From Nautilia profundicola AmH (GTDB taxonomy: Bacteria > Campylobacterota > Campylobacteria > Campylobacterales > Nautiliaceae), in NCBI RefSeq assembly GCF_000021725.1, contig NC_012115.1, positions 769,001 to 833,000 on the forward strand: DNA of 64,000 bases. Reading direction: 5' to 3'. Shown here piece after piece: positions 1 to 64,000 of the stretch; the first letter of the stretch is position 1; each line of letters starts with the position of its first letter. Position numbers and translations under genes: made by a program. A model generated the notes under the pieces. That model did no database searches and had not been told where the DNA came from. It worked only from the letters and a program-made list of their open reading frames with translations.

Positions 1-260
1 TTGTTGAAAAGCTTAAAGAAATTTTAGATTCATACAGTGGAGAGGATGAGCATGTATTAATTTCAGCTCGTCAGATAAATGCCGTAGAAAAAGCGCTTAA
101 ATCCATTGAAGAATCAAAAGAGTTTTTACAAACGGGTGAGCTTGAACTTTTCAGTTATCAGATACAAGATGCTATACGTGCAATTAGTGAGATTACAAAA
201 CCTTTTGAATACGACGAAATGCTTGATAAAATGTTCGGAAGCTTTTGCGTCGGAAAATAA
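1..260 (+). CDS. mnmE: tRNA modification GTPase MnmE, C-terminal fragment
   Basis: This is the 3' end of a gene that starts left of the window; the frame is open from base 3 to the TAA at 258-260, giving about 85 residues. The fragment is helical and ends in FGSFCVGK. The MnmE family ends in a conserved C-terminal motif of the form F-C-I-G-K, whose cysteine is essential for the enzyme. MnmE, with MnmG, installs the cmnm5 group on U34 of certain tRNAs and hydrolyses GTP. The GTPase domain lies outside the window, so the call rests on this helical tail and terminal motif. The next gene follows after 17 bases in the same direction. Confidence 0.88.
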   Translation, partial: VEKLKEILDSYSGEDEHVLISARQINAVEKALKSIEESKEFLQTGELELFSYQIQDAIRAISEITKPFEYDEMLDKMFGSFCVGK

Positions 261-277
261 AATTTAAAGGAGTCAAT

Positions 278-670
278 ATGACAATAATAGAGCTTAAAAA
301 AATGATGATGAAAGCAAAAAAAGAAGATAAAACAAAAGCAAACGCACTTATGATGCTTGTGGATTCAGCTCAAAAAATTGCAAAAGAAAAGGGTGAGGAA
401 GTTAGCGAAAAAACTATCCAGGAAGCTGCTAAAAAGCTTGCTAAAATGGCAAAAGAATCAATAGAAGCAGGAATGGAAGAAGCTAAGAAAGAACTTGAAA
501 TATATGAAAGTTTCTTGCCTAAAATGCTTGGAGAAGAGGAAACAACTAAAATCGTTAAAGAAATCATCGATGAAATAGGCGGTAAAAATATGGGTGAAAT
601 TATGAAAAGACTAAAAGCAAGAGGTGATATTGATATGGCTCTTGCGAGTAGGATTATTAAATCACTTTAA
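278..670 (+). CDS. GatB/YqeY-domain protein
   Basis: The product is 130 residues, almost all helical and rich in lysine and glutamate. It matches the YqeY family, which resembles the tRNA-binding tail domain of GatB. The C-terminal half carries the family pattern: YESFLPKML, then a helix, GGKNMGEIMKRLK, and ALASRII near the end. The ATG at 278 is preferred over an in-frame upstream start at 245 because AAAGGAG lies just before it and the upstream codons overlap mnmE. The exact role of free-standing YqeY proteins is not settled; tRNA or amidotransferase association is an inference. The last 9 bases overlap the end of the convergent glutamate dehydrogenase gene. Confidence 0.85.
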   Translation: MTIIELKKMMMKAKKEDKTKANALMMLVDSAQKIAKEKGEEVSEKTIQEAAKKLAKMAKESIEAGMEEAKKELEIYESFLPKMLGEEETTKIVKEIIDEIGGKNMGEIMKRLKARGDIDMALASRIIKSL

Positions 671-3600
671 TAATTGAAGAATTAAAGAATTGGCTATATG
701 AGAAAGAAGGGTTAGAGATTTTTTCTCTTTTTTTATTTTTTTAATCTCTTCAATAATATCTTCATATTCGTCATTTTTTCTTTTTATATAATTATCAAAA
801 GAACGTTTTAAGTTTTTGGCATTAAAATCGGAAGAATTTATAACCTCTTTTGCAAAAGTAATAACAAAGTATTCTATCAATCTTTCAACTTCTTCTTTTA
901 AATTTTTATCTAATCTGTTTTTTGGTTTTATACTTTTTATAGTTTTGAGTATTGTGTTGATTTTAAATTTCGTGATAATTAATTTGAACAGATTTAAGAT
1001 TGTTTTTAAATCAAGATTATATTCGTGTTTAATCATAAACATTGCAGGTAAAAATTTATAAAAGTCTTTCCATTTTTCATATATTTCAAGTTCGTTTTGC
1101 TGATTTATGAGTTTTCTTAAGTCGTCTTTGTATGTGATAAATAAAAGAGGTTTAATATTACTGTTTTCAAGAGATTTTACCATCCATTTAACGGCAAATT
1201 TAATTGTTTGCTCTACGTCGATTAAAAGGTCATATTGTTTATTTACGTCATTAACATTTTGAATGATTTCTTTTCTTAAAACGTCCGCATTAATAAGTTC
1301 GTTCATTATTAAATAACTCTCTATTTTATATTTAAACGATTTTTCATGGTAATCACTAATAAAGCCTATTCCGTGAGCATTTATGATTTTGTTGGCTATT
1401 TGTGTAGCAATAATTTCTTTTTTTAAAGGATGTGAAAAAATTTCATGTTCGAATTTGTTGAAAAAAGATTCTGGAAAATATTCTTTTAAAAATTTATCAT
1501 AATAATTTGAATCTAATACGTTCGATTCTAATATATATTTTTTCAAAAATATTTTGCTGTAAAGCATAACTATAGCGAGTGCAGGCCTTATTACGTGAGT
1601 ATTTTGATATAGAGTTTCTATTTCACTATTTTTCGGCATATTATAATTTTTTCTTTTAAAATAATCGGTATTTTTTTCTAAGATTTCCAAAACTTTGATC
1701 AATTTTTCTTTATATATTTTTTTCTCATCCAATGATAATAACAAAGCATGTTCAAAATTGTTTTGTAACACCTTGTCAATTACATCGTTTTGAATTTCTT
1801 TTAAGATTTTAATTTTTTCATTTTCTGTAAGTTTGTTTTTATCGATTAAACTGTTCAGAATAATTTTTAAATTTACTTCATAGTCACTTATATTAACACC
1901 TGCGGAATTATCAATAGCATCAAGATTGATTTTACCGCCTTTAAGAGCGTATTCATATCTTCCTTGCATTGTAAGAGCTAAGTTTGCACCTTCACAGATA
2001 GCAAAAGCGTTTATTTCATTTGCATTTACACGAATATTTGCATTTTGCTTATCACTAATGTGGAGGTTTTGCTCTTCTGAAGATTTTACGTAAGTTCCGA
2101 TTCCTCCGAAATATAATAAATCAACTTTTAAACGTAATAGTCTTTTTGCCAATTCTTCCGCACTTAAAGATTCTTCTTTAGTGTTTAAAAGTTCTTTTAT
2201 TTCAGGAGAAAGGGTTATTGATTTTTCATCTCTTTTGAAAACACCTCCGCCTTTACTAATTTTAGATTTATCATAATCTTTCCAGCTTAGAGAGTTTTCA
2301 AAAAGTCTTTTTCTTTCTTCATATGCAATTTTCGGATCCGGATTAGGATCGATAAAGATTTCACTGTGGCTAATTGCTCCTAATAATAAGAAGTTTTTGT
2401 TTAATAGCATACCGTTTCCGAAAACGTCCCCTCTCATAGAACCTACACCGACAACAGAAAGTTTGTCTGTATAGATGTTTTGACCTCTTTCTATAAAGAA
2501 TCTATTAGTTGTGTGAATGGCGCCCTTTGCTGTAATACCTAACTCTTTATGAGAATATCCGGTACTTCCTCCGCTTGCAAAAGCATCTTTTAAAAAGTAT
2601 CCTCTTTTTATAGCTATTTCATTTGCAACATCGCTCATTGAAGAAGTTCCTTTATCAGCTGCCACAACAAAATAAAAGTCGTTTTCATCATATTTTACAA
2701 GTTCAACGTCCCCGACGTCAATCAAATCCAATAAAGCGTCTATAAATAAAGAATAATATTTTTTAAAGTCTTTTTTAGAAATATTATTTTTGAATATTAC
2801 AAATCCGCCTTTGGCGCCTTCCGGAATAATAAGGGCGTTTTTTGCTTCCTGAGTTATCATTAAGTCTTTTATTTCATCTCTGAAGTCATGAGGTCTGTCA
2901 GACCATCTTAATCCGCCTCTACTTATTTTACTCATTCTTAAATGGATACCGTTAAAGTCGTTGTGATAAACGTAACTCTCTATATTGGGTTGCATTCCAA
3001 AAAGAATATTTTTAAAATTTTGTGTTAAGACTTTAAAAGAAATAGTTTCTTTATTTAAAAAATAATTCGTCCTTACTGTATTTTTGACTATTGTAAATAA
3101 AACTCTAAATATTTTATCTTCGTTTAAATTTGAAATGTTTTTGATTTCTTTTTCTATTTTTTCTTCAAGGGACAAATCTTTTGTAGAAAATTTTTGTTTA
3201 AAATACTCTATTATCATTTTCGTTAATTTAGAATTATTTAATAATGCTGAAATAATCAAATTTTCATTAAATTCGTAAAAAAGTTGATTTTGATATTTGA
3301 TAATAGCTCTTAGTAAAGAAATTTCTCTTAAAGTAAGGCCTTCCCAAGCCATATAGTAAAGTTTACACAGGGTGTATATTTTATTTAACAGGGCTTTTTC
3401 AAGTATTTCTAAAAATATTTTTTCGTGTTTTAAGAATGTATCAATATGCTGTATATCTGTTTTTATTTTATAAACATAAGTGTTTTTATTTATAAATGAA
3501 ACGGAATCTAATATTGATATATTGAAATTTTGTAAAAGGTTGCTTATTGTTGTAATAGGAAGTTTGTTTTTGGAGTATATATGGAAAGTTTGAGTGTTTT

Positions 3601-3682
3601 TGTCAAAAGAGAGATATACTTCGTTGAAGTTTGGTATTTCATAGTCTTCTTTAGATATTAACTGTTTGCATAAATCGTTCAT
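662..3682 (-). CDS. NAD-specific glutamate dehydrogenase, large type
   Basis: The 1006-residue product is a member of the large NAD-dependent glutamate dehydrogenase family, which deaminates glutamate to 2-oxoglutarate and ammonium. Around residues 250-275 it has the substrate-site signature SRGGLRWSDRPHDFRDE, then IPEGAKGGF with the catalytic-type lysine. A nucleotide-binding region follows, with GGIGTYVK and CEGANLALTMQGR. It is shorter than the 1600-residue GdhB of Pseudomonas, so the N-terminal ACT-like regulatory region is reduced, but the core is complete. The ribosome site is weak. Its 5' flank holds a 19-codon gene and a hairpin, discussed separately. The stop overlaps the YqeY-like gene tail to tail by 9 bases. 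Confidence 0.9.
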   Translation of the reverse strand: MNDLCKQLISKEDYEIPNFNEVYLSFDKNTQTFHIYSKNKLPITTISNLLQNFNISILDSVSFINKNTYVYKIKTDIQHIDTFLKHEKIFLEILEKALLNKIYTLCKLYYMAWEGLTLREISLLRAIIKYQNQLFYEFNENLIISALLNNSKLTKMIIEYFKQKFSTKDLSLEEKIEKEIKNISNLNEDKIFRVLFTIVKNTVRTNYFLNKETISFKVLTQNFKNILFGMQPNIESYVYHNDFNGIHLRMSKISRGGLRWSDRPHDFRDEIKDLMITQEAKNALIIPEGAKGGFVIFKNNISKKDFKKYYSLFIDALLDLIDVGDVELVKYDENDFYFVVAADKGTSSMSDVANEIAIKRGYFLKDAFASGGSTGYSHKELGITAKGAIHTTNRFFIERGQNIYTDKLSVVGVGSMRGDVFGNGMLLNKNFLLLGAISHSEIFIDPNPDPKIAYEERKRLFENSLSWKDYDKSKISKGGGVFKRDEKSITLSPEIKELLNTKEESLSAEELAKRLLRLKVDLLYFGGIGTYVKSSEEQNLHISDKQNANIRVNANEINAFAICEGANLALTMQGRYEYALKGGKINLDAIDNSAGVNISDYEVNLKIILNSLIDKNKLTENEKIKILKEIQNDVIDKVLQNNFEHALLLSLDEKKIYKEKLIKVLEILEKNTDYFKRKNYNMPKNSEIETLYQNTHVIRPALAIVMLYSKIFLKKYILESNVLDSNYYDKFLKEYFPESFFNKFEHEIFSHPLKKEIIATQIANKIINAHGIGFISDYHEKSFKYKIESYLIMNELINADVLRKEIIQNVNDVNKQYDLLIDVEQTIKFAVKWMVKSLENSNIKPLLFITYKDDLRKLINQQNELEIYEKWKDFYKFLPAMFMIKHEYNLDLKTILNLFKLIITKFKINTILKTIKSIKPKNRLDKNLKEEVERLIEYFVITFAKEVINSSDFNAKNLKRSFDNYIKRKNDEYEDIIEEIKKIKKEKKSLTLLSHIANSLILQLLK

Positions 3683-3696
3683 AAAAGCTCATTTTC

Positions 3697-3746
3697 AAAA
3701 GAAAAAGAAGTTATTTCGTATATAAAACTCTTCTTCTTTTTCTTTT
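3697..3746 (-). terminator. 14-bp perfect inverted repeat, possible terminator or attenuator
   Basis: The arms at 3697-3710 and 3733-3746 are perfect reverse complements (AAAAGAAAAAGAAG against CTTCTTTTTCTTTT on the minus strand), separated by 22 bases. On the minus strand the right arm is itself T-rich, as an intrinsic terminator tail would be. The left arm lies inside the codons of the 19-residue gene and the right arm begins right after its stop. The glutamate dehydrogenase start follows 14 bases later. The stem has only three G-C pairs, so it may be weak. Purine-rich Lys/Arg codons facing a pyrimidine run could also produce it by chance. Confidence 0.5.
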
Positions 3747-3770
3747 CATTTTAAATTTTCCTCTTGCCAT
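3711..3770 (-). CDS. 19-residue Lys/Arg-rich mini-protein or leader peptide
   Basis: A very short reading frame encodes MARGKFKMKRKRRRVLYTK, with ten basic residues in nineteen (five AGA and five AAA codons). Its ATG is preceded by a full AGGAGG with 4 bases of spacing, one of the best ribosome sites in the window. An extended -10 box lies about 24 bases upstream of that site. The gene therefore looks like an independent unit between the MEMO gene and the glutamate dehydrogenase gene. I do not recognise a family. Very basic peptides of this size occur among small ribosomal proteins (Thx or COX24-like types). A leader peptide controlling the downstream gene is the other option. Confidence 0.6.
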   Translation of the reverse strand: MARGKFKMKRKRRRVLYTK

Positions 3771-3803
3771 ATAACCTCCTTTTTTGGGAAGTTAACGTTT
3801 GTA

Positions 3804-3812
3804 ATTATAACA
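3804..3812 (-). promoter_or_regulatory. Extended -10 promoter for the 19-codon gene
   Basis: The minus strand reads TGTTATAAT here, a perfect extended -10 element. It lies between the MEMO stop (3823) and the mini-gene. Initiation would fall near 3797, leaving a leader of about 27 bases before the ATG at 3770. No clear -35 box is visible, which is usual for sigma-70 promoters of Campylobacterota. Confidence 0.6.
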
Positions 3813-3822
3813 AAAAATTATA

Positions 3823-4614
3823 CTAAATAAAAACCGCACTCATATATCCAACAACTTGAGATTCATCACCGCTTACATCAGCACTTGTTCTATAATCAAC
3901 TATTAAAGGAGTTAAATTCAATTCAACACTTGAAAGAATCAATGCTTCTATTCCTATTTTCCCGCAGGCTTCGCATTTTTCCAATTGTAAAACATCCTGA
4001 TTGTTTACTGCTTCAAGACAATTATAATCAAGAGCGTTTGCGGTTTTAATATCATAATAATGACTTAAATCACTACTTATAACGACTAATATGTCTTTTT
4101 GTATTAAATAATTGATTATTTCTTTTAATTTTTTAGGGGAGTAATTAGAATAAATAAGTTCAATAACAGGGATGTTATTAAAATAGTGTTTAATAAAAGG
4201 CATTTGAACTTCCGTTGAATGTTCTACATGTACATATTCAAGATTTTGAACATCAAAATTATTGATTAGTTCGTATGCGGTAGCTGTATCAATCGGTAAA
4301 TTACCGCACGGTGTTTCATATTCGTTTTCCAAAGTAGTACTTATACCCTCAAAGGCAAATTTATGTGACGGGCCTATAACCGCTATTGCTTTTGGTGTCG
4401 TATTTTGTGCAATTCTATAAGCAAAATTGGCAGTAAATCCGCTGTACATCCATCCAGCGTGAGGAACGATCAAAGCTTTGGGTTGTAATGTAAAAATTTC
4501 ATCCGCTTTATTTTTATCAACATTTTCATCGATTATATGATTAAAATGCGCAATATATTTTTCTACTGCCTCACAGCTTCCACCATACCATTCTTTTACT
4601 ACTGCTTTTCTCAT
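3823..4614 (-). CDS. amrB: MEMO family protein, AmmeMemoRadiSam component B
   Basis: The 263-residue product is a MEMO/class III dioxygenase-like fold. Visible family features are VPHAGWMYSG near residue 50, IGPSHKF, VEHSTEVQMPF and ISSDLSHYYD, which supply the conserved histidines of the metal site. The ATG at 4614 follows AAAAGGAGTG with good spacing; an in-frame start at 4689 would only overlap the neighbouring gene. The radical SAM partner ends 13 bases upstream. The third member of the usual set, AMMECR1, is not found in the window. Bacterial function remains poorly understood, so the name reflects family and context rather than a proven reaction. Confidence 0.88.
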   Translation of the reverse strand: MRKAVVKEWYGGSCEAVEKYIAHFNHIIDENVDKNKADEIFTLQPKALIVPHAGWMYSGFTANFAYRIAQNTTPKAIAVIGPSHKFAFEGISTTLENEYETPCGNLPIDTATAYELINNFDVQNLEYVHVEHSTEVQMPFIKHYFNNIPVIELIYSNYSPKKLKEIINYLIQKDILVVISSDLSHYYDIKTANALDYNCLEAVNNQDVLQLEKCEACGKIGIEALILSSVELNLTPLIVDYRTSADVSGDESQVVGYMSAVFI

Positions 4615-4627
4615 ATTCACTCCTTTT

Positions 4628-5629
4628 TTATTTCCATATACCTTTAATAATTTCACCGCAGTTAGGGCAGTGTGCCAAGCCGTTGTCATCTATTTGTAAA
4701 ATGTTTTTTTCAACTTTATAAATACTTCTTACAATAAGCTCTTCATTACATTTTGGGCAATATGTCACTACAGGTAATGCGACATTTCCCAAATATACGT
4801 AATTAAGCCCGGCTTTTTTACCTATTTCATATGCCTTAATCATCGTTTTCATAGGAGTCGGTTCTTTATCGGTTACCTTGTAATCGGGATGAAATCTGCT
4901 AATATGCCATGGAATATCTTTATCAACACTTGCAATAAATTCAGCAATTTTTGTAAGTTCTTCATCTGAATCATTATCTCCCGGAACTATTAGTGTTGTG
5001 ATTTCTTGCCATATTCCAGCATCGTTTAATCTTTTAATAGTGTCAAGTACGTCTTCAAGATTCCCTTTTAAAACTTTTTTGTAATATTCAGGCTTAAAAC
5101 TTTTCAAATCGACATTACATGCGTCAACCCAACTTTTCATATCTTCTATTTCATAAACACTTTCAAAACCGTTTGTGACAAAGACGTTTTTTAACCCTTT
5201 TTCTTTTGCCAAAACACCTACATCTCTGGCATAAGGGTAAAAAACACTCGGTTCGTTGTATGTATAAGCAATCGAATTACAATTATATTCGATAGCAAGT
5301 TTTACCATTTCTTCAGGTGATACATAAATAGACTCATTTACTTTATTGGTGTGTGCTATTTGCCAGTTTTGGCAAAACGGACATTTAAAATTACATCCTA
5401 CTGTTCCGAACGATAATATTGGTGTGTTTGGTAAAAAATGAAATAAAGGTTTTTTCTCAACAGGATCAACGTTTATACTTGACGGATGGCCGTAAACAAG
5501 ATTTTTAAGCTCACCGTTTTGATTCATGTTTATACCGCAAATACCGACTTGTCCTTCTTTTAATACACAATGATGCCTACATAAAAGACATTTGATTTTA
5601 TTATCGGCTAATGTTTCATAATATTTCAT
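4628..5629 (-). CDS. amrS: AmmeMemoRadiSam system radical SAM enzyme
   Basis: The 333-residue protein resembles pyruvate formate-lyase activases. The [4Fe-4S] cysteines C79, C83 and C86 form the CxxxCxxC motif in GCNFKCPFCQNW. Additional cysteines occur at residues 14, 17, 21 and 31, and a CPKC...CPNC zinc-ribbon-like knuckle lies at the C-terminus. These extra cysteine groups are typical of the AmmeMemoRadiSam branch. A strong AAGGAGGGG ribosome site precedes the ATG, and a TATAAT box lies about 20 bases further up on the minus strand (5655-5660). The substrate of this enzyme is unknown. The MEMO gene follows directly, suggesting one operon. Confidence 0.9.
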   Translation of the reverse strand: MKYYETLADNKIKCLLCRHHCVLKEGQVGICGINMNQNGELKNLVYGHPSSINVDPVEKKPLFHFLPNTPILSFGTVGCNFKCPFCQNWQIAHTNKVNESIYVSPEEMVKLAIEYNCNSIAYTYNEPSVFYPYARDVGVLAKEKGLKNVFVTNGFESVYEIEDMKSWVDACNVDLKSFKPEYYKKVLKGNLEDVLDTIKRLNDAGIWQEITTLIVPGDNDSDEELTKIAEFIASVDKDIPWHISRFHPDYKVTDKEPTPMKTMIKAYEIGKKAGLNYVYLGNVALPVVTYCPKCNEELIVRSIYKVEKNILQIDDNGLAHCPNCGEIIKGIWK

Positions 5630-5715
5630 ATTTCCCCTCCTTCTCTTTATAAATATTATAGCAAAAAAAGAGGGAAAAGTAAACTGTTTGCCTTAAGAAG
5701 GTTGATATAATGTGA

Positions 5716-6702
5716 CTAAACTATCTGAAATGAAAGTTTTTTATACGGACAGTTTTTACCTTTACTTTCGAATTTGCTTATATCTACATCATAGTCACCT
5801 TTTTTCAGTATTAAGGTCTCTTTTATTTTGATATTAAAAAGTTTAGCAGGGTTTTGGGAAATTAGTTTCGTTACGGTTTTTTGTGAAAGCGGAAGAGAGT
5901 AAGCAAGCTGTGTAAATATATCAAGTTTACTGATACCGAATTCAGCTTCTTCGAGAGGTACGTCTTTATGGGTAGTAGCTATATGATTTGATGAAATGAA
6001 ATCAACAGTTTCGGAAGCACAAGCCTCCAATAATGCCTCTTTGTCTTCTTTTGATCTCAACGGAGGGAAAGTCTTGTATAAAGAATTAAAGTCTTGAAGG
6101 TTTTCATCACAGAAGTATAAATTGTCTATACAAACGTCGATAAATATATTTTTCGGTTTGTTTTTTAATATTTGTATGGAGTCTTTTGTTGTTATTGACT
6201 GAAATACTACCTTTGCATTAAAATGTTTCGATAACTCATATATTTTAGCCACTTCAGCACTTTCTGCATAAGTGGGTATACCGCTAACACCAAGTGAATA
6301 TGCAATTTCACTATCATGCATTATACCGCTGCTTAATGATTTGTTGTTGCAGTTTACAAAAATAGGGATATTTAAAAATTCCGCGTATTCAAAAACCCTT
6401 TTTAATAAATTCATATCTTCATCTGAATTAATATATATTGCACTTGCACCTTTATCTTTAAGAATTGAAATGTCTGTTAATTTACCTTCATGTATTCCTT
6501 CAATTGCGACTAAAAGTTTAAATTTAGATTCGTTAGCTCTTTTTAAATTATATGCCAAATGCAGCTTATCAAAAATCGGTTTTATAGTCGGCATCATTAC
6601 AGCGCTTTGTACACCTCCGTTTTTAGAAGATTTTGAAATTCTTTGAACACTTTCAGAGTTTGGTACGTTAATATCAATACTTTTTGGCACTTCTATAGTC
6701 AT
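5716..6702 (-). CDS. Dihydroorotase-like protein without metal ligands (PyrC')
   Basis: The 328-residue product is an amidohydrolase fold of dihydroorotase type, recognisable by FPPLRSKEDKEAL and by PLEEAEFGIS near the end, equivalent to PFEEAPFGI in active enzymes. The N-terminal HxH metal motif is absent (the region reads MMPTIKP), and the Asp of the usual DHAPH segment is replaced in SSNHIATTHKD. It is therefore probably a non-catalytic dihydroorotase homologue. In some bacteria such a subunit (PyrC') is a structural partner of aspartate carbamoyltransferase. No pyrB lies in the window, so that partnership is inference. The gene is transcribed from a region shared with a divergent membrane protein gene. 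Confidence 0.78.
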   Translation of the reverse strand: MTIEVPKSIDINVPNSESVQRISKSSKNGGVQSAVMMPTIKPIFDKLHLAYNLKRANESKFKLLVAIEGIHEGKLTDISILKDKGASAIYINSDEDMNLLKRVFEYAEFLNIPIFVNCNNKSLSSGIMHDSEIAYSLGVSGIPTYAESAEVAKIYELSKHFNAKVVFQSITTKDSIQILKNKPKNIFIDVCIDNLYFCDENLQDFNSLYKTFPPLRSKEDKEALLEACASETVDFISSNHIATTHKDVPLEEAEFGISKLDIFTQLAYSLPLSQKTVTKLISQNPAKLFNIKIKETLILKKGDYDVDISKFESKGKNCPYKKLSFQIV

Positions 6703-6716
6703 TATCAGCCTTTTTT

Positions 6717-6724
6717 ATTATAAT
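6717..6724. promoter_or_regulatory. Overlapping divergent -10 boxes
   Basis: The sequence ATTATAAT contains TATAAT on the plus strand (6719-6724) and on the minus strand (complement of 6717-6722). It lies in the 52-base gap between the divergent dihydroorotase-like gene and the small membrane protein gene at 6755. Either or both could be served. This is a motif match only. Confidence 0.4.
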
Positions 6725-6754
6725 TTTACTAAATTTTTAAAAAAAAGGCTTTTT

Positions 6755-6937
6755 ATGGCTCTGTTTTATCTGTTTAATTTAATTGTATTATCAAGTGTCG
6801 TTGGTTATTTTGCTTGGAGGCTCGGAAAGAATTTTTGGGTGTTTTTTATATTGTCTTTATTACTTTCTCCAATTGTGGGAGGACTTTTTTTGGCTATTTA
6901 TGATTATTACACTACATTTTTGAAAGGAAATAAATGA
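6755..6937 (+). CDS. Small two-helix membrane protein
   Basis: The 60-residue protein has two hydrophobic stretches, about residues 3-20 and 28-49, joined by WRLGKNFW, and ends in a short charged tail. An AAAGG sequence precedes the ATG. Its stop overlaps the start of the next gene (ATGA type), which also encodes a small membrane protein, so the two are probably translated together. I do not recognise a named family. The layout resembles short hydrophobic companions of DUF2628-type proteins, but no function can be assigned. Confidence 0.65.
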   Translation: MALFYLFNLIVLSSVVGYFAWRLGKNFWVFFILSLLLSPIVGGLFLAIYDYYTTFLKGNK

Positions 6938-7413
6938 AAGAAAGATATTTGAAATTATTAAAAGAAATTTATCCCAATTTAAGCGAAAGAGATGAAAAAA
7001 TTTTTGAAGAGATTATGAATGATGAGGGTCTTGGGAAATGTAAGCCTAAATTTAATCTTTGGGGATTTTTATTCGGGTGGTTTTATCTTTTATATAGACA
7101 TGCTTATGTTGAAGCGGTTGCAGTTTTAATAGTGTCGTTAATGGTAGGGTATTTTTATCTGCCCGGAATGGTGGTTGTTAATTCTTTAATAGGAGGATTT
7201 TGTTATTACTTTTTATATTTGAACAAGTTCTCAATGGATGTAGATAGATGCGGTGGAATCAGTTATCCAGATATGGAATGTTTAAGAAAAAAAGCAAAAA
7301 CAAGTAAATGGGCAGTGATTATTGCGATAATAATGATTTTAGTATTGATCTGGCCTGTTGTATATGCAATAATTACCGGTCATCAGTTAAGAACTCCGGA
7401 TAACCCGTATTAA
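6934..7413 (+). CDS. DUF2628-like membrane protein
   Basis: The 159-residue product has a soluble N-terminal 40 residues, then the segment FNLWGFLFGWFYLLYRHAY, typical of DUF2628 proteins, then two hydrophobic spans (about residues 62-98), a short loop, and a last membrane span near residues 125-148. It starts by a 4-base overlap with the preceding small membrane protein. DUF2628 proteins are inner-membrane proteins of unknown role. The family call rests on the W-G-F-L-F-G-W-F-Y-L-L-Y-R motif. Confidence 0.72.
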   Translation: MKERYLKLLKEIYPNLSERDEKIFEEIMNDEGLGKCKPKFNLWGFLFGWFYLLYRHAYVEAVAVLIVSLMVGYFYLPGMVVVNSLIGGFCYYFLYLNKFSMDVDRCGGISYPDMECLRKKAKTSKWAVIIAIIMILVLIWPVVYAIITGHQLRTPDNPY

Positions 7414-7457
7414 GAGCGTTTTAATAGAAGTTTTAAGCTGTTTAGATAAATATATTT

Positions 7458-7466
7458 TGATATAAT
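7458..7466 (+). promoter_or_regulatory. Extended -10 promoter before purD
   Basis: TGATATAAT lies 22 bases upstream of the purD ATG, in the 75-base gap after the DUF2628-like gene. It matches the extended -10 pattern seen before other first genes in the window. It probably starts the long run from purD towards murC. Confidence 0.6.
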
Positions 7467-7488
7467 TTCGTAAAAAAGGGCTGATATA

Positions 7489-8742
7489 ATGAAAAAAGTT
7501 TTAATTGTAGGAAGCGGAGGTAGAGAATACAGTATCGGATATTTTATGAAAGACGAGGCTGAAATTTTTTACGCGCCTGGAAACGGGGCGACTGACGAGT
7601 TTGCAACAAATATAAATATAAAAGATTTTGAAGAATTAGCTGAGTTTGCTAAAAAAAACAATATAGATTTAACAATAATTGGTCCAGAAGATCCACTGGT
7701 TAACGGAATTGTTGATGTGTTTAAAAAACACGGGCTTACTATTTTTGGTCCGAGTGCAGCAGCTGCAAGACTTGAAGGCAGTAAAGTCTATATGAAAAAT
7801 TTTCTTAAAAAATACAATATTCCTACTGCAAAATATATTGAAACTTCCAATAAAGAAGCAGCTTATGAATTTATTGATAAATGTAACAAACTTCCTATTG
7901 TTGTAAAAGCTGACGGACTTTGTGCGGGTAAGGGCGTAATTATTGCGGAGAGTAAAGACGAAGCTAAAAAAACTGTTGAAGAGATGTTAAGCGGTAAAGC
8001 TTTCGGTGATGCGGGTAAAAAAGTGATCGTTGAAGAATTTTTGGACGGATACGAGTTAAGTATGTTTGCAATTTGTGACGGAAAAGATTTTGTGCTTTTA
8101 CCTGCCGCACAGGATCACAAAAGACTTCTTGACGGAGACAAGGGACCTAATACAGGAGGTATGGGTGCATATGCTCCTACTCCTCTTGTTGATGATGTAC
8201 TTTATGAAAAAGTTAAAGAAAGGGTAATAAAGCCTACACTTAAAGGTATGCAAGAAGAGGGCGCTCCGTTTGAAGGAGTATTGTTTATAGGTCTTATGAT
8301 TGTAGATAACGAGCCTTATGTTCTTGAATATAACGTTAGATTTGGAGACCCTGAGTGTGAAGAGCTTATGGCATTAATTGACAGCAGTGTATATGATATG
8401 TTTTATAACGGTGCTACAAAACAACTTGACAAAATCGATGTAAAAATTAAAGACATGGTTGCAGTTGGGGTTGTTTGCGCTTCTAAAAACTATCCATATT
8501 CAAGCAGTGAACCAGCGGAAATTACGGTGGATGATTTGAGCGATTGCAACGGGTATATTTCTTATGCAGGAGTTAAAAAAATTGACGGCAAACTTATGGC
8601 TACAGGTGGTAGGGTTCTTGTATGTGTTGGATTTGGTAAAGACGTAAAAAGTGCAAGGGACGTAGCGTATAAAATTGTAGATAAAGTACATTTTGAGGGT
8701 AAACAGTTTAGAAAAGATATAGCGTATCAAGCTATTAAATAA
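7489..8742 (+). CDS. purD: Phosphoribosylamine-glycine ligase
   Basis: PurD makes glycinamide ribonucleotide from phosphoribosylamine, glycine and ATP, the second step of purine synthesis. The 417-residue length is normal. The N-terminal domain begins [14 protein letters not shown] (GGREH in most homologues, so the histidine is a tyrosine here). The ATP-grasp domain shows [13 protein letters not shown] near residue 140 and the metal-binding [12 protein letters not shown] near residue 280. It has its own extended -10 promoter and is followed after 29 bases by an RDD-family gene. The association of purD with an RDD gene and the lptD gene is, as I recall, also found in Campylobacter. Confidence 0.96.
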
Positions 8743-8771
8743 TATATTTGGCTGAATTGAGAAGGGTAAAG

Positions 8772-9218
8772 ATGGAAGAAATCATAAATAAATTAAATCG
8801 AGAAGGTTTCAAAACCGCTTCAATTGCAAAAAGGGCAATATCAATGACAATCGACGATATATTGATATCTTTAGTTGTCGTTCTTGCTTTTTCTTCTCAA
8901 TTTGCAAACGCTAAAACATATGAAGATGTTTTGATATTAACCAATGAATTATTCGGATATATTTTCGTGGCTTACACACTTTATCATTGGATTTTTATAG
9001 CTGTTTACGGAAAAACAATCGGAAAAATGGTTACTAAAACAAGAGTTATTGATATTCAGACATTTGATAATCCTACATGGGGTAGAGCGTTAATTAGAAG
9101 TGTTATGAGAAATTTCGATGAAATGTTTTTTTATTTAGGCATGGCTTATGCGATAGTTGATCCTTTAAACAGAACCATTCATGATATAGTAGGAAAAACA
9201 GTTGTTGTTGAGGATTAG
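8772..9218 (+). CDS. RDD family membrane protein
   Basis: This 148-residue protein carries the RDD family pattern: an Arg in the first helix region (SIAKRAISMTIDDILISL, the R-D-D arrangement), a second membrane span near residues 55-75, the linker YGKTIGKMVTKTRVID, and a final RALIRSVMR...Y segment with a last membrane span. A TTG 24 bases upstream would also be possible, but the ATG at 8772 has GAAGG at proper distance. RDD proteins are thought to be small transporters or membrane chaperones; the substrate here is unknown. Its end overlaps the lptD start by 17 bases. Confidence 0.85.
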   Translation: MEEIINKLNREGFKTASIAKRAISMTIDDILISLVVVLAFSSQFANAKTYEDVLILTNELFGYIFVAYTLYHWIFIAVYGKTIGKMVTKTRVIDIQTFDNPTWGRALIRSVMRNFDEMFFYLGMAYAIVDPLNRTIHDIVGKTVVVED

Positions 9219-11193
9219 TTTAGTAATTGTATTTTTTGCTTCTTTTTTATTTGCGGAAGTAAAAATATTTGCCACAAAAGCAGTTGATTCAAACGGAACT
9301 ATCACTCTTCAGAATCCTATCATTATTTACAATAACTCTATAATTCAGGCTAAGCACGGGTTAATAACAAAAAAAAGAAAGATAATATTAAATGATAAAG
9401 TGTTTGTGACATATCAGAATAAATCTGTCATATCCGCAAACAGTTTAATTGCTTACAGCTCAAGAAATATAGAAATGAATGATATATTCTTTTACGATAA
9501 AACTATGGAAGGATGGATATTAGCAAAGAGTTCTTTAAGTAAAAATAAAAATATTTATTTTAAAAAACTTTATTTTTCAACTTGTTGTATTAAAGACCCT
9601 GATTGGTTCATGAAGGCAAGAAGCGCCACTTACAACAGGGAAAAAAAATCACTGAAACTATATAATCTAACCTTGGTTATTAATAAAATACCTGTATTTT
9701 ATTTGCCTTATTTTTATGTCAACTTTGATAAAACAAGAAGAAGCGGTCTTCTTAGACCGTATGTAGGATTTTCTCAGACTGAAGGGCTTCTTTATTCTCA
9801 ACCGATATACTTCGTTACTTCAATAAATACTGATTTGGAAATTACGCCAACTTTCCGTTCAATGAGAGGTAAAGGAGTTTATACGACTTTTAGATTTGTT
9901 GATTCTCCAACTTCTAAGGGAATGATAAAAGCGGGATATTTCAAAGATGACAAAGATTATTATATTAGATATAACCTCGCACACCAAAAACATTATGGGT
10001 ATAATATAAAATATGAGAGAAACGGTTTGTTTACAGCACATGATGCGTTATATATGAATTTAAAATATGCCAATGACGTTGATTATTTTTATTTAGACGC
10101 ATATAACTATCGATTTAATGATGCTTATCTTTCGGATAAATTAATAACTTCAGAATTAAATTACATAAACGTTACCGATTTTTCATTGTACGGGTCATAT
10201 TTTAAATATTTTATAGACACCACAAAACTTAGTAACGATACTACTTGGCAGATACTTCCACAGCTTAATTATCATCATTTTTTATCTAAAAAATACGGTT
10301 TAATGAACTTACTGGATATAAATATTTATAATTATTACAGAAAAGTCGGTTCAAATTTTGTTCTTGCGGATTTGTTACTGCCTGTTTCTGTGAATTTTTC
10401 TTTGTTTAATGATTATTTAAAATTCAAAATTACAGAACTTTTAAGCTCAGGTTACGGTTTTTATTATCAAACTGCTTCTAAAAAATCAAAATACACGAAT
10501 CTTTCTACTCAGATAAAATTGTATACATCCTTAACGAAAGCGGGTTCTTTTATACATATCATTTCACCGTCTTTAATTTTAAATCTTAAAAACTATTCTA
10601 ATTCGTCAATTTATACAGATTTAATGAATGTTCCAGAAATACAAAACTATCTAACTTTTAATTTGTTTCAAATATTTGAAAAAGATTCTTTTAAATTGAC
10701 ACACACGTTAAATGACACTTATTATCTTACTTTAAAAAAATATTCTGATTTAGAAAACATCTTTAATATTAATATTAATAATATTACAATTGAAGAAAAC
10801 AACAGATATTCAATTGAAAAAAAACAGATTTCTTATAACAATATTAAAATTAGTTATAATAATGAACTGTTTTACAGTTTTATATCCCATGTTTATCAGA
10901 AAAACATATCTGAAGCTGTAACCGTCGGTATTACTTATAATATAAATACATATAAAAAAGTATATACCGAATATAGTTATGATTTAAATAACAGATACAG
11001 AAAGTACTGGCTGTTGGGAATGAAATTAAACAAAAAATGTTGGAGGTATGATTTAAGTTTTAAACAGTCTCGTATACCTATACTTGAAGAAGACGGGATT
11101 TCATATAGAAAGGACAACATAGTAACAATAAACGTCGAACTCAAACCTATCGGGGGATTAAATCAAACTTTTGTATTTAAAGGAAACAAATGA
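9202..11193 (+). CDS. lptD: LPS-assembly outer membrane protein LptD
   Basis: LptD inserts lipopolysaccharide into the outer leaflet of the outer membrane. The 663-residue product starts with a signal peptide (hydrophobic core to about residue 16, FLFAEV cleavage region), followed by an OstA-like beta-jellyroll (residues 20-130) and a long beta-barrel rich in alternating aromatic residues. The family segment VFYLPYFYVNFDKTRRSGLL lies near residues 170-190. Two adjacent cysteines (STCCIKD) and a C-terminal cysteine (KKCWRYD) could form the stabilising disulfide known in LptD. TTG at 9202 is chosen for its AGGA seven bases upstream. The MlaD-like gene begins in the stop codon. Confidence 0.9.
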   Translation: MLLRISLVIVFFASFLFAEVKIFATKAVDSNGTITLQNPIIIYNNSIIQAKHGLITKKRKIILNDKVFVTYQNKSVISANSLIAYSSRNIEMNDIFFYDKTMEGWILAKSSLSKNKNIYFKKLYFSTCCIKDPDWFMKARSATYNREKKSLKLYNLTLVINKIPVFYLPYFYVNFDKTRRSGLLRPYVGFSQTEGLLYSQPIYFVTSINTDLEITPTFRSMRGKGVYTTFRFVDSPTSKGMIKAGYFKDDKDYYIRYNLAHQKHYGYNIKYERNGLFTAHDALYMNLKYANDVDYFYLDAYNYRFNDAYLSDKLITSELNYINVTDFSLYGSYFKYFIDTTKLSNDTTWQILPQLNYHHFLSKKYGLMNLLDINIYNYYRKVGSNFVLADLLLPVSVNFSLFNDYLKFKITELLSSGYGFYYQTASKKSKYTNLSTQIKLYTSLTKAGSFIHIISPSLILNLKNYSNSSIYTDLMNVPEIQNYLTFNLFQIFEKDSFKLTHTLNDTYYLTLKKYSDLENIFNININNITIEENNRYSIEKKQISYNNIKISYNNELFYSFISHVYQKNISEAVTVGITYNINTYKKVYTEYSYDLNNRYRKYWLLGMKLNKKCWRYDLSFKQSRIPILEEDGISYRKDNIVTINVELKPIGGLNQTFVFKGNK

Positions 11194-12593
11194 GAAATGA
11201 AGTAAAAGTGGGGGTATTTATATTTTTGGGTTTGTTATCTTTGATATTTTTAACTCTTCAAGTTAATAGTTTGCAAGATTTTAATAAAAAAGGCTATACG
11301 ATATACGCTCTTATAGGTGATGCGAGCGGTCTTGCTAAAAAAGCAAAAGTGAAAATGAGAGGGGTGGAAATAGGAAGTGTCGAAGATTTAGAACTTGAAA
11401 ATTCACATGTAAAACTTAAACTGTTAATAAAAAAAGGCGTAAAAATCCCTAAAAACTCTGTAGTGACACTTGCACAGGATAATTTTTTAGGCGGGAAATA
11501 TGTAAAAATCATACCATCACAAAGTTATGTGTTTTATAAAGCGGGTGATGTGATTACCAGATATGTCAATACGACATCGATGGATGATGTTATGGCAAAT
11601 ATAAACACAGCCGTTGATGATATAAAAGTTTTAATAAAAAAATTAAATAGAACTTTGGATGAAAAAACGATTGCAAATATTAAAGAAACGATTGCAAATA
11701 TAAAAGATTCTTCGATTACCCTAAAATCAGTATTAAAAACTGCCGACAACAAACTTCCGGTGTTGTTGGACAATGCTAATGATTTGGTTTTAGAGTATAA
11801 AAAAGCCGGGGTGACTTTAAATAACAGGCTTCCGAGTATTTTAGATAAAACCGATTCGTTATTGACAAAATTTAATAAAACCGGCGATACGATTAACGCC
11901 AAATTAGATAAATTAATGGATGAATATATTAAATTAGGCGAAAATGCAAATAATATTTTAAATGACAATAAACAAGGTATTAAGGAAGCTGTTGCGAGCG
12001 CTAAAGATTTCTTTGTAAGCGGTGGTGAGAGTTTTAAAAAAATTGATAATTATTTAAGTTCGCTTAGTAAGAGTCAAATTTTGGTTGACATACAAAGTAA
12101 CTTTATGGCAAGGGACGATTACTTTAAAACATCGGCATATATTGCATATCTTCCGGTTCCGACGAAATATTATATATTAGGAGTAACAAGTGCTAAAGAT
12201 TTTTCCGATTTGTCAAAAATAAATTTAGATCATCAGGAAGATAAAGTATATATTAGTGCTGAATATGGGAAAAGATTCGATGATTTACTTTTAAGAGGCG
12301 GTATTATCGAGAATACCGGCGGTATAGGGTTTGATTATTTTTTAAATCACGACAAAGTTAAATTGAGCGGTGAAGTATATGATTTTAACGCCGTTAATGA
12401 TGTGAGGGGCGATAAACCGCATTTAACTTTTAAAGGAACATATCTTTACCTTAAACACATTCAATTTATGGGAGGTGTGGATAATATCCTAAATACCGAT
12501 GCAAGAACGTTTTTCTTAGGGATCGGTGTTAAATTCAAAGATAACGATCTAAAAACCATACTCGGCGGAGGTGCTACATCATTTCTAAAATAG
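11190..12593 (+). CDS. MCE/MlaD domain lipid-transport protein
   Basis: The 467-residue protein has one N-terminal membrane anchor (residues 8-27) and then an MCE domain from about residue 37 to 115, with ASGLAKKAKVKMRGVEIGSV and the loop AQDNFLGGKYVKI. A long region of helical repeats follows (about 130-290), then a C-terminal part that looks beta-rich (DDLLLRGGIIENTGGIGF). MCE proteins such as MlaD carry phospholipids between the membranes with an ABC transporter, but no permease or ATPase lies next to it. ATGA overlap with lptD ties LPS and phospholipid transport into one transcript. The C-terminal extension is longer than in E. coli MlaD. Confidence 0.87.
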   Translation: MRNEVKVGVFIFLGLLSLIFLTLQVNSLQDFNKKGYTIYALIGDASGLAKKAKVKMRGVEIGSVEDLELENSHVKLKLLIKKGVKIPKNSVVTLAQDNFLGGKYVKIIPSQSYVFYKAGDVITRYVNTTSMDDVMANINTAVDDIKVLIKKLNRTLDEKTIANIKETIANIKDSSITLKSVLKTADNKLPVLLDNANDLVLEYKKAGVTLNNRLPSILDKTDSLLTKFNKTGDTINAKLDKLMDEYIKLGENANNILNDNKQGIKEAVASAKDFFVSGGESFKKIDNYLSSLSKSQILVDIQSNFMARDDYFKTSAYIAYLPVPTKYYILGVTSAKDFSDLSKINLDHQEDKVYISAEYGKRFDDLLLRGGIIENTGGIGFDYFLNHDKVKLSGEVYDFNAVNDVRGDKPHLTFKGTYLYLKHIQFMGGVDNILNTDARTFFLGIGVKFKDNDLKTILGGGATSFLK

Positions 12594-12844
12594 ATGAAAT
12601 TAAATGGGCTTGTAAAGTGTTAGGCATAGCCCCTCTTAGCAGTTTTGAAGACATTAATAAAAAATACAAAAAACTTGTAAAACAGACACATCCGGACTTA
12701 AATGATAATAATGATAAAATTACAGAAATAAACAGGGCGTATGAAATTTTAAGGGAATATATAAGAAATTACAAATTTACTTTTAGTGAAGATGAGATTT
12801 TAAAACAGTATCCGAGTGAATTTTTAAAAAAATTTAAGGTTTGA
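12581..12844 (+). CDS. J-domain (DnaJ-like) protein
   Basis: This is a small J-domain protein: KYKKLVKQTHPDLND contains the HPD tripeptide needed to stimulate DnaK, followed by INRAYEILREYI. The only standard start codon is GTG at 12617, which would begin at MLGIAPL and delete helix I. Upstream codons read S-K-I-D-E-I-K-W-A-C-K, a good helix I, and are in frame from ATT at 12581, nine bases after a GGAGG at 12567. ATC at 12578 is the alternative. I therefore propose a non-AUG start and an 87-residue product. The gene overlaps the end of the MCE gene. The client of this J protein is unknown. Confidence 0.75.
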   Translation: MSKIDEIKWACKVLGIAPLSSFEDINKKYKKLVKQTHPDLNDNNDKITEINRAYEILREYIRNYKFTFSEDEILKQYPSEFLKKFKV

Positions 12845-12845
12845 T

Positions 12846-13439
12846 ATGAAAAAGTTTAAAAACAGACAAGAGGCACTTGAAAAGCTTTTATCGATATTGG
12901 ATATTAGAGCGATAGACGATATGCTGATAATCAGTATCAGTGAAAATGGGAATTTTTACGCCAGAGAAATTGCAATGAGGGGAGGTTTATTAGAAGGTGA
13001 TTTTTTATTTATTGAAGAAATAAAATCACCTGAAAACAAAGAAACCTCTTTAGCAGCGATAAGTGAAACAAAAGATTATATTTTAATTGAAGAGTTTATA
13101 AACGCTTTTGAAATTACGGATGATTATATTTTTAGTGAGGCGGAAAGGGTATATGAAGAAAAAATTTTACAAAATATATATAAATTTCGTGGCGGAGAGA
13201 GTATAATTTCATTACGCAATAGAAATGTTCTATTAGTAGATGAAGGTGCAAATACGGGATTAACATTATTATGTGCTATAAAAAGCTGCATTTCAAAAAA
13301 AGCGGCGAGTATAAATGTTGCAGTGCCTGTTGTGGCTAAAGAGACTGCAAGAGTTATAGAAAAGTTAGTTGATAATACATATTTTGTTTACGAAGTAGAA
13401 GATTTTGTTGATACAGATTTTTATTTTAAGGAGAAATAA
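12846..13439 (+). CDS. Phosphoribosyltransferase-fold protein
   Basis: The 197-residue protein looks like a type I phosphoribosyltransferase. The PRPP loop is VLLVDEGANTGLTLL (residues about 128-142), where most family members have VDDG-x-x-TG, and the core strand VAVPVVAKETARVIEKL follows. The N-terminal part (GNFYAREIAMRGG) resembles the hood region of ComF- or YqgN-like enzymes. The substrate cannot be read from the sequence. It starts one base after the J-domain gene and its stop overlaps the pnp start, so it is part of the same transcript. The second Asp of the usual DD pair is replaced by Glu. Confidence 0.78.
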   Translation: MKKFKNRQEALEKLLSILDIRAIDDMLIISISENGNFYAREIAMRGGLLEGDFLFIEEIKSPENKETSLAAISETKDYILIEEFINAFEITDDYIFSEAERVYEEKILQNIYKFRGGESIISLRNRNVLLVDEGANTGLTLLCAIKSCISKKAASINVAVPVVAKETARVIEKLVDNTYFVYEVEDFVDTDFYFKEK

Positions 13440-15606
13440 TGAGTTGTGAAGTTGAATTAAATATAAATAACAGAAAACAGAAGTTTGTTTTAAATAAAGT
13501 TGCTAAACAGGCTAATTCTTCTGTCTGGTTTGAAGATGGAAATACTGTAATGCTTGCAACGCTTACGTACAATCCTGATGAAATGGTGGAAGAAGATTTT
13601 GTTCCGCTTGTGGTTCAGTATGTTGAAAAAGCATATGCGGTTGGAAAAATTCCTGCAGGGTTTGTAAAAAGAGAACAAAAACCCGGAGATTTCGAAACAC
13701 TTACCGCAAGAATAGTTGACAGAAGTTTAAGACCTTTGTTCCCAAAAGAATACGGATATAATACTGTGCTAACCGTAATGGCATTAAGCGCTGACGAAGA
13801 CAGTGATTTACAAACAGCTGCAATGAACGCGGCAGCCGCTTGTATGTATCTTAGCGATTTGCCTTTTGCAAAAATGGTATATGGTGTAAGAGCTACAAGA
13901 ATTAAAGGTGAGCTTATTATCAATCCAACATTATCACAGTTGGAAGAGGGTGACTTCAACCTTTTCGTAACTGGAACAAAAGACGAACTTTTAATGATCG
14001 AGTTTGCTTCTCAGGGACAGGAAGAGATTGAGATTATTCCTGTTGACGATATTATGCTTGACGGTGTTCCGGTAGAAAACACAATCGTTAAATATAGAAT
14101 TAATGAAATAAAAGAAGACGAACTTGTTGAAATACTTGAAAAGGTACAAGAAGCGATAAAAAAAGGTGCAAGCGCTTATGAAGAGGCGCTTAAAGACTTT
14201 AAAAAAGACCCAATTGATTTTGAAGAAAGAAAAGAAGCGGATATAACTGAATATATTGAATTAATAAGAAGCAAATATTCAAACGAGCTAAGAGAAATTA
14301 TAAAACATTTAAGTAAGAGCGAAAGAGACTACCTTCTAAAACAATTTGCAAGAAAAATTGCAGCGGCTCTTGATAAGGAAGAAGAGTTTGAAAATATACT
14401 TAAAGCCGTAAAACAGGTAAAAAGAGAAATCGTAAGAGGTATGATTCTAAATGAAGGAATCAGGGCAGACGGTAGAAAACTTGACGAAATCAGACCTATT
14501 TCAATCGAAACAAATCTTCTGCCAAGAGCGCACGGAAGCTGTCTGTTTACAAGAGGACAGACTCAAGCACTGGCCGTTGCAACAAGAGGCGGAGATATGG
14601 ATGCTCAGGTTTACGGAAACCTTACAGACAAAGAAGAAAAACTTGAAAAATTTATGCTTCATTACAACTTCCCTGCTTTCAGCGTAGGTGAAGCCGAAAG
14701 ACTCGGGCCGCCAAGCCGAAGGGAGTTAGGACACGGAAATCTTGCAAAAAGAGCTATAGAACCATTACTTGACCTGAGTTTGATGAAACCGTAAGGGTAG
14801 TAAGTGAAATACTTGAAAGTAACGGTTCTTCTTCAATGGCAACGGTTTGTGCGAGTTCTCTTGCTATGAAAGCGGCAAAAGTACCGCTTCTAAAAATGGC
14901 TGCCGGAATTGCAATGGGGCTTATTACTGAAGATAATAAATACGCAATTCTTACTGATATTATGGGACTTGAAGATCATGACGGGGATATGGACTTTAAA
15001 GTTGCGGGAACATTTGACGGTATTACCGCAATGCAGATGGATATTAAACTTGGAGGTATTTCTCTTGACATATTAAAACAAGCTCTATATCAAGCAAGAG
15101 ACGCAAGAGCGTTTATACTTGAACTTATGGAAAATGCGGCAAAAGAAATTAAATATAATGAGGCGATATTACCGAAAGCTCTTAGCTTTAAAGTAGAGCC
15201 TGACAAAATTATCGATATTATCGGAACAGCAGGTAAAACTGTTAAAGATATAATCGCTAAATTCGGTGTTACTATCGATCTTGACAGAGATACAGGTAAA
15301 GTTAAAATATACGGAGATGATCACGATTCTTTAAACGGGGCTAAAGAGTATATTTTAAACGTTATTTGTAAAGATGACAAACCTAAGATCCCTGATTTTG
15401 AAATCGGAAGTGTTATTGATGGTGAAATCAAAAGAGTTGTTGATTTTGGATTATTTGTCGAAATCGCTCCTGGAGTTGAGGGACTGTTACACAAATCTAA
15501 ACTTAACGGTAAAAATCCAAGTGATTTCAATGAAGGAGATAAAATAAAAGTAAAAGTTTTATCTCAAAGCGGATTCAAAATTGAACTTGCTTTAGCGGAT
15601 GGGTGA
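13439..15606 (+). CDS. pnp: Polynucleotide phosphorylase, interrupted by a 1-base frameshift
   Basis: PNPase degrades RNA phosphorolytically from the 3' end. The first part (13439-14794, 451 residues) carries the first RNase PH domain and the start of the second and runs off frame after RAIEPLLD. The second part is open from about 14775 to 15606 and continues exactly where the first stops: [20 protein letters not shown], then the KH domain ([15 protein letters not shown]) and the S1 domain ([20 protein letters not shown]). Adding one base near 14773-14774 (GACC to GACCC) joins them into a normal 722-residue protein. A lost base in a C run, either real or a sequencing error, is the simplest explanation. 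The gene overlaps the phosphoribosyltransferase stop by one base. Confidence 0.92.
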
Positions 15607-15607
15607 A

Positions 15608-16702
15608 ATGTTTGAAAAATATCCGTTTGAAAAACTAAACGAACTTTTAAAAGATATCGAGCCTGAAACTGAAAAAAGATATATTCTAACAATAGGAGAG
15701 CCTCAGTTTGAGACTCCCGAGTTTATTCAAAAATCTTTATGTGAAAACTCAAAATATCTAAATAAATATCCTAAAACGGCAGGTGAAGATATATTAAAAG
15801 AATCTATGAGAGGGTTTGTAAAAAGAAGATACGGTATTGAATTAAAACCTCAGGAGCTTTTACCTACATTTGGTACAAGAGAAGTGCTTTTTAACTTTCC
15901 TTTGTTTTTAAAACCGAAAAAAACTGCTTTTCCGAATCCTTTTTACCAAATATATGAAGGTGCCGCAATTGCCGCTGGAAGTAGAATAAAATATTTGCCT
16001 CTTACAAAAGAAAACAATTTTAAAAACAGACTTTCTCAACTTGACGGTGATGAGGATTTTATAATTCTAAACTCACCTAATAATCCTACTGCGAGTGTAA
16101 TGAGTCTTGATGAATTGTGCGAGTGGGTTGAGTATGCACTTGAAAAAAATGTAATTATATTAAGCGATGAGTGTTATAGTGAGCTTTATTTTGATGAAAA
16201 ACCGGCTTCCATGTTGGAAGCGTGTGTAAAAGTTGGAAACAATTCATTTAAAAACATTCTTGTTATTAATTCAATATCAAAAAGAAGTTCGGCTCCCGGA
16301 CTTAGAAGCGGATTTATTGCTGGTGATGGTGAAATATTAAAAAACTATTTACAGTTTAGAACGTATGTGGGGTGCGCTTCTCCGCTTCCTTTACAGCTTG
16401 CCGCCGCAAAAGCCTGGAGCGAAGATGAACATGTGGAAGTTTTTAGAAAAGAATATAAGAAAAATTTTGAAATAGCAAAAGAGACTTTAGGTATAGAAAT
16501 CCCAAAAGCTACATTTTATATCTGGCTTGAAGTGGACGATGATATCGAGTTTACAAAAAAAGCATGGAAAAAAGGCGTTAAAGTAATGCCCGGACGCTTT
16601 ATGGGTAGAAACGGTGCCGGAGAAGGATATGTAAGAATCGCACTTGTTTATTCTCCTCAAGAAACAATAGAAGCGTTAAAAATAATAAAGGAGCTATTAT
16701 GA
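15608..16702 (+). CDS. PLP-dependent aminotransferase, succinyldiaminopimelate type
   Basis: This 364-residue fold-type I aminotransferase resembles the DapC-like enzymes that Campylobacterota use to make N-succinyl-diaminopimelate for lysine and peptidoglycan. Visible are GEPQFETPEFI near residue 30, the NSPNNPT motif near residue 160, SDECYSEL, and SISKRSSAPGLRSGF with the PLP lysine at about K225. An Arg for the carboxylate is seen in GYVRIALV at the end. The start is ambiguous between ATG at 15599 and 15608; the latter gives MFEKYPFEKLNELL, as in related proteins. The gene overlaps the pnp end either way. Substrate assignment is inference. Confidence 0.85.
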   Translation: MFEKYPFEKLNELLKDIEPETEKRYILTIGEPQFETPEFIQKSLCENSKYLNKYPKTAGEDILKESMRGFVKRRYGIELKPQELLPTFGTREVLFNFPLFLKPKKTAFPNPFYQIYEGAAIAAGSRIKYLPLTKENNFKNRLSQLDGDEDFIILNSPNNPTASVMSLDELCEWVEYALEKNVIILSDECYSELYFDEKPASMLEACVKVGNNSFKNILVINSISKRSSAPGLRSGFIAGDGEILKNYLQFRTYVGCASPLPLQLAAAKAWSEDEHVEVFRKEYKKNFEIAKETLGIEIPKATFYIWLEVDDDIEFTKKAWKKGVKVMPGRFMGRNGAGEGYVRIALVYSPQETIEALKIIKELL

Positions 16703-17160
16703 GTATAGCAAAGCAGTATGAAGTTTTAGAAGAGTTAATGAATAAAAACAAAGATGATGAAATAAACGAAGTTTTCAGAAAAATACTTGAAGATACGTTT
16801 AAACTTGTAAATGAAAAAATCGAAAATGAAAAAACACTGGATGTTAACAATCCGGAAGAAGCGGCTGCTATAAGAGCGATGTTTGAGTATATGCTTGAGT
16901 TGTGGGACGAACAGGCTATTGAAGAAGCAAAAGCCGTAGGTTATGATATGGTGTATCTTGTCGACGATAAAAAGCTTAAAGAAATGTTCAGTATGTTTGT
17001 AATAGGAATGCTTGCAGGTCTCGGTTTAGATGAGTTTTTTGAAAAATATGTAAAAACGGATAAAGTATATAAAGATATGTTTTTTACTGAATTTGATGAT
17101 AAGATTGATGATTTGGTTGTAAGATACAAAGACAAATTCAAAGAGGAGTTCAGCAGCTGA
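16699..17160 (+). CDS. Acidic helical protein of unknown function
   Basis: The 153-residue product is predicted mostly helical and acidic (many Glu and Asp, e.g. MLELWDEQAIEEAKAVGYD). One less charged helix lies near residues 97-112 (MFSMFVIGMLAGLGLDEFF). No signal peptide or recognised motif is visible. It is held in place by 4-base and 1-base overlaps with the aminotransferase and murC genes, so it is expressed with them. I do not recognise the family and suggest no function beyond a possible link to lysine or cell-wall synthesis by position. Confidence 0.75.
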   Translation: MSIAKQYEVLEELMNKNKDDEINEVFRKILEDTFKLVNEKIENEKTLDVNNPEEAAAIRAMFEYMLELWDEQAIEEAKAVGYDMVYLVDDKKLKEMFSMFVIGMLAGLGLDEFFEKYVKTDKVYKDMFFTEFDDKIDDLVVRYKDKFKEEFSS

Positions 17161-18464
17161 TGAATATACATTTTGTCGGAATAGGGGGTATAGGTTTAAG
17201 CGGACTGGCAAGGTATATGCAAAAAAAAGGTCATTCAGTTTCTGGCAGTGATATTGCAGAAACAAAATTAATTGAAGCATTGAGAAAAGAAGGTATAAAA
17301 ATCAATATTCCTCATTCGGCTAAATATATAAATAATCAAGACATAGTTGTACACACGGCAGTGGCAAAACCTGATAACCCTGAACTTGTCGAAGCTAAAA
17401 AAAGAGGGATTAAAACTTTTAGTAGAAGAGAATTTTTACCTTATGTAGTAAATGATAAAAAAGTATTATCGGTATGTGGAGCTCACGGTAAAAGTACTAC
17501 ATCGTCCATGTTGGCTTCAATATTGCCTAAAACTAACGCAATCATTGGTGCTGAAAGTAAAGATTTCGGCAGTAATATGAGATATACCGGGAGTGATTAT
17601 TTGGTTTTTGAATCAGATGAAAGTGACGGCAGTTTTATCGATTCAAATCCTTATATCGCAATTGTTACTAACACAGAACCCGAACATATGGAATATTATA
17701 ATCATGATCTTAAACTGTTTTATAGACATTATGAAGAGTTTTTAAAAAAAGCAAAGATTAGAGTGGTAAACGCTGATGATGAATTTATAAAAACACTTGA
17801 TTTTCCTATGAAAAAAGTTTCTATTAAAGATGCTAAAAATATTCGTTATGAAATAATTGATAATAAACCTAAGACAGTTTTTGAATATAAAAATTACGAT
17901 TTTGAAGTTTACGGATTTGGAGAGCATTTGGTTCTTGACGCTCTTCTGGCTATTGAGGCCGCTAATGAGTTAATTACAATGGAAGAAATACAAAAAAATA
18001 TAAAAAATTACCATGGAATAAAAAAACGCTTTGATATTTTACAAAACTGCGAGAATTTTATTTTGATTGACGATTACGGTCATCATCCGACAGAAATAAA
18101 AGCAACACTTCACAGTGCTAAAATATTTGCAAAACTAAACGGTATTGATAAAGTAAGCGTAATCTGGCAGCCGCATAAATACAGCAGAACAATAGACAAT
18201 CTTGATGCGTTTATTGAGTGTTTTAATGAAGCGGATGAGCTTGTGATTCTTCCTGTATGGGAAGCTGGTGAAGAACCAGTAGATATAGACTTTGAAACAC
18301 TTTTTTCAAAACATAGACCAATATTTGCTAAACGTATAAAAGCAGATAGTAATAATATTATGTTAATTAATGAAAACGGTAATACAATCAAAGAGATTAA
18401 CGAAGGGCTTGTAATCGGATTCGGAGCGGGGGATATAACTTATCAGTTGAGAGGGTTGATTTAA
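17160..18464 (+). CDS. murC: UDP-N-acetylmuramate-L-alanine ligase
   Basis: MurC adds L-alanine to UDP-MurNAc in the cytoplasm. The 434-residue product starts with the Rossmann motif HFVGIGGIGLSGLARY, followed by GSD, and has the ATP loop GAHGKSTTSSM near residue 107 (GTHGKTTT in many homologues). The Mur ligase middle domain has FESDESDGSF and TNTEPEHMEYY, and the C-terminal domain has DDYGHHPTEIKATL. The length is typical of the group. The start overlaps the previous stop by one base. Two tiny unknown genes follow directly in the same direction. Confidence 0.96.
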   Translation: MNIHFVGIGGIGLSGLARYMQKKGHSVSGSDIAETKLIEALRKEGIKINIPHSAKYINNQDIVVHTAVAKPDNPELVEAKKRGIKTFSRREFLPYVVNDKKVLSVCGAHGKSTTSSMLASILPKTNAIIGAESKDFGSNMRYTGSDYLVFESDESDGSFIDSNPYIAIVTNTEPEHMEYYNHDLKLFYRHYEEFLKKAKIRVVNADDEFIKTLDFPMKKVSIKDAKNIRYEIIDNKPKTVFEYKNYDFEVYGFGEHLVLDALLAIEAANELITMEEIQKNIKNYHGIKKRFDILQNCENFILIDDYGHHPTEIKATLHSAKIFAKLNGIDKVSVIWQPHKYSRTIDNLDAFIECFNEADELVILPVWEAGEEPVDIDFETLFSKHRPIFAKRIKADSNNIMLINENGNTIKEINEGLVIGFGAGDITYQLRGLI

Positions 18465-18590
18465 ATGGATGATTTTTTCAATTCTGATGTTTTAATAGAT
18501 ATATTTAAAAAACATTTAGAAGATAATCCGGAAATATTAGAAAACCTGAACACTCTAAGTGAAGAAGATGAAAAAAATACACTTTTGTGA
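18465..18590 (+). CDS. 41-residue acidic small protein
   Basis: An ATG directly after the murC stop opens a 41-codon frame ending at 18590. GAGAGGG lies about nine bases upstream inside the murC end. The product is acidic (MDDFFNSDVLIDIFKKHLED at the start) and probably helical. Its TGA stop overlaps the GTG start of the following small gene. The overlap, spacing and amino acid mix look like a real gene in a packed operon, but I recognise no family. Confidence 0.6.
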   Translation: MDDFFNSDVLIDIFKKHLEDNPEILENLNTLSEEDEKNTLL

Positions 18591-18856
18591 ATCCTCAAAC
18601 AAGGGCAATAATGAATCAAACGCAAAAGCAAAACAAAATAATAAAAAATGAAATTTTATTAAATGCGCTTGACGATATAAAAGGCGGTTTGATTTGCGAA
18701 TATATTTCAGGCAATAAAAATAAAGAGATAGAAGATCTTATCGGTGAAATGAAAGACCTTACGGATAAAATACGCACTAACGGTTCGGATTGTGTGGATG
18801 ATTTGGAAAAAAAAGTCGAATACTATAAAAAAATAACTGCCAAATATCTTCAATAA
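18587..18856 (+). CDS. Small coiled-coil protein of unknown function
   Basis: The frame from GTG at 18587 gives 89 residues; an internal ATG at 18611 would give a slightly shorter one. The sequence is highly charged and helical, with heptad-like spacing in IEDLIGEMKDLTDKIRTN and VDDLEKKVEYYKKI. A central CEYISGNKNK segment may be a turn. There is no membrane span. It overlaps the 41-residue gene before it and is followed after nine bases by the racemase gene. I recognise no family; a coiled-coil adaptor role is only a guess. Confidence 0.65.
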   Translation: MNPQTRAIMNQTQKQNKIIKNEILLNALDDIKGGLICEYISGNKNKEIEDLIGEMKDLTDKIRTNGSDCVDDLEKKVEYYKKITAKYLQ

Positions 18857-18865
18857 GGAAAAAAA

Positions 18866-19543
18866 ATGAAAACTTGCGGACTTATAGGTGGAATGAGCTG
18901 GGAGAGCAGTGCAGAATACTATAAAATTATTAACGAAGAGATAAATAAAAAACTCGGCAACCTCCACAGCGGTAAAATTATACTTTACAGTGTTGATTTT
19001 GAAGAAATAGCTTTACAACAAAAAAACGGTGATTGGCAGGGAAGCGCCAAAATACTTGCAAACGCAGCCAAATCTCTCGAAAAAGCCGGTGCGGATTTCA
19101 TTATGATTACTACAAATACAATGCATAAAGTAGCAGATTATGTAAAAAATTCTATTAATTTACCGCTAATAGACATCAGAGACGCAACTGCCGAAGCTGT
19201 TAAAAAAGCAGGTGTTGATAATGTGCTTCTTTTAGGTACAAAGTTTACAATGGAAGATGATTTTTATGTTGAGTATTTAAAAAGAAAAGATTTAAATGTA
19301 ACCGTTCCGAATTTAGAGCATAGAAATTTTATTCATAAGGTAATTTTTGATGAATTGTGTCTTGGGATTACAAAAGATAATTCAAAAAAAGAGTTTTTAA
19401 AAATTATTAATTCTTATAATGTTGACGGTGTGATATTAGGATGTACCGAAATTGGTCTTCTTGTTAATCAAAACGATCTAAATATAAAAGTGTTTGACAC
19501 AACTCCTATACACGCCAAAAAAGCGGTTGAATTGATGCTTTAG
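18866..19543 (+). CDS. Aspartate/glutamate racemase family protein
   Basis: The 225-residue protein is of the Asp/Glu racemase superfamily: GLIGGMSWESSAEYYK at the start, ITTNTMHKVADYV near residue 85, and ILGCTEIGLLV near residue 192. The first catalytic cysteine of classical racemases is a threonine here and the second is a cysteine. The same Thr/Cys pair occurs in E. coli YgeA, a broad-specificity L-amino-acid racemase, so a YgeA-like activity is plausible. Supply of D-amino acids for peptidoglycan would fit the nearby murC, but this is inference. GGAAAAAA precedes the ATG. The stop shares TTAG with the convergent recG stop. Confidence 0.85.
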   Translation: MKTCGLIGGMSWESSAEYYKIINEEINKKLGNLHSGKIILYSVDFEEIALQQKNGDWQGSAKILANAAKSLEKAGADFIMITTNTMHKVADYVKNSINLPLIDIRDATAEAVKKAGVDNVLLLGTKFTMEDDFYVEYLKRKDLNVTVPNLEHRNFIHKVIFDELCLGITKDNSKKEFLKIINSYNVDGVILGCTEIGLLVNQNDLNIKVFDTTPIHAKKAVELML

Positions 19544-21318
19544 CCTATATATCTTTTAACATCTTCCAGGATATGTAAATCTTTTACCTCATCAAAATAT
19601 TTAAAACTTTCTCCACTTTGGGCTTTTCCGTCGAGTAAATCACCCGATTTTCTAAATTCCAAATCAAGTTCAGCAATTTTGAATCCGTCAAGCGTATTGG
19701 CAAATGCTTCAAGACGTTTGTTGTTTTTATCGTTTGTATATAAAAAGCAGTATCCCTTTTGTCCGTATCTTCCCACTCTTCCTCTTAATTGGTGCAGTGT
19801 TGCCAATCCGAGTCTTTCGGCTCCTACAATAACTATTGTTGTAAGGCGGGGTAGTGATATACCTACCTCTATTACCGTTGTTGTTATGAGAATGTTTCCT
19901 TTTTCCCTGAATTCTACAAGCACTTCTTCTTTATTTTTGTCTTTTCCGTGGGTTATATAGACTCCGTCAAAATATTTAAGCCAGAAATCTTTTCCTTCTT
20001 CAATACTTTGATAATTGAAATTATCAGATTCTTCTACAAGAGGATAAACGACGACGATCTGGTTTCCTTTAGCTATTTCATTTTGTATATGTGCTATTAA
20101 GCTTTTAAAATCTTCTTTTGAAATTATATAAGTGTCTATGTCTTTTTTAAAAGGTAGTTCTTTTATCAAGCTTACATTTACGAAACTACTCATTATCAAG
20201 GCCTGGGTTCTTGGTATAGGAGTGGCTGAAAACTGAAAATAATGAGGAACTCGGTTACCGTTAGATGTAAGTTTTTCAAGCATTGCCCGTTGATTTGTTC
20301 CAAATCTGTGTTGTTCATCAACCATTACAACGTTAACCTGCGGTAAGTTTTGATATAAAAGTGCATGTGTTCCTATCAGGAGGTTGGAGTTTTGAATATC
20401 CTCTTCAGTAAATTTACTTTTTTGAGTAACAAGGGTAATTTTAAATGCTTCAGAGTTTTTTGTTTTCCATTGTCCATTTAAATATTTATTTGCTTCTTCG
20501 TATATTTGATTCGCAAGTATGGAAGTGGGGCACATTATGATTGATTTTTCCGCCATATAAGCCGTTGCAAGCATTACGATTGTTTTACCACTTCCTACGT
20601 CTCCAATAACAACACGTCTTGCCTGATTGGTATTTGAAATATCATTTTTAATATCGTTTATAACTTTTATCTGATCTTTTGTAAGTTTGAAAGGGAGTGA
20701 ACTGATAAAAGGTTCAGGATTAGCATTTATAGATACTGACGGCAAAATTCTTTTTTTGTTTTTAAGTTTGTTTAGGTAATTAAATATTTCCGCCCATTTG
20801 AGAGCATAAAGTATTTCTTTTTCTTGTATATGCTCCTTAGTTTGTGGGAAATGCATAAAAAAAAGAGTTTTTGCTATTTTCTCAGGTAAAATAGAGAGAT
20901 TTTCAAGTGTTACGTATTTTTTTATTAAGGCTCTGAGGCTTCTAATATTTAGATTGGTTTTATAGATGGGTGTTATTTCATTTATTCTGGTAATCGGTTT
21001 TGGCTGAACAATTTGATGATTTTTAATTTCGCCTCTTATAAAAATGGTATTACCTGTTTTAAAAACAGATTCATGCCATTTTTTAAATTGAAAAAAAACA
21101 CCCCAGATTATTTGATTTATATTTTTAAGATAAAACTTTATTCTTGTTACTTTAGGAGATTTTTTTACTTCAAGAATTTCTGCTTCAAAAGCCTGTGATC
21201 CAGGTATTATATAAGAATATAAATAATTGTCTTCATATTCTTTGGGTTTTATTAAAGCAAGTTCAAGGGGAGATTTCACCCCGATCTTTTTTAATTTTTC
21301 AAGATCTTCTTTAGTCAT
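19540..21318 (-). CDS. recG: ATP-dependent DNA helicase RecG
   Basis: RecG remodels stalled replication forks and branch-migrates Holliday junctions. The 592-residue product is shorter than E. coli RecG (693) but has the same plan: an N-terminal wedge/OB domain (about residues 30-110), Walker A GDVGSGKT near 240, the DEQHRFG box II near 330, FSATPIPRT, and the C-terminal helicase part with VVVYPLVEES and QLRGRVGRYGQKGYC. The shortened N-terminus appears normal for Campylobacterota. It ends four bases into the racemase gene and starts one base after the M16 gene stop, so it is cotranscribed with it. Confidence 0.94.
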   Translation of the reverse strand: MTKEDLEKLKKIGVKSPLELALIKPKEYEDNYLYSYIIPGSQAFEAEILEVKKSPKVTRIKFYLKNINQIIWGVFFQFKKWHESVFKTGNTIFIRGEIKNHQIVQPKPITRINEITPIYKTNLNIRSLRALIKKYVTLENLSILPEKIAKTLFFMHFPQTKEHIQEKEILYALKWAEIFNYLNKLKNKKRILPSVSINANPEPFISSLPFKLTKDQIKVINDIKNDISNTNQARRVVIGDVGSGKTIVMLATAYMAEKSIIMCPTSILANQIYEEANKYLNGQWKTKNSEAFKITLVTQKSKFTEEDIQNSNLLIGTHALLYQNLPQVNVVMVDEQHRFGTNQRAMLEKLTSNGNRVPHYFQFSATPIPRTQALIMSSFVNVSLIKELPFKKDIDTYIISKEDFKSLIAHIQNEIAKGNQIVVVYPLVEESDNFNYQSIEEGKDFWLKYFDGVYITHGKDKNKEEVLVEFREKGNILITTTVIEVGISLPRLTTIVIVGAERLGLATLHQLRGRVGRYGQKGYCFLYTNDKNNKRLEAFANTLDGFKIAELDLEFRKSGDLLDGKAQSGESFKYFDEVKDLHILEDVKRYIG

Positions 21319-21319
21319 T

Positions 21320-22471
21320 TCACTCTTTCGTAACGATTGAGAATGTAAGGTTTTTTATTTCAGGATGTGATTTTATAAAGTCGTTAACATCATTAAGTGA
21401 TGTATCTCGTATAAGATTAAGTTCTTTTTCGTAATATCCCTCGGGAAGCGATAAATAATGTTCATTGAATTTTTTTAAAAGTCTTTGGTTTAAAGTTTCA
21501 TTTCTTAACGGTTCACTGCCAATTAAAAACTGTTTCGCCTGATTTAGCTCTTCTTGTGTAATACCGTTTTTTTGAAAATCGTCAATAATATCTTTTACTA
21601 TAGTGATTGCATCATCGGTGTTTTCAAGTTTGGTTTGTAGATATCCGCTTAATAGTTTATAAGTTTTTCTAAAAGCGTTATTAGTATACGCAGAATAAGC
21701 ATAGCCTCTTTTTACCCTTATTTCTTCCATCATTCTGCTTCCAAATCCTCCGGCTCCGAGTATGAAGGTCGCTATTTTTGCAAGATGTAATTCTTTTTTG
21801 TAATCAACCTCAAATGGTGAAGCAAAATGTATATAACTTTGTTCAACATTTTTTAGCTCTTTTATATTATTTTGAGGAGTAGGTTTAAAAGTCGGATTTT
21901 TTTGTTTTACAGATTTAAAAAGTGAGATTATATCGGAGAGGTCAGTTTTTTTACCACCATTTATAATTACAATTTCTTTTTTAAAAAGGGTGTTATAAAA
22001 GGCTATAACATCATCAATGTCAATATTATCGACACTTTCTCCCATTACCGGATATTGTAGGGGTGTATTTTTGAATATTGTTTTAAAAAGATTTTTTGAA
22101 GCTATATAGTCATGATCGTTTTGTTTGTTTTTTATTTTTGCCGAAATCTCATTTTTTGATTTTTCAAAAGATTCTTGTGAGATGTTTGGTGATGTAATAA
22201 TGGATTGTAATAAGGAAACGGCTTTTTTTTGTTTTTCATTGAGAAATTTAATGGAAAAAGTAAAAAATTCCCTATTGACACTTGTATGAAATTCTATGCC
22301 GTCTTGTTCTAAGACAGAGTAAAATTTTTCTTTTTTATCTTTATTTCCTTTTGTGTTAAAAAGATGGCTTAAAAAATATGCTACACCTTCTTTTGCAAAT
22401 ATGCTTCCAGAATCTTTAACAACTATTTCAATTATACTCCTGCCTAAATTGTCTTGTTCGAAAATTATCAT
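21320..22471 (-). CDS. M16-family peptidase-like protein lacking the zinc motif
   Basis: The 383-residue product has the two-half M16 (insulinase/processing peptidase) architecture. The second half has the typical HFASPF-type strand (HFASPFEVDYKK), GAGGFGSRMMEEIRVKRGYAYSAY near residue 255, and a helical tail. The catalytic HxxEH motif is absent: the site reads YFLSH, with the first His and the Glu replaced. It is therefore probably non-proteolytic, perhaps a subunit or scaffold. AAAAGGAG precedes the ATG. It forms an operon with recG (1 base apart) and lies 15 bases after the aldolase-like gene. Confidence 0.82.
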   Translation of the reverse strand: MIIFEQDNLGRSIIEIVVKDSGSIFAKEGVAYFLSHLFNTKGNKDKKEKFYSVLEQDGIEFHTSVNREFFTFSIKFLNEKQKKAVSLLQSIITSPNISQESFEKSKNEISAKIKNKQNDHDYIASKNLFKTIFKNTPLQYPVMGESVDNIDIDDVIAFYNTLFKKEIVIINGGKKTDLSDIISLFKSVKQKNPTFKPTPQNNIKELKNVEQSYIHFASPFEVDYKKELHLAKIATFILGAGGFGSRMMEEIRVKRGYAYSAYTNNAFRKTYKLLSGYLQTKLENTDDAITIVKDIIDDFQKNGITQEELNQAKQFLIGSEPLRNETLNQRLLKKFNEHYLSLPEGYYEKELNLIRDTSLNDVNDFIKSHPEIKNLTFSIVTKE

Positions 22472-22486
22472 TTTACTCCTTTTCTG

Positions 22487-23047
22487 TTAATGAGGACTAT
22501 TTAATAAAATAGCGGCCGAGTTTTCCAGAATAATTGCTTTTTTAATTGCTTCTTTTATATCTCTTGCAATAATATAAACACCAAATCCTCTTATTATTAC
22601 TATATTTTTATCTCTTAGATTTTTTGAAATTATAAAATCTTTGTTTTCTTCCCATTTCTGGACGTCGTCTATTTCGATAATCTTTACTTTATCTAAAATC
22701 TGTTGACCTTGGTAATCTATAGGTTTGAAATAGGTGTGTTCTAAAGAATAAGTGATAATATTAAGAGGAAAGACATTCAAAATAGCTTTGGCATAAGATA
22801 AATCTTTATAAATTCTTGCATGGATCTCAATATCTTTAGATGTTTCTTTCCATGACAGATCTTTTTTATTAATATGGACAATTTTACAAAAATCTTCTTC
22901 GTAAACAGATTTATTTTGATTATTAATAATCATTTTGTCATTTTCAAGTTTCAATGAAATACTTCCTACAGCCAAGTTTAACATGTTTTTTTCATATAGT
23001 ATTTTAGCTGTTAATTTATATTCGTCTAATATTGTTGAAATTACCAA
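22487..23047 (-). CDS. Class II aldolase/adducin-like protein
   Basis: The 186-residue product shows the class II aldolase fold: IHARIYKDLSYAKAIL and IIRGFGVYIIARDIKEAIKKA resemble the helices and strands around the metal site of fuculose-phosphate aldolase. The HxH metal ligands expected after the IHA helix are missing (the region reads LNVFPLN), so catalysis is doubtful. The start is a TTG at 23047 with AAAAAAGG six bases before it. It heads the minus-strand operon with the M16-like gene and recG. The function is unknown; degenerate aldolase folds occur in several Campylobacterota. Confidence 0.68.
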   Translation of the reverse strand: MVISTILDEYKLTAKILYEKNMLNLAVGSISLKLENDKMIINNQNKSVYEEDFCKIVHINKKDLSWKETSKDIEIHARIYKDLSYAKAILNVFPLNIITYSLEHTYFKPIDYQGQQILDKVKIIEIDDVQKWEENKDFIISKNLRDKNIVIIRGFGVYIIARDIKEAIKKAIILENSAAILLNSPH

Positions 23048-23060
23048 GATTAGCCTTTTT

Positions 23061-23073
23061 TGTTATAATTATA
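23061..23073. promoter_or_regulatory. Back-to-back -10 boxes between the aldolase-like gene and rsmH
   Basis: TGTTATAATTATA holds an extended -10 box on the plus strand (TGtTATAAT, 23061-23069) and a TATAAT on the minus strand (complement of 23068-23073). The two hexamers overlap in TATAATTATA. The plus-strand element would transcribe rsmH and the minus-strand element the aldolase-like gene. The two starts are only 56 bases apart. Confidence 0.55.
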
Positions 23074-23080
23074 CTATATT

Positions 23081-23115
23081 AATTGAGAATGGAGAATTGA
23101 AAATTGAGAATTGAA
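23081..23115 (+). repeat. Five tandem heptamers, AATTGAG type
   Basis: Five direct 7-base units run without gaps: AATTGAG, AATGGAG, AATTGAA, AATTGAG, AATTGAA. They cover the ribosome-binding region and first codons of rsmH; the variant unit AATGGAG supplies the GGAG and the fourth unit contains the TTG start. A similar five-unit array lies at 35736-35770 inside another gene. Confidence 0.7.
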
Positions 23116-24024
23116 GATATACCTCATATACCTGTTTTGTTGAATGAAACGATAGGTCTTTATAATGATATGCCGGAAAACGGATATTTTATTGACTGTA
23201 CTTTAGGATTCGGCGGACATAGTGAAGCTATTTTGGAAAAATATCCTAATATTAAACTTATCGGAATAGATCAGGATGCGGAAGCTATGCATTTTGCTAA
23301 AAATAGATTGGCAAGGTTTGGTGATAGGGTACAGTTTATAAATAAAAGAGCTTCGAGCGCTTTGGAAGAGCTCCCGGAAGATTTACCTGTTTCAGGTATA
23401 CTTGCGGATATCGGTGTTAGCAGTTATCAATTGGATAATAAAGAAAGAGGTTTTACATTTGAGAGTGAAGAACTCGATATGAGAATGGATAAAACTCAGG
23501 ATTTTAGTGCAAAAGATGTAGTTAATTTTTATTCAAAAGAAGATTTAGAAAGAATTATTAAAAATTACGGAGAATGTAGAAGATTTAAAAAAGTTGTTAG
23601 TGCTATAATTTCAAAAAGACCTATTAAGTCGAATAGGGAACTTGCCGATATATTAGGACATATAGGCCTAAGAGATAAAAAAGATTTGGCAAAAATTTTT
23701 CAAGCTATCAGAATAGAAGTAAATAATGAACTGAATGAACTTGAAAAAATTTTAAAAAATGCTAAAAAATTAGCGAAAAACGGTACTATTTTAGGTATAA
23801 TAACTTTCCATTCATTGGAAGATAGAATAGTAAAAAACACTTTTAAAGAATGGTCTAAAAAATGTATTTGTCCTCCGGAGGCCATTAGATGTGAATGCGG
23901 AGGAAATAATCAACTTGGAAAAATACTAACAAAAAAACCTCTGGTTGCTTCAAAAGAGGAAATAAAAATGAATCCGAGAAGCAGAAGTGCAAAACTTAGG
24001 GGGTTTCAATTTATTAGGGGATAG
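23104..24024 (+). CDS. rsmH: 16S rRNA m4C1402 methyltransferase
   Basis: RsmH (MraW) methylates N4 of C1402 in 16S rRNA. The 306-residue product has the family start HIPVLLNETIGLY, the SAM motif FIDCTLGFGGHSEAIL near residue 30, LADIGVSSYQLD near 98, and the C-terminal HSLEDRIVKNTF and NPRSRSAKLRGF. The start is a TTG inside a heptamer repeat with GGAG nine bases upstream; a stop codon at 23098 rules out a longer form. The position before an FtsL-like gene matches the mraW-ftsL order of division clusters, although the rest of that cluster is not here. Confidence 0.95.
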   Translation: MRIEDIPHIPVLLNETIGLYNDMPENGYFIDCTLGFGGHSEAILEKYPNIKLIGIDQDAEAMHFAKNRLARFGDRVQFINKRASSALEELPEDLPVSGILADIGVSSYQLDNKERGFTFESEELDMRMDKTQDFSAKDVVNFYSKEDLERIIKNYGECRRFKKVVSAIISKRPIKSNRELADILGHIGLRDKKDLAKIFQAIRIEVNNELNELEKILKNAKKLAKNGTILGIITFHSLEDRIVKNTFKEWSKKCICPPEAIRCECGGNNQLGKILTKKPLVASKEEIKMNPRSRSAKLRGFQFIRG

Positions 24025-24026
24025 GG

Positions 24027-24320
24027 ATGAATTCAGAAGTTCAAGCATATGAAAAAGCAGAACTGTTAGAAAATATTGAAGATTATATAGAACAGGAATC
24101 TTTATCAAGAACTATTATTAGAAATCTTATATTAACAATTGTTTTTTCTTTGACAATATTATTCCCTAAAATTTACATTTCATCGGAAATCTATATTAAA
24201 TCAGTTCAGATTAACAAACTCTTAAACGAGTATTATTCCCTAAAGGCTGAAAACTCACTTCTTGCTTCTAAAATTGAAAAAATTAAATTCAAAAACAGAA
24301 TGGAAAAGCTTACTTTTTAA
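24027..24320 (+). CDS. FtsL-like small division protein
   Basis: The 97-residue product has a short cytoplasmic N-terminus, one membrane span (about residues 33-52), then a coiled-coil segment (SEIYIKSVQINKLLNEYYSL and KAENSLLASKIEKIKFKNRM). This is the topology of FtsL, a bitopic protein that links FtsB/FtsQ to FtsW/FtsI at the septum. FtsL is poorly conserved in sequence. The call rests on topology and on its place two bases after rsmH, where ftsL normally lies. Confidence 0.7.
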   Translation: MNSEVQAYEKAELLENIEDYIEQESLSRTIIRNLILTIVFSLTILFPKIYISSEIYIKSVQINKLLNEYYSLKAENSLLASKIEKIKFKNRMEKLTF

Positions 24321-24344
24321 CTTCATTACTAATTAACTAAAATT

Positions 24345-24353
24345 TGCTACAAT
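24345..24353 (+). promoter_or_regulatory. Extended -10 promoter before the RND pump gene
   Basis: TGCTACAAT lies 20 bases upstream of the ATG at 24373, in the 52-base gap after the FtsL-like gene. It is one mismatch from the extended -10 consensus and probably begins the pump-mtaB-FtsH-like-bioV run. Confidence 0.5.
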
Positions 24354-24372
24354 TCCCTTAAAAAGAGGGTAT

Positions 24373-27300
24373 ATGAAAAGATTTATAGAATTTTTTATAA
24401 AAAAAGCAGTATTTACTCATGTGTTATTTTTAATAGTAATTATTTCCTCTATAATTGCATATAAAAATGTTGCAAAAGAATTGTTTCCTCCTGCAACGCT
24501 TGATAAAATTCTTATTCAGGGTGCCTATCCGGGTGCAAGTCCTAAAACTCTTGATAAAATGGCCGTAACACAAATAGAGGATGACTTAAAGTCTTACCAG
24601 GAAGTCTCTTCAATAGAAAGTGTAATAAGAAACGGTAGCTTTACTATAACCGTTAACCTTAAACCGAACGCAAATAAACTTGAGCTTTTAAGCGAGTATA
24701 AAACTATTACTTCAAATCTTAAAAAAGATCTACCGAGTGATATGAACGAACCGAGTGTTACTATAGCTAAAAAGGCTTTTCCATTAATGTTTATTTCCGT
24801 TGCAAGTAATGTATTAAATAAAGACGAGCTTTTAAATCACGCGGATAATATAAAAAAAATTCTTAGTCAAATAAAAGATTTAACTCAAATAGACATTAGA
24901 GGAGATAGCGATAAAAATATCTATTTTGAACTGAATAACAAAAAAATTGAGGCATTAGGAATTAACAAATCTCAATTGATCAATGTACTTTCACAAGTAT
25001 CGACGATATTTCCTGTAGGTAAAATTGAAGGTAGTACACATTATTTTATATCGATGTATTCTAAAAACGTAAACGATTTTAAAAATATGATTATAAATGT
25101 CGGAAATATAAAAGTCAGATTGAAAGATATAGCAGATATTAAAAAGAAATATGAAACACCTACACAAATAGGTAAGTATAACGGTATTCCAAACATTACG
25201 ATAGACGTAAGAAAAGGTGAAAGCGGAGATGCTATAGCCATAAGTAAAAAAATCAGAAATATTCTTAAAAACTATCATTTAAAACATCCTGAAATAACAT
25301 TCGGTATTTCAACCGATACCAGTAAATGGGTTAGAAACAGGTTTAATACTGTCGTTAGCAATATTATTTTCGGTTTAATTTTGGTATTTTTTATTATGTG
25401 GATATTTTTAAACTGGAGAATTTCACTTGTTGTAACTCTCGGTATTCCTACTTCTTTTGCAATTGCAATGATTGCGCTTGATTATTATAATTTTTCCCTT
25501 AACCTTCTTTCTATGCTCGGAGCTTTGATTGCACTTGGAATGATTGTAGATGAAGCTATAGTTGTAGGTGAAAACATATATCGCCATATGCAAATGGGAA
25601 AAAGTAAAACTGAAGCAGCGATAGACGGTACTGTTGAGGTGTTTTGGCCTGTGGTTGCGGCAGCAATGACTACTGTTTTAGCTTTTTTACCTATGTTGTT
25701 AATAAAAGGTGAAATAGGTGTATTTATAAAAATACTTCCTGTTATGATTACAATTTTGATTTTAAGTTCGTTATTTGAAGCATTTATATTTTTACCTTTA
25801 CATTCAAAGGAGATTTTAAAGGTAGAAGAGTCTAAAAAAGATATTTTTTGGCAAAAGTTTTCACTGTTTTATAAAAATTTATTAAAGTATTTCTTTAAAT
25901 TCAGATATATAGCTTTATTCTTCTTTCTTGTTATGGTTCCCGTTTTAATCGCCATAGGAATGAAACATTCGAAGTTTCAGTTGTTTCCGGATTTTGATGC
26001 AAGTCAGATATATGTTAACGGTAAATTTGAAAGCAATTACACAATAACGCAAACGGCAAAAGCAATTAAAAAAATAGAAGAAGATTTAAAAAAATATGTT
26101 GGAAAAGATGTTGAAGGTTTTACAACGGTAGTCGGAATGCAGATGAACAACAAGGGTGAAGCAAATGTAGGTGAAAATTACTTTCATATATTTGTTGATT
26201 TAAACGATAAAAAACCTACTGATGTGTATAATAAATATATCGCACCCATATTTCAGCCTATAAAGGTAGAAAATCAAATAAGAACACATACCGCTCAACA
26301 GCTTTCACATATGTTTAAAAAAGATTTTGCTGATATAAAAATACCGGGAATGGTTGAACTTAACGTAATTGTACCTCAGGCAGGAGTGGTAAAAAGCGAC
26401 ATTGTTATAAGTATAGGAGGCCAGTCTCAGGAAAAAATAATTGAAGCCATCAAAAAATTAGAAACAGTAATGAAAAAAATTAAAGGTGTTTATAACATAT
26501 ATGACGATGCAGAGTTGGGTGCCGATGAATTGAAACTAAAAATAAACTCATACGGCCAAAAACTCGGCTTTACTCAAGTAGGACTTTTTAACGAATTAAG
26601 GGGTTTTTTTGCGGAAGCGGAATTCGATAAGACATTTGATAAAGATGGTATCGTTAAAATAATACTTAAAGATAAAAACAAAGACTCCTTTAATGAACTA
26701 AAAACATTCAGGGTTACAATACCGGGAACCAATCGATATATCGAATTAAATAAAGTATGCGATTTTATTATTACAAAAGCGTTTAAAAAACTACATAAAT
26801 ATGATGGCATTGCGGCTAAAACAGTATATGCTACACTTAACAAAAAAATAATAACCACCGCAGATTTTTATGTGAAGGTAAACCCTTTGTTAAAAGAGTT
26901 TAAAAAAGAGGGTCTCATTGTTATTATTGGTGGTGCGGCTAAAACGAGTAAAGAGTTTATTAAAGATTTAAAAGAAGCTTTGGTTGTTGCAATATTACTG
27001 ATCTTTTTAATATTGGTGCTTATGTTTAATTCAGCAATACTTCCATTTGTCATTATATCAGTAATACCTTTATCATTTTTGGGTGTGATAATCGGAAATA
27101 TGATTATGGATATGAATATGACTATGCTTGGAATGATTGGTATCGTTGGACTTGCAGGTGTTGTTGTAAATGACGGTATTGTTATGATAGATTTTATTAA
27201 AAAGGCAAAAAACCTTGATGAAGTTTTAGAATATGCGTCTCATAGATTAAGACCTGTACTTTTAACATCAATTACAACATTTTTCGGATTGCTCACTTTA

Positions 27301-27444
27301 ATGTTTTTCCCAAGCGGACAATCAGCGATTTTACAGCCTTTAGCTATTGCGTTAGGTTTCGGTTTGGCATGGGGAACTATATTGAATCTTTTTTATTTGC
27401 CTATTTTTTATTACGTATTAAGAAGAAAGCATCTACATAAATAG
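24373..27444 (+). CDS. RND-family efflux permease
   Basis: The 1023-residue protein has the RND plan: a first membrane span (about 14-32), a large periplasmic loop, a block of six spans (about 330-480), a second periplasmic loop and a final block (about 865-1010). The proton-relay aspartate region is LGMIVDEAIVVGENIYRHM, and the repeat is GIVGLAGVVVNDGIVMIDF. The porter sequence YPGASPKTLDKMAVTQIEDD is of AcrB/HAE type. No membrane-fusion or TolC-like gene is adjacent, so its partners or substrate cannot be deduced. A GAGGGT motif lies before the ATG. Confidence 0.92.
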   Translation: MKRFIEFFIKKAVFTHVLFLIVIISSIIAYKNVAKELFPPATLDKILIQGAYPGASPKTLDKMAVTQIEDDLKSYQEVSSIESVIRNGSFTITVNLKPNANKLELLSEYKTITSNLKKDLPSDMNEPSVTIAKKAFPLMFISVASNVLNKDELLNHADNIKKILSQIKDLTQIDIRGDSDKNIYFELNNKKIEALGINKSQLINVLSQVSTIFPVGKIEGSTHYFISMYSKNVNDFKNMIINVGNIKVRLKDIADIKKKYETPTQIGKYNGIPNITIDVRKGESGDAIAISKKIRNILKNYHLKHPEITFGISTDTSKWVRNRFNTVVSNIIFGLILVFFIMWIFLNWRISLVVTLGIPTSFAIAMIALDYYNFSLNLLSMLGALIALGMIVDEAIVVGENIYRHMQMGKSKTEAAIDGTVEVFWPVVAAAMTTVLAFLPMLLIKGEIGVFIKILPVMITILILSSLFEAFIFLPLHSKEILKVEESKKDIFWQKFSLFYKNLLKYFFKFRYIALFFFLVMVPVLIAIGMKHSKFQLFPDFDASQIYVNGKFESNYTITQTAKAIKKIEEDLKKYVGKDVEGFTTVVGMQMNNKGEANVGENYFHIFVDLNDKKPTDVYNKYIAPIFQPIKVENQIRTHTAQQLSHMFKKDFADIKIPGMVELNVIVPQAGVVKSDIVISIGGQSQEKIIEAIKKLETVMKKIKGVYNIYDDAELGADELKLKINSYGQKLGFTQVGLFNELRGFFAEAEFDKTFDKDGIVKIILKDKNKDSFNELKTFRVTIPGTNRYIELNKVCDFIITKAFKKLHKYDGIAAKTVYATLNKKIITTADFYVKVNPLLKEFKKEGLIVIIGGAAKTSKEFIKDLKEALVVAILLIFLILVLMFNSAILPFVIISVIPLSFLGVIIGNMIMDMNMTMLGMIGIVGLAGVVVNDGIVMIDFIKKAKNLDEVLEYASHRLRPVLLTSITTFFGLLTLMFFPSGQSAILQPLAIALGFGLAWGTILNLFYLPIFYYVLRRKHLHK

Positions 27445-27459
27445 TAATGGAGCTAATTA

Positions 27460-28686
27460 ATGAAAATATTTATTAAAACATTTGGATGTAGAAGTAACCT
27501 TTATGACAGTGAGGTTATGAAAAATATTCTTAAACAAAATGCGGAAATTGTTTATAGTGAAAATGAAGCGGATATTATAATTGTAAATTCTTGTACGGTA
27601 ACAAATTTTGCCGACAGAGATCTTAGACAGTATATAAATAAGTGGCAGAGTAAAAATATTATGTTAACAGGTTGTGCGGCATATACCCAAGGGGAGGAGC
27701 TGTTTAAGCAGGGGAAAGTAAAAACTGTGCTCGGACATAAATATAAAGAAACAATTGATAAATATATCGCTTTTCAAGGTGTTGAATTAGGTGATTTTGA
27801 TTTTATCAACCAAAAAATTATAACCGAATATACTAAAGCCAAAGCTTTTGTTAAAATACAAGAAGGATGTGATTTTGAGTGTGCATATTGTATTATACCC
27901 AGTGTGAGAGGGCATTCAAGGTCACTGCCTGAAAATATAATTTTAGAACAGATAAAAACACTTTCACAAAATGGTATTAGTGAATTTGTACTGACGGGTA
28001 TTAATATGGGGAGTTACGGGAAAGATACAAACACTACACTTTCCGAATTAATAGAAAAAATTTCAAAGATAAGAGGGGTTAAAAGAATAAGATTAGGTAG
28101 TTTGGAACCAAGTCAGCTTGATGAGAGGTTGATAGAGCTTACTCAAAACGGAATACTTGAAAAACATCTTCATATTGCATTGCAGCACACAAGTGACAGA
28201 ATGCTTAGAATCATGAAAAGAAGAAATAGAGTAAAACAGACGCTTGAGTTATTTGAAAACCTTGCAAACAAAGGTATAGCGTTAGGTACGGATTTTATTG
28301 TTGGTCATCCTGGGGAAACGGAAGAAATATGGCAAGAAGCACTTAAAAATTTTAAAAAATATCCTTTAACGCATATACATATTTTCAGATTTACTCCAAG
28401 AGACGGAACCCATTCTGCTACACTCACACAGAATGTTAAAGGAGATGTTGCTAAAAAACGTGCTAAAATTTTAGATGAGATTGTAAAAAGAAATAATTAT
28501 AATTTCAGAATAAAAAATAAAATTCCATTAACAGTACACGTTGAAAATTATAAAAACGGTTTTTATGAAGGATATGATGAGTTTTATAATAGAATGATGA
28601 TAAAATCGGATAAAAATATAAAAGGAAACTGGATGAAAATAAACGATTATGAAATAAAGGATGTAAATTATGCACAAATCAAGTAA
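27460..28686 (+). CDS. mtaB: tRNA t6A37 methylthiotransferase MtaB
   Basis: MtaB converts t6A37 to ms2t6A in tRNAs. The 408-residue product has an UPF0004 domain with the three cluster cysteines C10, C45 and C72, a radical SAM domain with C137, C141 and C144 (GCDFECAYCIIP, then SVRGHSRS), and a C-terminal TRAM-like strand region. The start TFGCRSNLYDSE is of the MtaB rather than MiaB subgroup. GGAG lies before the ATG. Its end overlaps the FtsH-like gene by 17 bases, the same pairing as HP0285/HP0286 of Helicobacter as I recall it. Confidence 0.93.
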   Translation: MKIFIKTFGCRSNLYDSEVMKNILKQNAEIVYSENEADIIIVNSCTVTNFADRDLRQYINKWQSKNIMLTGCAAYTQGEELFKQGKVKTVLGHKYKETIDKYIAFQGVELGDFDFINQKIITEYTKAKAFVKIQEGCDFECAYCIIPSVRGHSRSLPENIILEQIKTLSQNGISEFVLTGINMGSYGKDTNTTLSELIEKISKIRGVKRIRLGSLEPSQLDERLIELTQNGILEKHLHIALQHTSDRMLRIMKRRNRVKQTLELFENLANKGIALGTDFIVGHPGETEEIWQEALKNFKKYPLTHIHIFRFTPRDGTHSATLTQNVKGDVAKKRAKILDEIVKRNNYNFRIKNKIPLTVHVENYKNGFYEGYDEFYNRMMIKSDKNIKGNWMKINDYEIKDVNYAQIK

Positions 28687-30154
28687 AAATACTTTAATAG
28701 TATCTGTTTTAATCGGGATTTTAATTGCATTACTGATTTTTGCATCTTTAAAAGGGGACGGGTTAGATGCCAAAACATTAATTAATCAGATAGTTGCTGT
28801 AGTAATTGTATTTGGCTTTTTTATATTGCTGATAGTTCTTTTAAGAAGAGTAGTTCCAAACACTCAGCAACCGCCTCAACAAGTTCAGGTACAGATGGAT
28901 ACTGGTATTGAAAAGGACTTTGTAATCAAACCAACCACTTCAAATGTAACGTTCGATGACGTTGCCGGAATAAGTGAAGTTAAAGAGGAGCTTGTAGAAA
29001 TTGTGGATTTTTTAAAAAATCCTGATAAATATAAAGCATTCGGCATTGAATTACCAAAAGGTGTTCTTTTAGTCGGACCTCCTGGTGTCGGTAAAACGTT
29101 AATTGCTAAGGCGCTTGCCGGAGAAGCCGGAGTTCCGTTTTTTTACCAAAGCGGAAGCAGCTTCGTACAGATGTATGTAGGTGTCGGGGCTAAAAGGGTA
29201 AGAGATCTTTTTACAAAAGCGAAAGCAACTGCTCCGAGTATTATTTTTATAGATGAAATCGATGCGATAGGAAAAAGCAGGGGAAATTTAAGAAACGATG
29301 AAAGAGAAGCAACTTTAAACCAGCTACTAACCGAAATGGACGGTTTTGAAGGAAGCAGCGGTGTAATTGTAATAGGTGCCACTAACAAGGTTGAGCTTTT
29401 AGATGAAGCGCTTCTTAGACCGGGAAGATTCGATAGAAGAATTTATGTTGAATTGCCGGGACTTAAAGACAGAATTGAGATTTTAAAAGTTCATTTAAAA
29501 AACAAACCTTTTAAAGGCAGTCTTGAAAATATTGCAAAAATGACAGTCGGTTTTAGCGGGGCGGCTCTTGCGAGTCTTGTTAACGAAGCAAGTATTTATG
29601 CTCTAAAAAAAGGCAAACATTTCGTAGAAGAAGAAGATTTTTATGCGGTGAAGGATAAAGTTTTAGTAGGTAAAAAAAGACTTCAAACATACAACCCTAA
29701 AGAAAAAGAGATTTTAAGTTATTATCAGGCGTGTAAAGCTGTTATTGCTGAATGGCTAAGTGTGGACTTTGAAAGAATTTCGTTAGTAAAAGACGATTTT
29801 AAAGAAGAAGATAAAGAAATAGTTTCAAAAACGGAAATGATGAATAAAATACAGGTATATCTTGCAGGACGTGTAGGTGTGGAAGATAAATTTAATGAAA
29901 AATATTCAAATGCACATTTGGATTTAAAAAAAGCAAGGGAACTTGCCGTTAAGATGATCCAAGATTATGCAATGGGTGAAAATATCATTTCAGATGAGGG
30001 TGAGGTTGCTAATATTTTAAATGAAGCTCTTAATGAAGTAAAAGTTTTATATTCTTCGAATTTAAGAATGATTGAAGCTGTTTATCATATTTTATTGGAA
30101 AAAGAAGTTATTCATAAAGAAGATTTCGAAAAATTAAAAAATGAAATATTTTAA
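28670..30154 (+). CDS. FtsH-like membrane AAA ATPase with degenerate protease site
   Basis: The 494-residue product has two membrane spans (about 8-26 and 38-58) and an FtsH-type AAA module: GPPGVGKT near 136, FIDEIDAIGKSRG near 198, and the second region of homology EALLRPGRFDRR near 250. In the protease domain, the HExGH zinc helix of FtsH reads YYQACKAV near 350: both His ligands and the Glu are lost. The downstream Asp region (LDLKKARELAVKMI) survives. It is also about 130 residues shorter than FtsH. It is probably an unfoldase or assembly factor rather than a protease. It overlaps mtaB and bioV, so the three are one translation unit. Confidence 0.87.
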   Translation: MHKSSKNTLIVSVLIGILIALLIFASLKGDGLDAKTLINQIVAVVIVFGFFILLIVLLRRVVPNTQQPPQQVQVQMDTGIEKDFVIKPTTSNVTFDDVAGISEVKEELVEIVDFLKNPDKYKAFGIELPKGVLLVGPPGVGKTLIAKALAGEAGVPFFYQSGSSFVQMYVGVGAKRVRDLFTKAKATAPSIIFIDEIDAIGKSRGNLRNDEREATLNQLLTEMDGFEGSSGVIVIGATNKVELLDEALLRPGRFDRRIYVELPGLKDRIEILKVHLKNKPFKGSLENIAKMTVGFSGAALASLVNEASIYALKKGKHFVEEEDFYAVKDKVLVGKKRLQTYNPKEKEILSYYQACKAVIAEWLSVDFERISLVKDDFKEEDKEIVSKTEMMNKIQVYLAGRVGVEDKFNEKYSNAHLDLKKARELAVKMIQDYAMGENIISDEGEVANILNEALNEVKVLYSSNLRMIEAVYHILLEKEVIHKEDFEKLKNEIF

Positions 30155-30626
30155 CGGCTTTTGTCTAAAAAACGAAAAAAAACTTTTTCAAAACTATATA
30201 GTTGAGGAAGAGTTTGTAGTGGCTGGGTTTAGTTACGGAGCTCAACGAGCAGTTGATTATGTAATAAACAGTAGTGAAAGAGTAGATAAACTGCAGCTGC
30301 TTTCTCCTGCTTATTTTAATTATCCTCAAAAAATTATTGATTTAAATATCAATGCTTTTAAATTGAATAAAGAAAAATATATAGAAAATTTCATGAAAAA
30401 AGCAGGATTTTTTAATGAAAAATATATAACAGACTGTACTGTAGAGGATCTAAATGCTCTTTTTACTTTTGATTGGGAAAAAATAAAACTGATTAAAAAT
30501 GTAAAAATAGAGATTTTTTTGGGAGAATTTGATAAAATCATTTCTTTAAAACCTGCCGTTGATTTTTTTAAAAATTACGGTGATGTATATTTAATAAAAA
30601 AAGCTAATCATTTCTTAAGGAGTTAA
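30141..30626 (+). CDS. bioV: Pimeloyl-ACP methyl ester esterase BioV-like
   Basis: The 161-residue protein is a small alpha/beta-hydrolase. The nucleophile elbow is GFSYGAQ with Ser31, the acid is probably Asp131 in GEFDKI, and His157 lies in ANHFLRS at the C-terminus. The length and the N-terminus MKYFNGFCLKNEKKLF resemble BioV, the esterase that releases pimeloyl-ACP in biotin synthesis of Helicobacter and relatives. The family call is from memory of that group. The gene starts inside the end of the FtsH-like gene and is followed one base later by the antiporter gene. No other bio gene is in the window. Confidence 0.78.
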   Translation: MKYFNGFCLKNEKKLFQNYIVEEEFVVAGFSYGAQRAVDYVINSSERVDKLQLLSPAYFNYPQKIIDLNINAFKLNKEKYIENFMKKAGFFNEKYITDCTVEDLNALFTFDWEKIKLIKNVKIEIFLGEFDKIISLKPAVDFFKNYGDVYLIKKANHFLRS

Positions 30627-30627
30627 T

Positions 30628-31743
30628 TTGGACGAACCCAAGCATATTTTTAAAGAATATTGGGATATTTTTGTAGGTTTTTCTGCACTGCCTCTTGCTA
30701 TAATCTTTCATCTTCAAGGTTTAAGTGTTTTTGCTACGCTGTTTGCTGCAATAGGGATCGGAGCACTTGCTGTTACGATCAGTGAAATAGCTGAAATATT
30801 GGCTGAGCGTTTCGGAGAACCGTTTGGCAGCTTAATTCTTACTTTTAGCGCCGTATTAGTTGAAATATTAATACTTTTTATGGTTGTTTTGGAAGCGAAA
30901 ACGCATCCTGAAGTAGTTGAAACAGTCAAAAACGGTATTATTGCAACCGTTATTGTTGATCTAAATGCTCTTTTAGGAATTGCGGTATTTGTAGGAGGGC
31001 TTAGTTTTAAAGAGCAGGTTCATAACGAGGATACCTCAGCAAGTTATACAACGATATTATTCGTTGCGGCTGCAATGCTTTTGGTACCTACAACCATTTC
31101 CATTCATTCCGATCAGGATTCTTTATTTAATGCAAGTTTGATAATTGCAACACTTCTTGCAATATATTATTTTTTCATTTTTAGATTTCAGACTGATACT
31201 CATGTTCATTTCTTTAAATTCAAAAAAAGAAGCAGGGTAAAAAAATACAGAAGAGAAGATGAAGAAGATGAAGATTATTATTTCGATAAAAAATCAAATA
31301 TGTTTAATATCGGATTTTTAGTGTTTTTACTTGTTCTTATAGGTATGCTTTCGGAAATTTTTGCAAATGATGGTGTAAACGTATTTAAAAGTTTCGGACT
31401 TACTGCCGGGTTTGTCGGTATTTTAATTGCATTCGTTACAGTTGCGCCAGAATTGTTTACGGCGATTAGAGCGGCTAAAAACGATGAAATGCAAAGAGTG
31501 GTAAATATTGCTATGGGTGCGAGTACCGTTAGTATTCTTTTAACGGTACCTTCTCTTATTTTCCTTTCTTTACTTGTTGGAGTCGATTTGACTTTGGACT
31601 TTACCCCATTACAGGTAGGAGCGTTAATACTTACGATTTTACTTGTTTGGAAAACTACAGAAGACGGTGAGACAAACTATCTTGAAGGACTTTCACATTT
31701 AATGCTGTTTTTAAGTTACGCTGTTATAGCAATATTCTACTAA
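30628..31743 (+). CDS. Cation/proton antiporter, CaCA (ChaA-like) family
   Basis: The 371-residue protein has about eleven hydrophobic spans in two halves with the alpha repeats of the Ca2+/cation antiporter superfamily: SEIAEILAERFGEPFGSLIL near residues 51-70 and VTVAPELFTAIRAAKNDEMQ near 270-290. The halves are joined by a charged linker (KKYRREDEEDEDYYFDKKS). The layout fits ChaA-type Ca2+ or Na+/H+ antiporters. The start is TTG at 30628 with AAGGAG six bases before it. The cation cannot be determined from sequence. A T-rich stretch follows the stop. Confidence 0.88.
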   Translation: MDEPKHIFKEYWDIFVGFSALPLAIIFHLQGLSVFATLFAAIGIGALAVTISEIAEILAERFGEPFGSLILTFSAVLVEILILFMVVLEAKTHPEVVETVKNGIIATVIVDLNALLGIAVFVGGLSFKEQVHNEDTSASYTTILFVAAAMLLVPTTISIHSDQDSLFNASLIIATLLAIYYFFIFRFQTDTHVHFFKFKKRSRVKKYRREDEEDEDYYFDKKSNMFNIGFLVFLLVLIGMLSEIFANDGVNVFKSFGLTAGFVGILIAFVTVAPELFTAIRAAKNDEMQRVVNIAMGASTVSILLTVPSLIFLSLLVGVDLTLDFTPLQVGALILTILLVWKTTEDGETNYLEGLSHLMLFLSYAVIAIFY

Positions 31744-31808
31744 TCTATTTCTTTTTTTCCTTTTTTTATAATTTGAAGTTATTTTAATATTAAATTTTTA
31801 ATTAAATA

Positions 31809-31817
31809 TGCTAAAAT
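31809..31817 (+). promoter_or_regulatory. Extended -10 promoter before the TRAP binding protein gene
   Basis: TGCTAAAAT lies about 30 bases upstream of the ATG at 31848, preceded by an AT-rich tract with T runs. It fits the extended -10 pattern of this genome. The preceding 90 bases hold no gene. Confidence 0.55.
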
Positions 31818-31847
31818 GAAATGTTTAAAATTAATAAAGGAGATAAA

Positions 31848-32933
31848 ATGGATAGAAGAAAATTCCTTAAAACTGCTGGGGTAGGGGCTGTAGCTGCATC
31901 TACTTTTACAACAAATTTATATGCAAAAAGCACTAAAACATTAAAAGTATGTTTGTCATGGCCTAAAACATTGCCTATCATGGGTGAGGGTATATTATGG
32001 TATGCAAAAAGAGTTAATGAACTAAGTGGCGGAAGTTTAAAAATAAAAGTTTACGGAGCTAATGAATTAGTGCCGGCTCTTGGAGTTTTTGACGCTTGTT
32101 CAAAAGGACTGATAGACGGTTTCCACTCAGGACCGTATTATTGGAAAGGTAAGAATCCTGCGTTTAGTTTATTTACTGCGTATCCGTTCGGAATGATCGC
32201 TGATGAAATGATGGCTTGGTTTGATTTTGGCGGCGGAATGGAAATTTGGAGAGAGTTATATGCAAAATATAATTTAATTCCATTCAAAGGCGGTAACACT
32301 GGTAACCAGATGGGTGGATGGTTCAGAAAACCTATCAAGTCTTTAGCTGATCTTAAAGGTCTAAAAATGAGAATTCCTGGACTTGGTGGGGAAGTTATGG
32401 CAGCTCTTGGTGTTAAACCTGTAAATATTCCTGGAGGTGAATTATACACTGCTCTTGAAAGAGGTGTTATTGACGCAACTGAATGGGTAGGACCTGCTCT
32501 TGATACTAAAATGGGATTCTATAAAGTTGCTAAATATTACTATTCTGGATGGCATGAACCAGGAACAAACTTAGAATTAACATTTAACAAAAGAAAATTC
32601 GAAAGACTTTCAAAAGAACAACAAGCGATTCTTGAATCAGCGGCAAATGAAATGAATGCAAGAATGCTTGCGCAATTCCAATACGAAAACGGCGTAGCTC
32701 TTAAAAAAATCATGGAAGGTAAATACGGAGTTCATTTAGGTCAATTCCCTGATGATGTAAACGAAGCTGCAAAAAGAGCTATCAAAAAAATCTTAGAAGA
32801 AAATGCAAATAAAAACAAAGACTTCGCAAGAGTTTATGAATCAATTCAAAAATTCTTCCCAACAACAAGAAAATGGACAGATGTAGGAATGAAAGCTTAT
32901 CTTGATATGAGAGACAGCGGATTTTTAGTATAA
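31848..32933 (+). CDS. TRAP transporter substrate-binding protein (DctP family)
   Basis: The 361-residue product begins with a twin-arginine signal (MDRRKFLKTAGVGAVAAS) cut near residue 25, and continues with the DctP fold: LKVCLSWPKTLP, the central LADLKGLKMRIPGLGGEV and GGELYTALERGVIDATEW, including the Arg that usually binds a carboxylate. AAAGGAG lies six bases before the ATG at 31848; an in-frame ATG at 31821 would not be preceded by a ribosome site. No DctQ/DctM membrane genes are adjacent, so it is an orphan here. The Tat signal suggests it folds, possibly with a cofactor or ligand, before export. Codon use seems smoother than in neighbours, consistent with high expression. Confidence 0.9.
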   Translation: MDRRKFLKTAGVGAVAASTFTTNLYAKSTKTLKVCLSWPKTLPIMGEGILWYAKRVNELSGGSLKIKVYGANELVPALGVFDACSKGLIDGFHSGPYYWKGKNPAFSLFTAYPFGMIADEMMAWFDFGGGMEIWRELYAKYNLIPFKGGNTGNQMGGWFRKPIKSLADLKGLKMRIPGLGGEVMAALGVKPVNIPGGELYTALERGVIDATEWVGPALDTKMGFYKVAKYYYSGWHEPGTNLELTFNKRKFERLSKEQQAILESAANEMNARMLAQFQYENGVALKKIMEGKYGVHLGQFPDDVNEAAKRAIKKILEENANKNKDFARVYESIQKFFPTTRKWTDVGMKAYLDMRDSGFLV

Positions 32934-32950
32934 CCCTTTTTCGGGTTATA
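32929..32950. terminator. Bidirectional hairpin between convergent genes
   Basis: TATAACCC (32929-32936) and GGGTTATA (32943-32950) form a perfect 8-bp stem with a 6-base loop. The stem contains the stop codons of both the TRAP gene (TAA, 32931-32933) and the tcdA gene. No long T tract follows on either side, so it may act as a weak terminator or as mRNA end protection. Confidence 0.6.
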
Positions 32951-33572
32951 CGAAATCTTTTAATACTTCTGAACAAAGAGCAAACCCAAAGGCTCCCGTA
33001 ACACCTACAAAACTTCCCATATCGCATTTTACAGGTTTTTCTATTGAATAAACCACTTTGAAATCACCATTGAAATTGTCTTTTTTTAGTTTATCTCTTA
33101 CTTTTTTTGCAAGTGGGTCTGTGTTTGTTTTCCAGATACTATCTATTCTTATTTTTGTAGGGTCTATTCTTTTGGCAGCTCCCATAGAAGAGATAATTTT
33201 AGGATATGCCGCTTTGATTAGTTCAATCTTTGCATTTATATCATCTATCGCATCAATAACAATGTCATATTTATCAATCTCGAGGTCTTTAATATTCTCA
33301 GGAGAAAGTTTCATGTCTATAGGTGTAACGAACGGATATAATGTAGATAGCACTTTTACTTTTTTTTCTCCTATAAATTCGCTTCCGATTTGCCTGTTTT
33401 GGTTTGTAATGTCAAATACATCGTAATCTATGATAGTTATATTGCTTACTCCGGAGCGATAAAGGCAGTCAAGTGCATATCCTCCAACACCTCCGACTCC
33501 GCATATAAGAATTTTAAGATCTTTTAAATGTTCAAATTTTGAAAAAAGTTTTTTACATCTGTCATATCTCAT
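32946..33572 (-). CDS. tcdA: tRNA threonylcarbamoyladenosine dehydratase-like (TcdA) protein
   Basis: The 208-residue protein is an E1-like (ThiF/MoeB) fold: ILICGVGGVGGYALDCLYRS binds the nucleotide, followed by NQNRQIGSEFIGEKKVKVL. The later parts, DAIDDINAKIELIKAAY, SSMGAAKRIDPTKI and SFVGVTGAFGFALCSE, match TcdA (CsdL), which cyclises t6A37 in tRNA to ct6A. It is shorter than E. coli TcdA (268). It overlaps the YcaO gene by 11 bases, and YcaO proteins often work with E1-like partners. TcdA is the best call; a YcaO partner role is an alternative. Confidence 0.85.
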   Translation of the reverse strand: MRYDRCKKLFSKFEHLKDLKILICGVGGVGGYALDCLYRSGVSNITIIDYDVFDITNQNRQIGSEFIGEKKVKVLSTLYPFVTPIDMKLSPENIKDLEIDKYDIVIDAIDDINAKIELIKAAYPKIISSMGAAKRIDPTKIRIDSIWKTNTDPLAKKVRDKLKKDNFNGDFKVVYSIEKPVKCDMGSFVGVTGAFGFALCSEVLKDFV

Positions 33573-34806
33573 TGAGTTTCCTTGCTAAATTCAATATGTT
33601 AAGATATGTTTTTGAAAATTTTGGTTTGATGTTGTTTTTATAATAATATTCAAAATCGTCAGCAAAAATCGTTGTATCGAATTTCACCCCAATCAAAGCT
33701 CCTATTTCTGTTGCAAAAGAGTATTTTAATTCATCGATTATTTCATAAATCTCTTCTTTTGAATATTTTTCATAATTTAGTATTTTGTCTCTGTAATAAA
33801 GTTTTCCCTGATTAATGTTATTATATATCATATCTTCAAGTGGATATACTTCACTTATTCCTGGGATTATTATGTGAATGGCTATAAATGGATTAGCATT
33901 ATATACTTTTATATATTCTTCATTGGTAAATACGTCCAAATCTTCAAAGTCCCATTTAACTTCTTTAAAAAGAGGCGCTTTTAAAAAATTTGTGTGTACG
34001 TCACCGCTTAAATTTACAAAATGTCTATATAAATTAAAAGAGTTTTTAATTTCTTCGATATTTTCGTTAAATCTGCCTCTTTCACGCATTTCTGTTTGCC
34101 ATAATTCAAGATATGCTTTTTGTATTGCCTTTTCCCTGTTTAGATCACAACCAAAAGAGAGAATTATTTCATCATTTTCAATAAAACTTGCAGCCATGAC
34201 AGGATATTTTCCGTTTAGGGTAGCGTCGTAAATTTGAATTTTTGCAGAATTTAAAGGGTGATTTATTTTTGGCAAAGGCAAACCGTATCGAATTACATCA
34301 AATTTTACATATCTTTCTATAATTTCAGTCTTTGCATTATAATATGCCTGATTTAAATCAAAATGAAATGCCATACCGTTACTTGCATAAAGATTTTGTA
34401 TAAGATTAACAGGGAAAAAAACTTTTTTTGCTGTAGATTTTTCTAAAAAAGGAATTGATAAAATTTCAAACTTATCGGAATTGAAATCAATTAAGTCCTC
34501 CGGTTCCATTTCATCTATTTTGTAAAACTGTTTTAATTTTTCATTTAAAAAATCTCCGCTTTTCATTTGCGGATATAAATCATTTATATAATACTCTTCA
34601 AAATAGTTTCTGTTAATTACCCTTTCGCACATTTCCCCATACGCACTTAATAATGCGTCTTTTTCAGTAGAGCCTTTACCGTAGCTTGTAAAAGAAGTGT
34701 TATAATCCGTCAACTTTGCTAAAAACACATTTTTTTCAGGATTTGTAACTGAACTTTTCAAATCCATATCAAGGGATGACAAAAAAGTATGAAGTTCTTT
34801 AATCAT
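33562..34806 (-). CDS. YcaO-domain protein
   Basis: The 414-residue protein has the YcaO ATP-binding pattern: GKGSTEKDALLSAYGEMCERV near residue 40, NGMAFHFDLNQAYYNAKTEI and IERYVKFDVI near 145, and GCDLNREKAIQKAYLELWQT near 215. YcaO proteins activate amide bonds with ATP, as in azoline formation, thioamidation, or the S12-linked role of E. coli YcaO. No proline-rich C-terminus typical of antibiotic-cluster YcaOs is present; it ends LARKLNEI. It overlaps surE by 8 bases and tcdA by 11, so the three are one operon. The substrate is unknown. Confidence 0.88.
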   Translation of the reverse strand: MIKELHTFLSSLDMDLKSSVTNPEKNVFLAKLTDYNTSFTSYGKGSTEKDALLSAYGEMCERVINRNYFEEYYINDLYPQMKSGDFLNEKLKQFYKIDEMEPEDLIDFNSDKFEILSIPFLEKSTAKKVFFPVNLIQNLYASNGMAFHFDLNQAYYNAKTEIIERYVKFDVIRYGLPLPKINHPLNSAKIQIYDATLNGKYPVMAASFIENDEIILSFGCDLNREKAIQKAYLELWQTEMRERGRFNENIEEIKNSFNLYRHFVNLSGDVHTNFLKAPLFKEVKWDFEDLDVFTNEEYIKVYNANPFIAIHIIIPGISEVYPLEDMIYNNINQGKLYYRDKILNYEKYSKEEIYEIIDELKYSFATEIGALIGVKFDTTIFADDFEYYYKNNIKPKFSKTYLNILNLARKLNEI

Positions 34807-35569
34807 TTATACTCGTTTGTAATTCTTTTAAGCTTTCATAAGCTGTAATATCCAATTTTAAAGGTGTTATAGAAATGAAACCGTTTTTTATTGCATTAAA
34901 ATCACTATTGTCCTCTTCTTTGAATTTTAGAGGATGTAGCCCGATCCAGTAATATTCCTCACCTCTTGGATTTAAGTGTTTGTGGGCATCGAATCCATAT
35001 AGCCTGTAACCGAGCTTGGTTACTTTGTATCCTTTTATTTCTTTTGTATTCGGAATGTTTACATTTAGAATCTGTCTGTGCGGGATATTTATTTTTCTTT
35101 TAAGAACTTTCTCCGTCAGATCTTTTGCAATTTTTTTTGCGTTTTCCCAGTTTACTTCAGTAGGAGGCGTGTCGTAACTTTTCAGAACCTGAGAAAAAGC
35201 GATAGACGGTATGCCGTGTATCGCTCCTTCAAAAGCACCTGCGGCGGTACCGGAATAATTGACATCCTCACCCATATTTGCTCCGTGGTTTATACCGCTT
35301 AGTACGATATCGGGCTTGTCATTTTTAAACAGTTTATCCATTGAAAGATAAACACAATCGGCCGGTGTTCCGTCATCAAGTTTGTAAAAATTTTTTTCAA
35401 TTTCTACGAAACGTAACGGCTTTGTTATGGTTAAAGAGTGTGAGCATGCGCTTTTGTGGTGTGCTGGTGCGACAATATATACTTCTCCGAGGTCTTTAAC
35501 GGCGTCTATTAAAACCTCAAGTCCTTTTGCTTCAAAAGAGTCGTCGTTAGTTATTAAAATTTTTGGCAT
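34799..35569 (-). CDS. surE: 5'/3'-nucleotidase SurE
   Basis: SurE removes phosphate from nucleoside 5'- and 3'-monophosphates and short polyphosphates. The 256-residue product starts KILITNDDSFEAKG with the metal-binding DD, and shows VVAPAHHKSACSHSLT, LDDGTPADCV and LSGINHGANMGEDVNYSGT, all family motifs. AAGGAG precedes the ATG. Its start lies only 24 bases from the ATG of a divergent unknown gene. It leads the operon with ycaO and tcdA. Confidence 0.95.
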   Translation of the reverse strand: MPKILITNDDSFEAKGLEVLIDAVKDLGEVYIVAPAHHKSACSHSLTITKPLRFVEIEKNFYKLDDGTPADCVYLSMDKLFKNDKPDIVLSGINHGANMGEDVNYSGTAAGAFEGAIHGIPSIAFSQVLKSYDTPPTEVNWENAKKIAKDLTEKVLKRKINIPHRQILNVNIPNTKEIKGYKVTKLGYRLYGFDAHKHLNPRGEEYYWIGLHPLKFKEEDNSDFNAIKNGFISITPLKLDITAYESLKELQTSIND

Positions 35570-35593
35570 AATTCTCCTTAAAAAGGGTTGTTG

Positions 35594-36100
35594 ATGTATT
35601 CAAAGTATTTACGTTCCGATATATCTTTTAAAATTTTATCAAATTACCCGTTTTATTCAGCTGAAATTGAAGAAGATTTTGAAAACTTTAAAAACAAACT
35701 ATCGGAATATGACGTGGGAGTGTGGGTAAATGCAGAATTGAGAATTGAGAATGTAGAATTGAGAATTACTGATTTAAAAATTTTCAACTCATTAGGTGAG
35801 GAGCTTAGCTGGGAAGATGTTGTGCTAAATTATATGAAAGCACTAAATACGTTTATGAGAGAGCAGATAGGAGTATGTATAAACAAAAACATTCCGAGAA
35901 CCATTGACAACGAGCTTACCTATTTGATTATACAGAGAAAAGATAAAAAAGAGTTTAGTGATATGTTTTTTGTAGCTGTTGACGGTGAGGTTATTTTTCC
36001 TATGATTAACAAAAACTTCGATGTAAACCTTGCTTTAATAAAACTTGCGGAGTGGAAAAACCGCGCCGGGATGAAAAATTTGATAAAATTTCAATATTAA
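35594..36100 (+). CDS. Protein of unknown function
   Basis: The 168-residue product from ATG 35594 (AAAAGGG six bases before) has no signal peptide or membrane span. It is a mixed alpha/beta sequence with WEDVVLNYMKALNTFMREQI in the centre and FFVAVDGEVIFPMINKNF near the end. Residues 47-59 (about AELRIENVELRIT) are encoded by a heptamer array and look like an insertion. Upstream TTG codons at 35588 and 35591 are possible starts. The gene is divergent from surE. No family recognised. Confidence 0.7.
   Translation: MYSKYLRSDISFKILSNYPFYSAEIEEDFENFKNKLSEYDVGVWVNAELRIENVELRITDLKIFNSLGEELSWEDVVLNYMKALNTFMREQIGVCINKNIPRTIDNELTYLIIQRKDKKEFSDMFFVAVDGEVIFPMINKNFDVNLALIKLAEWKNRAGMKNLIKFQY
35736..35770 (+). 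repeat. Five tandem heptamers, AATTGAG type, inside a gene
   Basis: The units are AATTGAG, AATTGAG, AATGTAG, AATTGAG and AATTACT, in register over 35 bases. The unit type is the same as at 23081-23115. Three units make 21 bases, so arrays can sit in frame: here they encode ELRIENVELRI. A degenerate third and fifth unit suggest age. Confidence 0.65.
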
Positions 36101-36119
36101 TTTATCATAAAGGATGAAT

Positions 36120-36809
36120 ATGGCAAAACTTGTACTTGTTAGACATGGAAAAAGCGAATGGAATAAACAAAACAGATTCACAGGGTGGGTTGATGTTGAT
36201 TTGGCACCTGAAGGGATAGAAGAAGCGAAAAAAGCAGGACAAAAATTGAAAGAAGCAGGTTTTTGTTTTGATATATGTTTTTCTTCATATTTAAAAAGAG
36301 CTATCAAAACGGGAATTATAATTCTTGAGGAACTTGACTTACTGTTTATAGACCATCTTAAAGACTGGAGATTTAACGAAAGACATTACGGAGCTCTTAC
36401 AGGGCTTAATAAAGACGAAGTTAAAGCCGAAGTTGGTGAAGAAAAATTTCTTCTTTACAGAAGAAGTTACGATGTGCCGCCTCCGCCGCTGAGCGAAGAT
36501 GACAAAAGACATCCGAGATTCGACCCTCATTATAAAAATTTTCCGGTTGAATTATTGCCTAACACTGAAAGTTTAAAAGACAATCAGATAAGAGCAATGG
36601 CGGCTTTTCATGAAAGAGTGGCACCTTTACTTGTAGAAGGAAAAGACGTGCTTATTACTGCTCACGGTAATACAATCAGAGGTATGGTAAAAGAACTTGA
36701 CGGAATTAGTGACGAAGATATTCCAAAATTTGAAATCGCTACTGGGATTCCAAGGGTTTATGAGTTTGATGAAGCTTTACATATCAAAAACGTATATAAT
36801 ATAGACTAA
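36120..36809 (+). CDS. gpmA: 2,3-bisphosphoglycerate-dependent phosphoglycerate mutase
   Basis: GpmA interconverts 3- and 2-phosphoglycerate in glycolysis and gluconeogenesis. The 229-residue product has the phospho-acceptor LVRHGKSEWN (His9), NERHYGALTG with the acid, and the second histidine in ITAHGNTIRG. The ATG at 36120 has AAAGGA six bases upstream; the ATG at 36114 overlaps that site. The long insert SLKDNQIRAMAAFHERV fits the cofactor-dependent class. It ends in a strong terminator and is monocistronic by context. Confidence 0.95.
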   Translation: MAKLVLVRHGKSEWNKQNRFTGWVDVDLAPEGIEEAKKAGQKLKEAGFCFDICFSSYLKRAIKTGIIILEELDLLFIDHLKDWRFNERHYGALTGLNKDEVKAEVGEEKFLLYRRSYDVPPPPLSEDDKRHPRFDPHYKNFPVELLPNTESLKDNQIRAMAAFHERVAPLLVEGKDVLITAHGNTIRGMVKELDGISDEDIPKFEIATGIPRVYEFDEALHIKNVYNID

Positions 36810-36827
36810 GATCTTTCAGATCTTTTT
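36808..36827 (+). terminator. Intrinsic terminator of gpmA
   Basis: AAGATCT-TTC-AGATCTT forms a 7-bp stem with a 3-base loop, followed by T residues. It overlaps the gpmA stop codon and ends next to the stop of the convergent fetB-like gene. Confidence 0.75.
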
Positions 36828-37547
36828 CTATAACGATTTATTCTCTCTAATAAAAAACAAACTTCCAAACAGCGCACTGAAAAGATTTATACTTACAAGC
36901 ATATAAATAATAACTATCTGATAACTGACTGCTTTAAGAGGATCGGCTCCCGCTAAAAGCATACCGGTGGTAATTCCGGGAATTGCTACAACACCAATTG
37001 TCTGAAGCATGTTGTTTACAGGTATAAGTGCGGCTTTAATAGCCTGACGCTGCATAATTTTGAAAGCTTCTTTAACACTTGCACCAATTGCTACAAATGC
37101 TTCAATAAGCTCTTTTTGAAGTTCAAGTTCACGTCTTATTCTTTCGATTGTGAGTGTATAGGTATTTAATGAGTTTCCTATAATCATACCTGCAATAGGA
37201 ATAAACTCGTTTGGTTTTAGAGAAATTATATTTAATATTATCAAAGTTGAAAGAATAATGACTGTACTTAATGTCAGAGAATAAAAAGCCGCTTTAAAAC
37301 TGAATTTACTCCTTTTTTGAGCAATATATGCAGAGTATAACAGCATAAGTAATACGATAGGAATATAAAAAATAGGATTTTTTATTTTAAAAATAAATCC
37401 TAAAACAAAGCCAAGAGCAGTTAATTGTAAAAACGCCCTCAAGGAATTAATAAAAAGTTCTTTTTCTATACCTATTTTGAATTTGTAAGAAATTATAAGT
37501 GGAATTAAAACCAATATGAAACTAAATGCTATTAAATCAAACTGCAT
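36828..37547 (-). CDS. FetB/YbbM-like membrane permease
   Basis: The 239-residue protein has about seven hydrophobic spans and matches the FetB (UPF0014) permease family: AFLQLTALGFVLGFIF near residue 38, IIGNSLNTYTLTIERIRREL near 130-150, and QTIGVVAIPGITTGMLLAGA near 180. E. coli FetAB is an ABC exporter linked to iron. No FetA ATPase gene is adjacent. The start at 37547 follows AAGGAAATTG, better than the longer form from 37574. hisD is divergent 70 bases away. Confidence 0.83.
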   Translation of the reverse strand: MQFDLIAFSFILVLIPLIISYKFKIGIEKELFINSLRAFLQLTALGFVLGFIFKIKNPIFYIPIVLLMLLYSAYIAQKRSKFSFKAAFYSLTLSTVIILSTLIILNIISLKPNEFIPIAGMIIGNSLNTYTLTIERIRRELELQKELIEAFVAIGASVKEAFKIMQRQAIKAALIPVNNMLQTIGVVAIPGITTGMLLAGADPLKAVSYQIVIIYMLVSINLFSALFGSLFFIRENKSL

Positions 37548-37588
37548 CAATTTCCTTTTTTCGAATTTTAACATTTATAAGATTAATT

Positions 37589-37597
37589 TGGTACAAT
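37589..37597 (+). promoter_or_regulatory. Extended -10 promoter before hisD
   Basis: TGGTACAAT lies 20 bases upstream of the hisD ATG. On the opposite strand a TGTTAAAAT-like element nearby could serve the fetB-like gene. Confidence 0.5.
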
Positions 37598-37617
37598 TTC
37601 TTAAAAAAAGGGAAGTT

Positions 37618-38907
37618 ATGAAAATTATCAAAACCACTTCTTCCGAATTCCAAAATGAATTTAATGAAATCCTTTCTCGTGGTAAAATGGATATAGAGAA
37701 TGTAGAGGGAATTGTTAAAAACATCATTAACGAAGTGAAAAATGAAGGTAATGAGGCTCTTTTCAGACATATTTCAAAATTTGACAAATGGGAACCTAAG
37801 ACAGATAAAGATTTAGAAATTTCTAAAGACGAAATGAAAAAAGCATATGAAAATCTTGATGAAAAACTGAAAAAAGCACTTCATTTAGCTTATGACAGGA
37901 TTAAAGCATATCATGAAAAACAACTTCCTAAAACATGGCTAACTTTTGAAGATAACGGTACTATTTTAGGTCAAAAAGTTACTCCGGTAGACAGTGCCGG
38001 AGTATATGTGCCTGGAGGCAAAGCATTTTATCCGAGCAGTCTTTTAATGAATGTTATTCCTGCCATAGTTGCTGGAGTTAAAGAGATAGTAGTAACAACT
38101 CCTGTTATTGAAAATAAACCTAATGAGCTGTTACTTGCGGCATTATATATATGCGGAATGCCTAAAACATTTAAAGTGGGAGGTGCAAGCGCTATTGCTG
38201 CTATGGCTTACGGAACTGAAAACATTCCCAAAGTCGATGTTATTACCGGACCTGGTAATATTTTTGTAGCAACCGCAAAAAAACTTGTTTACGGTGAAGT
38301 GAATATCGATATGATTGCCGGTCCAAGTGAAATAGGTATAATTGCAGATAACACCGCAAAACCGAATTATATGGCAATAGATCTTTTGTCTCAAGCTGAA
38401 CATGATGAAATGGCAAGTTCGATTCTTATTACTGATTCTGAAGATTTAGCTTATAAAACAAGAGAAGAAGTTTATAGATTTTTAGAAGAACTTGAAAGAA
38501 AAGAGATTGCTGGAAAATCTATTGAAGAAAGAGGCGCTATAATAATTACGAAATCAATTGACGAGGCAATTGAACTAATGAATGAAATTGCACCGGAACA
38601 TTTGGAAATCGTTACGGCAAATCCTTTTGATTTACTTCCGAAAATCAAACATGCAGGAGCTATTTTCCTTGGAGAAAATACTCCTGAGCCTATTGGTGAT
38701 TATATTGCCGGACCGAATCATACCCTTCCGACTGGTGGAACAGCAAAATTTTATTCACCTCTAAATGTTGAAATATTTATGAAAAAATCTTCAATTATTT
38801 CATTTAGTAAAGAAGCTATAAAACAGATGGGTGAAGACTGTGCTATTCTTGCGCATACCGAAGGGCTTACCGCTCATGAAAAATCAGTGCTTGAAAGACT
38901 TAAATAA
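37618..38907 (+). CDS. hisD: Histidinol dehydrogenase
   Basis: HisD performs the last two oxidations of histidine synthesis, using zinc and NAD. The 429-residue protein shows VTPVDSAGVYVPGGKAFYPS near residue 120, GGASAIAAMAYG, VDVITGPGNIFVATAKK near 205, LLSQAEHDEMASS with zinc ligands, and NHTLPTGGTAKFYSPL near the end. The ATG at 37618 follows AAGGGAAG. The frame is open further upstream, but that part overlaps the divergent permease gene. Other his genes are not in the window. A small membrane-protein gene starts directly after the stop. Confidence 0.96.
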   Translation: MKIIKTTSSEFQNEFNEILSRGKMDIENVEGIVKNIINEVKNEGNEALFRHISKFDKWEPKTDKDLEISKDEMKKAYENLDEKLKKALHLAYDRIKAYHEKQLPKTWLTFEDNGTILGQKVTPVDSAGVYVPGGKAFYPSSLLMNVIPAIVAGVKEIVVTTPVIENKPNELLLAALYICGMPKTFKVGGASAIAAMAYGTENIPKVDVITGPGNIFVATAKKLVYGEVNIDMIAGPSEIGIIADNTAKPNYMAIDLLSQAEHDEMASSILITDSEDLAYKTREEVYRFLEELERKEIAGKSIEERGAIIITKSIDEAIELMNEIAPEHLEIVTANPFDLLPKIKHAGAIFLGENTPEPIGDYIAGPNHTLPTGGTAKFYSPLNVEIFMKKSSIISFSKEAIKQMGEDCAILAHTEGLTAHEKSVLERLK

Positions 38908-39354
38908 TTGAAAGAGAAAATATTATCCTTTTTTTCTTTCTTAAGCGATACCGTATGGGATCTTTCTCCCAATTCTCCTCTTGCTTTTATAATATATTTG
39001 ATATTAATTACCGTTATTTGTCTTTTTTTTATTTTTTATTTTGCAAGAAAATCTAAAAACAACAATACTAACAAATCTCAAAAACATCACAAATTGACAC
39101 TTGATGATCTCATAGATATAGCGGACAACCCTAAATCAAATACGGCGGATCTGCTTTCGGCTTTAATGTTATTTAACGAAAAATTTGTTGTTGCCCAGGA
39201 TAAAGAAAAATCTATGCTGTTTTTTGAAAAGATTTTAAATCATAAACATAGACATAAAAAACTTTTTGATTATTTCCACGGCAGTATCCTTCCGAAAAAC
39301 ATTACATATAAAGATGAACTTGATACATTGGAAAAAAAAGCGTTAAATAAATGA
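38908..39354 (+). CDS. Single-span membrane protein of unknown function
   Basis: The 148-residue product starts with TTG directly after the hisD stop. It has one membrane span (about residues 24-46), then a basic linker and a soluble helical domain (LTLDDLIDIADNPKSNTADL and NEKFVVAQDKEKSMLFFEKI). Proteins of this plan are, as I recall, common in Campylobacterota, but I cannot name a family. It is translationally coupled to hisD by abutting codons. Confidence 0.72.
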   Translation: MKEKILSFFSFLSDTVWDLSPNSPLAFIIYLILITVICLFFIFYFARKSKNNNTNKSQKHHKLTLDDLIDIADNPKSNTADLLSALMLFNEKFVVAQDKEKSMLFFEKILNHKHRHKKLFDYFHGSILPKNITYKDELDTLEKKALNK

Positions 39355-39409
39355 AAGATAATTAATTTTAACAAAATACAAGTATTGGTGACAGACACTA
39401 ATGTAGGGA

Positions 39410-39439
39410 AACAAAAGAAATAGAGATTAAACTCTATCT
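39410..39439 (-). terminator. Intrinsic terminator of rpsO
   Basis: On the minus strand ATAGAG-TTTAAT-CTCTAT forms a 6-bp stem (8 with a G-U pair), followed by TTTCTTTTGTTT. The stop codon of rpsO is in the loop. It lies in the 72-base gap between two convergent genes. Confidence 0.7.
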
Positions 39440-39702
39440 CTTAAGTTTAATGCAGTAATCACTTCAAGATATTTGTCGTGATCTTTTCTTTTAAGGTATC
39501 TCATAAGTCTTTTTCTTTGACCTACAAGCTTTAATAGACCAAGTCTGCTTGAGTGATCGTGTTTATGTTGTTGTAAATGTTCGTTGATTTCATTGATTCT
39601 TTCAGTCAATAACGCGATTTGAACCGCTGGACTTCCAGTATCTTTTTCATCATTTCCGAATTTAGCGATAATTTCTCTTTTTTTCGCCGAATCCAAAGCC
39701 AT
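39427..39702 (-). CDS. rpsO: 30S ribosomal protein S15
   Basis: S15 binds the central domain of 16S rRNA early in 30S assembly. The 91-residue length is typical, and [58 protein letters not shown] and [10 protein letters not shown] match the family closely. A strong AGGAGG lies six bases before the ATG. The upstream 120 bases hold an imperfect inverted repeat (TTTCAATT/AATTGAAA) that might be a leader structure; S15 is known to repress its own mRNA in other bacteria. It is monocistronic here. Confidence 0.97.
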
Positions 39703-39787
39703 GTTAGCCTCCTGATTGGTAAATTTTCAATTTTCATTGAATTGAAATGAAAGTATATCTCTTTTTATAAAAAAAAGCAAATTTATA

Positions 39788-39793
39788 TATAAT
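39788..39793 (+). promoter_or_regulatory. -10 box before the sensor kinase gene
   Basis: TATAAT lies 30 bases upstream of the kinase ATG and follows an A/T-rich tract. An AAAAAAAGGAA ribosome site comes after it. The match is only to the hexamer. Confidence 0.4.
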
Positions 39794-39823
39794 TATGAAG
39801 TTGATATAAAAAAAGGAATTATT

Positions 39824-41674
39824 ATGAGATTTATATTATTAGTTATTTGGTTCAGTGTAGTTTTATTTGCTAAAAATATTTTGATATTAAATTCATATTC
39901 TATACAGTTGGCTTGGACGAAAGGAGAGCTTGAAGGTGTGTTGCATGTGTTAAAGGATAACAAAGATCTAAAAAAATACATTGAATTTATGGATACTAAA
40001 ATATTCAGACCGACTCCGATGAGAATGTATAACTATTACTATTATTTAAAAAACAAATATAAAAATATAGATTTCGATATTATTATCACTACTGATGACA
40101 ATGCTCTTAATTTTGTTAGAAAATATAAAGATTTTCCTTTATTCAAAAAAGCAAAAGTATTTTTCTGTGGAGTTAACAACCTTTCTTTAGTGCAAAAATT
40201 AGACAAAAAAATTTATACGGGAGTGTTTGAAAAAAAAGAACCGATGGAAAACTTGAAATTTGCAAAAAAAATCAAAAAAGATTTAAAATATGTATATATA
40301 GTTTCAGACGCTTCAACATCCGGAACATTGGTGGTAAAGCAGTATTTAGATGCATTTAAAGGTATTAAAAACATTAAATTTATAGTATTAAATAAAAAAG
40401 ACTTAAATACCGTATTGGATAAACTTAAAGATTACAAAAAAAATTCCGTAATGATGCTTTTGACACCTTCGAGCTATTATTTGAATGATAAACATGTAAA
40501 CTATATCGTGGCGTCACAAATGATTTCCAAAATTTATAATGACCCTATGATCGTGCATACAGATATTTTTGTAAATATTCCAAAAACGAATATAGTTGGC
40601 GGTAAAGTGACTGATGCACTTTCTCAAGGGGAAGAGGTAGGTCAAAAGGTGTTAGAGTACATAAAAGGTACACCGGTGGAAAAGATACCTTATACGTTTG
40701 AAAAAGCAAATAAAATGTATTTAAATGTAAAAAATTTAGAAAAATTCGGAATAAACGCTTATGAGCTTGGATATAAAAACGCAATATACGTAAATAAACC
40801 GACAACGTTCTGGGAACTTTATAAAGAATGGATTGTTTCATTCAGTGCGGTTGTTGCTGTTATTTTAGTGTTTTTAGTTGTATTGGCGTTTAAAAACAGA
40901 GAGCTTAGAAATTACAATCAAAAAATCAAAGAGCTTAATCAATCATTGGAAGACAGGGTAAAAAAAGCTGTTGAAGAGATATCCAAAAAAGACCAGCTTT
41001 TGGCACATCAAACAAGACTTGCTGCGATGGGTGAGATGATCGGAGCTATTGCGCATCAGTGGAGACAGCCACTAAACACCCTGGCAATAAATATTCAATT
41101 GCTACCTGAATACGTGGAGGAACATGGTTGTGACGAAGAAACGTTAGAAAAGTTTGTTGAAAAAAACATGGATACGATCTTTTTTATGAGCTCGACAATT
41201 GATGATTTTAGAAATTTTTTCAGAGACGATAATAAAAAAACTTTATTCAGCATAAAAAATGCATTGGAAGATACATTAAAATTAATTAACGAACAACTTA
41301 AATCGAAAAATATTAATGTCAAAATAAAAGGGGATGATTTCGAAATATACGGAAGTAAAACTCAATTTCAGCAAGTATTGCTTAATTTAATTTCAAATTC
41401 AAAAGATGCAATTGAAGAAAACAAAATCGAAGAAGGTGAAATTTTAATAGAAATCGATTCTAAAAATAAAAAAGTCTCCATTACCGACAACGGCGGAGGT
41501 ATCGACGAAAAAATTATATATAAAATTTTTGAACCGTATTTTACAACGAAAGATCTTAAAGGCAGCGGAATAGGGCTTTATATGTCAAAAACAATTATTG
41601 AAAAATATTTTAACGGTAAACTTGAAGCTACTAACGTAAAAAACGGTGCAAAATTTACAATTTCCTTTAACTAA
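39824..41674 (+). CDS. Sensor histidine kinase with a periplasmic binding-protein domain
   Basis: The 616-residue protein has a signal sequence (residues 1-16), a periplasmic ABC-type substrate-binding domain (about 18-320, with ILILNSYSIQLAWTKGEL at its start), a membrane span near 337-358, a coiled coil, and a kinase core. The phospho-acceptor is His411 in AIAHQWRQPLNTLA; the N box NLISNSKDAIEE and G boxes DNGGGI and GSGIGLYMSKTI complete it. The periplasmic part resembles family members that bind small solutes. No response regulator gene is adjacent. The Rrf2 gene starts 41 bases later. Confidence 0.9.
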   Translation: MRFILLVIWFSVVLFAKNILILNSYSIQLAWTKGELEGVLHVLKDNKDLKKYIEFMDTKIFRPTPMRMYNYYYYLKNKYKNIDFDIIITTDDNALNFVRKYKDFPLFKKAKVFFCGVNNLSLVQKLDKKIYTGVFEKKEPMENLKFAKKIKKDLKYVYIVSDASTSGTLVVKQYLDAFKGIKNIKFIVLNKKDLNTVLDKLKDYKKNSVMMLLTPSSYYLNDKHVNYIVASQMISKIYNDPMIVHTDIFVNIPKTNIVGGKVTDALSQGEEVGQKVLEYIKGTPVEKIPYTFEKANKMYLNVKNLEKFGINAYELGYKNAIYVNKPTTFWELYKEWIVSFSAVVAVILVFLVVLAFKNRELRNYNQKIKELNQSLEDRVKKAVEEISKKDQLLAHQTRLAAMGEMIGAIAHQWRQPLNTLAINIQLLPEYVEEHGCDEETLEKFVEKNMDTIFFMSSTIDDFRNFFRDDNKKTLFSIKNALEDTLKLINEQLKSKNINVKIKGDDFEIYGSKTQFQQVLLNLISNSKDAIEENKIEEGEILIEIDSKNKKVSITDNGGGIDEKIIYKIFEPYFTTKDLKGSGIGLYMSKTIIEKYFNGKLEATNVKNGAKFTISFN

Positions 41675-41714
41675 AAAGGATAATTTGTGTATAATTTTAC
41701 AAAAAGGATTTAAG

Positions 41715-42131
41715 TTGCTGTTTACAAAATCGACCGCTTATACTTTACATGCATTAGTTGAACTTTCTAAATTTGATAAACCGGTAGATGTGACACATTT
41801 AGCGGAAATAACTGAACTGCCTAAACCGTTTTTGGCAAAACTGCTGCAAACACTTTCAAGAAAAGGATTCGTAAAGTCTTTTAAAGGAATACATGGAGGC
41901 TTTATTCTTTCCAAAGAGCCGAAAGATATCAAAATCATTGATATTTTCAGAGTAATGGAAGATAAAAACTCACTTGTGTTTTATTGTTCGAGTGATCCTG
42001 ATGACTGTATGAGAGGAAGAGCAAATATATGTTCAATAAGACCTTTTTTTGCATTTTTGGAAGAAGAGTTTTTAAAAATAGTTCAAAACTACACATTAGA
42101 AGATGTTATAAGGATGAAATCTGGTAAATAA
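41715..42131 (+). CDS. Rrf2-family transcriptional regulator with three cysteines
   Basis: The 138-residue product is an Rrf2 winged-helix protein: TKSTAYTLHALVELSKF, AEITELPKPFLAKLLQTLSR and KGFVKSFKGIHGGFILSK. The loop has three cysteines, C-SSDPDD-C-MRGRANI-C (near residues 94-109), as in Fe-S binding members such as IscR and NsrR, so it may sense iron-sulfur status, oxygen or NO. The start TTG at 41715 has AAAGGAT six bases upstream; a longer frame from 41646 overlaps the kinase gene and has an unusual N-terminus. FlhA begins inside its end. Confidence 0.86.
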   Translation: MLFTKSTAYTLHALVELSKFDKPVDVTHLAEITELPKPFLAKLLQTLSRKGFVKSFKGIHGGFILSKEPKDIKIIDIFRVMEDKNSLVFYCSSDPDDCMRGRANICSIRPFFAFLEEEFLKIVQNYTLEDVIRMKSGK

Positions 42132-44313
42132 AGTCAAAAATTCACTAAAAATATTTAGCGAAATCACTGATTTAGGTGTTGTTGCATTTGTTTTTGCAAT
42201 ACTCCTTATTATTATAGTACCGCTACCAAGTGGTATACTCGATTTTTTCTTAACAATTTCTTTGTCAGTCGGTGTTTTAATTCTTCTTTTAAGTTTATAT
42301 ATTCCCAAGCCGACTGACTTTACAACATTCCCGACTATTATTTTGATTGTTACTCTTTACAGGCTTTCGCTTAATGTGGCTACCACCAGAATGATTTTAT
42401 CTAAAGGTTATGAAGGTCCGGATGCTGTTTCTAAAATAATTACGGCGTTTGGTAACTTTGTTGTTGGCGGTAATTATGTTATCGGTATAATTGTGTTTAT
42501 TATATTGGTAATTATTAACTTTATGGTTATTACGCAAGGTTCTACAAGGGTTGCAGAAGTTGCTGCAAGATTTACTCTTGATGCAATGCCGGGAAAACAA
42601 ATGGCGATAGATGCGGATTTAAATGCCGGTTTGATTGATGAGGCCGAAGCAAAAAGAAGAAGGGCGGAACTTATTCAAGAAGCAAACTTTTACGGAGCGA
42701 TGGACGGTGCGAGTAAATTCGTAAAAGGTGATGCGATTGCTGGTATTATTATTACACTTGTAAATATAATTGCCGGTTTTATGATCGGTGTATTTCAGCA
42801 GGGTATGGATTTGGCTCAAGCCGCATCAACATATACTATACTAACCGTGGGTGACGGATTAGTAGGTCAAATACCCGCTTTAATGGTTTCTACGGCGACA
42901 GGTATTATTATTACAAGAGCTACAAAAGACGAGACAAATTTTGCGGAAGGCGTAATAAAACAGCTTATAAGAGACTATAAAGTCGTACTGATAGTCGGAA
43001 CAATTTTATTCTTTATGGCATTTATTCCGGGGTTTCCGACAGGAAGTATGATTTTTGTAGGACTTGTTTTTTTAATAACCGGATATATGATGATGGAAAC
43101 GGAAAAAGGTGTGGACCCTATTCAGTCTCTTATTGCCAAATTTAGAAAAAAACCTCCTAAAAAGATTTCAGAAGGTAAAAAAGCAACTACTAAAGGTGAG
43201 GAAAGCACCGAAGAAAAACCTAAAAAATCTCCTGAAGAATTGGCTAAAGAAGAAGAAAAAGTTCTTGAGGATATTCTTAAAGTAGAACTGCTTGAACTTG
43301 ATATCGGATATCAACTGATTAAAATCGCCGACCCTAATCAGGGAGGCGACTTACTTGACAGAATAAAAACAATGCGTAAAAAAATTGCTCAAGATTTCGG
43401 TTTCTTAGTGCCGCAAATCAGAATTAAAGACAACTTGCATCTTAAGCCTACAGAGTATCAAATTTTATTAAAAGGTGTTGAAGTTGCAAAAGGGGAAATA
43501 TATCCTGATAAATATCTTGCAATGTCAAGTCCGATGGTTATAGAAGAAATTGAAGGTGAAAAAGTAAAAGAACCGGCGTTTGGGATCGATGCGATATGGA
43601 TTGATGAAGATAAAAAAGAAGAAGCACTAATGAATGGTTATACCGTTGTGGACGCTTCTACTGTAATTGTTACGCATATTAGCGAAATAATTAAAAAATA
43701 TGCAGAAGAATTATTAACAAGACAGGATGTTCAGGCGTTGCTCGACAGGGTTAAAAAAGACTTTCCTGCAATTGTTGACGATGCTTTGAAAGTTGCTAAT
43801 ATCGGATTAATCCAGAGAGTTTTAAAGTCTCTTTTACATGAAAAAATCCCAATTAAAGACATGATAACTATTCTTGAAACAATTGCCGATGTGGCTGAAT
43901 ATACGAAAAATATTGACGTTATTGTCGAACATGTAAGAAGCTCTCTTAGCAGGGTGATTACAAAACTTTATGAAAGTGAAGACGGTACACTTAAACTGAT
44001 TACGTTCGATACGCAAACAGAACAGTATCTGATGAATAAATTACAACAGCAAGGTGAGCAAAAACAGTTTTTATTAACTGTTGCGGAAATGAATAAATTA
44101 GTTGAAGAAATAAGTAACGCCGCCGCTGAAATTTTAAATAAAGGTATTGCGCCTGTTGTTCTTATTGTTGACCCTTTAATAAGAAAACCTCTTTCCGAAA
44201 TACTTGAAAGATTCGGAGTTGAAGTAGTGGTTCTCTCACATGCGGAAATAGATCCGAATGCGAAGTTTGAAGTGTTGGGAAGTATTAGTATTAATTTTAA
44301 TAATCAACAATAA
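42121..44313 (+). CDS. flhA: Flagellar export apparatus protein FlhA
   Basis: FlhA is the large export-gate protein of the flagellar type III system. Family segments include IPKPTDFTTFPTIILIVTLY, LSLNVATTRMIL, STRVAEVAARFTLDAMPGKQ, MAIDADLNAGLIDEAEAKRR and GAMDGASKFVKGDAIAGI. A charged linker (about 340-385) leads into the cytoplasmic domain. The only standard start codon (TTG 42262) would remove membrane span 1. The frame is open back to a stop at 42115, and CTG at 42121 has AAGGA six bases before it; it gives a normal 730-residue protein, close to Campylobacter FlhA. No other flagellar gene is adjacent. Confidence 0.93.
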   Translation: MVNKVKNSLKIFSEITDLGVVAFVFAILLIIIVPLPSGILDFFLTISLSVGVLILLLSLYIPKPTDFTTFPTIILIVTLYRLSLNVATTRMILSKGYEGPDAVSKIITAFGNFVVGGNYVIGIIVFIILVIINFMVITQGSTRVAEVAARFTLDAMPGKQMAIDADLNAGLIDEAEAKRRRAELIQEANFYGAMDGASKFVKGDAIAGIIITLVNIIAGFMIGVFQQGMDLAQAASTYTILTVGDGLVGQIPALMVSTATGIIITRATKDETNFAEGVIKQLIRDYKVVLIVGTILFFMAFIPGFPTGSMIFVGLVFLITGYMMMETEKGVDPIQSLIAKFRKKPPKKISEGKKATTKGEESTEEKPKKSPEELAKEEEKVLEDILKVELLELDIGYQLIKIADPNQGGDLLDRIKTMRKKIAQDFGFLVPQIRIKDNLHLKPTEYQILLKGVEVAKGEIYPDKYLAMSSPMVIEEIEGEKVKEPAFGIDAIWIDEDKKEEALMNGYTVVDASTVIVTHISEIIKKYAEELLTRQDVQALLDRVKKDFPAIVDDALKVANIGLIQRVLKSLLHEKIPIKDMITILETIADVAEYTKNIDVIVEHVRSSLSRVITKLYESEDGTLKLITFDTQTEQYLMNKLQQQGEQKQFLLTVAEMNKLVEEISNAAAEILNKGIAPVVLIVDPLIRKPLSEILERFGVEVVVLSHAEIDPNAKFEVLGSISINFNNQQ

Positions 44314-44314
44314 A

Positions 44315-45019
44315 CTATTTAAAAGCTATAAAAGTAGCAAAATTGTTCCATCTAAAAACAACTTCAATCTCTTTAAATCCGGCGTTTTTTAGCATTTCAA
44401 TATTTTCTTGCATTGTATATGGAATAAGTACATTTTCAAGAGCTTCTCGTTTTTGAGCAATTTCAAATTCGCTGTAACCCATTTGCTTTTTATAATCATA
44501 ATAGATATCAATCATTATTTTGTTTAGTTTTTTGTTTTCCGTAATCAGCTTTTCGCTCATCAAAAATATCCCGTCGTTTTTCAGGGAATCGTAAATCTTT
44601 TTAATCAGTTTTTCCCTTTTAAGAGGTCTGATGAACTGAACGGTGTAATTTGCAACAATTGCCTTAGAACCGCTAAGGTCATATTCAAGAAAATCACTGT
44701 TTATAAATTCCACCTTTACGCCAAATGCTCTGGCCTTATTTTTTGCCCTTTTAATCATAGCTTCAGAATTGTCAATACCGATTAAGTCAAGATTTTCTTT
44801 TTTCTTGGCAAGCTCTATTAAAAAGGTGCCTGTAGAGCTTCCCAAGTCTATTATTTTATCTTGGTCTGATAAAAAGTTTTTTAGTATATCTATTTGTAAA
44901 TTAAGGTTTTCTTTATAAAAAGGAACGCTTCTATTAAGCATATCGTCAAAAACACTTGCAACTTCTTCGTCAAATTCAAATTGTTTTTCAATAGGCTTAT
45001 TAAAAACTTTATCTTCCAT
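44315..45019 (-). CDS. cmoA: Carboxy-S-adenosyl-L-methionine synthase
   Basis: CmoA makes carboxy-SAM from prephenate and SAM, used by CmoB to make cmo5U34 in tRNA. The 234-residue protein has [20 protein letters not shown] near residue 16, the SAM loop DLGSSTGTF near 60, [20 protein letters not shown] near 125, and a C-terminal [21 protein letters not shown]. The start region and FRW-NF end distinguish it from general methyltransferases. Its stop lies one base from the flhA stop. A divergent promoter is shared with metY. Confidence 0.9.
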
Positions 45020-45029
45020 TATTATCCTT

Positions 45030-45042
45030 TGGTATAATTATA
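45030..45042. promoter_or_regulatory. Back-to-back -10 boxes between cmoA and metY
   Basis: TGGTATAATTATA gives an extended -10 box on the plus strand (TGgTATAAT at 45030-45038) and TATAAT on the minus strand (complement of 45037-45042). The two overlap as TATAATTATA, the same core as at 23064-23073. The intergenic gap is only 50 bases. Confidence 0.55.
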
Positions 45043-45069
45043 GTAATTTTATCAAAAAAGGACTTTTTA

Positions 45070-46332
45070 ATGAAAGACGCTACTCTTGCATTACATTACG
45101 GATATGACAAAGACAAACAAAAAACAATGCAAGTTCCTATTTATATGACAACTGCTTATGAATATGAAGATACTGACCATGCCGCAAGACTTTTTGATTT
45201 ACAAGAAGAAGGAAATATATATACAAGAATAGGAAATCCGACAACAAGGGTTTTTGAAAAAAGAATTTCAGCTATTGAGAGAGGAATTGACGCACTTGCT
45301 ACTGCAAGCGGAATGGCTGCGATTTTTTACGCTATATCTAACTTGATAAAAAGCGGTGATAACGTAATTATTTCAGACAAACTATATGGCGGCAGTATTA
45401 CATTAAATACACAAACATTAAAACAGTTTAATATTGAAGCCAAATATTTTAATGTACACAACCCTGAAGAATTAAACGAATTGATTGATGAAAAGACCAA
45501 ATTGATTTTAATAGAAAGTGTCGCAAATCCTGCGCTTACAGTACCGGAGTTTGATTCGATCATTGAGATTGCTAAGAGACACAACGTAATTGTAATATGT
45601 GACAATACAATAGCCACACCTTACGGTGTAAAACCGATTGAACTCGGTGTAGACATTGTAGTACACAGTGCAAGTAAATATATAGTCGGAAACGGAAGTG
45701 CCATTGCCGGGTGTATAATTGAAGCTCCTTTTGCAAAAGAAAAGCTAAAAACAGACAGATATCCGCAGTTTAACGAGCCTGACGAGAGTTACCACGGGCT
45801 TGTTTATAACGAAAAGTTTGAAAATCCTTTTATTGCAAGGGCAAGACTCGCTCTTTTAAGAGATTACGGGGCTGTGATTTCACCTTTTAACTCATGGTTA
45901 CTTTTACAGGGACTTGAGCATTTGCATTTAAGAATTAAAGAACATTCTAATAATGCATTAAAAATTGCGAAATTTTTAGAAACACATCCTAAAATAAAAA
46001 AAGTTAATTATCCTTTTTTGGAAACTGACGTTAATTATGCATATGCAAAAAAATATTTAAAATATGCAGGAGGTATTGTAAGTTTTGAGGTTGAAAACTA
46101 CGAAAGTGCTAAAAATATTGTGAAAAATTTAAAAATTTTCTCTTTGGTAACAAATATCGGTGACAGTAAATCTTTAGCTACACACCCTGCAAGTACAACA
46201 CATCAGCAGCTTTCTCATGAAGAGCTTGAAGCAGCAGGAGTTCCGGAAGGTTTAATAAGACTCAGTATAGGGCTTGAAGATGTTGATGATTTGATTGATG
46301 ATTTAAGGAACGCTATTGAAAAAACTAATTAA
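45070..46332 (+). CDS. metY: O-acetylhomoserine sulfhydrylase
   Basis: MetY makes homocysteine from O-acetylhomoserine and sulfide. The 420-residue PLP enzyme has MTTAYEYEDTDHAARLF, YTRIGNPTTRVFEKRIS, and the PLP lysine in VVHSASKYIVGNGSAIAG near residue 210. The C-terminal GDSKSLATHPASTTHQQLS is characteristic of the O-acetylhomoserine group. It has a divergent promoter with cmoA. The partner MetX is encoded 2.2 kb downstream, after a cyclic di-GMP protein whose start overlaps the metY stop by 17 bases. Confidence 0.94.
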   Translation: MKDATLALHYGYDKDKQKTMQVPIYMTTAYEYEDTDHAARLFDLQEEGNIYTRIGNPTTRVFEKRISAIERGIDALATASGMAAIFYAISNLIKSGDNVIISDKLYGGSITLNTQTLKQFNIEAKYFNVHNPEELNELIDEKTKLILIESVANPALTVPEFDSIIEIAKRHNVIVICDNTIATPYGVKPIELGVDIVVHSASKYIVGNGSAIAGCIIEAPFAKEKLKTDRYPQFNEPDESYHGLVYNEKFENPFIARARLALLRDYGAVISPFNSWLLLQGLEHLHLRIKEHSNNALKIAKFLETHPKIKKVNYPFLETDVNYAYAKKYLKYAGGIVSFEVENYESAKNIVKNLKIFSLVTNIGDSKSLATHPASTTHQQLSHEELEAAGVPEGLIRLSIGLEDVDDLIDDLRNAIEKTN

Positions 46333-48538
46333 GCAAATATTTATCATTCCTATACTTTTTATGATTTTCGGCTTAATAGCTTTTAGTATATTTTATGCTT
46401 TTTTTATTGAAGATTTAACAAAAAAAGAATTTAAAAAAGTAAATGATGCCGTATTAAAAAACGAAAAAACTATTTTGGAAAAAAACATGAAATCTATACT
46501 TGATGCTGTAAACGGCATTAGGCTTTCGAGTTATAAAATCACCCATAACGTATTAAAGGAACTGCTAAATACAGTTTATAAAGATTATCTGAACAATAAA
46601 AAAGACTTAAAAAAATTTTTACAAATGCATCAAACAAAAAACATGTTTTTTTATATTGTTTCAAAAAATTTAGTTTATCCGGATATTTCTGAATCATTTA
46701 TACAAATAGGAAAAAACAGATATTTAGTTGTAAATTATAAAAACCGGAAATATTTAGCGGTTGAAAAAAGATTATCTGACGGAACGATTTTAGGATTGGC
46801 TTATAAACTCGAAATTATAAAAAATATGATTAAAAACGAGATTATTGAGTTTATAAAAACAATAAACAAATCAAATAAACTGAATAATATAGCAATAGCG
46901 GAAATAACGGACTGGTTTGCAGAAAAAGGTACATTCGGTAAAGTTATTTATCATCCAATAAAATCATTTATCGGAAAAGAACTTGACCTAAACCAACCTG
47001 ATGTAAAAGGTAAATATTATACAAAAGAATATTTTAACTGCTTAAAAAGAAAAGAAGGCTGTTTTGTAACATATTATTTTAAAAATCCTATAACACATAT
47101 TGATGAGCCGAAAATAACATATTTTGCTATATACAGACCTTATAATTATATGTTTGTCAAAGGGTTTTATTATTCTCAGATTATTAAAGATATCGAATCG
47201 ATACAAGAAGATATTATCAACGATGTTAGTGAGCTTTTAATCGTTACTCTTATATTATTGGTTGTTTTTGTATTAATAAGCTTTATTGTTTCATATATTA
47301 TTTCTAAAAAAATAATGCAGCAAACAATAAAACAATATGAAAAACTTAAAAATAATTATGAAAAATCGCAAAAAGAACTTATGAAAAGAGTTTATTATGA
47401 TAAGTTAAGCGGTTTGCCTAACAGAAACAAATTAATAGAAGATATAGACAGATACAAATCATTGTGTTTAATTGATATTGATGATTTTTCGGATCTAAAC
47501 GATATTTTCGGATTTGAAATCGGAGACAAGATTCTGATTTTAATATCTGAAGTTTTATCCAAAAAATATAAAAACGTTTACAGAATCGGAAGTGATGAGT
47601 TTGCTATCGGGTTTGAATATAATATCGTTGAGGAAGATTTAAGGGAAATTGTGCATTTGGACATCAAATACAATGACATAAAAATCAATTTTTCCGTCGG
47701 TGCCAGTTCAATGAAAGGTAAGCTTTTAGAAACAGCCGAAACAGCATTAAAACTTGCATATAAAGACAAAGTGTTAAAGTATAAAATTTACGATGAAAAA
47801 ATACAACAGTCCCAAAAAGAGAGACTGCAAAAGCTTCAGCAGTTATTGACAATATTAGAAAACGAAGACATAGTTCCATATTTTCAATGCGTTGTAAACA
47901 ATAAGCAGCAGGTTGTTAAATATGAAGCGTTAATGAGAATTAGATATGACGGTAAAATACTTTCACCTGCCCACTTTATGGATTTAATTAAAGAGTTTAA
48001 ATTATATAATTACTTTTCAAGAATAATGATTAAAAAAGTTTTTGAAAATTTAGACAAATTCAAGAACATACCGGTTTCGATAAATCTTTCTTATGTGGAC
48101 ATTGCAAACGAAGAGACAAAAAAACTGATTTATGATTTATTGGACAAAGACGGCAATACAAATGTAGTGTTTGAAATATTAGAAACAGAAAATATAGAAC
48201 AGTTCGATAAGGTTATAGATTTCATATTCCATGTTAAAAGAAAAGGTATCAAAATCGCCATTGACGACTTTGGTAGTGGATATTCTAATTTAGTTAACAT
48301 TTTGTATCTTAAACCTGATTATTTAAAAATTGATGCTTCGTTAATAAAAAATATCGATAATATTATGTATTTCGAAATTATAAAGTTTATAGTTATTTTT
48401 GCTAAAAAGTTCAATATTAAAACAATTGCAGAGTACGTAAGTGATGAAGAAAAGTTTTTGATATTGCAAAAATTGGGAATTGATGAGTTTCAAGGGTTTT
48501 ATTTTTGTGAACCCCGTCCCATTGAAGAACTAATATGA
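46316..48538 (+). CDS. Membrane GGDEF-EAL cyclic di-GMP protein
   Basis: The 740-residue protein begins at TTG 46316 with AAGGA six bases upstream. It has a membrane span (about 7-30), a large extracytoplasmic sensor region (about 31-300, Cache-like), a second span (about 302-332), a GGDEF domain and an EAL domain. The GGDEF motif reads RIGSDEF, so cyclase activity is uncertain. The EAL site looks intact: YEALMRI, NLSYVDI, FEILETE, AIDDFGSGYSN, K in LKIDASLI, and QGFYF. It is most likely a phosphodiesterase. It overlaps metY and is followed after 25 bases by metX. Confidence 0.88.
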   Translation: MKKLIKQIFIIPILFMIFGLIAFSIFYAFFIEDLTKKEFKKVNDAVLKNEKTILEKNMKSILDAVNGIRLSSYKITHNVLKELLNTVYKDYLNNKKDLKKFLQMHQTKNMFFYIVSKNLVYPDISESFIQIGKNRYLVVNYKNRKYLAVEKRLSDGTILGLAYKLEIIKNMIKNEIIEFIKTINKSNKLNNIAIAEITDWFAEKGTFGKVIYHPIKSFIGKELDLNQPDVKGKYYTKEYFNCLKRKEGCFVTYYFKNPITHIDEPKITYFAIYRPYNYMFVKGFYYSQIIKDIESIQEDIINDVSELLIVTLILLVVFVLISFIVSYIISKKIMQQTIKQYEKLKNNYEKSQKELMKRVYYDKLSGLPNRNKLIEDIDRYKSLCLIDIDDFSDLNDIFGFEIGDKILILISEVLSKKYKNVYRIGSDEFAIGFEYNIVEEDLREIVHLDIKYNDIKINFSVGASSMKGKLLETAETALKLAYKDKVLKYKIYDEKIQQSQKERLQKLQQLLTILENEDIVPYFQCVVNNKQQVVKYEALMRIRYDGKILSPAHFMDLIKEFKLYNYFSRIMIKKVFENLDKFKNIPVSINLSYVDIANEETKKLIYDLLDKDGNTNVVFEILETENIEQFDKVIDFIFHVKRKGIKIAIDDFGSGYSNLVNILYLKPDYLKIDASLIKNIDNIMYFEIIKFIVIFAKKFNIKTIAEYVSDEEKFLILQKLGIDEFQGFYFCEPRPIEELI

Positions 48539-48563
48539 TAAAATTACACGAAAAAAGGCAGAT

Positions 48564-49670
48564 ATGAAGATTGAAACTAAAATAGCTAAATTTACTAAGC
48601 CTTTATATCTTGAGAGCGGCCGTATATTAGAACCATGGCAAATAATTTATGAAACATACGGTGAACTGAATGAAAAAAAAGACAATGTAATATTAATTAC
48701 ACACGCACTTTCAGGTTCTCACCATGCGGCAGGAATGTATGAAGGTGATAGAAAGCCGGGATGGTGGGATGGACTGATCGGTGATGGAAAAGCAATTGAT
48801 ACAACGAAATATTTTGTAATTTCAACAAATGTAATAGGAAGTTGTTTCGGTTCTACCTCTCCAATGTCTCCAATACATCCGGGCAGCAGCGAAAGATACA
48901 GACTTAAATTTCCTGTAGTTACGATAAAAGATATGGTAAAAGCACAAAAAATTCTTCTTGATTCTTTAGGCATAAGACACCTAAAAGCCATAGTCGGCGG
49001 CAGTATGGGTGGAATGCAGGCGTTAAGGTTTGCAGTTGATTTTCCTGGATTTTGTGAAAACATAATACCTATAGCCACAACATATCAAACTAAACCTTAC
49101 GTGATTGCAATTAATAAGTCTATGATTGAAGCAATCAGGGCTGACAGTGAATTTAAAAACGGAAATTATGATCCGGATATTATTAAACAAAACGGTCTTA
49201 AAGGTCTTGCTGCAGCAAGAATGATAGGGTATTTAAACTATATTTCACCTAAAACTTTCGAACGTAAATTTGGTAGGGAATATGTTAAAACAGACGGTAT
49301 GTTTGAATTGTTCGGAAGGTTTCAAGTAGAGAGTTATCTTGAATACAACGGTGCGATGTTTCCTAAATGGTTTGATCCGCTTAGTTATATTTATATATTA
49401 AAAGCTATATCACTTTTTGATATCAGCAGAGGTTTTGTCTCTCTTGAGGATGCTTTTTCACAAATTAAAGACAAACTTCATTTAATATCTTTCAGCGGTG
49501 ACACTTTATTTTTTCCTGAAGAGATGAGAGATATTAAAAATTACATGGATAAAGTCGGCGGTAAATGTAATTATTTTGAAATAAATAGTGATTACGGGCA
49601 CGACAGTTTTTTGGTCGAGCTTGAAAAGTTTGATTTTATTATCAGTGATATATTAAAAGGAGAAGTTTAA
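48564..49670 (+). CDS. metX: Homoserine O-acetyltransferase
   Basis: MetX transfers an acetyl group from acetyl-CoA to homoserine for methionine synthesis. The 368-residue alpha/beta-hydrolase has ITHALSGSHHAAGMYEGD, KPGWWDGLIG, the nucleophile in VGGSMGGMQALRFA near residue 147, and the catalytic His in SDYGHDSFLVE near the end. The length is typical. AAAAGGCAG precedes the ATG. Its stop (TAATG) is shared with the start of xseB. MetY, the next enzyme, is encoded just upstream. Confidence 0.94.
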   Translation: MKIETKIAKFTKPLYLESGRILEPWQIIYETYGELNEKKDNVILITHALSGSHHAAGMYEGDRKPGWWDGLIGDGKAIDTTKYFVISTNVIGSCFGSTSPMSPIHPGSSERYRLKFPVVTIKDMVKAQKILLDSLGIRHLKAIVGGSMGGMQALRFAVDFPGFCENIIPIATTYQTKPYVIAINKSMIEAIRADSEFKNGNYDPDIIKQNGLKGLAAARMIGYLNYISPKTFERKFGREYVKTDGMFELFGRFQVESYLEYNGAMFPKWFDPLSYIYILKAISLFDISRGFVSLEDAFSQIKDKLHLISFSGDTLFFPEEMRDIKNYMDKVGGKCNYFEINSDYGHDSFLVELEKFDFIISDILKGEV

Positions 49671-49843
49671 TGCAAGACTTTGAAAAAAAATTAAAAGAAG
49701 CAAAAGAGCTTTTAGAAAAGTTAAATGATCCGGAAATCACACTACATGAAGCCATGGAATATTATAAAAAAGGTGTGAAACTTCTTGAGGAAGCCACTAA
49801 AATGATTGAAGAGGCTAAACTGCAGTTTCAAGAGATACAATGA
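49670..49843 (+). CDS. xseB: Exodeoxyribonuclease VII small subunit
   Basis: A 57-codon frame opens at the ATG inside the metX stop and ends by ATGA overlap with the next gene. The product is helical: FEKKLKEAKELLEKLNDPEI, TLHEAMEYYKKGVKLLEEAT, then KMIEEAKLQFQEIQ. The pattern L-x-D-P-E-x-x-L-x-E-A-x-x-x-Y-K-x-G is typical of XseB, which binds the large subunit XseA in ssDNA degradation. xseA is not in the window. AAAGGAGAAG precedes the ATG. Confidence 0.88.
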   Translation: MQDFEKKLKEAKELLEKLNDPEITLHEAMEYYKKGVKLLEEATKMIEEAKLQFQEIQ

Positions 49844-50613
49844 AAATAGCTCTTTTACAAAGTGCGGAACTTCCCTTTGACAAAGCGAAATTAAATTATT
49901 ATTTGAATATTGCAAAAAGCGAAGGAGCCAAACTTTTTGTGCTTCCGGAATACGTTTTAAACAGATTTTTTAAAGAAATAGAAAAAATACCGCTTAATTT
50001 TGTAAAAGAACAATCAAACCATCAACTTAAACTACTTAAGAAGCTTTCTTTAGTTTATAATATTACTATTTTAGCACCGCTGGTTGTGGTAAAAGGAAAC
50101 AAAAAACATAAGGCGATTGTGAAATGTCAAAAAGGAAAGGCAAGGTTTTATTATCAACAAATATATATGCCTTACAACCATTGGAATGAAGAAAGTTTTT
50201 TTGATAAAAAGGAATCCAAACCTTTAATTTTCACTATTGGCAATGTAAGAATAGCTTCAATGTTTGGTTTTGAATCGCATTTTACTCCTTTTTGGGATTA
50301 TTTTGCACAAAAGAAAGTCGATCTGGTTGTACTTCCGAGTGTCGGAACATTTAATTCTAAAAAACGATGGTTTGAAATGTTAAAAACTTTTGCATTTATA
50401 AAAAATATATATGTTGCAAGAGTTAATAGAGTGGGGGAATGGAATAATTGGCAGTTTTACGGTAACAGTTTCGTAATAAATCCCGACGGCGAACTTGTAA
50501 ATTATTTGGGTGAAAAAGAGGAGCTTTTAATCTCTGCAATTGATAAAAAATTAGTAAAAGAAGCAAGAAAAGAGTGGAAGTTCAACAACCTCTCAAAAGA
50601 AATAACATTTTAG
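49840..50613 (+). CDS. Nitrilase-fold protein lacking the catalytic cysteine
   Basis: The 257-residue product has the nitrilase (carbon-nitrogen hydrolase) fold: FVLPEYVLNRFF with the Glu, a basic strand region with KARFYYQQIYMPYN for the Lys, and FVINPDGELVNYLGEKEELL at the end. At the place of the catalytic cysteine (ICxD/E in the family) it reads MFGFESHF, so Cys is replaced by Gly. The protein is probably non-hydrolytic or uses another residue. It is coupled to xseB by ATGA. Its stop shares TTAG with the convergent mqnC stop. Confidence 0.75.
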   Translation: MKIALLQSAELPFDKAKLNYYLNIAKSEGAKLFVLPEYVLNRFFKEIEKIPLNFVKEQSNHQLKLLKKLSLVYNITILAPLVVVKGNKKHKAIVKCQKGKARFYYQQIYMPYNHWNEESFFDKKESKPLIFTIGNVRIASMFGFESHFTPFWDYFAQKKVDLVVLPSVGTFNSKKRWFEMLKTFAFIKNIYVARVNRVGEWNNWQFYGNSFVINPDGELVNYLGEKEELLISAIDKKLVKEARKEWKFNNLSKEITF

Positions 50614-51656
50614 TCAAATATTTCTAAAATCTCATAAGCCGTGTTTCTTTTAGCCGGAATTTCACCTATATCTTTTATGAGTTCTATCATTTCCTGTTGA
50701 TTCATTGCATTTTGAGCACCTGCGCTTCTGACGACATTTTCTTCCATCATTGTTGAACCTAAATCATTTGCACCGTACTGCAGTGCAAGCTGCCCTATAT
50801 AACTTCCCTGGGTAACCCAGCTTGACTGGATATTTTTAAAATTATCCAAAAAAAGCCTTGCAACGGCAAGATATCTTAAATATCTGTTTGAAGAGGTTTT
50901 CTTTGTAACTATACCTTCTTTATATAAGGCGGTATTGTATGGTTGGAAACTCCACATAATAAACGCTCTGAATCCCCCTGTTTCATCCTGAAGCTCTCTT
51001 AGTAAGTTCCAATGCTCAACGATTTCTTCAATCGTTTCAACGGTTCCGAACATCATAGTTGCAGTTGTTTTCATACCGATTTGATGAGCAGTTTTATGAA
51101 TTTCAAGCCATCTTGAAGTATCTATTTTTCTCGGTGCGATTATATCTCTTACCCTGTCGCTTAAAATTTCGGCACCGGCACCCGGAATTGAGCTTAAGCC
51201 TTTTTCTTTTAATCTTTCAAGCACTTCTTTTATAGATATTTTTGATACTTTTGCAATATAATCGATTTCAGGAGCAGAAAAACCGTGAATGGTTATTTGC
51301 GGGTATTTTTTATGAATATGTTCAACAAGGTTTTCGTAAAAATCGATTTTTAAATTAGGGTGTACTCCACCTTGAAATAATATTTGTGTTCCGCCGATTT
51401 CGATAAGTTCGTCAATTTTTTTATCAATTTCTTCAAAACTGAGAATATACGCATCATCGTCCCTTTTATGTCTATAAAATGCACAAAATTTACAATCTAT
51501 ACAGCAGATATTAGTATAATTGATATTTCTATCTACAATAAATGTGGTTATTTTTTTGGGATGAAGCTCTCTTTTTTTTGCTAAAGCCATTTCACCAAGC
51601 GTTATTAAATCTTCATTTTTTATCAAATCTATAGCTTTTTCTTTGGTAAGCCTCAA
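50610..51656 (-). CDS. mqnC: Dehypoxanthine futalosine cyclase MqnC
   Basis: MqnC cyclises dehypoxanthine futalosine in the futalosine route to menaquinone. The 348-residue radical SAM protein has the cluster motif CCIDCKFCAF near residue 51, IGGTQILFQGGVHPN, SSIPGAGAEILSDRVRDII, and LGSTMMEENVVRSAGA near residue 310, which is typical for MqnC and MqnE. The short length and RHKRDDDAY fit MqnC. AAAAGGAGT precedes the start. The pathway is normal in Campylobacterota. Confidence 0.92.
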   Translation of the reverse strand: MRLTKEKAIDLIKNEDLITLGEMALAKKRELHPKKITTFIVDRNINYTNICCIDCKFCAFYRHKRDDDAYILSFEEIDKKIDELIEIGGTQILFQGGVHPNLKIDFYENLVEHIHKKYPQITIHGFSAPEIDYIAKVSKISIKEVLERLKEKGLSSIPGAGAEILSDRVRDIIAPRKIDTSRWLEIHKTAHQIGMKTTATMMFGTVETIEEIVEHWNLLRELQDETGGFRAFIMWSFQPYNTALYKEGIVTKKTSSNRYLRYLAVARLFLDNFKNIQSSWVTQGSYIGQLALQYGANDLGSTMMEENVVRSAGAQNAMNQQEMIELIKDIGEIPAKRNTAYEILEIFD

Positions 51657-51682
51657 AATTACTCCTTTTTTTTCAATAATTT

Positions 51683-51690
51683 TGTATAAT
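51683..51690 (+). promoter_or_regulatory. -10 box before the diguanylate cyclase gene
   Basis: TTTGTATAAT ends here, with TATAAT at 51685-51690, in the 84-base gap between the divergent mqnC gene and the GGDEF gene. The leader would be about 45 bases. The match is to the hexamer with a nearby TTTG. Confidence 0.4.
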
Positions 51691-51740
51691 TCATAAGTAT
51701 GTATTTGGTTTTTTCCGATAATAACAAAAAAGGTAGTAAA

Positions 51741-52622
51741 ATGGAAGAAATGATAATAAAAATTTCCGAGAATGTGTTAGAAGAGCTGAAAAAAGTGCAT
51801 AAACCGCCTTATCCACTGTATTATAAAAACGTATTTGTATCATTGGTAAGAAAAGAAGGTATTTTTGAAGAACTGAATCCGAAACTCCTTTGTGTAGAAC
51901 CTGATATCAATGAAGCACTTCTTACAAAAACCGTAAAAACAATAAAAGAAGTAAATAATGTCTCAAAAGAAATTAAGCAGGATTCTGAAACATTGATTGA
52001 AGAAGTGGCTCCATTACAAATTGACGAAATAAAAGAAGCAATCATGCAATTTAGTGCGGGACTATTGCAAAAAATTAACAGGCTGGAAGAAACAGTTCAT
52101 TCTTTAGAAGTAGAACTTGACAAAGCATATAAAGAACTTCTGATCGATCCGTTAACAAAAGTCTATAACAGAAAAGCTTTAAATAATGATTTAAATGAAA
52201 TACTTGAAAAAGGAAAAGATAAAAATCTTGATTTGGTAATAGCTATAGTAGATTTGGATCTGTTTAAAGAAATTAACGATAAATACGGGCATCTTGTGGG
52301 TGATTTCGTTTTGATTAAAATTGCTAATATTATTAGAAAAATGATAAGAAAAGAAAATAAAATTTACAGATACGGCGGTGACGAGTTTATAATTGTATTT
52401 AACAGAATGACATTGGCTCAGGTTAAACCGATAATTCAAAGAATTGTTCATAAAATTGAAAGCACGTTATTAAAATATAAAGACGATCTTATTAAAGTAA
52501 CTGTTTCTGTAGGTTTAACGCAACATAAACAAGGTGATACTTTTGATGAAATTATAAAAAGAGCCGACCACGCTTTATATCAGGCTAAAGTAAAGCGCAA
52601 CGGATATGAAGTAAAGGAATAA
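51741..52622 (+). CDS. Diguanylate cyclase (GGDEF)
   Basis: The 293-residue product has an N-terminal helical domain (about 1-140; no membrane span), a coiled coil (INRLEETVHSLEVELDKAY), then a GGDEF domain: DPLTKVYNRKALN, VDLDLFKEINDKYGH, and the intact motif RYGGDEFIIVF. The inhibitory RxxD site is degenerate (RKEN). The enzyme should make cyclic di-GMP in the cytoplasm. ATG 51741 follows AAAGG and is preferred over ATG 51699. The next gene, cvpA, begins one base after the stop. Confidence 0.9.
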   Translation: MEEMIIKISENVLEELKKVHKPPYPLYYKNVFVSLVRKEGIFEELNPKLLCVEPDINEALLTKTVKTIKEVNNVSKEIKQDSETLIEEVAPLQIDEIKEAIMQFSAGLLQKINRLEETVHSLEVELDKAYKELLIDPLTKVYNRKALNNDLNEILEKGKDKNLDLVIAIVDLDLFKEINDKYGHLVGDFVLIKIANIIRKMIRKENKIYRYGGDEFIIVFNRMTLAQVKPIIQRIVHKIESTLLKYKDDLIKVTVSVGLTQHKQGDTFDEIIKRADHALYQAKVKRNGYEVKE

Positions 52623-52623
52623 A

Positions 52624-53175
52624 ATGAGCATATTTGACGGCATTATAATTGCGATTACACTTATTTTAGCCATAAAAGGTTATTTCAACGGAATCATCAA
52701 GGAAGTCGCAGGACTGATCGGTATTATCGGAGGGCTTTTTTTAGCTTCTAAATTTTTTCATCAAACAGGTTTATATATAAATGATCATTTATTTCAAATA
52801 CCGAATAAATCGGCAGTGGATTTAGTTGGATTTATTGTGGTTTTTGTAGGTTTTTGGGTATTAACGGTTTTTATCGGGTTTTTATTGGGAAAAATCTTAA
52901 AATTAAGTGCACTTGGTGCTTTGGATAAAATACTTGGTTTTATATTCTCCGGAGCCAAATTCTTTTTATTGGTTAGTATAATAGTGGCTATGCTATGGCA
53001 GGTCGCTTTTATAAGAGAAAAAATGCAAAATATTGCAAAAAACAGCTTTATGCTTCCCGTTTTAGTTAAAATTGGCAAAAAAATTATAAATATAACGCCT
53101 CAGGATTTAGAAAAATTAGGGAAAAATGTTAAAATTTCACACTTAATACAGACAAAGGATTCAGTGTATGTTTAG
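52624..53175 (+). CDS. cvpA: CvpA family membrane protein
   Basis: The 183-residue protein has four hydrophobic spans and the CvpA start [39 protein letters not shown], and the later [19 protein letters not shown]. The family was named for colicin V production in E. coli and its biochemical role is unclear. It overlaps lysS by 8 bases. An in-frame AAAGGAATAAA precedes the ATG. Confidence 0.88.
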
Positions 53176-54676
53176 TAACGAATATGTAAAACTTAGAATG
53201 CAAAAAGCTGAAAAGTTAAAAGAAGCAGGCATTAACCCTTACGGGCACAATGCAAGCAGAGATACCAAAATAGCGGATTTTTTAGAAAAAAACAAAGACG
53301 TAGAGTCTCTTGAAAACAGACGTGACGAAAACAGAAAGTTTACTGTTGCGGGAAGAGTGAAGTTTTTAAGACTTATGGGGAAAGCCGCGTTTTTCAAGAT
53401 TGAAGATATGACCGGTATTTTACAGGTGTATATGTCTAAAAACGAACTTGGAGACAAATTCAACCTGCTTAAAAAGAACCTTGAAGTTGGAGATATTGTT
53501 GAAGTAACAGGTTATCCGTTTGTTACTAAAACGGGAGAGCTCAGTATCCATGCGGACGATGTAAAAATACTTACAAAAGCTATCCATCCGCTACCTGAAA
53601 AATTCCACGGGCTTCAGGATGTAGAAACAAGATACAGACAAAGATATCTTGATATGATAATGAATAAAGATGTAAGAGATACGTTTTTATTAAGAAGTAA
53701 AATTGTTTCGTTAGTTAGGGAATTCTTCTTAAAACATGGATTTTTAGAAGTTGAAACTCCGATGCTTCACACTGTTGTGGGCGGTGCTAACGCAAGACCT
53801 TTTATGACACACCATAATGCTCTTGATATTGACATGAACCTCAGAATCGCACCTGAACTTTTCCTTAAAAGACTGATAGTGGGTGGATTCGAAGCCGTGT
53901 TTGAACTTAACAGAAACTTCAGAAACGAAGGGATTGACCATACACACAACCCTGAGTTTACTATGATAGAGTTTTACTGGGCTTATCATACTAAAGAAGA
54001 TTTAATGAAATTAACTAAAGAGCTGTTTGATTATCTTTTTGAAAAATTAAATCTTCCTAAAAAACTTCAGTACGGTGATATGGTTATTGATTTCGATAAC
54101 TGGACTACAATTACATATAGAGATTCTCTCATAAAAATCGGAAACGTTCCTGAAGAAATACTTGAAGATGTGAACGCAATGAAAAAATATCTAAAAGACC
54201 ACGGTGTTGAACTTGAAGAACATATAGATTCTAAAGGTAAACTTTGGGCTGAACTTTTTGACGAGTTTGTTGAAAGTAAGCTTATCGATCCTACATTTGT
54301 AACTGATTTTCCAATCGAAATTTCTCCGCTTGCGAGAAGAAGCGATGAAAATCCAGAGATTGCAGAGAGATTTGAGCTGTTTATTGCAGGGCGTGAAATT
54401 GCAAACGGATTTAACGAACTTAACGATCCTCTTGATCAATACGAAAGATTCAAAGCTCAGCTTGAAGCTAAGGCTAAAGGTGATGAAGAAGGCATGGAAA
54501 TGGATGAAGACTACATAAGAGCTCTTCAGTACGGAATGCCTCCTACTGCCGGTGAAGGAATAGGTATAGACAGACTTGTGATGCTTTTAACAAATTCACA
54601 CTCTATTAAAGATGTGATTCTGTTCCCGACTATGAAACCTAAAAAAGAAATACAAAACGAAGACGACGTAAAATAA
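53168..54676 (+). CDS. lysS: Lysyl-tRNA synthetase, class II
   Basis: LysS charges tRNA-Lys. The 502-residue product has an OB anticodon-binding domain ([20 protein letters not shown]) and the class II motifs: motif 1 near residue 180 ([20 protein letters not shown]), motif 2 ([20 protein letters not shown]), and motif 3 ([17 protein letters not shown]). The length and order are standard. It begins inside the cvpA end. Its neighbours lysS-glyA-DUF1882-SPOR are conserved in Campylobacter as I recall. Confidence 0.96.
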
Positions 54677-54690
54677 AAAAGGAGATATAA

Positions 54691-55938
54691 ATGAGTTTAA
54701 GAGATTACGATATTGACGTTTATTCAATAATTGAAAAAGAACTTGAAAGACAAACAAACCACCTCGAAATGATTGCAAGTGAAAACTTCACTCTTCCTGA
54801 AGTTATGGAAGCTATGGGGAGTGTATTTACAAATAAATATGCTGAAGGTTATCCGTACAAAAGATATTACGGTGGATGTGAATACGCCGACTTAGTTGAA
54901 CAGTTGGCAATTGACAGGGCAAAAGAGCTTTTCGGATGTGAGTTTGCAAACGTTCAGCCGCATTCTGGAAGCCAGGCAAACGGTGCCGTATATGTTGCAC
55001 TTTTAAAACCTCTTGATAAACTACTTGGAATGGATCTAAGCAATGGAGGACACTTAACTCACGGTGCTAAGGTTAACTTCTCAGGTAAACATTATCACAG
55101 TTTCTCTTACGGAATTGATGAAAAAACCGGAAGAATCGATTACGACAGAGTAAGAGATATCGCAAAAATCACTAAACCTAAAATGATCGTTTGCGGTGCG
55201 AGTGCATACCCGAGAGAGATTGATTTCGCTAAATTTAGAGAAATCGCTGATGAAGTGGGTGCTATTTTAATGGCTGACGTAGCACATATTGCTGGTCTTG
55301 TGGTTGCAGGTGAGCATCCTCATCCGTTCCCTCACTGTGATGTTGTGACAACTACGACTCATAAAACATTAAGAGGACCAAGAGGCGGGCTTATCCTTAC
55401 AAACAACGAGGAATACGCTAAAAAAATCAACAGTGCTATTTTCCCTGGAATTCAGGGTGGTCCATTAGTACACGTAATCGCAGCTAAAGCTGTAGGATTT
55501 AAAATGAACCTTCAGCCGAGCTGGAAAGAATACGCAAAACAGGTAAAAGCTAACGCTAAAGTACTTGCTGAAGTACTGCTTGAGAGAGGTTATGATATCG
55601 TTAGTGGTGGTACTGACAATCATTTAGTACTTGTAAGTTTCTTAAATAAAGAATTCAGTGGTAAAGAAGCTGAAGAAGCGCTTGGAAGAGCCGGAATTAC
55701 TGTAAATAAAAACACAGTACCTGGTGAAAAAAGAAGTCCTTTTGTAACTTCAGGTATCAGAATCGGAAGCCCGGCACTTACTGCAAGAGGAATGAAAGAA
55801 GAAGAATTCAGATTGATTGCTACAAGAATTGCAGACGTTCTTGATGATATTTATAATCTTGAATTACAAGATAAAGTAGCGGCTGAGCTTAAAGAACTTG
55901 CAAGCAAATTCGTAATTTACGACAGACCTACATATTAA
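54691..55938 (+). CDS. glyA: Serine hydroxymethyltransferase
   Basis: GlyA converts serine and tetrahydrofolate to glycine and methylene-tetrahydrofolate. The 415-residue PLP enzyme has [38 protein letters not shown], and the PLP lysine near residue 225 in [16 protein letters not shown]. The C-terminal [20 protein letters not shown] is standard. AAGGAG precedes the ATG. A strong GC hairpin follows the stop, before the DUF1882 gene. Confidence 0.97.
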
Positions 55939-55942
55939 TAAA

Positions 55943-55957
55943 CGGGGGTTTCCCCCG
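55943..55957 (+). terminator. GC-rich hairpin after glyA
   Basis: CGGGGG-TTT-CCCCCG makes a 6-bp stem of pure G-C pairs with a 3-base loop, unusual in this AT-rich genome. No T tract follows, so it is a processing or 3' stability element, or a weak attenuator, rather than a standard terminator. The DUF1882 gene follows 20 bases later. Confidence 0.55.
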
Positions 55958-55977
55958 CAACTGAAAAAGGAGAAAAA

Positions 55978-56526
55978 TTGGCTTATACTGTCGATATTTC
56001 TTTAATAAAAATGAATAAATCCTACTATTATGAATATAAAGGTACAATTGTCAATAAAATTGTTTACAAAGGCAGAACATTTTTTGATAAATATGAGAAA
56101 ATAAACAAACCTTTAACATATCAGATAATGAATGATCATGCTGAAAAAAAAATAATAGTTGCTCATGATTTAATTAACAGGCAAAGAAACATTGTGGAAA
56201 ACATAGTGTTTGATTATAACGGCAGAGATCCTGAAAGATTTTGGAACAGGGCAAGTCTGTTATTAAGGGAAGAAGGGTTTTTAAATTTTACTGCATATCA
56301 TTCAAAAACACCGGGACATTTGCACCTTTATATTCATAAAGGGCACACAACGTTAAATGAAGCGATACAGCTTGGAAAATCTCTTTCAATGAAATTGGCT
56401 TCTAAACTACCGAAACAATGGAGAGTTTTTCCGACTGACGAACTTCCGAGTGAATTCAATATTTTGAATTTGCCTTATGAACTATACAAAAAAGAACGTG
56501 GGGCTGCATGGTCAAAACACATGTAG
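55978..56526 (+). CDS. DUF1882 family protein
   Basis: The 182-residue product begins with TTG and AAGGAG before it. It is cytoplasmic with GTIVNKIVYKGRTFFDKYEK, PERFWNRASLLLREEGFLNF and HSKTPGHLHLYIHKGHTTLN; the three-histidine cluster might bind metal. The family DUF1882 is limited to Campylobacterota, and in Campylobacter it lies next to glyA (Cj0403). The function is unknown; the end, RGAAWSKHM, is conserved-looking. Confidence 0.85.
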   Translation: MAYTVDISLIKMNKSYYYEYKGTIVNKIVYKGRTFFDKYEKINKPLTYQIMNDHAEKKIIVAHDLINRQRNIVENIVFDYNGRDPERFWNRASLLLREEGFLNFTAYHSKTPGHLHLYIHKGHTTLNEAIQLGKSLSMKLASKLPKQWRVFPTDELPSEFNILNLPYELYKKERGAAWSKHM

Positions 56527-56541
56527 CAAAAAGGAGTAACC

Positions 56542-57204
56542 ATGCCGAATAAAGACGATTTATTAAACTTAAACGATAAAAAAAACTTAAAAAAACCTTT
56601 AATTTACGGAGCAATTGCATTTTTAGTATTTATTATTGCAATTTTAGGTTTTGCTATTTATAACAATACTGCTTCAAAACAGGATAATGTTGTTTTACCT
56701 CCTCAGATTCAGGAAGAAAAACAGGATACGATGTTTAGAGAAGTGCCTATAGAAGAGTCTGCTAAAATTACCGAAAATAACGATTTAGCAGATAAACTTA
56801 TCAAAAAAGATGAAGAAAAAGCTGCACCTGCAACTGAAAATAAAACTGAACAATTAAAAGAAGAAAAACCTGTTCAAAAAGAAACTGCTGAAAAACCGGA
56901 AGTGGAAAAAGCTGCACCTAAACATGTTGTAAAAAAACCGACAGTTGCTACCAAAGGTAAATATTACGTTCAAGTAGCTGCTTTAATGAAATATAAAAAG
57001 CCAAATCAAAAATTTTTAAATTTAATTAAAAAAGAAGGTTACAATTACAGACTATATGAAACTTATTACGTAAAAGACGGTAAAAAAATTGATGTGGTAA
57101 AAATTTTAGTCGGACCTTTCAAAGATAAAACTACAGCAAAAAAAGAACTTAAAAAAATCAAAGAAACAATTACACAAAACGCGTTTATTTATAAGGTTAA
57201 ATAA
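56542..57204 (+). CDS. SPOR-domain protein
   Basis: The 220-residue protein has a short cytoplasmic N-terminus, one membrane span (about 22-43), a Lys/Glu/Pro-rich linker (about 60-130), and a C-terminal SPOR domain (GKYYVQVAALMKYKKPNQKF ... VKILVGPFKDKTTAKKELKK). SPOR domains bind denuded glycan strands at the septum, so a role in cell division or wall remodelling is likely. It lies 15 bases after DUF1882 and overlaps trpE by one base. The gene order matches Campylobacter Cj0402-Cj0404. Confidence 0.9.
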   Translation: MPNKDDLLNLNDKKNLKKPLIYGAIAFLVFIIAILGFAIYNNTASKQDNVVLPPQIQEEKQDTMFREVPIEESAKITENNDLADKLIKKDEEKAAPATENKTEQLKEEKPVQKETAEKPEVEKAAPKHVVKKPTVATKGKYYVQVAALMKYKKPNQKFLNLIKKEGYNYRLYETYYVKDGKKIDVVKILVGPFKDKTTAKKELKKIKETITQNAFIYKVK

Positions 57205-58601
57205 TGGTATATGACAAGTTTTTAGTTGATGAGTTTTCTCCCATAGCAATATACAATCAAATAAAACGCCTTTTCCCGAAAGAAAGGCTTTTTTTATTTG
57301 AAAGTGTTATAAACAACACAGACGGAAATTATACTTTTTTATTTCTTGGTGAAAGAGAAACAATTAAATATCAAAATGAAAAAACTTATTATTTTGACGG
57401 AGATAAAGAAAAAATTTATGATACGGACCCATTTTCTTTTATGAAGGACTATTATAAAAAAATAGACTTTGATTATTATAAAAAACTCTCTCACGATTTA
57501 CAAATAGGTTTTATCGACGGATTCGTAGGATATATCGGTTATGATATGGTAAAAGTCTTTGAACCGGTACTAAAAGAAAGTATGGATAATTTAATAGATG
57601 AAACAAATATTCCAGATTTTTATATGATAAGACCAAAAATAGTAATAGGATTCTCCCATAAATCGTCGGAGTTGACTATAGTTATCAATGACGAAAATTA
57701 TAAGAATTATCTTTATATAATGAAAGATATAATCAATTCTACTTATAAACATATTCCACTGCAAAAAGCGCAAATTTTAGAAGAACCTAAATTTGTTTTT
57801 TCAAAAGAAAAATTTTATAAAATGGTTGAAACCGCAAAAGAGCACATCAAGGCAGGAGATATTTTTCAAATAGTTCTTTCTAATAGATTGAAAGTAAAAG
57901 CGAAAATAGACAGACTTTCTTTTTACAGAAAATTAAGAAGTAAAAATCCGTCTCCGTATCTTTATTTTATTGATATTGACGATTTTGCAATTATCGGAAG
58001 TTCTCCTGAAGTAATGGTTAGGTTAAATGAGGGAATGATACTTCTTAGGCCTATTGCAGGTACACGTAAAAGAGGGGATACGCTTAAAAAAGATCTTGAA
58101 ATGGAACACGATATGTTAAACGATCCTAAAGAGGTTGCTGAACATATTATGCTTGTGGATCTCGGAAGAAACGATGTGGGGCGTGTAGCAAAAGCCGGCA
58201 GTGTTGAAGTTGAAGAACTTATGAGAGTTGAGAGATATTCCCATGTTATGCATATGGTAAGCGACGTTGTTGCGGAAATAGACCCTAAATATGATATGTT
58301 TGATTTGTTTAAAGCCACTTTTACAGCAGGTACCATGACTGGGGCGCCTAAAATAAAAGCAATGGAGCTTATCGCTAAATATGAAGGTCTTAAAAGAGGT
58401 TATTATGCTGGCAGCGTAGGCTATTTTGGTTTTGACGGCAATATGGATACCGCAATTACTATACGAACCGCCCTTGTTAAAGATGACGAGGTTATTTTCC
58501 AGGCGGGGGCGGGTGTAGTTGCCGACAGTAAACCTGAACTTGAATATAAAGAAGTAAATAATAAATTGGGAGCGTTGGTAGCTACTCTCAAAGAATTGTA
58601 A
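57204..58601 (+). CDS. trpE: Anthranilate synthase component I
   Basis: TrpE makes anthranilate from chorismate, using ammonia from TrpG. The 465-residue protein has the chorismate-binding core: GDIFQIVLSNRLKVKA, SPEVMVRL, LLRPIAGTRKRGDT, EHIMLVDLGRNDVGRVA and the closing FTAGTMTGAPKIKAMELI. PIAGTRxRG and the residues after it favour TrpE over PabB. No trpG/D is adjacent. It starts one base inside the SPOR gene. It is inserted between SPOR and aroE compared with Campylobacter, together with the CheX fusion. Confidence 0.9.
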   Translation: MVYDKFLVDEFSPIAIYNQIKRLFPKERLFLFESVINNTDGNYTFLFLGERETIKYQNEKTYYFDGDKEKIYDTDPFSFMKDYYKKIDFDYYKKLSHDLQIGFIDGFVGYIGYDMVKVFEPVLKESMDNLIDETNIPDFYMIRPKIVIGFSHKSSELTIVINDENYKNYLYIMKDIINSTYKHIPLQKAQILEEPKFVFSKEKFYKMVETAKEHIKAGDIFQIVLSNRLKVKAKIDRLSFYRKLRSKNPSPYLYFIDIDDFAIIGSSPEVMVRLNEGMILLRPIAGTRKRGDTLKKDLEMEHDMLNDPKEVAEHIMLVDLGRNDVGRVAKAGSVEVEELMRVERYSHVMHMVSDVVAEIDPKYDMFDLFKATFTAGTMTGAPKIKAMELIAKYEGLKRGYYAGSVGYFGFDGNMDTAITIRTALVKDDEVIFQAGAGVVADSKPELEYKEVNNKLGALVATLKEL

Positions 58602-58610
58602 AGGATGAAA

Positions 58611-59987
58611 ATGGGGGTTGTTAGAAGTTATTTAGGCTCAAAGGTGTATTATAGACCTCAAGGTTTTTTAGATGCAAGTAATGCTTCTTTAATTATTACT
58701 CCTAACGATATAAAAAACTTTGAAACACGTAAAATAAAATATGTCAGCATTGATTTTGCAAAAGTAATTAGTGCAAATATCAATGCAATTAGATTCTTAA
58801 ACGATATTTTTGAAACTCTTTATAAAAAAGATATTGAATGCAGTTTTTTTAACGTTAACAAAAGTGTATATGATTTGGTATTAAAAATAGACAACAGATT
58901 TTTTAACATATATGAATCGGAAGAAGTTGAAAAACTTTTTACAAGTGACGAAATTATAGATAAAGACATTTATCTTTGTTGTATAAATAATGATGAAAAT
59001 AAAAACCTTATAATATATCATTTGGTAAAAAAAGGGTATATGCCAATATCCGTAAATGACGAGTCAGAAATCAAAAACACAGAGAATGCAATTGTTATAA
59101 AAAACAGCATTATTTCGAAATTTTCTAATAGGGTAAGCGCTATTGTTAAAAACAACATAGTATATTTTTATTTTGACGGTTTTTTGGATACAAGTTTATC
59201 GCAAAAATTTGATATTGATTATTTTAGAAGAAGTTTAAGTATCGGATTTAGAATTTTTGTGTTTAATATGAATAATGTAAAAGGTTTAAATATACATGCC
59301 GTAAGTTTTCTTACAAAATTAGGTGTAGAAAGTGCTGAGTACGGTGCATTGATGGCGATAGTCGGACTTAATGCAAAAAATGTTCAACCTAAAATGCTTA
59401 CCGATTTGGAAGATGTCGGGTTTTTATTCTTTGCGGATGAAGATGAGCTTATGAATTCGGAAGCGCTCGAAGAAGCAAAAAAACACATGGATGTTATCTA
59501 TAAAAAGCAGAAAAAAATAACAAAAGAACTTGTAAATCTTCTTCCTTATTTCGTAAATTCAACTATTGATACTGTTCAGTTGATGACAGGTATCGAAGCA
59601 AAAAAAGAAAAACCTGAATTAACTAAAATTGAATTTGATTTATCAAATAATAACTATGTTACGAGTTCATTAGGTTTTTACGGTGATATAGACGGGATGG
59701 TGGTGTTGATTTTCAGTGAAAAGTTGACTAAAAACATTTCGAGAATTCTTTTGGGAGAAGAAGCTAAAACGAAAGAAGAATTACATGATATTGTGGCGGA
59801 GTTTGCAAATATTATCGTTGGTAATACCAAAACCGAATTTGCAAAACACGATGTACAAATCAATATGACATTACCTAAAGTTTTTGACGATTTGGAAAGC
59901 TTGAAATCTTTGGTAGCTGAGAAAAAAGCTATTGAAGTAAAATTCTATTTTGATGATGATGAATTTTATTTTTATTTAACACGTTAA
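58611..59987 (+). CDS. STAS-STAS-CheX domain protein
   Basis: The 458-residue protein has no membrane span. Residues 1-105 and about 170-295 look like two STAS domains (the second has GFLDTSLS, NMNNVKGLNIHAVSFLTKLG and LEDVGFLFFADEDEL). A REC-like fragment may lie between (YHLVKKGYMPISVNDESE). The C-terminal 150 residues match CheX: GFYGDIDGMVVLIFSEKL, then EFANIIVGN with the catalytic-type E397 and N400. CheX dephosphorylates CheY-P. ATG 58611 (MGVVRS) follows AAAGGA by six bases. It lies between trpE and aroE, far from other chemotaxis genes. Confidence 0.8.
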   Translation: MGVVRSYLGSKVYYRPQGFLDASNASLIITPNDIKNFETRKIKYVSIDFAKVISANINAIRFLNDIFETLYKKDIECSFFNVNKSVYDLVLKIDNRFFNIYESEEVEKLFTSDEIIDKDIYLCCINNDENKNLIIYHLVKKGYMPISVNDESEIKNTENAIVIKNSIISKFSNRVSAIVKNNIVYFYFDGFLDTSLSQKFDIDYFRRSLSIGFRIFVFNMNNVKGLNIHAVSFLTKLGVESAEYGALMAIVGLNAKNVQPKMLTDLEDVGFLFFADEDELMNSEALEEAKKHMDVIYKKQKKITKELVNLLPYFVNSTIDTVQLMTGIEAKKEKPELTKIEFDLSNNNYVTSSLGFYGDIDGMVVLIFSEKLTKNISRILLGEEAKTKEELHDIVAEFANIIVGNTKTEFAKHDVQINMTLPKVFDDLESLKSLVAEKKAIEVKFYFDDDEFYFYLTR

Positions 59988-59996
59988 AGGTTGTAT

Positions 59997-60764
59997 ATGT
60001 TTTTGATATTCGGAAACCCAGTTTCTCATTCTAAGTCTCCTTTGATGCACAATTATTTTTTTAAAAAAAGTAACATTAAAGAGTGTTACGGAAGATATAA
60101 GCTTGAAAACGGTGAAGAAATTATTGATAAATTTAAAGAACTTAAAATTAAAGGTGCAAACGTTACAGTACCTCATAAAGAACATGCGTTTAAACTTGCC
60201 GATGAAGTGAGGGGAATTGCAAAAGAAATAGGTGCGGTGAATACTCTTGTTGAAGAAAACGGAAAAGTAATCGGTTACAATACAGATGCTCCCGGCTTTC
60301 TTGAAGCGGTTAAAGAATTTGAATATGAAAGCGTTTTAATAATAGGAGCGGGGGGTACCGCAAAAGCTCTTAGTCTTGTTTTCCCTAATGCACATATTTT
60401 AAACAGAAGTGAAGGCAGACTTCAGTATTTCAGAAACAAAGGTCTTAAATCTTTTACATGGGATGAATTTAAAACAAACAGTTATGATTTAATTATCAAC
60501 ACCACAAGTGCGGGGCTTAGTGATGATAATTATCCGGCCCCACAAAATATTTTAAAAGAACTGTTTTCAAAAGCAAAATACGCCGTTGATGTAATTTACG
60601 GAAAAGAAACACCGTTTTTAAAACTTGCAAAGCAATATAATCTTAAAACAAAAACAGGTCTTGATATGCTTGTATATCAGGGAGTGTTGGCAATGGAGCT
60701 GTTTTTGGGTAAAGAGCTGGATAAGAAAAAAACGGCTGAAATTTATTTTGAAATATTAAGGTAA
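59997..60764 (+). CDS. aroE: Shikimate dehydrogenase
   Basis: AroE reduces 3-dehydroshikimate with NADPH in the shikimate pathway. The 255-residue product has [48 protein letters not shown], the nucleotide motif [15 protein letters not shown] near residue 117, and [16 protein letters not shown] lies six bases before ATG 59997; TTG at 59991 is less likely. The gene is convergent with murA and overlaps it by 9 bases. trpE and murA are nearby users of related metabolism. Confidence 0.94.
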
Positions 60765-62024
60765 CGGCTCGTCTTTTAATTCCACCTGTGCCCCTAAGGC
60801 TTTGAATTTTTCCGTTAGTTTTTCATATCCTCTGAAAAGGTGGTAAATTCTGTGTACGTTTGTTTCGCCTTTTGCTATCAGTCCCGCGAGCACCAATGCT
60901 GAAGAGGCTCTTAAATCCGTAGCCATTACATCTGCACCGACTAACGGAGTAGGGCCTTGGATTGTAGCGGTTTTACTCTGGATTTTTATATTAGCTCCGA
61001 GTCTGTTTAGTTCCGGTACGTGCATAAACCTGTTTTCAAACAGTCTCTCTTCAATTATACTGACACCCTCTGCCTGTGTGGCAATTGCCATAAACTGTGC
61101 CTGCATATCGGTAGGAAATCCAGGGAATTCGGTTGTTGAAATGTTAGTAGGAAGAATTTTTTGTGCTGGAAAAATAGTAATTTCGTTTTCGGTTGCTTCG
61201 AGTTTGAATCCCATTTGCGAAAACTTTACAAGTACGCTTTCAAGATGTGCGGGGATAACGTTTTTAAGTGTTATCTGTGAATTTGTTATAGCACCTGCGG
61301 CAAGGTATGTTCCGGCTTCGATTCTGTCGGGAATTATTCTTTCTTCTTTAAAGTTTAAAAGTTCACCGTCGCTACCGTGTACGATTATTTCGTTTGTTCC
61401 GATTCCTTCAATCTCCACTCCTGCGTTTTGCAGTATTTCACAAAGTTGGATAACTTCCGGTTCTTTTGCAGCGTTTATAATCCTTGTTTTACCTTTTGCG
61501 AGAGCTGCGGCCATTACGATATTTTCCGTACCTGTTACGGTTATTTTATCAAAGATGATGTCGGCTCCTGAGAGTTTACCTGTTGCATGGATATAACCGC
61601 CTTCAATTTTTATTTCAGCTCCCATAGCTTCAAGTGCTTTTAAATGCAAATCAACCGGTCTTGCACCTATAGCACATCCGCCGGGAAGCGAAACTTTGCA
61701 CTCTCCGAATCTTGAAAGAAGAGGCCCGAGTACAAGAATAGAAGCCCTCATTGTTTTTACGATTTCATATACGGCGGTTGTATTGTTTATTCCGGCTGTA
61801 TTTATTTTTAAACTGTTGTTTTCAAATTGATATTCGGCACCCAAAAGGCTAAAAAGTTTAAGAAGTGTTTTAACATCCGCAACTTCCGGAACGTTTGTCA
61901 AAAACACGTCGTTTTTAGCCAAAATTGTTGATGCGATTATCGGAAGCGCTGCGTTTTTGGCACCGCTTATTTCTATACTTCCGCTAAGTTTGGGAGTCTG
62001 TTTAATATTAAGATATTTATACAT
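60756..62024 (-). CDS. murA: UDP-N-acetylglucosamine 1-carboxyvinyltransferase
   Basis: MurA attaches enolpyruvate to UDP-GlcNAc, the first committed step of peptidoglycan synthesis and target of fosfomycin. The 422-residue protein has [20 protein letters not shown], the catalytic loop [16 protein letters not shown] with Cys117, and [18 protein letters not shown] near residue 300. The cysteine in the loop predicts fosfomycin sensitivity as in E. coli. Start ATG 62024 overlaps the nfo stop; the ribosome site is weak. It overlaps aroE tail to tail. Confidence 0.96.
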
Positions 62025-62862
62025 TTTCAAAACTTTTAAGTAATTTTATTTCATCCGCCCATATTTCAGGCTCTATTGTTTCAAGTACCAGCGGAATATT
62101 GTCTATTCTGCTGTCCTGCATAATAAATTTAAATGCGTCTATTCCTATTTCGCCTTTTCCGAGTGAGTGGTGTCTGTCCACACGGCTTGCGAATTTGGCC
62201 TTAGAGTCGTTTATATGCATACCTTTAAGATATTTAAATCCGACTATTTCGTCAAATTCCTGCATTGTTTTTTCATATGCTTCTTTTGTTCTTATATCAT
62301 ATCCGGCAGCAAAAATGTGAGCCGTATCAATACATACACCGATTCTGCTTTTATCTTCAATATTATCTATAATATATGCGAGATGTTCAAATTTATATCC
62401 TAAATTACTTCCCTGTCCGGCAGTAGTTTCAAGTACAAGAGTTGCATATTCGGTATCTTTGATGGCTCTATTGATATTTTCACTTATTAAATCCAGACAC
62501 TCTTCTTCGCTTATTTTTTTAAGATGACTTCCGGGATGGAAGTTTAAATATTTTAATCCAAGCTGTTCAACACGTCTGATTTCGTCCACAAACGCGTTAT
62601 ATGATTTTTCTCTTTTGTCTTCTTCAGGATGTCCGAGATTAATAAGATAACTGTCGTGAGGTAATACACCATCAGCAATAAAACCGTGTTCTTCCATTAA
62701 CTCTTTGAATTTATTTATAGATTTTTCACTTAATGGTTTTGCAACCCACTGTCTTTGGTTTTTTGTAAAAAGAGCAAAACCGTTTGCACCGATATCCACT
62801 GCGTTTTTTACGGCGTTTTCCACTCCGCCGCTTGCACTTACGTGTGCACCTACATATTTCAT
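62017..62862 (-). CDS. nfo: Endonuclease IV
   Basis: Nfo cuts DNA at abasic sites in base-excision repair and uses three zinc ions. The 281-residue product begins [20 protein letters not shown], and has [52 protein letters not shown] and [20 protein letters not shown], which supply the His/Glu/Asp ligands. The length is normal (E. coli 285). Its own promoter lies in the gap to the HIT gene. It overlaps murA by 8 bases. Confidence 0.96.
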
Positions 62863-62881
62863 TAAGACCCTTTTTGTCGGA

Positions 62882-62890
62882 ATTTTATCA
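62882..62890 (-). promoter_or_regulatory. Extended -10 promoter before nfo
   Basis: On the minus strand TGATAAAAT precedes the nfo ATG by about 20 bases. It directly follows the T tract of the HIT-gene terminator. The two elements together mark a transcript boundary. Confidence 0.5.
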
Positions 62891-62918
62891 AAAAAAAGAA
62901 AAAAGCTTAAGAAAGCTT
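62884..62918 (-). terminator. Intrinsic terminator of the HIT gene
   Basis: On the minus strand AAGCTT-TCTT-AAGCTT makes a 6-bp stem with a 4-base loop, followed by TTTTCTTTTTTTT. The stem overlaps the HIT stop codon. An nfo promoter comes right after. Confidence 0.65.
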
Positions 62919-63242
62919 AGGCCAGAGAAGTTTACCGTTAGGGTTTGCCACCATGTGGATATGAAGATGGAAAACTTCTTGTCCGGCATTGCTTCCGTTA
63001 TTTGTAATTAGCCTGTAATCGGTAATATTAAGCTCTTTAGCAACGTTTTTAATAAATTCTGCAAGTTCAGGCATAAGTTCCGCCGGAGTTTCGTCAAATT
63101 TCGCAAAATGTTCTTTCGGGATAATTAACACATGCACCGGAGCAATAGGGTTTATATCATGAAACGCTAAAAATTTATCGTTTTCCAATACTTTGTTTGA
63201 AGGAATTTCACCTTTTACTATTTTACAGAAGATACAATCCAT
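62907..63242 (-). CDS. HIT-family nucleotide hydrolase
   Basis: The 111-residue protein is a HIT-family purine nucleoside phosphoramidase of HinT type. It starts [18 protein letters not shown], with the paired cysteines of this group, and has [20 protein letters not shown] and the catalytic HxHxH in [12 protein letters not shown] near residue 97. The C-terminal GKLLWPKL is typical. AAAGGAGCC precedes the ATG. It is divergent from pheS, with a shared 57-base gap containing a TATAAT on the minus strand (complement of 63269-63274). Confidence 0.93.
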
Positions 63243-63299
63243 TGAAAGGCTCCTTTTTTTTTGGTAGTATTATACCTAAAAAATAAAAGGACTGTTTTG

Positions 63300-64000
63300 G
63301 TGGATTTATCAGAAATTAGCAAAGTTTTAGACCTTGAAGAACTTGAAAAAACAAGAGTTAAACTACTTGGTAAAAACGGTGTTATTACACAAAAATTCAA
63401 AGAGCTTAAAAACGTAGCCCCTGAAAAGAAAAAAGAGGTGGCTAAAGAACTTAACGAATTAAAAGAAAAAGCATTGGCTTTAATAGCCGAGAAAAAACAA
63501 GAGCTTGAAGAAAAGCTGTTGGAAGAGCAGCTAAAAAAAGAAAAAATCGACGTTACGAGCTTTGTTCCCAAAGCTACGGGGGCAATGCATCCGATAACCG
63601 AAACTATGAATAAAATTATAGACTTTTTCACTAAGCTAAACTTCAGTGTCGAAACAGGACCTTTGGTTGAGGACGATTTTCATAACTTTGAAGCGTTAAA
63701 CCTTCCGAAATACCATCCTGCAAGGGATATGCAAGATACATTTTATTTTAAAGACGGAACTCTTCTAAGAACACACACTTCTCCTGTGCAGATCAGAACA
63801 ATGAAAAAACAAAAACCTCCTATCAGAATGATAAGCCCGGGAGCGGTATTCAGAAGGGATTACGATTTAACACACACTCCGATGTTTCATCAGGTAGAAG
63901 GATTAGTGGTTGATGAAGCGGGTAAAGTTAGTTTTGCGAATCTGAAATTTATACTTGAGAGTTTTCTGATTCATATGTTCGGAGACGTAAAGGTCAGATT
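63300..64000 (+). CDS. pheS: Phenylalanyl-tRNA synthetase alpha subunit, N-terminal part
   Basis: PheS carries the catalytic domain of the alpha2beta2 PheRS. The gene runs off the right edge, leaving about 233 residues. It begins at GTG 63300, with AAAAGGA about eight bases upstream. The N-terminal coiled coil ([20 protein letters not shown]) that binds tRNA is followed by [14 protein letters not shown], the motif region [20 protein letters not shown], and [14 protein letters not shown] and [18 protein letters not shown]. All are typical. No stop or frameshift is seen in the visible part. Confidence 0.95.

Follow-up and report, generated by a model that had tools for sequence, protein, structure and literature searches.

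bTHX is a tiny basic peptide in the small ribosomal subunit of a thermophile. In the ribosome of Borrelia burgdorferi, an unannotated bS22 was found that is encoded by a gene of 93 nt, contains 61% Lys and Arg, and is invariant but for one position; mass spectrometry by itself had failed to detect it (PMC10618245). The pocket occupied by bS22 holds the 24-residue eL41 in eukaryotes, and the authors of that study anticipate more such proteins among other bacteria (PMC10618245). With respect to the layout of a short message, the closest described system is aapA3/IsoA3 of Helicobacter pylori, in which an upstream anti-Shine-Dalgarno sequence hides the Shine-Dalgarno (SD) site and a further hairpin reaches into the open reading frame (PMC6733600).

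The microprotein gene described here lies on the minus strand of the window, the stretch of 64,000 nucleotides that was analyzed, which corresponds to positions 769001-833000 of the complete 1,676,444-base genome of the vent bacterium Nautilia profundicola AmH. As a sequence-only reading of this DNA had claimed, an extended -10 element, an AGGAGG, a frame of 19 codons and a stop are present in that order within positions 3812-3711, and ten of the 19 residues (53%) are Lys or Arg. Four bases separate the AGGAGG from the ATG at 3770, and the mRNA would be roughly 110 nt long. The features of the locus are the following.

3812-3804, minus strand: extended -10 element TG-T-TATAAT, TGTTATAAT, read from the sequence, with a T-rich stretch immediately upstream
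3768-3797, minus strand: predicted leader hairpin hiding the SD, with a core of ACTTCC (3792-3787) paired to GGAGGT (3779-3774), from duplex energies
3780-3775, minus strand: SD site AGGAGG, read from the sequence and kept in homologues
3770-3711, minus strand: 19-codon open reading frame plus TAA, MARGKFKMKRKRRRVLYTK, by translation (ARGKFKMKRKRRRVLYTK is the peptide without its initial Met), with homologues in the family and signs of purifying selection
3733-3746, minus strand: 5' arm of the predicted stop-codon hairpin, AAAAGAAAAAGAAG, within Lys/Arg codons, a perfect 14-base complement of 3710-3697
3713-3711, minus strand: TAA stop codon of the microprotein frame
3697-3710, minus strand: 3' arm of the predicted stop-codon hairpin, the pyrimidine tract CTTCTTTTTCTTTT, directly 3' of the stop, from a cognate pairing test
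662-3682: gene of an NAD-glutamate dehydrogenase, downstream of the microprotein gene

The chance background was taken from 464 kb of the same genome, comprising the window and 20 stretches, where the frames counted were those that start at ATG, span 12-40 codons and encode 40% or more Lys and Arg. Apart from its own internal ATG, the microprotein frame is the only one of this class that combines an SD-like site with an upstream TATAAT. Two other such frames have an SD-like string without a TATAAT, and no comparable frame was found in eight random Markov sequences of 64 kb.

Homologue and synteny searches in Campylobacterota revealed the gene in 17 of 21 Nautiliaceae genomes, representing all five genera, with a single copy per genome. 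In every carrier genome except G113, which represents the most divergent genus, it stands directly 3' of Memo (Pfam PF01875), which adjoins a radical SAM gene. The extended -10, located 27-39 nt 5' of the ATG, reads TGNTATAAT in 14 of 16 distinct homologue sequences, and the remaining two have near-variants, TATTATAAT in one and TGCTAAAAT in the other. A GGAG site is found 5-7 nt 5' of the ATG in all 16. This comparison shows the putative promoter, the SD, the start and the stop to be conserved.

Four genomes of the family gave no match to the gene. The contigs of G109 and G112 end just past the radical SAM gene, and the whole locus is missing from G111; these three absences are therefore assembly gaps. 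The sequence of G106 (L124) covers the terminal part of Memo and continues past it without a microprotein gene, and no copy occurs elsewhere in this 70%-complete assembly; the absence at the usual place is genuine. The copy in G107 (L098 1501-1560), MVREKFKMKGKRRRILYSK, looks decayed, as it has no SD and each of its four base changes relative to L091 alters an amino acid. The decay in G107 and the absence in G106 indicate, therefore, that the gene is not indispensable, at least in genus g52, to which both genomes belong. Both cases may reflect true loss of the gene, although a fault in the assembly could also account for G107.

Outside the Nautiliaceae, no credible homologue was found in about 400 genomes of the class and about 300 of the phylum, nor any relative in the viral contigs searched, and as far as sampled the microprotein is restricted to this family. 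Weak profile matches outside the family (E 0.01-1) mostly lack an initiation codon or cover the peptide only partially, and the best tblastn match (G074) is an out-of-frame stretch of a threonyl-tRNA-synthetase-like gene.

The peptides of the family are 19-20 residues long, with the variants MARGKFKMKRKRRRVLY(S/T)K, MAKGKFKMKRKRRRVLYSR and MPRGKFRLKRKRRRVLYSK, and MPRGKFRLKRKRRRVLGGKK in G113. Residues M1, G4, K5 and F6 and the run KRKRRRVL are invariant. Over codons 2-16, the G113 gene differs from that of L013 at 13 of 45 bases and from that of L012 at 14 bases, in both cases with no amino-acid difference. Random substitutions would alter about eight residues, against an observed zero (simulation P<5e-5). 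Arginine codons interchange among AGA, AGG, CGG and CGA with retention of the arginine. Nearer species pairs have too few changes for any single pair to be decisive; in the informative comparison, that with G113, the changes are overwhelmingly synonymous. This pattern of codon changes shows strong purifying selection on the encoded amino-acid sequence. The proposal of a real, stand-alone tiny gene is borne out by the conservation of start, ribosome site and amino acids in relatives, and on these comparative grounds the gene is almost certainly translated.

Sequence searches of Pfam, NCBIfam and the PDB with the microprotein gave no real match, and no ribosomal protein family or PDB chain was matched by sequence. 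The Thx, COX24_C and L41 models are present in the Pfam copy used and recognize known members, with 46 bits for a known bS22 against PF08213 and 64.6 bits for Thx against PF17070. PF08213 (bS22/COX24_C) found no match in the peptide family at E<=10 and none in the genome, PF17070 (bTHX) none in the peptide or elsewhere in the genome, and PF05162 (eL41/eS32) likewise none in either. The similarity between the microprotein and bS22 was no better than that of shuffled sequence (p 0.47-0.68). Judged by sequence, the peptide is not a Thx, COX24/bS22 or eL41 protein, and the earlier suggestion of a Thx or COX24-like character is unsupported as a statement of family membership. Homology to eL41 through a shared RLKRKRR had a shuffle p of 0.05 before correction for five targets, is not beyond composition, and is a lead at most. 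The microprotein family was not found in a literature search whose coverage left out most subscription journals, and is apparently undescribed.

Two hairpins predicted in the mRNA, one in the leader and one at the stop codon, are a new observation, absent from the sequence-only reading. In the leader, the SD is preceded at a short distance by ACUUCC, ACUUUC or CUCC, which has GGAGGU as its partner. In 15 homologues, the duplex between the 16 nt 5' of the SD and the SD has an energy between -4.6 and -8.0 kcal/mol, with a shuffle p<=0.051 in 12 of them. Among 88 other genes of the genome, the mean of the leader duplex is -0.9, and one gene lies at or below -7. Folding of predicted transcripts, assumed to begin 7 nt 3' of the -10, leaves the SD mostly paired in the majority of homologues even at 55-60 °C; it is half open in L013, and in L007 its partner is a distant site. 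A leader hairpin that would sequester the SD of this short mRNA is thus supported statistically. It is missing from the divergent G113, and translational control would therefore not be universal.

Among the 88 genes checked, the strongest SD masking belongs to the leader of a CorA-like magnesium transporter gene (ACCTCC-AATA-GGAGGT), located outside the window on the minus strand at L131 ~13363 (G000:C1 ~213363). More inverted repeats are seen by eye upstream of this gene, which looks like a regulated leader.

The second predicted hairpin spans the stop codon. In the window, the coding arm (3746-3733) perfectly complements the tract just past the stop (3710-3697), and in species whose codons 9-11 have undergone a synonymous A-to-G substitution, the 3' tract usually has a C to match (L004, L097, L009, L090, L091). 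Cognate arms pair more strongly than non-cognate arms (mean -14.5 vs -13.1, permutation 5e-5, a probability that is optimistic since the rows are related), and for the 15 homologues, shuffles of the tract gave p values that range from <0.001 to 0.38. No end of 45 other long frames in the window pairs at or below -14 kcal/mol. As the register of the long stem differs from species to species, RNAalifold on a MAFFT alignment recovers no more than the 4 apical bp, and the hairpin was instead assessed through duplex energies against shuffles and through the cognate/non-cognate permutation. A scan for intrinsic terminators had no match at 3746-3697, and Rfam had none in the window. The hairpin across the stop codon, which is likewise missing from G113, has statistical support as a predicted structure; that it protects or ends the transcript is a guess.

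The peptide probably binds RNA, and its KxKRKRRR core would be the part that contacts structured RNA. Our best explanation, which we hold tentatively, is a lineage-specific RNA-binding microprotein whose translation is restrained, and which most likely is bound to the ribosome and works like bS22 or eL41. It would then be a small ribosome part in the manner of bS22/mS38/eL41 or Thx; bS22, mS38 and eL41 are basic peptides that thread into a pocket of rRNA where the two subunits meet. By holding translation at a low or conditional level, the leader hairpin would prevent the peptide from exceeding its RNA partner. The profile shared with Borrelia bS22 (a short, charged and near-invariant product, good expression signals and a single copy) points by analogy to ribosome binding as the likeliest role, although we place only guarded confidence in it. 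With no credible homologue among the other phylum genomes sampled, the peptide does not answer a general ribosomal need, and the g52 genomes G106 and G107, in which the gene is lost or decayed, make the ribosome-bound reading somewhat less likely. Known small ribosomal peptides of such kind are also patchy among bacteria. Autoregulation through the leader is possible, if rather unlikely. The more specific proposal of a 19-residue Nautiliaceae ribosome part that reached the bS22/eL41 pocket by convergence and feeds back on the SD-masking leader is improbable.

Ranked second, after the ribosome-bound role, is a free regulator with an arginine-rich motif that acts outside the ribosome, either on the message that encodes it or on further transcripts, and whose targets would be the hairpins of that message. 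An Arg/Lys core is typical for RNA-binding peptides, the mRNA itself carries two conserved hairpins, and sequestration of the SD offers a ready control point. The G113 homologue, however, retains the peptide without either hairpin, which argues for a duty of the peptide that is independent of them, and the near-total invariance suits a fixed structural site at least equally. We consider this reading unlikely.

A type I toxin similar to AapA/IsoA, in which SD-sequestering hairpins are combined with an antisense RNA antitoxin, is very unlikely. The layout of the mRNA, with its upstream anti-SD, predicted SD-sequestering structure and hairpin involving the reading frame, is like that of aapA3 (PMC6733600), a weak antisense -10 (TATAAA) is seen by eye in the conserved Val-Leu-Tyr codons, and loss or decay in two genomes suits a dispensable toxin. 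That antisense -10, however, matches at 5/6 positions and has no TGN extension, the peptide has no run of hydrophobic residues, and the single-copy gene, nearly family-wide and almost invariant, shows a conservation that is high for such a toxin.

The sequence-only reading had also offered a leader peptide; the form considered in the present analysis is an attenuator for the NAD-glutamate dehydrogenase that would sense Arg/Lys supply or the passage of ribosomes through the stop hairpin. The microprotein stop in the window is followed after 28 nt by the ATG of the dehydrogenase, and the hairpin is partly built of Lys/Arg codons. Loci with the dehydrogenase next in line have a slightly stronger stop hairpin (Mann-Whitney p=0.049), a weak lead. 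In G107, the dehydrogenase gene beside the apparently decayed microprotein copy is also broken (L098). The dehydrogenase follows, however, in roughly half of the loci. Seven or more distinct species have none there and yet retain promoter, SD and peptide; the dehydrogenase gene is broken in L098 and missing at this locus in L007, L013, L012, L089, L091 and L010. In the six dehydrogenase-less species inspected, the next gene is convergent, being GatB/YqeY-like or, in L010, a different one. In G113, the microprotein gene has moved to a place between unrelated genes, with ~350 non-coding nt after it. Residues other than Arg and Lys are invariant, and the Arg codons vary. The gene is therefore not a leader of the dehydrogenase: as a general role, that of a leader peptide is refuted, and little credence is left for this reading.

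A substrate or accessory peptide for the adjacent Memo/radical SAM (AmmeMemoRadiSam) pair is hardly credible, even though the gene follows Memo in all carriers but one and short peptides are often substrates of radical SAM enzymes, because Memo occurs without a peptide gene after it in other Campylobacterota and in G106, Memo and the microprotein gene lie on different contigs in the relocated G113 and are therefore not tied to each other, and the peptide has no Cys and does not retain Tyr17 in G113.

The ribosome-bound microprotein remains the preferred reading. Whatever its role, the locus presents an autonomous gene that, with 19 codons, is shorter than gene callers usually accept and in which selection on the protein is visible across a bacterial family, and its message of roughly 110 nt is a clear case of RNA structure and protein sequence constrained together. 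Compared with aapA3, whose product is a toxin of 30 residues paired with an antisense RNA, the microprotein is without a hydrophobic segment. bTHX, at 27 residues, has another motif. eL41/eS32 is likewise a single short basic peptide, and RLKRKRR is common to the microprotein and the MPRGKFRL variant, but it has 24-25 residues (more in Archaea) and is known from Archaea and eukaryotes. bS22/mS38 resembles the microprotein in being very short and highly basic, in lacking annotation in some genomes and in its near-invariance within a lineage (PMC10618245), although bS22 has 30-33 residues as against 19-20. bS22/COX24_C is seated in the 16S h2/h27/h44/h45 pocket. If the microprotein is bound to the ribosome, it would be shorter than eL41, and unrelated micro-peptides would in other lineages fill the rRNA pockets that bS22 and eL41 occupy; if it occupies the bS22/eL41 pocket, it would be the shortest ribosomal protein known.
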